Shown here: positions 1 to 21,484 of the stretch, piece after piece | Layout of the letters: each line of letters opens with the position of its first letter | Numbering within the stretch: position 1 is the stretch's first letter | Virus record (IMG/VR): IMGVR_UViG_3300017767_000168 | Coordinates: 1 to 21,484 of that record | From: a virus | Reading direction: 5' to 3' (one strand) | Length of the DNA: 21,484 nucleotides | Translations under genes and position numbers: made by a program | The notes under the pieces: generated by a model | The model's input: the letters and a program-made list of their open reading frames with translations, nothing else | Told to the model about the DNA's origin: nothing | Database searches by the model: none

Positions 1-336
1 TATGGTAAAACTGATATTCGTTATCGTAGTGGAGATTACTCAATTGGATATACTGGTTTGTATGCTGATAAAGCATTTGAAAGTGGTTTATCTCTTGGTG
101 TAAGTAAGAAGAAAGAAATCAATAACACTTTATCGTTAGAGGCAAAGTGGGATGGGTATATCTTCAGAAGTGACATCACAGGTGAGAGTAGATTTGATAT
201 GGAAGATTATGCTAAGATTAATTATAAGATAAATAAAAATCTTACATTAACAAATATCTTTGACTATAATAATGTTAAAGGTAAAAAGTATTACAAATTT
301 AAAATAGGATTAGAGTATGACTTTAACAGAAATTAA
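1..336 (+). CDS. C-terminal part of a beta-barrel-like protein (5' end outside window)
   Basis: The reading frame is open from the first base to the TAA at 334-336, so this is the last 111 residues of a longer gene. The sequence alternates polar and hydrophobic residues in short strands separated by turns (for example SGLSLGVSKKKEINNTLSLE and KKYYKFKIGLEYDF). It ends in an aromatic strand with Phe three residues before the C-terminus, as many outer-membrane beta-barrels do. There is no helix-rich segment, cysteine or enzyme motif. I infer an outer-membrane-porin-like or beta-rich structural protein; a phage fibre fragment would look similar. The TTG at 58 could be read as an internal start, but the frame continues upstream of it, so I do not treat it as one. 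The next gene starts inside this one, 20 nt before its stop. Confidence 0.6.
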   Translation, partial: YGKTDIRYRSGDYSIGYTGLYADKAFESGLSLGVSKKKEINNTLSLEAKWDGYIFRSDITGESRFDMEDYAKINYKINKNLTLTNIFDYNNVKGKKYYKFKIGLEYDFNRN

Positions 337-472
337 AAATAAGTTAGAAAAGGCTTATAATGAAGAGAATTGGACAATCATTGAGGACTTATTAGAAACA
401 TTATCTTATCAAGTTGAAAATGAAGCATTAGATATGTTTGATGATGAGTATGGTGATGATGAAATTGATTAA
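317..472 (+). CDS. Small acidic hypothetical protein (51 aa)
   Basis: An ATG at 317 opens a 51-codon frame ending in TAA at 470-472. AGGA at 307-310 lies 6 nt upstream, a good ribosome binding site. The gene overlaps the preceding gene by 20 nt, typical of tightly packed phage operons. The product starts MTLTEIKNKLEKAYNEENWT, is probably helical, and ends in a run dominated by Asp and Glu, giving a strongly negative charge. No cysteine or membrane segment is present. I do not recognise a family. Small acidic phage proteins are often host-takeover or DNA-mimic factors, but nothing here proves that. It ends 6 nt before the tmRNA, so it is probably on the same primary transcript. Confidence 0.55.
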   Translation: MTLTEIKNKLEKAYNEENWTIIEDLLETLSYQVENEALDMFDDEYGDDEID

Positions 473-478
473 CAATAT

Positions 479-821
479 GGGGCTGAATGGTATCGACAGG
501 TATTGGAAGTGTATAAGTGCAGCAGAGATTGAGTATGTCTCGTAATAAAAGACTCGTTTTTTGAATTGGCAATACTGCTAATTTTGCCTACGCGTAAAGT
601 GTAGGCCGTCACACCTAAGACACCGATATTAGGATGTGGCGTCGATATCGGTAGACCACTCATTGATAGATTGGAGTCAAACTAATTCTTTCAGTTAAAC
701 CATTCTGAGTAAAATGGGACATGGTGGGTTGTTAGTAACTACCGATTTGGAACTAAACTAAGCTGTAAACGACTTAACATTAAAGGTAGACTGGACACGA
801 GTTCGAATCTCGTCAGCTCCA
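479..821 (+). ncRNA. ssrA: tmRNA (transfer-messenger RNA), one-piece
   Basis: The 5' end GGGGCTG (479-485) pairs with CAGCTCC (814-820) as a 7-bp acceptor stem whose third pair is G-U, the alanine identity element. It is followed by discriminator A821; CCA is not encoded. The T arm is ACGAG / TTCGAAT loop / CTCGT (797-813). Pseudoknot 1 is visible: GAGA 525-528 with TCTC 538-541, and GAGT 531-534 with ACTC 552-555. About 12 nt later, at 568, the tag frame GGC AAT ACT GCT AAT TTT GCC TAC GCG TAA reads GNTANFAYA. Its stop lies in the loop of a perfect hairpin (586-591 with 601-606), as in cellular tmRNAs. Further pseudoknot-like stems follow: CCTAA/TTAGG at 614-633 and the 8-bp ACCGATAT/ATATCGGT at 622-652. 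Its role is rescue of stalled ribosomes and tagging of truncated proteins. No promoter or terminator of its own is evident, so it is probably processed from a longer transcript. It is unusual in a phage. Confidence 0.95.
568..597 (+). other. tmRNA tag-peptide reading frame
   Basis: The resume codon is proposed as GGC at 568, with A at position -4 as in E. coli tmRNA, giving GNTANFAYA and TAA at 595-597. With the alanine carried by the charged tmRNA the tag would be A-GNTANFAYA. This frame is preferred because its stop sits in the loop of the 586-606 hairpin. The alternative GCA frame at 569 gives AILLILPTRKV with a TAG inside the 3' stem. Starting the tag with Gly recalls some bacterial tags. 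The C-terminus AYA differs from the common LAA or AA endings that ClpXP recognises. Confidence 0.7.
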
Positions 822-843
822 CAAATAAATAAAAGGTTACAAA

Positions 844-1158
844 ATGATAGAGTATATTTTATTGGGAATAATATCACCGATAATTCTAAATCTTATGCAT
901 ATGTGTGTAGGGATATTTGTTGTACTACAACGAGGTAGTATGATGTCATTAGGATTTACTGGTATATCTTTCTTAACAAAAACAATAGGAATGGTATTTC
1001 TCACTTGGTTAGGTGTAAGTAAGTTAGGATTGGATTTTCAAATATTCGTTCCACTACTTACATTCTTTTGGTTCTTTACTCACATAGTAGAGGCATTTGT
1101 AATACAACATTACATTAATGAAATTTGTCCACAACATTTAAAGGAATTACAATTATGA
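844..1158 (+). CDS. Three-helix integral membrane protein, unknown function
   Basis: This 104-residue protein has an AAAAGG ribosome binding site 5 nt before the ATG. Three hydrophobic segments lie at about residues 3-27, 33-58 and 67-90, separated by very short loops, and the C-terminal tail is polar (HYINEICPQHLKELQL). A histidine within a helix (LMHMC) and a second near HIVEAF give it a slight ion-channel or synthase-subunit look, but I do not recognise the family. It follows the tmRNA by 22 nt. Its stop overlaps the start of the kinase gene (ATGA at 1155-1158), so the two are probably translationally coupled. It could be an inner-membrane exclusion protein or an extra holin-like protein; neither is demonstrated. 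Confidence 0.75.
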   Translation: MIEYILLGIISPIILNLMHMCVGIFVVLQRGSMMSLGFTGISFLTKTIGMVFLTWLGVSKLGLDFQIFVPLLTFFWFFTHIVEAFVIQHYINEICPQHLKELQL

Positions 1159-1595
1159 TTTTATGGTTAACAGGTCAACCTGGTAGTGGTAAGACTACAC
1201 TATGTAAAGAGTTTTCTGAGAAAGTTATTTACTCACAACATTATCTGAAGAATAAAATACTTCATATTGATGGTGATGATTTACGAGATGTTTTAGATAA
1301 TAAAGATTATTCTGAAAAAGGCCGTAGGAAAAATATTCAATTTGCTATTGATATGGCAAAAGTAATGGAGAATAAAGGTTATTTAGTATTGGTATCATTG
1401 GTATCACCTTATCGTGATATGAGAATAGGAGAGGTATTCTATCTACATTCAACAAGAGATTTAAGAAAAGATTATCATGTTGAAAACTATGAACCACCAA
1501 TAGAAAATTTTACAAAAATAAATACAGACAACCCAGTAGAGGAGTGCGTAAATGAAATACTCAATGTTTATCGGTCGTTGGCAACCATGGCATAA
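1155..1595 (+). CDS. APS-kinase-like P-loop kinase
   Basis: The product is 146 residues when started at ATG 1155, with AAGGA at 1141-1145 ahead of it. An in-frame ATG at 1125 lies inside the previous gene and would add residues before the conserved beta strand. The Walker A motif is GQPGSGKTT (residues 7-15). An HIDGDDLRD segment (residues 37-45) matches the adenylylsulfate kinase (CysC) substrate loop. The GYLVLVSLVSPYRDMR stretch matches the family's following strand and R-x-x-R region. Known CysC proteins phosphorylate APS to PAPS at the 3'-OH. This one is shorter than usual CysC (about 170-200 residues), so a different nucleotide or sugar-nucleotide substrate is possible. It overlaps the following nucleotidyltransferase by 44 nt, suggesting a shared pathway. 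Confidence 0.8.
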   Translation: MILWLTGQPGSGKTTLCKEFSEKVIYSQHYLKNKILHIDGDDLRDVLDNKDYSEKGRRKNIQFAIDMAKVMENKGYLVLVSLVSPYRDMRIGEVFYLHSTRDLRKDYHVENYEPPIENFTKINTDNPVEECVNEILNVYRSLATMA

Positions 1596-1893
1596 TGGCC
1601 ATCAATGGTTAATTGATCAAAGATTAAAAGAGGGAAAGAATGTTCTCATATGTATTCGTGATATGATGCCTGATGAGAATAATCCATATACTTGTGAGGA
1701 AGTATATGACAATCTTCAATTAGAATTAAAAGAATTTATTAAAGAGGGTACTATTAAAGTAATGATTGTACCAGATATTGAAAGTGTAAACTATGGTAGA
1801 GGAGTAGGTTATGAAATCATTGAACACAAACCACCTAAAGAGATTAGTGAAATTTCTGCAACAAAAATTAGACAAGAAAGAAAGGAAAAATAA
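1552..1893 (+). CDS. Small HxGH nucleotidyltransferase (NMNAT-like)
   Basis: This 113-residue protein has a strong GAGGAG site (1539-1544) 7 nt before the ATG. The N-terminus FIGRWQPWHNGHQWLI carries the nucleotidyltransferase HxGH signature at residues 14-17. ISATKIR near residues 101-107 is the second phosphate-binding motif of the superfamily. A central NPYTCEEVYDNLQLEL segment and a VPDIESVNYGRG segment resemble archaeal-type NMN adenylyltransferases (NadM-like). These enzymes transfer an NMP from NTP to a phosphate-containing acceptor. The protein is much shorter than typical NMNATs, so the real acceptor could be NMN, a phosphosugar or another small molecule. It overlaps the APS-kinase-like gene by 44 nt. 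Confidence 0.75.
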   Translation: MKYSMFIGRWQPWHNGHQWLIDQRLKEGKNVLICIRDMMPDENNPYTCEEVYDNLQLELKEFIKEGTIKVMIVPDIESVNYGRGVGYEIIEHKPPKEISEISATKIRQERKEK

Positions 1894-1894
1894 A

Positions 1895-2503
1895 ATGGAT
1901 TTTAATCAAAAAGGAAACTATTTATTATTGACTATTGTAAAGGATTTCCTTAGAGGGGATTACATTATGAAAAATTATCAAGTACTATGGATATGTTTTA
2001 TTTCTATAGTAATGTTGAATGGTTTTGTTTGGGTAAATCTTTTTGAGGATTACAAAAATTTCCACAAAGAAAGTGTTGTGGGACTGCAAGAGGAGAATCA
2101 GAGATTAAACTCTTTGATTGATGAGTTTAAGTTAGAGGGATTGGAAGTGACGGTAACGATGTATCATCCAGTAAGTCGTCAAACAGATTCTACACCGAAC
2201 ATTCTCGCGGATGGAACGCGAATCAGAGTACACAAAGCTAGCGAGTACCGATACATAGCGGTTAGTAGAAATCTTTTGAAACGATATGGTGGATGGTTAG
2301 ATTATGGTGACTTCATACTTTTAAGAGGCACTGGCGGTAAGGATGGTATGTACCAAGTAAGAGACACAATGAACCCAAGATTTGTAAATCGAATAGACAT
2401 CTTGGAATCTCCAGGTACGAAACCATATAAGTTTGATGTCGCACAAATACATAAAGCTCCTACGAGAAATATGGAAAATCAAATAGTTAGTATTGAACAA
2501 TAG
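1895..2503 (+). CDS. Membrane-anchored 3D-type double-psi beta-barrel protein
   Basis: Two in-frame starts have ribosome binding sites. ATG 1895 has AGGA 8 nt upstream and sits 1 nt after the previous stop. ATG 1967 has GAGGGG upstream and begins directly before the membrane segment. I use 1895 (202 aa) for its tight packing; 1967 (178 aa) is nearly as likely. From 1967 the protein starts MKNYQVLWICFISIVMLNGF, one transmembrane anchor, followed by a short coiled stretch and a C-terminal domain of about 110 residues. That domain includes ADGTRIRVH, IAVSRNLL, GDFILLRG and VRDTMNPRFVNRIDI. This pattern, with Asp in DTM and RIDI, resembles the 3D domain / MltA-RlpA double-psi barrel of peptidoglycan-active proteins. 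I infer an envelope role such as lysis or entry. The middle of the gene (about 2190-2270) is richer in CG dinucleotides than its neighbours, hinting at separate ancestry. Confidence 0.7.
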   Translation: MDFNQKGNYLLLTIVKDFLRGDYIMKNYQVLWICFISIVMLNGFVWVNLFEDYKNFHKESVVGLQEENQRLNSLIDEFKLEGLEVTVTMYHPVSRQTDSTPNILADGTRIRVHKASEYRYIAVSRNLLKRYGGWLDYGDFILLRGTGGKDGMYQVRDTMNPRFVNRIDILESPGTKPYKFDVAQIHKAPTRNMENQIVSIEQ

Positions 2504-2511
2504 GAATTAAA

Positions 2512-4068
2512 TTGGAAAAAGGGTTTTACGAAAAATCAACTATAGCGGATAAAGATAATCCGATTAATATTACTTATGATGAGTTACTGCACAAAAGTGA
2601 TTCTGAAGTAGATAGTTGGATTGATGAACTTCGTACATATGTGATTACACAATGGGACGAGTTCGGACAACCACCAGTCATTGGACAAAACGAAAAAGAT
2701 ATAATCAGTAATTGGAGAAAGTTATTTGGTTATGATGTTGAGAGTTTTCATGATGACAAATCAAATGTAATAAAGAATTTTAACAAACATGCTAGTGGTG
2801 TTAATCAATTCTTTCCAACAATGTTAAAAACAAAAATCAGTACAGGTGTTAATAGTGATAATGCAACATCTATATATGATCACTTCAAAGAAGATTCACT
2901 TAAAGACACATTTAAAAAGGCAATGTTAAGAGCTTTATATAAAGACTCTATGTATACATTTAGTTTGAGTGTTGTAAAATCTGAGATGGGGATGGGTGTT
3001 AGTGAGTTCTTACAAAATACAAATCAAAATGAAAAGTATGGTATCATGGTTGTACAACAACGAAGTGAGAATCCAGTAGACCCACTTTCTGAATATTTAA
3101 TATTAAAGAAAAGTGAAGTAGAAATGTATCTAACTACAGGTCGTTTAACAGAACAAAATCTTAGAACAATAGGTGGTGAGTTAGAAAGTAGTTATGAATT
3201 AAAAAATGGTGAACTGAGATATTACCATTATTATATTAGAAAGTATAAAAGAAAACAAAGAATTTTTCCAAGTGCACTTCAAGTATTTAGATTAGGACTT
3301 GGACAACCTGCAGTAAATTTTCCACCACTAACCGCTAAGTTCTTATATGAACATTTTACAAAACATATAAAGAACAATAAAGTTAATATATATGATCCGA
3401 GTAGTGGTTGGGGTGGAAGAATTTTAGGTGCTATGTGTACTGATAGAGATTTACATTATATTGGAACAGACCCTAATCCTGATAATGTTGGGATATACCA
3501 AAGGGTTGCAGAATTTTATAATCAAAAGTGTTTTCAAACTAATCCATTTTGGGGAAAAGAAAATGGTAACACTTATGAAATATTTACAGATGGTAGTGAA
3601 GAGATAGGTAATAATCCTAACTTTCAGAAGTATAAAGGAAAGTTAGATATGGTTTTTACATCACCACCATATTTTAATCGTGAACAATATTCTCAAGATG
3701 AGAATCAATCATTTAAGAAGTTCAGTGCATATGAGGATTGGAGAGATAACTTTCTTCGTCCTACATTAACTACTGCATTTGAATATTTAAATGAAGATAG
3801 ATATTTGTGTTGGAATATTGCAGACATCAAAGTTGGAGATAACAAGTACATCCCTTTAGAACAGGATAGTATTGATGTAGTAGAATCACTCGGTGGTGAA
3901 TACAAAGGTATTTACAAAATGTTAATGACTCGTATGGTAGGTATAGATGCAAGTCAAATCAAGAATTCAGTTATAGTAAAAAAACATCCTTTAAGTAGAG
4001 GTGGAGATTATTATAAATTTGAACCTATATTAATATTTTATAAACCAAGGACGCACGATGAAATTTAG
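2512..4068 (+). CDS. DNA methyltransferase, motif order I then IV
   Basis: The start is TTG at 2512 with AGGA upstream; no ATG is better placed. The 518-residue protein has an N-terminal region of about 250 residues with no motif I recognise. It is followed by an SAM-binding motif I, IYDPSSGWGGRILGA (Asp295), then YIGTDPN as the acidic end of strand 2, and the catalytic motif IV TSPPYF (Ser384-Pro-Pro-Tyr387). SPPY occurs in N4-cytosine and some N6-adenine DNA methyltransferases, so the target base is not determined. The I-to-IV order is that of the alpha or gamma arrangement. The N-terminal half may hold target recognition. Its stop overlaps the next gene, a GNAT-dioxygenase fusion, by 11 nt, suggesting coupled production. 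A role in protecting or modifying phage DNA is likely; no restriction partner is visible. Confidence 0.85.
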   Translation: MEKGFYEKSTIADKDNPINITYDELLHKSDSEVDSWIDELRTYVITQWDEFGQPPVIGQNEKDIISNWRKLFGYDVESFHDDKSNVIKNFNKHASGVNQFFPTMLKTKISTGVNSDNATSIYDHFKEDSLKDTFKKAMLRALYKDSMYTFSLSVVKSEMGMGVSEFLQNTNQNEKYGIMVVQQRSENPVDPLSEYLILKKSEVEMYLTTGRLTEQNLRTIGGELESSYELKNGELRYYHYYIRKYKRKQRIFPSALQVFRLGLGQPAVNFPPLTAKFLYEHFTKHIKNNKVNIYDPSSGWGGRILGAMCTDRDLHYIGTDPNPDNVGIYQRVAEFYNQKCFQTNPFWGKENGNTYEIFTDGSEEIGNNPNFQKYKGKLDMVFTSPPYFNREQYSQDENQSFKKFSAYEDWRDNFLRPTLTTAFEYLNEDRYLCWNIADIKVGDNKYIPLEQDSIDVVESLGGEYKGIYKMLMTRMVGIDASQIKNSVIVKKHPLSRGGDYYKFEPILIFYKPRTHDEI

Positions 4069-5392
4069 AGATAGAACAATAGAAATTCCAAAACCATTTC
4101 ACAATGGTAAACAATGGGTATATGAAGATACACCTACATATGATAACTTACTAAGTTGTTTTTTAGAAACACAAAGACCTGAGGGTGAGAGAAAAATTAG
4201 AGAACAATATGGAAATACAAGATGTAGAGATCCATTTAGAAAAATAAATAAGATGGACATACAACTTATGTTTGATCATGTTGAGGGTAGAGAAGGCCAT
4301 CCTTATGAAACAGATTGGGTTGAGGATGAAGATGGAAAAATTGTTGCATGTATTTTATACTATGAATTAAATAATATGAAAACAGAATTTAAAAAGATAC
4401 AATCATTTACAAGTAAAATTTTTAAGTTAAGTAAAACAGATTCATACATTCGTGAGATTGCATGTTATCCTGGTTATGAACAACAACTATGTGATTTGAT
4501 ACAACGACATGAGGCAATTGGTAATGGTATCTTTGATAATGGAACTACCGTAGTTGAAGTTGATATGCAATTAAAATCAAAAAGAGAATTATTAGAGAAA
4601 CTTGGTTATCTTAGAAAAGATAATTTAATTACAAGTTTTGCAGATATGTATGGATTTTATTTTAAAGATGAAGATGATACTCATCAAGTAATTGAACCAT
4701 CACAAGAAATATCTTTACAGAAATTAGATTGTGAAGTACAAGATACTGAACCATTAATGAAACAAGTTATGGCACTACAAGAAACTTTTGCTAATCACTA
4801 TTCAAATTATAATAAAGGTGATAGTTGGAGTGGTATTGTTTTAAGAGGTTACAATGATGGTGATAAACAAGAGGGTGCAGAAACTTTTATTATGAAACCG
4901 GCAGAGATGGGACAGAAGTGGAAAAAAGAAAATCCTGAAAAAATGGAATGGAAAGTTTATGATACTGAGTTGAGAAAGACCTTGACAGAGGTAGAAAAGT
5001 TTTGTAAATTACTACCATTCGAACACGAAAGAATTCGAATACTTAAACTATCAGAGGGACAAGGTGAACTTGAAAGACATACTGATAGACAAGATAAGGA
5101 AGCTGGAATTGGTGATGGACAATGGGCAAGGTTACATTTCCCATTAAAGACTAATCCAAAAGTTCAGTTTACACAATGGAATACTGATGGTACACAAACT
5201 AAATGTAAAATGGGACAAGGTGAGTTATGGTATTTGGATATGAGAAAACCACATACTGCAGTTAACTTTGGTAAAGAAGATAGATATCATTTAATTATTG
5301 ATACAAAGTCTGGACCAGAATTAAGACAATGGTTAGTTGATAGTAGTATAAAACATCCATCAGATAAAAATAATGACAATTATATTGAATAA
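4058..5392 (+). CDS. GNAT-like domain fused to Asp/Asn-hydroxylase-type 2OG-Fe(II) dioxygenase
   Basis: This 444-residue protein has AAGGA before the ATG. Residues about 320-430 match the aspartyl/asparaginyl beta-hydroxylase fold. An H-x-D iron pair (His341, Asp343) is followed by an ARLHFPLKTNP strand, then WYLDMRKPHTAVNFG with the distal iron ligand His399, and DRYHLIID with Arg409 for 2-oxoglutarate. The triad is complete, so activity is expected. Residues about 80-215 look like an N-acetyltransferase (GNAT) fold: a DGKIVACILYYE strand, an IREIACYPGYEQQLCDLIQ strand-helix where acetyl-CoA would bind, and KRELLEKLGY near the end. The GNAT call is weaker than the oxygenase call. Substrates are unknown. 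Known relatives hydroxylate protein side chains, whereas the gene overlap with a DNA methyltransferase raises the possibility of nucleic-acid modification. Confidence 0.8.
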   Translation: MKFRDRTIEIPKPFHNGKQWVYEDTPTYDNLLSCFLETQRPEGERKIREQYGNTRCRDPFRKINKMDIQLMFDHVEGREGHPYETDWVEDEDGKIVACILYYELNNMKTEFKKIQSFTSKIFKLSKTDSYIREIACYPGYEQQLCDLIQRHEAIGNGIFDNGTTVVEVDMQLKSKRELLEKLGYLRKDNLITSFADMYGFYFKDEDDTHQVIEPSQEISLQKLDCEVQDTEPLMKQVMALQETFANHYSNYNKGDSWSGIVLRGYNDGDKQEGAETFIMKPAEMGQKWKKENPEKMEWKVYDTELRKTLTEVEKFCKLLPFEHERIRILKLSEGQGELERHTDRQDKEAGIGDGQWARLHFPLKTNPKVQFTQWNTDGTQTKCKMGQGELWYLDMRKPHTAVNFGKEDRYHLIIDTKSGPELRQWLVDSSIKHPSDKNNDNYIE

Positions 5393-5406
5393 TTGTAAAA
5401 TAAAGC

Positions 5407-5435
5407 TTGACATTCGACTCAAAATGTCGTATATT
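5407..5435 (+). promoter_or_regulatory. Consensus sigma-70 promoter with inverted repeat in spacer
   Basis: TTGACA (5407-5412), a 17-nt spacer and TATATT (5430-5435) form a near-perfect sigma-70 promoter, placed in the only real gap of this block (5393-5473). The predicted transcript starts near 5442, about 30 nt before the HD-domain gene. Within the promoter, GACATT (5409-5414) and AATGTC (5423-5428) form a perfect inverted repeat with an 8-nt centre, overlapping the -35 element. This could be an operator that turns the early or middle promoter off. Confidence 0.8.
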
Positions 5436-5473
5436 AATGGTAATTAAATTGGGAAAAAACAAAGGTTATGAAT

Positions 5474-6253
5474 ATGAATTTAACAGAACAACAATTAATC
5501 GATAACTATCAAAGATTAAGAGATATGGTTAACGATACTTTCGAGGGTGATAGACTCGAAAAGTTAAACAAGATGTATGATTTCTTTGAAGAAAGAATCA
5601 TCGTTGCACCGGCAAGTGGTAAACCAAATTATCATTATGCATTTGCAGGTGGGTATGTTTTGCATGTATTACATTTAGTAGATACTGCAAAGAAACTAAT
5701 GAAAGTGTATGAATCGATAGGAGCAGTAATTGACTTTACTGAAGATGAACTTATCTTTTGTGGTTTACATCACGACTTAGGAAAAGTGGGTGATACTGAA
5801 CATGAGTATTATTTAGTCCAAGAAGATGATTGGAGAAGAAAGAAACTGAACGAATGGTTCACACAGAATCCAGAAATGCAGTTTATGAGTGTTACAGATA
5901 GAGCATTATATTTGTTACAACATTTTGATGTAAAGGTTTCACAATTGGAATGGTTATCAATCAAAGTAAGTGATGGTATGTACGATGAAGCAAATGTACA
6001 ATATCTAAAAACTTATAAACCAGAAAATAGTTTTCATTCAAGTTTACCATACTTGATACATTGGGCTGACCACATGGCAACAAGAGCAGAATATACTGAA
6101 TGGAAATATGGAGAGTTGAAAGAAACTAAAAAAGTAAATAAGAAAATTTCTAACATTAAAAAAGCAGTAAAAACAGAAGTTGATACAAAGGTACTTTCTT
6201 CTGGAGATAATGCAAAGGATTTATTTGATGAGCTCTTCGGAAACGACAAGTAA
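5474..6253 (+). CDS. HD-domain phosphohydrolase
   Basis: The start is chosen as ATG 5474, because AAAGG at 5461-5465 lies 8 nt away. The ATG at 5468 would leave only 2 nt. The product is 259 residues. The HD-fold metal ligands are recognisable: a GGYVLHVLHLVDTA helix (first His), LIFCGLHHDLGKVGD (His-His-Asp, residues 99-101), and HWADHMATRAEYTEW (residues 196-200) as the distal Asp helix. The family hydrolyses phosphate esters of nucleotides or cyclic nucleotides; the substrate here is not evident. Similar HD proteins in phages may act on the nucleotide pool or on host signal nucleotides. The last 40 residues are Lys-rich and then acidic. It is the first gene after the promoter at 5407 and overlaps the following methyltransferase by 26 nt. 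Confidence 0.8.
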   Translation: MNLTEQQLIDNYQRLRDMVNDTFEGDRLEKLNKMYDFFEERIIVAPASGKPNYHYAFAGGYVLHVLHLVDTAKKLMKVYESIGAVIDFTEDELIFCGLHHDLGKVGDTEHEYYLVQEDDWRRKKLNEWFTQNPEMQFMSVTDRALYLLQHFDVKVSQLEWLSIKVSDGMYDEANVQYLKTYKPENSFHSSLPYLIHWADHMATRAEYTEWKYGELKETKKVNKKISNIKKAVKTEVDTKVLSSGDNAKDLFDELFGNDK

Positions 6254-6905
6254 TACAATTTACAATGAGGATTGTCTACTCACATTAGACAGAGAGTTGG
6301 AATATGATTATGTATTTTTTTCACCACCAGAATATAGTGAATTAAATTTAGAACCAATTAAAGATGATGAAAAATATTTTGGTTGGTTGGAAGAAATATA
6401 TAGTAAGTTTAATCCAAGAAAAAATTTAGTAACAATCGTAATAAGTGATAGAAGATTTAAAAGAAAGACAATACCAAAACATCAGTATTGTACAGAGATT
6501 ATGAAAAATTTAGGATATGATTTATTGAATCAAAAGATATGGGAAAAGTCAAGAGAAATAAATATGTTTAGATACAATTATGCTTTTGTTATGTCTTATG
6601 CACGAAAGAGTTTTAAATCTAAAAATACTAAATTATTTAAATATGATACTTGGTTTCATCCACACCACTCATATAAAGGTTACTCATATAATATGCCTCA
6701 AGAAGTTGCAGAACGATGTATAGAAAATTATACCGAAGAGGGTGATATAGTTTATGATCCATTTATGGGAATTGGAACAACTGCAATTGCATGTAATAAA
6801 TTAAACAGAAAATATGTTGGTTCTGAAATTAATTCTGAAACATATGAATTAGGATTAAATAGAATCAACACACAAACAATAGGAAATATAGAAAAATGGT
6901 CTTAG
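6228..6905 (+). CDS. DNA methyltransferase, beta-type motif order with SPPE motif IV
   Basis: The start is ATG 6228 (MSSSETTSNTIYNED), preceded by AAAGGA. An upstream in-frame ATG at 6180 lies deep in the HD gene without a good site. The 225-residue protein begins with the INGDCL-like motif of the N4/N6 methyltransferases (IYNEDCLLTL), then motif IV FFSPPEY (Ser32-Pro-Pro-Glu35-Tyr36). Motif I, VYDPFMGIGTTAIAC, follows near the C-terminus (Asp177), then YVGSEI. This is the beta arrangement and a normal length for a solitary enzyme. The aromatic residue expected right after SPP, which stacks on the flipped base, is Glu here, with Tyr one residue later. Activity may therefore be altered or lost, or the register may be shifted. 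It is the second methyltransferase within 3.7 kb. Confidence 0.8.
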   Translation: MSSSETTSNTIYNEDCLLTLDRELEYDYVFFSPPEYSELNLEPIKDDEKYFGWLEEIYSKFNPRKNLVTIVISDRRFKRKTIPKHQYCTEIMKNLGYDLLNQKIWEKSREINMFRYNYAFVMSYARKSFKSKNTKLFKYDTWFHPHHSYKGYSYNMPQEVAERCIENYTEEGDIVYDPFMGIGTTAIACNKLNRKYVGSEINSETYELGLNRINTQTIGNIEKWS

Positions 6906-7156
6906 AGATAATAATAGGTATTTTTAGTATTCTAATATTAGTTCTTAGTTATACGACTTGGAATCAATTTAGAAAAGTAGAAAGATTAGAAGATTGGGTA
7001 GAATCATTCTCATCAAAAATTATAGAAACACAAGATGTAATTACTGAATTAGATTCAGAGGGTAGGTTCAAAGCAGATGACGAGATAGGTGTTGTATTTG
7101 ATGCTATCAAACAAACAATTAACGATTTAACTACTATAACAGACAAGGATATATAA
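6896..7156 (+). CDS. Small N-terminally anchored protein (86 aa)
   Basis: The ATG at 6896 lies within the last codons of the methyltransferase gene, a 10-nt overlap, and the stop TAA shares one base with the next ATG. One transmembrane helix covers residues about 2-22 (VLEIIIGIFSILILVLSYTT). It is followed by a helical, partly coiled-coil cytoplasmic or periplasmic segment with RKVERLEDWVESFSSKI and a final IKQTINDLTTITDKDI. I do not recognise the family. It sits directly before gp55, but it does not resemble the T4 co-activator gp33 because of the membrane anchor. Similar short anchored proteins are frequent in marine T4-like phages, and their roles are mostly unknown. Confidence 0.7.
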   Translation: MVLEIIIGIFSILILVLSYTTWNQFRKVERLEDWVESFSSKIIETQDVITELDSEGRFKADDEIGVVFDAIKQTINDLTTITDKDI

Positions 7157-7881
7157 TGCCAAGAAAAGCAAAGAAAACATCACCAAGATATTACTTTCAC
7201 CAAGGAACTGAAGATGCTATAGTTCGTCATAATAAGGAAACTCGTCCAATGATGAGGGAACGAATTTATAATGAACATATTAGACAACCTTTTGAGAAGT
7301 TGGCAGAAAACATTATCCATACATTTAAGTTTTATTACTTTGATGTTCCAAGTGAGGATGTTAAACACGAAGTGGTTTCATTCTTATATATGAATATGCA
7401 TAAGTTCAAAGAGGGACATGGTAAAGCATTCTCATACTTTAGTATTGTTGCTAAGAACTATTTGATTCTACACAACAACAATAATTACAAGAAGATGAAA
7501 AATACTGATGGGTTAGAAGTCACAGACTTTAAGAGAGATCCAGTAGCAGAGGGAGATAGGAAAGACTTGAAACTTGCTAAGAAAGAATATCTTGATTTGT
7601 TTGTTGAGTATTGGATTAATAACTTAACCACCGTTTTCAAAAGAAAACAAGATATTGAAGTTGCAAATGCTGTTATTCAATTAGTTGAATCAAGAGATAA
7701 TATTGAGAACTTCAATAAGAAAGCATTGTATATCTTGATTCGTGAGATGACAGGTTCTACAACACAACACATTACTCGTGTTGTCAATGTGATGAAGAAA
7801 CATCATATAAATCTACAACATAATTACTTAACTACTGGTTCCATTGAAACTAAATGGACTGGCAGTTGGGATAATTTATAG
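7156..7881 (+). CDS. 55: Late transcription sigma factor, gp55-like
   Basis: This 241-residue protein has AAGGA before the start; its ATG overlaps the previous stop by one base. The key stretch is VKHEVVSFLYMNMHKFKEGH followed by GKAFSYFSIVAKNYLI (about residues 75-105). This is the sigma region-2-like helix pair characteristic of T4 gp55 and its cyanophage homologues, including the KAFSYF signature. The rest is helical and basic, with a C-terminal part rich in His and Lys. T4 gp55 (185 aa) recruits host RNA polymerase to TATAAATA late promoters together with the sliding clamp. A perfect TATAAATA lies 745 nt downstream, ahead of the structural genes, which supports the call. The gene ends at a bidirectional terminator facing the minus-strand island. 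Confidence 0.85.
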   Translation: MPRKAKKTSPRYYFHQGTEDAIVRHNKETRPMMRERIYNEHIRQPFEKLAENIIHTFKFYYFDVPSEDVKHEVVSFLYMNMHKFKEGHGKAFSYFSIVAKNYLILHNNNNYKKMKNTDGLEVTDFKRDPVAEGDRKDLKLAKKEYLDLFVEYWINNLTTVFKRKQDIEVANAVIQLVESRDNIENFNKKALYILIREMTGSTTQHITRVVNVMKKHHINLQHNYLTTGSIETKWTGSWDNL

Positions 7882-7886
7882 GTTAT

Positions 7887-7923
7887 AAAAAAAAGGGGAA
7901 CTAAACATTCCCCTTTTTTATTT
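7887..7923. terminator. Bidirectional intrinsic terminator
   Basis: GGGGAA (7895-7900) and TTCCCC (7908-7913) form the GC core of a hairpin. It is extended by an A run on the left (from 7887) and a T run on the right (to about 7920), so both strands end in a U tract. It lies between the convergent gp55 gene (stop at 7881) and the minus-strand gene ending at 7933, and serves both. Confidence 0.9.
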
Positions 7924-7932
7924 TTTATAAGA

Positions 7933-8205
7933 TTACTTACTTCCAAAGATTTTAGAGAAGAAACCTTTCTTACTCTTTTTACCTTTTTTAGCTCCAATCT
8001 TTTTACCTTTCTTCCTTTTCTTCTTGACATCTTCCATAGCATATAATTCTAACTCAGAATTAATAACCATTTTACTCTGGCCTGAATTATGATCAAATAT
8101 GACAGATTGTCTATTCATATCATTCATAGCTTCGATATCAGTTTTAGTTCCTTGACTTATAGATACAGACAAGAAGAAAATTAGAGATATTAGTATTGTC
8201 TTCAT
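7933..8205 (-). CDS. Secreted lysine-rich small protein
   Basis: The 90-residue product is read on the minus strand. Its start is preceded by GGAG (revcomp of 8213-8216), with 7 nt to the ATG. A Sec signal peptide is evident: MKTILISLIFFLSVSISQG, a basic start, a hydrophobic core and a small-residue cleavage region. The mature part has a mixed polar segment (residues 20-58) and then an extremely basic tail of about 30 residues with repeated KKxKK / KKGKK units, ending GFFSKIFGSK. The C-terminal ten residues look like a short amphipathic cationic helix, as in membrane-active peptides. I do not recognise the family. It could bind LPS, peptidoglycan or DNA outside the cytoplasm, or help lysis. 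It shares the minus-strand island with a holin-like protein. Confidence 0.75.
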   Translation of the reverse strand: MKTILISLIFFLSVSISQGTKTDIEAMNDMNRQSVIFDHNSGQSKMVINSELELYAMEDVKKKRKKGKKIGAKKGKKSKKGFFSKIFGSK

Positions 8206-8235
8206 AATACCACTCCGTTAACAACGCGTTAAGAC

Positions 8236-8252
8236 TAACTCATAGTTGGTTA
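8236..8252. repeat. Inverted repeat upstream of the secreted-peptide gene
   Basis: AACT-CAT-AGTT at the centre of ACTAACTCATAGTTGGT forms an inverted repeat 31 nt upstream of the minus-strand start at 8205. The 8-bp palindrome AACGCGTT lies next to it at about 8224-8231. They are positioned as possible operator sites, but no clear -35/-10 pair for this gene is seen. TATAAT occurs on the minus strand at 8257-8262 without a matching -35. Confidence 0.35.
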
Positions 8253-8276
8253 ATCAATTATAAATATAACCATAAC

Positions 8277-8313
8277 AAAAAAGGGGGACGAAAACCGCCC
8301 CCCATTTTTTTAT
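8277..8313 (-). terminator. Intrinsic terminator of the holin-like gene
   Basis: On the minus strand an A run is followed by a G-rich arm, a short loop, a CCCCC arm (revcomp of GGGGG at 8283-8287) and a T run. The opposite strand also ends in T7, so it could work in both directions. It lies 12 nt after the stop of the minus-strand gene 8325-8546 and separates it from the secreted-peptide gene. Confidence 0.85.
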
Positions 8314-8324
8314 CCGATATAGTA

Positions 8325-8546
8325 CTACTTACGGAATAAACCCACCAACACCAATAATGCGACTAATCCAGCAAATCCAGATTCGCCGAATGTATTAATA
8401 ATCGATGTTAGGTTACCTATAACATTAACACCAAAGACACCAGTACCGAATATTACTTCTGATACTGCACCAATGGTAACAAAGGATAACATAAGATGAG
8501 CTAAGTCATCTAAGTAACCCTTGACTATTGTTATGATCTCCTTCAT
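8325..8546 (-). CDS. Small two-helix membrane protein, holin-like
   Basis: This 73-residue minus-strand product has a GGGAGA ribosome binding site just before the ATG. An amphipathic N-terminus (MKEIITIVKGYLDDLAHLML) leads into a hydrophobic segment with a GTGVFGVNVIG turn. A second strongly hydrophobic helix follows (GFAGLVALLVLVGLF, about residues 57-71), ending in RK. Size, glycine-rich helices and the basic end fit small phage holins, but no signature proves it. Other small marine-phage membrane proteins have the same look. It is transcribed away from the late operon and has its own terminator, so its timing may differ from that of the structural genes. Confidence 0.75.
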   Translation of the reverse strand: MKEIITIVKGYLDDLAHLMLSFVTIGAVSEVIFGTGVFGVNVIGNLTSIINTFGESGFAGLVALLVLVGLFRK

Positions 8547-8566
8547 GTTCTCTCCCGTTAGTTAAA

Positions 8567-8583
8567 GTCGGATTCTCACCGAC
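8567..8583 (-). promoter_or_regulatory. 5'-UTR stem-loop of the holin-like gene
   Basis: GTCGG (8567-8571) and CCGAC (8579-8583) pair around a 7-base loop. On the minus-strand transcript this hairpin ends about 20 nt before the start codon, near the ribosome binding site. It may tune translation or mRNA stability. It could instead be incidental, but it is GC-rich in a very AT-rich gap. Confidence 0.4.
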
Positions 8584-8625
8584 ATATTAATAACTATTGT
8601 ATATATTGGTAAATTAATTAGGATA

Positions 8626-8633
8626 TATAAATA
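8626..8633 (+). promoter_or_regulatory. T4-type late promoter TATAAATA
   Basis: An exact match to the T4 late promoter core lies 57 nt upstream of the first structural gene (ATG 8691), in the divergent gap 8547-8690. No other convincing promoter is seen in the following 12.8 kb, and the genes there are all on the plus strand with gaps of at most about 70 nt. It probably drives the whole structural operon with the gp55-like factor encoded at 7156-7881. Confidence 0.75.
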
Positions 8634-8690
8634 TATACACCAATTTTTTGAGAATTTGATATTTATTATTGATAACTAACAGGCAAAACT

Positions 8691-9086
8691 ATGGCAAAAG
8701 ATTACGAAATATTTAAAGGAAAAACACTCGGTGATGTGTTCAAAGACATCTATGATAATTCCAAAACCAATAAATCTCAATTAGAAGTTCTAATGAAAGA
8801 GGTGGTAGGATTTATTAAAGATGGTGATACTGCCGTGCAAATAATTCCTATGTTAAAAGAGTATTTAGAAATCAATGTAAAGAATGATGAACAACTTGTT
8901 AAGTTGGCAACAATCGTTCAAAGAATTACTGCTGCTGAAAATAGAACATCAGATAGTGGAGATGAGTTTGGTTTATCAGAACAGGAAAAAGAACAACTGA
9001 TGGATGCGATAGAATCAGATGTTCAAGAGTTACAACAACATCAGGACGATATACATTCAAGTATAGAAACTAAAAGAGATAATTAA
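8691..9086 (+). CDS. First gene of the structural operon, unrecognised (131 aa)
   Basis: The ATG at 8691 is preceded by ACAGG. The protein is mostly helical, soluble and acidic. It opens MAKDYEIFKGKTLGDVFKDI, contains a VGFIKDGDTAVQIIPMLKEYL helix pair, and ends in a Gln/Glu/Asp-rich coiled-coil-like helix (EQEKEQLMDAIESDVQELQQ). There is no membrane segment. It precedes the hub/spike gene by 4 nt, so a virion or assembly role is likely. Its short helical build would fit a baseplate assembly chaperone or scaffold as well as a structural part. I cannot match it to a named T4 protein. Confidence 0.75.
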   Translation: MAKDYEIFKGKTLGDVFKDIYDNSKTNKSQLEVLMKEVVGFIKDGDTAVQIIPMLKEYLEINVKNDEQLVKLATIVQRITAAENRTSDSGDEFGLSEQEKEQLMDAIESDVQELQQHQDDIHSSIETKRDN

Positions 9087-9090
9087 AATC

Positions 9091-10263
9091 ATGGCAGATG
9101 TAGGCTACATTGAAGATGATGTTAAAAATGTAAATGTACCACAAGAAGATGGTGTTATTACATTTAAACAGGCAATAAAATTAATAGAAGAGATAGTGAA
9201 TGCAAAACGCTTTTATCAGATTGAGCCTGCAGAAGTAGAAAAAGTTTATTTAACACAAACAGATTTAATTGGTGATGGTTTGGTATTGGAAGATGGTAGT
9301 GCAGATTTTAATTTTTTAGGTTCAGTAAGAGCAAGACTACATCACACACAACCTGATGTAAAAATAACTGAATGTTCTATATACAAACCTTTAATTGGAA
9401 GTGGTATTCGTAAGTATCCCAATTGTGGAGAAAGTGTTCTTTGTTATCAAAATAAAAGAGAAAGATTTTATCTACCACTTAATATAAATTATACAAACAA
9501 TCCTAATAATAATTCTTTAGTTGGTGCATCAAGACAATACACAGGAATAAGTTCTAATGTTGGTACAACAATAAATGTTCCAAATAAAACTGAGGAACCG
9601 AAGTTGGGTAATTACTTTCAACCAAATGGTCAAATAAAAAGATTATTTCCTGCAGAGGGTGATACTACAATAGAGGGTAGATTTGGAAATACAATTCGTT
9701 TGGGAAGTAGTCATACATTTAGTTCTGATAAAACAGAACCTGCAACACCAAATATTATTATTCGTGCAGGACAAAGACAAACAATAAATAATCAAGTATC
9801 AATTGAAAATATTAATAAAGATAGTTCTACAATATATTTGAGTTCTTTAGAACAAGTAAAAATAAATGTAACAAAAGATTCGGAAGTGATAACAGGTGTT
9901 AAGGAATTTGAACAACCACAAATTATACTAAATTCAGAAAGAATTATATTTAATAGTAGAGTAGATGGTATTGGTTTATTTGCAAATACAAACATTGGTA
10001 TTTTGGCAAAAGAAAAGGTAGTATTGGAAACACCACAAGTGATAGTTGGTAGTAACACTGCAACAGAACCACAAGTATTAGGACAAATATTGTTCGATAA
10101 AATAAGTGCATTAGTTGATGCGATTGGTAATGTAACTGGAATACCAACACCAACTGGACCGACACCTGGACCAGTAAGTGCAGCACCAACTTGGCCAAAT
10201 GTAATTACAGCAAGAGATGCAATTAAAGATGCATTAAGTGAACAACATAAAATTGATAAGTAA
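9091..10263 (+). CDS. 5: Baseplate hub/spike protein, gp5-like
   Basis: This 390-residue protein has an OB-fold-like N-terminal region at about residues 70-125 (GSVRARLHHTQPDVKITECS then GSGIRKYPNCGESVLCY), as in the hub of contractile-tail spikes. A GRFGNTIRLGSS segment (near residue 195) is typical where a gp5/VgrG-type spike begins. The rest is beta-rich with regularly spaced strands (IENINKDSSTIYLSSLEQVK, NIGILAKEKVVLETPQVIVG) consistent with a triple-stranded beta-helix needle. A Pro/Gly-rich linker precedes a short C-terminal helix. The lysozyme domain of T4 gp5 is absent, as in other marine T4-like phages, so cell-wall digestion must come from another protein. It sits between an unknown helical protein and other baseplate genes. 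Confidence 0.75.
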   Translation: MADVGYIEDDVKNVNVPQEDGVITFKQAIKLIEEIVNAKRFYQIEPAEVEKVYLTQTDLIGDGLVLEDGSADFNFLGSVRARLHHTQPDVKITECSIYKPLIGSGIRKYPNCGESVLCYQNKRERFYLPLNINYTNNPNNNSLVGASRQYTGISSNVGTTINVPNKTEEPKLGNYFQPNGQIKRLFPAEGDTTIEGRFGNTIRLGSSHTFSSDKTEPATPNIIIRAGQRQTINNQVSIENINKDSSTIYLSSLEQVKINVTKDSEVITGVKEFEQPQIILNSERIIFNSRVDGIGLFANTNIGILAKEKVVLETPQVIVGSNTATEPQVLGQILFDKISALVDAIGNVTGIPTPTGPTPGPVSAAPTWPNVITARDAIKDALSEQHKIDK

Positions 10264-10275
10264 TGAAGAATAAAA

Positions 10276-10725
10276 ATGGCATTCACACTATTTAAAGAAG
10301 AGTATACAAAAAGAATGAATGATGGTCCGTTTTTTGAAACAACAGATGAAACTGCTGAATTCATATCAACACTATATGATGATTCAATTAAAGGTGGAGT
10401 GTCAACAAATGGTGGAACCTTATTAACAGGAAATAAAGCTGGTTTGGTAGAACAATTAAAGATTGGACTAAGTAGTGAAGTCCCATCACTATTATTTTTT
10501 GAATCACAATTAAGTCTTGGATTACTTGCATATTGGACAGCTGGTGTATTGACTAATGGTTCAACCGTAGTCACACCAGGATTACCAATACCACCAAATA
10601 CATTTTCAAATGCAGATACTATAGAAGATTTTTTAGGTAATTTTGAAAATGCATTTTCAATACATTATAGTGGAGCTGCAGGAATGTTAGGAACCACACC
10701 ATGGGCAGGATACAATGTACCATAA
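10276..10725 (+). CDS. Hypothetical baseplate-region protein (149 aa)
   Basis: The gene lies 12 nt after the hub/spike gene with only a weak GAAG site. The 149-residue product opens MAFTLFKEEYTKRMNDGPFF. It has a Gly/Thr-rich middle (STNGGTLLTGNKAGLVEQLK), a hydrophobic LSLGLLAYWTAGVL helix, and ends in a Gly/Pro-rich tail (GMLGTTPWAGYNVP). No enzyme motif is visible. Position in the operon suggests a virion or assembly component. I do not recognise the family. Confidence 0.7.
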   Translation: MAFTLFKEEYTKRMNDGPFFETTDETAEFISTLYDDSIKGGVSTNGGTLLTGNKAGLVEQLKIGLSSEVPSLLFFESQLSLGLLAYWTAGVLTNGSTVVTPGLPIPPNTFSNADTIEDFLGNFENAFSIHYSGAAGMLGTTPWAGYNVP

Positions 10726-10759
10726 AAAAAATTTAAAGTTACAACAATAGGAGTTAAAA

Positions 10760-11224
10760 ATGACTAAACAGGCACTAATGAAAATAATAACAGAAGTAGT
10801 TCGTAAAGAAGTACAAAAAGAAGTGAAGAAGATATTTATTACTGAACAGAAAAAATCTAAAGTTACTTCAAAACCAATTACGGAAAAACAACCAGTTAAA
10901 AAAGAATATAAAAAGAAACATTACACAGATAATAAATCTTTAAATGATATTCTAAATGAAACTGCAAACTCACCAAAAGAGGGTATGGAAGAATATCCAA
11001 CAATGGGTGGTTCTACACTTGATAGTACAAACATGGTAGATATGTTGGGTTATGGAGATATGGGGTTACGAGGTGGCGATTCAGAGACACAAAGAAAAGT
11101 TGCTGCAGTACAAACAATGAAAGAAGCTGGTGTATCATCAGAACAAGTACCAGAAAGTTTAGTAAATGCATTGACTCGTGATTATAGTGATTTAATGAAA
11201 CATGATAAAATGAAAGGTAAATAG
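10760..11224 (+). CDS. Hypothetical protein with basic coiled-coil N-terminus (154 aa)
   Basis: TAGGAG lies 8 nt before the ATG, the clearest ribosome binding site in this part of the operon. Residues 1-35 form a basic helix (IITEVVRKEVQKEVKKIFI) of coiled-coil type. A Lys/Pro-rich, probably disordered stretch follows to about residue 55. The C-terminal half is Gly/Met-rich and then helical (GDSETQRKVAAVQTMKEAG ... DYSDLMKHDKMKGK). It has no membrane segment or catalytic motif. It precedes gp25 by 9 nt, so a baseplate or assembly role is inferred. It is not a recognised T4 homologue. Confidence 0.7.
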   Translation: MTKQALMKIITEVVRKEVQKEVKKIFITEQKKSKVTSKPITEKQPVKKEYKKKHYTDNKSLNDILNETANSPKEGMEEYPTMGGSTLDSTNMVDMLGYGDMGLRGGDSETQRKVAAVQTMKEAGVSSEQVPESLVNALTRDYSDLMKHDKMKGK

Positions 11225-11233
11225 GAATAAGAA

Positions 11234-11653
11234 ATGGCAGATAGTGTAACCGAAATAGACAATAATCCAGATGCATATGTTGGGTTATCTTTTCCCCTTG
11301 GATATAGTAATCAAGGATTTTTTAGACAAACAAAAAAACTAAATGAACAAGTTAAGTCTAATCTAAGAAATCTTTTATTAACATCTAAAGGTGAACGAGT
11401 TATGCAACCAACATTTGGTTCCGATTTACAAGATTTATTATTCGAACAAATAACAGATAATTTAGATGAAAAGATTGAACAAACAATAACAGAGGCAATT
11501 GAACAATGGTTACCATATGTACTTATTAATAATATATTTGTAGTACAGAGTGATGCGAATCCAAATGAAGTTCAAGTACAACTTGAATTCTCAATAACAA
11601 CTGAACCTGATCAGTTAGATCAAATAACATTTAATTTTGCACTTGGAGATTAA
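11234..11653 (+). CDS. 25: Baseplate wedge protein gp25
   Basis: This 139-residue protein has AGGA before the ATG, close to the T4 gp25 size (132 aa). The family pattern is clear: an N-terminal SFPLGYSNQGFF segment, a helix VKSNLRNLLLTSKGERVMQP with the conserved TSKGERVMQPTFGSDLQDLLFE, then a helix with an IEQTITEAIEQWLPYV core, and terminal strands (EVQVQLEFSITTEP). gp25 is a wedge component with a lysozyme-like fold without activity, shared with type VI secretion TssE; it anchors the sheath at the baseplate. It directly precedes gp6, the usual order. Confidence 0.92.
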   Translation: MADSVTEIDNNPDAYVGLSFPLGYSNQGFFRQTKKLNEQVKSNLRNLLLTSKGERVMQPTFGSDLQDLLFEQITDNLDEKIEQTITEAIEQWLPYVLINNIFVVQSDANPNEVQVQLEFSITTEPDQLDQITFNFALGD

Positions 11654-11656
11654 GAT

Positions 11657-13642
11657 ATGCCACAAGCAAATCCAGACTACGGCACAAATAAAAAAATTAT
11701 ACAAAAAGAAGTAAACTATCTTGGTAGAGATTTTAATGATATAAGACAAAATCTTATTGAGTTTGCAAAATCATATTTCCCAAATACATTTAACGATTTC
11801 AATGAAACAGATCCTGGTATGATGTTTATTGAAATGGCCTCTTATGTTGGTGATGTATTGAATTACTATGTAGATAATCAATTCAGAGAAACATTAATTT
11901 TACAGGCAGAAGAACGAAAGAATATATTTGATATTGCTCAGTCAATGGGATATAAACCAAGTCTTTCATCACCTGCACATACAAAACTAACCTTAACAAT
12001 GGAAGTACCTGCAGTACTTAATTCAGACAATGAAACTTATTCACCTAATTTATCTTATGCAGGAATAGTTAGTGGTGATAGTATTGTTACTTCGAATAGT
12101 GGAGTACAATTTACAATATCAGATTCAGTTAACTTTAAAGTATCGAGTTCACTTGATCCTATGTTAATTGAAATGGTTACACCAGCAAGTGGTACTGATC
12201 CAGAAACATTTAAATTGACTAAGTATGCATTGTGTAAATCAGGAACAAGAGAATCTGAAACCTTTACATTTAATAGTGCAAAGAAATTTGATAAAGTAAT
12301 TATAAGTAATGAGGATGTAACAGAGATTATTTCTATAACAGATAGTGATGGAAATAAATGGTATAATGTTCCTTATTTAGCTCAAGATACCGTATATGAA
12401 GATGAAGAAAATGTAAGTCTTAATGATCCTGATTTAGCAGAATTCTCAAATGACACACCTTACTTATTAAAGTTAATTAAAACACCAAGACGATTTACAA
12501 CTTATGTTCGTGGTGTTGATAACAAAACAGAAGTAAGATTTGGTAGTGGTGTTAGTGGAAATGCAGATGAGGAGATTGTACCTAATCCAGATAATGTTGG
12601 TTCATCACTTTCAACAGGACTTACGAAATTAGATTCAACCTTTGACCCAAGTAATTTTTTAAACACAAGAACATTTGGATTGGCACCACAAAATACTACA
12701 CTAACTATAAAATATAATTATGGTGGTAGTGTTGAACATAATGTTAGAAGTAATTCAATTACAAATGGAAGTGATTTAACATTCACAATAAATTCAGAGG
12801 GATTAGATACTACTTTAGTTGGAGATGCCGAGAAGAGTTTAACAATTACAAACGAGTCTTCAGCAACAGGTGGTTCTTCAGAAGAGACTATAGAAGAAAT
12901 TAGACAAAATGCATCTGCATATTTCAATGCACAAGGAAGAGCAGTTACACAAAGAGATTACATTTCAAGAGTTTATTCATTACCACAAAAGTATGGTAAC
13001 ATTGCAAAATGTCATTTAGTACAAGATGAACAATTAGAACAAAATACTCAAACCGTTATCAAGAATGGTAAAATTAAAAAACAAAAAAATGTTAGTATAA
13101 TACCAAATCCATTAGCATTAAATTTATACACACTTGGATACGATGATTCTGGAAAACTTTGTTCTTTAAATAGAGCAGTAAAACAAAATTTAAAAACTTA
13201 CCTATCACAATATAGAATGGTAACAGATGGTATTAATCTAAAAGATGCATATACAATTAATATTAATATACGATTCTCAATAATCACAAGAAGAAATTTT
13301 AATAAAAATGATGTATTGTTTAGAGCAATACAAAATGTTAAAAAACATTTCGATATTAAAAAGTGGCAAATCAATCAACCAATTGTGTTGAGTGATATTG
13401 CATATGTACTATCATTAACAGATGGTGTGGCAAGTGTTGTTCCACCAACTGATAATAATGAATCAAAACAAATTGTTGTAATAGAAAATAAACATAGTAT
13501 AACTGATGGATATAGTGGTAACATTTATGATTTACAATCAGCAGTTAAAGATGGTGTTATTTATCCATCATTAGACCCAAGTATCTTTGAGTTGAAGTAC
13601 CCTGATACCGATATTGAGGGTAGAGTAGTAGGAGACTTTTAA
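11657..13642 (+). CDS. 6: Baseplate wedge protein gp6
   Basis: This 661-residue protein starts 3 nt after gp25 with GGAG as the ribosome binding site. T4 gp6 is 660 aa. The N-terminal LGRDFNDIRQNLIEFAKSYF and FNETDPGMMFIEMASYVGDV stretches are the typical gp6/gpJ-type start. The middle carries beta-rich domains with an RFTTYVRGVDNKTEVRFGSG strand. The ETIEEIRQNASAYFNAQGRA segment followed by VTQRDYISRVYSLPQKYG is the gp6/gpJ core-bundle signature. The C-terminal region has the ININIRFSI / WQINQPIVLSDIAYVLSLTDGV elements. The protein dimerises to form the iris ring of the baseplate. Its stop overlaps the next ATG (TAATG at 13640-13644). Confidence 0.92.
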   Translation: MPQANPDYGTNKKIIQKEVNYLGRDFNDIRQNLIEFAKSYFPNTFNDFNETDPGMMFIEMASYVGDVLNYYVDNQFRETLILQAEERKNIFDIAQSMGYKPSLSSPAHTKLTLTMEVPAVLNSDNETYSPNLSYAGIVSGDSIVTSNSGVQFTISDSVNFKVSSSLDPMLIEMVTPASGTDPETFKLTKYALCKSGTRESETFTFNSAKKFDKVIISNEDVTEIISITDSDGNKWYNVPYLAQDTVYEDEENVSLNDPDLAEFSNDTPYLLKLIKTPRRFTTYVRGVDNKTEVRFGSGVSGNADEEIVPNPDNVGSSLSTGLTKLDSTFDPSNFLNTRTFGLAPQNTTLTIKYNYGGSVEHNVRSNSITNGSDLTFTINSEGLDTTLVGDAEKSLTITNESSATGGSSEETIEEIRQNASAYFNAQGRAVTQRDYISRVYSLPQKYGNIAKCHLVQDEQLEQNTQTVIKNGKIKKQKNVSIIPNPLALNLYTLGYDDSGKLCSLNRAVKQNLKTYLSQYRMVTDGINLKDAYTININIRFSIITRRNFNKNDVLFRAIQNVKKHFDIKKWQINQPIVLSDIAYVLSLTDGVASVVPPTDNNESKQIVVIENKHSITDGYSGNIYDLQSAVKDGVIYPSLDPSIFELKYPDTDIEGRVVGDF

Positions 13643-14814
13643 TGCATTATTTTGAATTTGGAAAACGAGATACAACACTTTATTCTGGTGGAGTCACTGC
13701 ATCAATTAATACAGGATTTGATGAAATATTAGAATTAAAAAAAGAAGTTAATAGTGATGGTACTCTTGTAAATTCTTCAAGAATATTAATTGATTTTGAT
13801 AATACATATATTTCAGAATCTATACAAAATGGTAAGATACCATCAACTGCAAAATTTTATTTAAATTTATATGATGCAACTTCGTTAGAAGTTGAGGCAG
13901 AACAAAAATTATGGTGTTATATGATAAGTGGTAGTTGGAAAGCTGGAACAGGTAAACTTGATCATAATCCAGTAACAGAAGATGGAGCAAGTTGGAAATA
14001 CCGAGATACTGAAAACTCTGCATCATCTGCATGGGTAACTGGTTCAATATTAACAGATGGTGGATCATGGTTTACTGGATCAAATGGACAATACAATATT
14101 AGTGCTTCATACGATATTTCATTTGATAAAAAAGATTTAAGATTTGATGTAACTGATTTAGTTAATAATCAAATTCATTCAAGTTCAGTTTATCCAAATA
14201 ATGGATTTATTGTTAAACGAGAAGCATCAGGTTCCCACCCATCAACATTTAATTTTAGTGGTGATGTAAATTCAGATGAGGGTGGCCCAAAAAGATTAGG
14301 GTACTTAAAATATTTCTCAAGAGAAACACATACAATCTACCCACCTAAATTAGAAGTAGTATGGGACGATTCAAAATGGCAAACTGGTAGTTTAACACCA
14401 TTGACAGGTTCTTCACTTGAAGATAGTTTAATTTATATGAGAGGTATTCGTTCTAAATATAATGAAAAATCAGTATCAAGGTTTAGAGTCTATGGTAGAC
14501 AAAGATATGTACAAAGAGCATTTAATACAACACCTGAAGAATTAACCGTAAATTATTTACCAAGTGCATCTACTTTCTATTCAGTTAGAGATGCAGATAC
14601 AGAAGAAGTAATTGTACCATTTGGTACAGGTTCTAAAGTTGGTTGTGATTCAACTGGTAATTACTTTGACTTTAATATGAATGGATTACAAGCAGAAAGG
14701 TTTTATAGATTCGTATTTAAAGTTGTAAGTGGTAGTGGAACTACAAACGAATTAACAAATTATTATGAAGATGAAGACTGGTCATTTAGAGTAGTCCGAA
14801 ATGTTGGGGGATAG
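13642..14814 (+). CDS. Beta-rich virion protein downstream of gp6 (390 aa)
   Basis: The ATG overlaps the gp6 stop, with GTAGGAG upstream. The protein opens MHYFEFGKRDTTLYSGGVTA. It continues with strands such as SRILIDFDNTYI and TAKFYLNLYDA, which resemble the jelly-roll type domains of marine phage appendages. Trp-rich segments (GSWKAGTGKLDHNP, GASWKYRDT, DGGSWFTGSNGQYN) look like repeated loops. A second beta domain covers about 265-390 (RFRVYGRQRYVQRAF ... FYRFVFKVVSGS ... WSFRVVRNVGG). It occupies the gp7/gp8 position but is not recognisably similar to either from sequence alone. I infer a baseplate wedge or fibre-attachment protein. Confidence 0.75.
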   Translation: MHYFEFGKRDTTLYSGGVTASINTGFDEILELKKEVNSDGTLVNSSRILIDFDNTYISESIQNGKIPSTAKFYLNLYDATSLEVEAEQKLWCYMISGSWKAGTGKLDHNPVTEDGASWKYRDTENSASSAWVTGSILTDGGSWFTGSNGQYNISASYDISFDKKDLRFDVTDLVNNQIHSSSVYPNNGFIVKREASGSHPSTFNFSGDVNSDEGGPKRLGYLKYFSRETHTIYPPKLEVVWDDSKWQTGSLTPLTGSSLEDSLIYMRGIRSKYNEKSVSRFRVYGRQRYVQRAFNTTPEELTVNYLPSASTFYSVRDADTEEVIVPFGTGSKVGCDSTGNYFDFNMNGLQAERFYRFVFKVVSGSGTTNELTNYYEDEDWSFRVVRNVGG

Positions 14815-14817
14815 GAA

Positions 14818-15168
14818 ATGCCATATACACTTGGTGAGGCAAAGAAAAAATCATCACATTACAATAAAATAATTGATGCAGAAAGAATAGAACAAACAGA
14901 GATTATTGATGACTTACTTAATAAGGCATCTATATCTGGTTCTATTGATGCAAATACAGAATTAAGAAATGAAAATGGACACTTAGTGTCATTTGAGGAT
15001 CCTGATAATCCTGGTATGGCAGACGAAAGAACATTTGAATATGTAAGGTTACAAAATACACAAAAGTTTTTCAATAGTAATAAATTTAAAGATTTAAAAG
15101 ATTTAAAAGTCAATGGTGGATTTTCTGAATTCATCCGTAGTAACTATGATGAGGTTTACAAAAAATAA
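14818..15168 (+). CDS. Small helical baseplate-region protein (116 aa)
   Basis: TAGGA precedes the ATG, 3 nt after the previous stop. The 116-residue protein is mostly helical and charged. It opens PYTLGEAKKKSSHYNKIIDA, has an IEQTEIIDDLLNKASISGSI helix and a central DPDNPGMADERTFEYVRLQN stretch, and ends GGFSEFIRSNYDEVYKK. A short tandem repeat of GATTTAAAA (15090-15107) encodes KDLKDLK. It is coupled to the giant gene through a TAATG overlap. I do not recognise it. Operon position suggests an assembly partner of the 1626-residue protein. Confidence 0.7.
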   Translation: MPYTLGEAKKKSSHYNKIIDAERIEQTEIIDDLLNKASISGSIDANTELRNENGHLVSFEDPDNPGMADERTFEYVRLQNTQKFFNSNKFKDLKDLKVNGGFSEFIRSNYDEVYKK

Positions 15169-18100
15169 TGGCCAATATAGGATTCACAAAAAAAGAAAAA
15201 GAATTCTTTTTTAAGGAAAAGAATGTATATAGTAGTTTCGGTAGAGATTCTAAAGATTACATCATGCTCCATATTTATGATTTAGATGGTGAATTAATAG
15301 AGAGTGAAGCTTTTGGAAATGGTGAAGTAGGTAACATTACTGAAAATTATGTTGATTTAAATATAGGACAACAACTAAGAGATTTAGGTTATAGTAAAGG
15401 TACTTATAAAATAACATATAAATTTTTAAGAAAATTGGCAGGTAAAGAGGGTGAAGTATTTGTTAATGGTGAGGGTGCTATCTATGTTGGTAAAGTTCAA
15501 GTAAAAGTTATTAATGGTGAAACAAGATATTTTAGAACTATAGATAAATCAAGTACAGGAACTCAAGCAAAAGATAATAACCAAGTAGACGAACTATATC
15601 CAAGAAATTTAAAATATTTTATTGATAAGATTTCAGATGATAGAACAGAGGTTATAGTTTCAACACAAGACTTTAAGAATAAAACATACTTCAAAAATTT
15701 TACAGAGATGGGGAAATATATAAAGTACCAATCATTAAAAGGTGCAGGACAATTTGGTAAAGTAAAATTTGATGAAAATGATCCATACATATTAGAATTT
15801 CCAATCAATCCACGAGACAGAGGATTTACACAAAATATGGTTGGTGGTGAAATAGTTATACCAAGTCTTTATCAAGTAACACCAACTGAAGAAAAAATTA
15901 TTAAAGAATTTGTGGAAAGAGATGTAGAAACTACCAATCAAAGACCACCACTACCTAAACAACCTTTTGATGAAAAAGATCCACCAGCTCAGAAATATGC
16001 GGAAAAAGAACCTATTCCTGATATGGAAGAGTATAATAAAAAAGAAGAAGAATATATTGAACAACAAGATAATTATCGTGATGACTTCGATAGTGTTTGT
16101 TTCGTAGGTAGTACAAGAATAAAATTAAGTAATGGTAGACAAGTTCCAATTAAATCTTTACGAATAGGAATGAAAGTTAGAACTACACAAGGTACTGCAA
16201 GAATTAAAAAGGTATTAAAAACAGATAAGGGGTATGGTGGTAGATTATCTAAATTTGGTTCATTGGTTACTACAGATGGCCATCCAATAAAACATAAAGG
16301 AAGATGGTATAAGGCAGATGAAATTGGAAAACCATTTATGTCAAAACCACTTGTAGTTTATAACTTAGTACTTGAAAGACATCATACAATTTATGCAAAC
16401 AATGTAGTTGCAGCAACAGATGGTAAATGGAAATCTCTAAGTCACTTTGAAATGTGGAGAGATACAAAATTTAACATGGCAAGAGAAGCATATGACGATA
16501 GTGGAGAACAATCAGGTGGTGGTACTGCCGGAGGTGGTCAAAGTTATAGTCCCCCACCAATTGCAAATGAAGAAATCGTAGAACCTGAAGATACTTCAAC
16601 AAGAACAAACGATGAACTTATCGATGATTTAATCTATCAGGCAAAGATAGGAAAAAACCTTGATGAAACTGATGAAACTTGGGATGATTTACCACAACAA
16701 GAAAAGAAAGAATTAATTAAAACTATTGTTGTAACACTTCCAACCGTATTTCTTGATTATAAGGCAACTATTGTTGAAGTATTAGATAATAACCGTATTC
16801 GCGTAAATAAGTCCTATAATGATGGTGTAAACGAGACTGGACACGATGGGGGTGATGATAGTAAGCTAGAACACTTGCAATGGTATGTCCAATATTTAAA
16901 AACAAATTTATATAGATTTAAAACTTATATGGTTATTAATGATGATTATTATTTGATTATAAATCAAAATGATAATTTTTGTAAAAGTGTTGAAGAACGA
17001 GAAACAAAGAAAGTTCTTAAATTAAAACAACCACTAAAAGATACGGTTGATGAATTAGATAAAGTCTATTTTGTAGAAAAAAGATTAGAAGATTATGAAG
17101 ATACAATTGCAGTTGTACCTTTTGTTGACGAAGACCCTGTCGCATTATTTTTAGAATTACCAAATTTAAATTCAGTAGATAATCCAATTAATTTTAAGGG
17201 AACTGATTTTAAAACACATAATCAATTATTAGGTGATGATAAACAAGTCAATGAAGATATAGAAAGAGAATTGGTTTCTGGTAGTTTATTGAATGTTCAA
17301 GTGAATATTGATTACCAAAAAAGAACAACAGACTTGGAAGAATATAATGATGTAGGATTTGGAAACTTTGTTAACTTCAGTTCTGCAAAGGCAAGATTAA
17401 GAAACTTTAAAAGAAAATTAGAATTAATTGAGGGTTATAGTGCAACAAGTCAATCTTTACTAAATGTGACAAGTTCATTATCGACAATACAGACAAATGA
17501 ATCTAAAAGAACACGAGTAATAAATTCTTTTGATCCATATGAACATTATTTATATTTTGAAAGTTCATCTTATGTAAGTTCATCAGAGGGACAATTCCAT
17601 GATACATCATGGCCAAAAGAAACAACATCTAAACCTTATAGATTAACTCACACTACTTCATCAACTACTTGGTACGATACAATGTATGAAAGTGCTTCTC
17701 TTTATGATAGAATGAATAGAGATACTTTAAGTAATAATATTCCAAAGCATGTAACAAGTGATACCGAGAATAATGTTTTTATAGAATTTGTTGATATGGT
17801 AGGACAACAATTTGATGAAGTGTGGACTTATACAAAACACTTTACTGATGTAAATCAAAAAGTAGAAAATGTATCAGAGGGTATATCAAAAGATATTGCA
17901 TCATATTATGCGAAGTCTCTTGGTTTAGAATTAGTTAATGGGAATGATTTATTAATATTACCAGAATATCTATTAGGTAAAAATGCAGATGGTAGTACTA
18001 AATATGAATCATCACAAGAGGCAGTTACTGAAGAGATATGGAAAAGAATATTAGGTAGTTTACCATTTTTCTTAAAATCAAAAGGAACTATAAGAGCATT

Positions 18101-20048
18101 AAAAGGATTATTAAATTGTTATGGTATACCAAGTTCAATATTACGAGTAAGAGAATATGGAGGGCCTGATAAAGGAACACGAGTAAGTTATGAAGTAAAG
18201 AGGAAGTTTACCTATGCATTAGATTTCCATTCTTCACAATACATTACATCCAATTGGTTAACAGATACTGCAACGAGTAGAGTTCCTGATACGGTAGAAT
18301 TTAGATTTAGAACACCTAAGTCTCAAGATATGGTTGTGGTACAAAAAGGAGCCAAATGGGCTATACAATTACAAGATAATGGTTCCACAGACAATTATGG
18401 ATATTTAAGATTTGCAGTTAGTGCTTCTACAGGAGTACAATATATTACATCATCACTACAACCATTTTATAATGATGAGATGTGGAGTGTAATGTTATCA
18501 AGAGTAAGTGCAAGTGATGGTAGTGTATTACCGAGTGATGATATTTTACAGAATGTTAAATATGAATTAGTTGCAAAACAATATGATGGTAGTCAAGAAA
18601 AAATAAAATTTGAAACAAGTGAAAGTTTAACCACAGGTATTGCAGCTGCAGGTAATGCAGTTAATGCAGCATTTACATCAAGTGAACTATTATACCTCGG
18701 TGGTAATGGTAGTAATTGGGGAACACAATATAGTGGTTCCATGATGGAGTTTAGATTATGGAGTGAACCATTAAGTCAAAGTGTATTTGATAATCATGTT
18801 AGAGCACCAAAGAGTTATAATGGTAATAGTATAAGTTCATCATATGAAAACTTTGTATTGAGATTACCATTGGATGAAAATGTTAATTTAAATTCATCAC
18901 CACAAATTACCAATAAGGCGTTTCCTGGTACTTACAATGCATCAGGTAGTGCGGCAAGTTATACTAAAAATGATTATAGAAGTTTAGTAGATTTAGAACA
19001 ATTAAAAGTTCCTAACTTTGGTCCGTCACGAAGAAATGCAACAAAGATTAGAATTGAAGATCATAAGTTAACTGGACAATTATCACCTGATGTACGAAGA
19101 GAAAAGTCTTCACAAGATTTTGCACCAATAGATAGTGAAAAGGTAGGTATTTACTTCTCACCAGTTGATGTGGTGAATGAAGATATAATGTATTCATTAG
19201 CAGATTTTAACTTTGATGATGAAATAGGTGACCCAAGAGATGAATACAAATATCATTATAGAGGATTAAGAGGAACTGCAAGAAATTATTGGAAAAAATA
19301 TAGTTCCCCAAATAACTTTTTTGACTATCTAAGAATATTAAGTTTCTATGACGCGGGAGTATTTACACAAACAAAGGCATTGATACCTGCGAGAGCAAAA
19401 GCATCGGTTGGTATATTAATTGAACCAAATATATTACAGAGAAATAAAGAAGTAATAGGTAAAGAACCTGAGTTTGATAATCAATATTATGAAAACGCAA
19501 ATGAATTTGAAGAGGGTTTAAATGTATTAAGATTTGTTAGTGGTTCTAAAGATGATGCATTTTTTGATATTTCATCAACTTATGATACTTATAATAGTGA
19601 ACTAAATTTACACCATGAGGAATCTGGTTCATTGGGTTCATTAGGTAAACCAACATTAGTAAAAATAGGTCAGATAGATAAAAAGACAGAGTATAATACA
19701 TTATATGCAACTGCAAGTGTTACATTAGGTTCAGATGGACAATTTTTTAGTGAATCAATACAACCGAATATTAATTCATCAAGATTGTCAGAACATAACG
19801 AAGAAAAAGAATTTTTTTATAGTTCGAGTTTAAGTGCATCACTACATAAACCATATAGTGCTTCATTTAAACCATCGGAATATCAAAGTATGTCATATGA
19901 TACACAATTATTTAGAGTATTTGTACAAGGTTCACTACTAACTATAGAGAACACAATAGACTCAAGAGAACCAGTAGAAGTTAATGTAACAACACCAACC
20001 ACATTAATAACACAAGAACCTGGTGAATCAAAACTTAAAGTAAAATAA
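15168..20048 (+). CDS. Giant baseplate-region structural protein with Hint and LamG-like domains (1626 aa)
   Basis: The ATG overlaps the previous stop. Residues 1-240 are beta-rich (DYIMLHIYDLDGELIESEAF, LRDLGYSKGTYKITYKFLRK), a pattern shared by large virion proteins of marine T4-like phages. A Pro/Glu-rich linker (about 250-310) leads to an intein-like Hint domain (311-419; separate entry), then a Gly-rich linker (447-463). Residues about 955-1005 hold IWKRILGSLPFFLKSKGTIR and ALKGLLNCYGIPSS, resembling P2 gpI-like baseplate segments. About 1012-1245 form a concanavalin/LamG-like domain with YSGSMMEFRLWSEPLSQSVF and a closing FVLRLPLDE strand. The final 380 residues are Ser/Asn-rich beta structure. 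It is larger than any T4 baseplate protein (gp7 is 1032 aa) and lies where gp7-gp10 would be. The LamG part may bind glycans. Confidence 0.85.
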   Translation: MANIGFTKKEKEFFFKEKNVYSSFGRDSKDYIMLHIYDLDGELIESEAFGNGEVGNITENYVDLNIGQQLRDLGYSKGTYKITYKFLRKLAGKEGEVFVNGEGAIYVGKVQVKVINGETRYFRTIDKSSTGTQAKDNNQVDELYPRNLKYFIDKISDDRTEVIVSTQDFKNKTYFKNFTEMGKYIKYQSLKGAGQFGKVKFDENDPYILEFPINPRDRGFTQNMVGGEIVIPSLYQVTPTEEKIIKEFVERDVETTNQRPPLPKQPFDEKDPPAQKYAEKEPIPDMEEYNKKEEEYIEQQDNYRDDFDSVCFVGSTRIKLSNGRQVPIKSLRIGMKVRTTQGTARIKKVLKTDKGYGGRLSKFGSLVTTDGHPIKHKGRWYKADEIGKPFMSKPLVVYNLVLERHHTIYANNVVAATDGKWKSLSHFEMWRDTKFNMAREAYDDSGEQSGGGTAGGGQSYSPPPIANEEIVEPEDTSTRTNDELIDDLIYQAKIGKNLDETDETWDDLPQQEKKELIKTIVVTLPTVFLDYKATIVEVLDNNRIRVNKSYNDGVNETGHDGGDDSKLEHLQWYVQYLKTNLYRFKTYMVINDDYYLIINQNDNFCKSVEERETKKVLKLKQPLKDTVDELDKVYFVEKRLEDYEDTIAVVPFVDEDPVALFLELPNLNSVDNPINFKGTDFKTHNQLLGDDKQVNEDIERELVSGSLLNVQVNIDYQKRTTDLEEYNDVGFGNFVNFSSAKARLRNFKRKLELIEGYSATSQSLLNVTSSLSTIQTNESKRTRVINSFDPYEHYLYFESSSYVSSSEGQFHDTSWPKETTSKPYRLTHTTSSTTWYDTMYESASLYDRMNRDTLSNNIPKHVTSDTENNVFIEFVDMVGQQFDEVWTYTKHFTDVNQKVENVSEGISKDIASYYAKSLGLELVNGNDLLILPEYLLGKNADGSTKYESSQEAVTEEIWKRILGSLPFFLKSKGTIRALKGLLNCYGIPSSILRVREYGGPDKGTRVSYEVKRKFTYALDFHSSQYITSNWLTDTATSRVPDTVEFRFRTPKSQDMVVVQKGAKWAIQLQDNGSTDNYGYLRFAVSASTGVQYITSSLQPFYNDEMWSVMLSRVSASDGSVLPSDDILQNVKYELVAKQYDGSQEKIKFETSESLTTGIAAAGNAVNAAFTSSELLYLGGNGSNWGTQYSGSMMEFRLWSEPLSQSVFDNHVRAPKSYNGNSISSSYENFVLRLPLDENVNLNSSPQITNKAFPGTYNASGSAASYTKNDYRSLVDLEQLKVPNFGPSRRNATKIRIEDHKLTGQLSPDVRREKSSQDFAPIDSEKVGIYFSPVDVVNEDIMYSLADFNFDDEIGDPRDEYKYHYRGLRGTARNYWKKYSSPNNFFDYLRILSFYDAGVFTQTKALIPARAKASVGILIEPNILQRNKEVIGKEPEFDNQYYENANEFEEGLNVLRFVSGSKDDAFFDISSTYDTYNSELNLHHEESGSLGSLGKPTLVKIGQIDKKTEYNTLYATASVTLGSDGQFFSESIQPNINSSRLSEHNEEKEFFYSSSLSASLHKPYSASFKPSEYQSMSYDTQLFRVFVQGSLLTIENTIDSREPVEVNVTTPTTLITQEPGESKLKVK
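16098..16424 (+). other. Intein-like Hint domain inside the giant virion protein
   Basis: The domain is residues 311-419 of the host protein. Block A starts at Cys311 (CFVGSTRIKLSNGRQVPIKS), with LRIGMKVRT as the next strand. Block B is TTDGH with the T-x-x-H pair Thr369/His372. The C-terminal block is YNLVLERHHTIYANNVVAAT, with His405/His406. At about 109 residues it is a minimal domain with no homing endonuclease. The terminal His-Asn plus Cys/Ser/Thr needed for standard splicing is missing: VVAATDG replaces the usual VVHN. N-terminal thioester chemistry at Cys311 may still work, giving cleavage or ligation to a nucleophile, as in hedgehog or bacterial intein-like domains. Flexible linkers flank it on both sides. 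Confidence 0.8.
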
Positions 20049-20068
20049 TAATAGAAAATTCATGTACT

Positions 20069-20086
20069 CTTATATTTATGTATAAG
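20069..20086. repeat. Inverted repeat in the intergenic gap
   Basis: CTTATA (20069-20074) and TATAAG (20081-20086) flank a 6-base centre in the 73-nt gap after the giant gene, the longest gap in the structural operon. It has no GC core and no following T run, so it is not an ordinary intrinsic terminator. It may be an RNA processing or regulatory site. Confidence 0.4.
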
Positions 20087-20121
20087 AAGTTATATAAAGA
20101 ATTTTCCACAGGAGTAAAACA

Positions 20122-20994
20122 ATGAATAAAAAATCAGTAATATGGAAATCTGATAGTAGGATAAAAATGGGATTTTTAGATAATACAAGTATTACGGTTG
20201 ATGCAGTACTTACCAAAAAGGGTAGGGAATTACTCGCAAGAGGACAGAATGAATTTCAAATAACAAAGTTTGCATTAGCAGATGATGAAGTTGATTATGA
20301 ATTGTGGGACACTGCACATCCAAATGGTTCGAATTATTATGGATCAGTAATTGAAAATATGCCATTATTAGAATCTTTCGTAGATGAAAATCAAGTAATG
20401 AGATATAAGTTAGTTAGTTTACCAAAACAAACTGCTAAGTTACCAATCGTAGAAATTGGAACATCAGTCGTAAGTTTGGCATCACCTGGAGTGAGTCAAG
20501 TATTAACACCAGTCACAAGAAATGGTGGTGGTGACGATGAGTTAGGATATACTTTTATTCTACATAATGCAGAAATTGCAACATTAACCCCAGTCGCACA
20601 AAGTGGTAAAACCAAAAAGAGTAAAAAGAAATTCTTTAAAGGTGTTGGTAATTTGGGAACTAAGGGTAATGAAGAGATAATTAGAGATATTGCAATGTTG
20701 GCAGGACAAGGTGGTGGAGCTGGAGCAGCTGCAGGTGCATACTTGGAACAAATACAAGACTCTAATAAACAGGCAGATTTAAATGATATGAGTTTTGAAG
20801 ATGGTGCAACAACTACCGTATTCTTGAATGACGAGGAACAGAAAAAGTCTACTACTTTAACTGGAAAATCTATAAAATTAATTGCTCGTTCAATTAACTC
20901 TACAACAACAACTAATGTAACTATTATTGGAAATGGTAGTGGTGCTACCGTTAATATACCAGTAACCGTTAACCAAGACCCAAGTAAAGCGTAA
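20122..20994 (+). CDS. Virion structural protein starting near MGFLDNTSITVDAVLTKKG
   Basis: The start is set at ATG 20122, because ACAGGAG lies 7 nt upstream (290 aa). An in-frame ATG at 20167 with AGGA upstream gives MGFLDNTSITVDAVLTKKGR, which is how I remember similar marine-phage proteins starting, so the true N-terminus is open. The first 120 residues are the recognisable part (ELLARGQNEFQITKFALADD, then YYGSVIENMPLLESF). The middle carries a Lys-rich KTKKSKKKFFKGVGNLGTKG segment and a Gly/Ala-rich GQGGGAGAAAGAYL stretch. The C-terminus is Thr/Asn-rich beta structure (TGKSIKLIARSINSTTTTNV). No enzyme motif is seen. I infer a baseplate or tail-fibre-connector component. Confidence 0.75.
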   Translation: MNKKSVIWKSDSRIKMGFLDNTSITVDAVLTKKGRELLARGQNEFQITKFALADDEVDYELWDTAHPNGSNYYGSVIENMPLLESFVDENQVMRYKLVSLPKQTAKLPIVEIGTSVVSLASPGVSQVLTPVTRNGGGDDELGYTFILHNAEIATLTPVAQSGKTKKSKKKFFKGVGNLGTKGNEEIIRDIAMLAGQGGGAGAAAGAYLEQIQDSNKQADLNDMSFEDGATTTVFLNDEEQKKSTTLTGKSIKLIARSINSTTTTNVTIIGNGSGATVNIPVTVNQDPSKA

Positions 20995-21004
20995 GGAGTA
21001 GAAG

Positions 21005-21484
21005 ATGTCAGTATTTACAAGATTTGATTTTGAAAACGATGTCGTAGAAAATCAACGAACAAAAATATCAAGTGGTATCTTTAGTGGTGGAAGTGGTACA
21101 TTACAAACATTCTTTAGTTCTTCAACACAAGGTGTTGCAAGTGCTTCGTATGTGGATGTATATCACCAAGACCCTAATGTAACATCTACTTCAGGAACTT
21201 CAGAAATTCAATTTGCTATAGGATATGCAAATATAAATGGAAGTGGTTCTGCAGGTAATGTAACTAAATTAAATGCAGGTGGTAGACAGACTGCAGCAAT
21301 GTATAGACAATTTAGAAATATCATATTACCACCATTAACCGAAAAGTTTACTTTCACAGGAGCCTCAAGTGGTAGTGATGATTTTTATTTCATCAGTTTC
21401 CAAAGAGCTCGTATGAGAGAAAAGATTGATCCAGGTAATTGGGAAATACATCTAAGTGGTAGTGGTGCTGGTTCACCTATTAAA
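21005..21484 (+). CDS. Virion structural protein (3' end outside window)
   Basis: The ATG at 21005 follows GGAG (20995-20998) by 6 nt, and the frame is open for 160 codons to the window end. The product opens MSVFTRFDFENDVVENQRTK. It contains GIFSGGSGTLQTFFSSSTQG, an SEIQFAIGYANINGSGS strand, then RQTAAMYRQFRNIILPPLTE and FYFISFQRARMREKIDPGNW. This pattern, including R-A-R-M-R-E-K-x-DPGNW, resembles virion proteins I remember from T4-like marine cyanophages near the baseplate genes. The function there is not established. It belongs to the same late operon. Confidence 0.75.
   Translation, partial: MSVFTRFDFENDVVENQRTKISSGIFSGGSGTLQTFFSSSTQGVASASYVDVYHQDPNVTSTSGTSEIQFAIGYANINGSGSAGNVTKLNAGGRQTAAMYRQFRNIILPPLTEKFTFTGASSGSDDFYFISFQRARMREKIDPGNWEIHLSGSGAGSPIK

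Follow-up and report, generated by a model that had tools for sequence, protein, structure and literature searches.

The locus described here allows the purpose of phage tmRNAs to be approached by comparison: the gene has many divergent natural variants and two tag types occur within one neighbourhood, so that the parts preserved by selection can serve as a guide to function. The DNA analysed (hereafter the window) is an entire viral record of 21,484 bp, itself a fragment of a genome. A sequence-only reading had proposed that it comes from a T4-like phage and carries an intact one-piece tmRNA at 479-821. The first proposal fits the gene order and the presence of gp25/gp6-like baseplate genes, as expected of a T4-like myophage, and the second is taken up below with reference to the following features.

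317-472, + strand: small acidic open reading frame immediately before the tmRNA, with a conserved position; homologues in relatives are 50-61% identical and also lie upstream of the tmRNA
479-821, + strand: one-piece tmRNA (ssrA), mature RNA without CCA; RF00023 at 97.8 bits, covariation in 16 relatives, 27 further unique homologues
479-485, + strand: 5' strand of the acceptor stem, pairing with 814-820; G3-U70 (alanine identity) invariant in 16/16
508-523, + strand: 5' strand of helix P2, pairing with 762-781; structure and covariation
525-555, + strand: pseudoknot 1 (PK1); 8 pairs, paired in 100% of cells, 6 of them doubly changed
568-597, + strand: predicted tag frame GGC...TAA, encoding GNTANFAYA after the tmRNA-borne alanine; frame and pattern common to independent relatives
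586-606, + strand: hairpin whose loop holds the tag stop codon; 90% of cells paired
610-652, + strand: pseudoknot 2 (PK2); 16 pairs, 9 doubly changed
797-813, + strand: T arm; 5 pairs, paired in 100% of cells, 4 of them doubly changed
1967-2503, + strand: neighbour protein, conserved and encoded downstream of the tmRNA, which served as the marker for relatives; 120 fetched loci, 381 viral contigs

We show that positions 479-821 are a complete one-piece phage tmRNA. The sole Rfam match that cmscan returned for the window was to the tmRNA model RF00023, at 479-824, with 97.8 bits against a gathering threshold of 47, an E value of 2e-37 and full coverage of model positions 1-374, which confirms the proposed gene. 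The mature RNA occupies exactly the proposed interval and is 343 nt long with A821 as discriminator; CCA is absent from the gene, where the sequence reads ACAA. The acceptor stem with its G3-U pair, the T arm, PK1, the tag frame and the stop-codon hairpin are all intact, as the earlier reading held, and every position of the acceptor stem (GGGGCUG/CAGCUCC) is paired. No sign of circular permutation was found with cmscan: the order is linear, 5' to 3', across the whole standard model, and a match to a permuted model is absent from the window. ARAGORN, which had been suggested as a second check, detected no tmRNA on the whole window or on the isolated gene, even with relaxed thresholds, and at most related loci it reported either no tmRNA or just the tail of the tag. 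Since ARAGORN is blind to most of these loci, surveys built on it have probably undercounted such tmRNAs.

The fold is maintained by compensatory change. Across 16 unique short-form tmRNAs, the window's included, standard pairs fill 93.8% of cells of a 58-pair named structure, and 27 of the 58 pairs have changed on both sides. Double-compensated cells number 113, compared with 38.6 in shuffles (none of 500 shuffles reached as high), and pairing falls to 34-46% when partners are shifted by one to three columns. Compensatory changes occur in most named helices, PK1 and PK2 among them. By eye, a PK4-like arrangement (CAG/CTG plus CCATT/AATGG) can also be seen near 692-718.

In its full match to RF00023, G3-U70 pair, T arm, PK1, PK2 and tag frame with stop, the molecule resembles bacterial one-piece tmRNAs, from which it differs in being phage-borne, in its GGC resume codon, in the FAYA ending of its tag and in escaping ARAGORN. 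tmRNA genes are known from Bacillus phage G and from mycobacteriophages such as Bxz1 (PMC4131195), and huge phages carry them as well (PMC7162821); however, a comparison with 50,697 phage records showed no DNA similarity to the window tmRNA save over stretches of about 30 bases in its tRNA-like 3' end, and blastn against named phages gave no match. Methylophilales phage Melnitz is, like the source of the window, a marine T4-like phage with a tmRNA, but its gene is circularly permuted, yields a two-piece RNA and is linked to a glutamine riboswitch (PMC9004378), whereas the window gene is one-piece and cmscan found no riboswitch above threshold in the window. The view that ssrA is rare in phages agrees with its occurrence in 402 of 18,146 phage genomes, about 2.3% (PMC9004378), and a database of 97,179 tmRNA sequences holds 79 from phages and has 10 amino acids as its commonest tag length (PMC11915505). 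Phage tmRNAs are thus already known and the window gene adds a member; what is new is a group of phages with a long tag under selection. The open-access literature, a scope outside which most subscription papers fall, yielded no description of this phage group or of such a tag.

A search with the neighbour protein at 1967-2503 identified relatives on 381 viral contigs, 80 of which were fetched. A tmRNA with both ends is present in 39 of these 80, 20 of them about 345 nt and 19 about 410 nt long, and 2 more are partial. In many of the sampled marine phage relatives the tmRNA adjoins the same neighbour genes as in the window. Many relatives that share the neighbour genes lack a tmRNA there, including one whole clade of the neighbour-protein tree, so some members of the group can do without it. 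In one long-tag contig (L001, near 3948), the stop codon TGA of the upstream reading frame apparently lies within the tmRNA's GGGGCTGA.

The window has the short tag type. Its predicted codons are GGC AAT ACT GCT AAT TTT GCC TAC GCG TAA, with the resume codon GGC at 568 and the stop TAA at 595. The pattern of this tag of about nine residues, G[NT]xxN[FYV]AYA, recurs in 15 other unique tmRNAs, and relatives' short tags include GNTANYAYA, GTQFNYAYA, GTYSNVAYA, GNQVNFAYA, GNMSNFAYA, GNYANVAYA, GTEFNYAYA and GTQANLTYAYA. As judged from these sequences, the predicted reading frame and its AYA ending are conserved among relatives.

The second type reads a far longer peptide. Its first example, the L001 tmRNA, came from an exact-pattern scan and reads a tag of 36 amino acids. 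A scan with its PK2 reached 67 contigs and 47 unique tags of 34-43 amino acids, and a scan with the tag alignment reached 134 viral contigs with long tags of 34 to about 45. The conservation of PK2 in the first set is not evidence, since that set was picked by PK2; selection of the 134 contigs was independent of it. The long-tag consensus is G[DE]xSLxGLxIDWHLA, a variable middle and QPxYAYA(A)*, so that some 25 conserved residues form a module between the resume codon and the AYA(A) ending. Two observations bear on whether this peptide is made. For the N-terminal block, pN/pS is 0.31 in frame but 1.77 and 1.01 when the block is read out of frame. Between the GGGTT anchor and the PK2 loop anchor, which span the tag, nine spacings occur, and in 52/52 sequences these leave the same remainder modulo 3, whereas the lengths of the 5' segment are spread evenly over the three remainders (22/21/21). 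Together, the in-frame pN/pS and the whole-codon length steps argue that the long-tag peptide is almost certainly translated and under selection, and they rule out RNA structure alone as the cause of its conservation.

Searches for the origin of the long tag gave little. Among 84,980 cellular species genomes it occurs once, on a phage-like contig, and in no cellular chromosome. A Pfam search returned no match, and a likeness to GH18 chitinases in the PDB (E 0.08; SLDGLDIDW, as in L025, against DGLDIDWE) is probably due to chance. In other phage proteins, the tag motif was matched by three sequences only, each of them the 5' end of the tmRNA read in a shifted frame. AlphaFold modelled the tag mostly at low confidence, with one short helix. 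A phage-encoded ClpP was considered as a partner of the tag and rejected, since only 2 of 17 records have one. Extended phage tags have a second instance in a separate tRNA-rich lineage (L004, L005 and L007), whose one-piece tmRNAs have tags of 23-24 amino acids such as GENPFFVLAGLGSVETAEVALAA. A further phage tmRNA (L012, 2319-2702) has a 19-amino-acid tag, AKTKVLGFIGGAPALAIAA.

This pattern of constraint bears on what such an RNA could be for. That the gene is a captured host sequence carried as a functionless passenger is very improbable: phages are known to acquire ssrA sequences at integration sites (PMC9004378), but here covariation and coding constraint extend across many divergent phages, the neighbourhood is conserved and the closest cellular tags differ. 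We also regard it as improbable, though less so, that the RNA acts mainly as a decoy which titrates host SmpB and so blocks host trans-translation, in the manner reported for the tRNA-like fragment of phage DS6A. Inhibition of tmRNA is reported for that type of fragment (PMC4131195, PMC11915505), and the phage encodes the RNA without SmpB; however, a decoy would need the tRNA-like domain alone, whereas tag frame, stop, PK1 and PK2 are all kept and the tag peptide is under purifying selection in the long-tag relatives. In a third account, the peptide itself is the product: the long module would be a binding or inhibitory peptide placed on truncated proteins, with degradation secondary, and would have been lost in the window. 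The near invariance of GLxIDWHLA among 47 unique tags, with synonymous variation, fits this account, as does the absence of the long tag from cellular genomes save for one phage contig, but the C-terminus retains an AYA(A) ending like those of cellular tags in the phylum of the probable host and the structure model is largely of low confidence. We consider it unlikely on balance, though less so than the decoy.

We therefore favour a working phage tmRNA that uses host SmpB and host proteases, a reading we hold to be likely, in which the fold and the conserved tag are shown by the sequence and the host steps are inferred. During infection, host alanyl-tRNA synthetase would charge the phage tmRNA and host SmpB would bind it. 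The complex would enter ribosomes that have stalled on mRNAs broken in the course of infection, add Ala-GNTANFAYA and release the ribosome, and the tagged fragment would pass to a host protease that reads AYA(A)-type endings. As the sequence-only reading noted, smpB is absent from the window, and none was found in 26 other phage records, the largest of 484 kb and most of them incomplete; as the window record is a fragment, the gene could be located elsewhere in this phage. Genomes with a cellular tmRNA encode SmpB too, but this does not define phage tmRNAs. The suggestion in that reading that the phage supports or replaces host ribosome rescue stands in part: the conserved functional parts agree with a role in rescue, while with no smpB found in 27 phage records host SmpB would be required, which leaves replacement of the host system unsupported. 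The same reading had raised a redirection of tagging, and here the two tag types differ. The window's tag is short and its FAYA ending is like that of host tags, ADNFAYAA for instance; this favours the ordinary host degradation route, whereas the tags of the long-tag relatives differ strongly from those of the likely host phylum and suit redirection.

For a selected tag as long as this (34 to about 45 amino acids), ordinary degradation tagging is hard to accept as the whole explanation. The long module probably binds a protease, an adaptor or another partner and would thereby alter the fate of tagged proteins. A cellular tag that is longer than usual occurs in Mycoplasma and Mesoplasma; it is unrelated in sequence and does not reach the length of the long tags of the phages, and the window itself has the short type. 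This extended tag ends in NYAFA, similar in kind to AYA, and is recognised by Lon (Gur and Sauer 2008 and Ge and Karzai 2009, cited in PMC9382460), so that, by analogy, it may be taken as the nearest precedent for a longer tag that changes the choice of protease. Tentatively, and with less than even confidence, we propose that tmRNA tagging serves these phages as a targeting device, in which the conserved module GxxSLxGLxIDWHLA of the long tag directs unfinished proteins to a specific, phage-chosen protease, adaptor or inhibitory interaction and the short tag of the window has reverted secondarily to a degron like the host's.

The tag ending also gives a pointer to the host lineage of this uncultured phage group. 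The single cellular hit for the long tag belongs to the MAG TMED198, whose own tag is ADYGYAAAA; the contig responsible, 7.5 kb long and binned with this MAG, is phage-like and contains tRNA genes. In sampled genomes of the same phylum, which may be Marinimicrobia (SAR406), tags include ADNYAYAA, ANNYAYAA, ADNFAYAA and ADYGQFAYA, as well as GENNYALAA and GESNYALAA; several end in AYA(A) and others in LAA, MAA or AAA, a comparison made within that phylum only. SmpB is present in 36 of 41 genomes of this candidate phylum. The AYA(A) ending common to phage and phylum points to a host there, which we think somewhat better than an even prospect. A Bacteroidota host had been suspected at first from the glycine resume codon and a gp6 match to Flavobacterium phage immuto (41%). 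That suspicion was weakened in two ways: Shine-Dalgarno-like motifs precede 15 of 21 window genes versus 1 of 44 in immuto, which argues against a Flavobacteriia host, and the regions before the tmRNAs of this group show no enrichment of the Bacteroidota-type promoter.

Finally, the phylogenetic position of the window suggests how the two tag types are related. Its baseplate gp6 is 48-70% identical to gp6 in 25 of 31 long-tag records, and the gp6 phylogeny places the window inside the long-tag group, with one long-tag phage as its sister (100/99). On the neighbour-protein tree the short forms require 3 changes, compared with 15.7 in shuffles. Since the window is placed among long-tag relatives, its short tag is probably derived from the long form. 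The simplest reading is a change from long to short in which the middle of the RNA was replaced; swaps of the tmRNA alone are a possible alternative.

Three other genes of the window deserve mention. The 1626-residue tail or baseplate protein encoded at 15168-20048 contains a Hint-type domain at residues 310-417 (Pfam Vint, 65 bits), which begins CFVGSTRI and ends VVAATDG. Overlapping frames at 1155-1595 and 1552-1893 are APS-kinase-like and nucleotidyltransferase-like; PHROG 10255 unites both parts in one protein, so the window gene looks split. The phage protein at 4058-5392 has an Aspartyl/asparaginyl beta-hydroxylase domain and is rare among the fetched relatives.

Follow-up and report, generated by a model that had tools for sequence, protein, structure and literature searches.

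A Vint-type Hint domain, a relative of the self-cutting part of Hedgehog proteins, lies in the middle of a 1,626-residue chain encoded by an uncultured marine virus, at exactly the point that separates two tail-region genes in sister viruses; the domain therefore probably splits this chain, once made, into the two corresponding proteins. The most probable course of events is an N–S acyl shift followed by hydrolysis at the Val310–Cys311 bond, separating one chain into two structural proteins. The domain is carried by a group of marine bacterial viruses that have not been cultured, and the stretch of DNA analysed here, referred to throughout as the window, is a complete virus record of 21,484 bases. 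A domain of the Vint type, a family described from eukaryotes, is thereby placed in the morphogenesis of marine phages, and closely related viruses appear to use either a self-processing domain or a gene boundary, interchangeably, at one and the same locus.

The open reading frame (ORF) that carries the domain (15168–20048, plus strand, as are the parts and neighbouring genes described in this and the next paragraph) comprises, according to the ORF list and its homologues, an N domain, a linker, the Hint domain, a second linker and a core. The N domain (residues 1–255; 15168–15932) is followed by a variable Pro/Glu-rich linker (residues 256–310; 15933–16097) that ends in Val310 at position −1. 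The Hint domain (residues 311–421; 16098–16430) opens with Cys311 (Cys1 of the domain; codon TGT, 16098–16100), the predicted nucleophile, and the predicted cut lies immediately N-terminal to it. A TxxH motif (T369-D-G-H372; 16272–16283) follows, and the C-terminal strand (H405-H-T-I-Y-A-N-N-V-V-A-A-T417) contains both the His405–His406 pair (16380–16385) and Ala416–Thr417 (16413–16418), which stand at the position of the His-Asn of inteins. Behind the domain come a helix with a conserved M-x-R (Met437) and a Gly-rich linker (together 16431–16559), and then the C-terminal conserved part (residues ~530–1430; 16755–19457), which includes a LamG-like domain. The linkers rich in Pro and Glu before the domain (residues ~256–310) and in Gly after it (from residue ~449) are as the first-pass annotation of this sequence had described them.

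That annotation had also called the host a baseplate protein, a label that comes from the neighbouring genes and not from any hit of its own. Baseplate wedge genes of gp25-like and gp6-like type lie at 11234–13642 (PF04965, E = 8.5e-18; phrog_261 and phrog_219); the 1,626-residue chain itself had no family match to a known baseplate protein and no sequence match in the PDB. A fold search with an AlphaFold2 model of the core returned only the LamG-like part, and the model of the N domain was of low confidence. One contig of a Hint-bearing relative carries a T4-type portal gene. An upstream 390-residue ORF (13642–14814), an upstream 116-residue ORF (14818–15168) and a downstream 290-residue ORF (20122–20994) served as synteny anchors.

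By sequence and by fold, residues 311–421 are a Vint-type Hint domain. They match Pfam Vint (PF14623) with E = 1.5e-19 and 70.9 bits against a cut-off of 27, far beyond chance, with the match located at 16095–16418, and 14 of 14 aligned relatives match the same model. The Hint region of the AlphaFold2 model had block pLDDT values of mostly 89–96, and Foldseek recognized the HINT fold, retrieving Tetrahymena BIL2, the Tetrahymena Vint structure 8r2c (E = 7.7e-8, rmsd 2.2 Å over 118 columns), inteins, a Clostridium BIL domain and Hedgehog; 8r2c was also found by sequence profile (E = 1.4e-6). The first-pass annotation had thus placed a Hint domain with Cys311, T-x-x-H and a C-terminal strand correctly at 16098–16424. 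The Hedgehog model (Pfam Hint, PF01079) scored 14.9 bits, below its cut-off of 29.7. Because a Pfam search of the 1,626-residue protein gave no VWA match, we class the domain as Vint-type and do not equate its gene with the Vint genes described from eukaryotes. No sequence relative of the domain was present in 50,697 records of cultured phages, and a pattern scan of GTDB genomes yielded none.

Scans of uncultured viral contigs recovered 71 Hint loci, representing 31 distinct domain sequences, in which the presumptive active site was invariant. Cys1, the Thr and His of TxxH, and the HH pair were kept in 31/31; loss of Cys311 in homologues retaining the domain, which the first-pass annotation had named as an outcome that would refute its reading, was thus not observed. 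The residue preceding Cys1 was Val in 29 of the 30 domains of equal length. One lineage differs in domain length, by a single residue, and the linkers on either side vary freely and could not be aligned. Pairwise dN/dS was ~0.25 in the Hint domain, 0.41 in the N domain and core, and 0.81 and 0.88 in the linkers (the latter value upstream of Cys1); these estimates come from distinct rows only and, with dS near 1 and close to saturation, the absolute values are rough and we use their ranking, in which the Hint domain is the most strongly constrained stretch of the N half. Purifying selection maintains the domain. In one locus, L123, a frameshift just before the Hint domain (3804–3873) puts the N part and the Hint–core part in different frames; the locus was left out of the analysis, as the frameshift may reflect either a misassembly or a genuine interruption.

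The C-terminal end of the domain distinguishes it from inteins. The first-pass annotation had described an intein-like domain lacking the terminal His-Asn; that pair is indeed absent and a Hint domain is present, but the intein framing did not survive, since the domain belongs to the Vint type and Hint domains that cut only N-terminally, such as the Hedgehog-type and B-type BIL domains, normally end in this way. At the His-Asn position, 30 of 31 distinct domains have Ala-Thr and one has Ala-Ser, a conservation that marks the pair as a family trait and not as decay. That the domain is a standard or degenerate intein, which splices or formerly spliced, is extremely improbable, even though it shares the HINT fold and inteins appear among the Foldseek matches: His-Asn occurs in none of the relatives, the intein model PF14890 (Intein_splicing) matched nowhere in the window, a domain of ~110 residues holds no endonuclease insert, and Hint-less relatives show a stop/start junction, extra genes or unrelated linkers in place of a precise empty site. 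The earlier view that this is no typical parasitic intein was sound.

Cleavage at the N-terminal side would follow the chemistry of related domains. In Hedgehog proteins, a thioester forms between Cys1 and the residue before it, a step that requires both Thr and His of the TXXH motif, and the Hint part by itself, lacking the sterol-recognition region, cleaves its N-terminal junction by hydrolysis (PMC4695875); B-type BIL domains, which lack the C-terminal splice motif, still cleave N-terminally (PMC7765530). The phage domain has the corresponding set of features: Cys1, TxxH, no His-Asn and no recognized ligand-binding domain behind the Hint fold. We propose that, once folded, Cys311 would attack the preceding peptide bond in an N–S acyl shift aided by T369 and H372, so that Val310 and Cys311 would become linked by a thioester. 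Its hydrolysis, with water as the presumed acceptor, would release a 310-residue N-terminal protein and a 1,316-residue protein with the Hint domain at its head, and both products would presumably enter the virion. As there is no C-terminal Asn, neither splicing nor an intein-type C-terminal cut is expected. The domain would thereby take over, after translation, the role of the ordinary stop/start junction of sister phages, and it offers a compact domain for predicted N-terminal cleavage that is unable to splice.

Comparison with known systems showed partial likeness to each. Vint is the best-matching sequence family, with both profile and fold matches to 8r2c and no intein C-terminal motifs in the phage domain. 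Vint domains are known from VWA–Vwaint–Vint proteins of eukaryotes (PMC2362128), whereas the phage domain is embedded mid-way in a structural chain without VWA or Vwaint, and most phage members match only about positions 1–112 of the 166-position model. The Hedgehog Hog domain likewise has Cys1, TxxH and no C-terminal His-Asn, and an N-terminal thioester cut is expected of both; however, the phage Hint domain is not at the end of its chain, and its PF01079 score is below cut-off. A family-level search gave no match behind the Hint domain, where Hedgehog has its sterol-recognition region and the phage protein a variable Gly-rich linker. B-type BIL domains have intein motifs minus the C-terminal one and autocleave N-terminally (PMC7765530); the phage domain shares this set of motifs and, like them, lies in a variable region of its host protein, but Pfam places it in Vint. 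The pattern scan, moreover, gave it no relative in a bacterial genome. In the BUBL loci of ciliates, ubiquitin-like domains are separated by BIL domains. There too, Hint-fold domains lie between protein units of one chain, and these were the top Foldseek match (6tmm, 6y75); unlike the phage domain, BIL2 retains a C-terminal Asn (the structure title gives N143A), and the units are ubiquitin-like repeats and not a two-gene junction. Hint-fold proteins of other phages in BFVD (for example, A0A6J5KSY2 and A0A8S5UY86) share the fold only, at 9–26% identity. Because the fold already occurs in other phage proteins, the novelty lies not in finding a Hint domain in a phage but in the arrangement, in which a processing domain stands in for a gene boundary; the open-licence papers searched contained no example of it.

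The strongest indication of what the domain does came from the organization of the same genes in relatives. A scan with the core gave more than 560 relatives, and the 80 closest of these (a selection whose frequencies are not population values) showed three architectures: a single ORF with N domain, Hint domain and core (H); an N-domain ORF with the core in the next ORF (S); and N domain and core in a single ORF without Hint (F). All three share a gene order of 390-residue ORF, 116-residue ORF (where detected), N domain, Hint domain if present, core and 290-residue ORF. Searches with tblastn located the N domain in its own ORF in split contigs, with 41–51% identity in the closest. Among the 27 S contigs nearest the window, the downstream ORF often overlaps the stop codon of the first by one base, and otherwise starts a few bases later or follows an extra gene; S architectures are also present in other, more distant clades. 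Counted from one shared motif that closes the N domain, the distance to Cys1 is 73–103 residues (mean 90) and that to the stop codon of S contigs 67–94 residues (mean 84), so that a cut at Val310–Cys311 would yield a protein ending where the separate gene ends. The first-pass suggestion of cleavage into parts of about 310 and 1,316 residues is therefore the best reading, both parts being separate genes in sister phages. The locus also opens to direct testing a route for gene fusion or fission through an intermediate whose two proteins would already be separate chains.

Relatives with fused, Hint-less chains complicate this picture. They occur inside the split clade (L049, L053 and L064) and among phages further removed, some of them cultured phages of Flavobacterium and Microcystis, indicating that separate chains are not always required. 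Together with the many unrelated inserts that the junction accepts, they would fit a catalytically silent Hint domain acting as a folded spacer within one continuous structural chain. We nevertheless consider this unlikely, as a spacer leaves unexplained the invariance of Cys1, TxxH and HH amid linkers that cannot be aligned, the conservation of Val at −1 and the coincidence of the domain with the gene boundary. A further alternative is that the C-terminal protein is also made by internal initiation at Met437, with the fused chain a minor or read-through form. The Met-x-Arg there is nearly invariant and similar to Met-Ala-Arg, with which the separate gene begins; yet a Shine–Dalgarno match of at least 4 nt was present upstream at 0 of 64 Hint loci, compared with 20 of 39 downstream-gene starts and 47 of 68 ORF starts, and no conserved DNA motif precedes Met437, making this option highly improbable.

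The first-pass annotation had offered a virion crosslink through an ester or thioester as an alternative to cleavage, for which we found no support. In its broader form, the proposal is that a nucleophile other than water resolves the thioester, joining the C terminus of the 310-residue protein covalently to a neighbouring virion protein (through an amine) or to a small ligand, as a crosslink or a Hedgehog-like modification; if true, the Hint domain would build a covalent joint in the phage particle. The active site would be the same as for hydrolysis, and cholesterol is the acceptor in Hedgehog (PMC4695875). What follows the phage domain, however, is only the variable Gly-rich linker and no ligand-recognition domain, and the N protein of sister phages simply ends at a stop codon, so that no Hint-made attachment is needed there. 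We judge such a joint quite unlikely and retain hydrolytic separation of the chain as the probable outcome.

Phylogenies indicated that the Hint and split states have replaced each other among close relatives. In the core tree, the window and three other H contigs (L174, L166 and L168) grouped with the S clade at a node with support of 100/99, apart from 25 other H rows, and a single clade of all H rows was rejected (p-AU = 0.0014; 0.0088 with fewer rows), from which it follows that the two states are interchangeable over short distances. The N-domain tree also placed the window with S, but a single H clade was not rejected there (p-AU = 0.19). The Hint tree was incongruent with the core tree: in it, the window and L174 joined the L111/L046 lineage (98/96), and one clade of the window, L174 and L166 was not rejected (p-AU = 0.064). 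Taken by itself, the core tree points to a Hint form older than the split form, with which the Hint tree disagrees. Plain vertical descent of the Hint domain with later loss in the split clade, suggested by the core tree, is at odds with the grouping in the Hint tree, and the N-domain tree admits a single Hint clade, so that neither order of events was adopted; the domain may have moved between lineages by recombination. Whichever tree is followed, Hint-bearing and stop/start junctions substitute for one another at a single site.

The junction between the N and core genes looks like an insertion hot spot, accepting varied inserts that include linkers and extra genes. Small ORFs (~150–165 residues) lie between the N and C genes in two split contigs (L032, 4584–5036; L098, 6989–7480); by eye they are nucleotidyltransferase-like ('VWLCGGFLDDDKSTDVDIILTNEP'), and a Pfam search gave no convincing match. 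In another split group, a basic, proline-rich ORF of 280–330 residues occupies the same junction (L038, 6382–7239; L043, 6412–7242; L045, 6268–7272). The separate C proteins of four further contigs (L040, L041, L048 and L050) begin with proline-rich leaders of up to ~600 residues before the conserved core.

Several other ORFs of the window were noted. A 90-residue ORF at 7933–8205, on the minus strand opposite to its neighbours, has a start resembling a signal peptide and an end very rich in Lys, and had no Pfam match. Two N6/N4 DNA methyltransferase-like ORFs (PF01555; 2512–4068 and 6180–6905) occur within this one 21-kb fragment, and the C-terminal part of an ORF at 4058–5392 matches aspartyl/asparaginyl beta-hydroxylase (PF05118, E = 1.8e-9), whereas its N-terminal part gave no family assignment. 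At 1125–1893, an APS kinase-like ORF (PF01583, E = 1.2e-15) overlaps a cytidylyltransferase-like ORF (PF01467, E = 2.6e-5).
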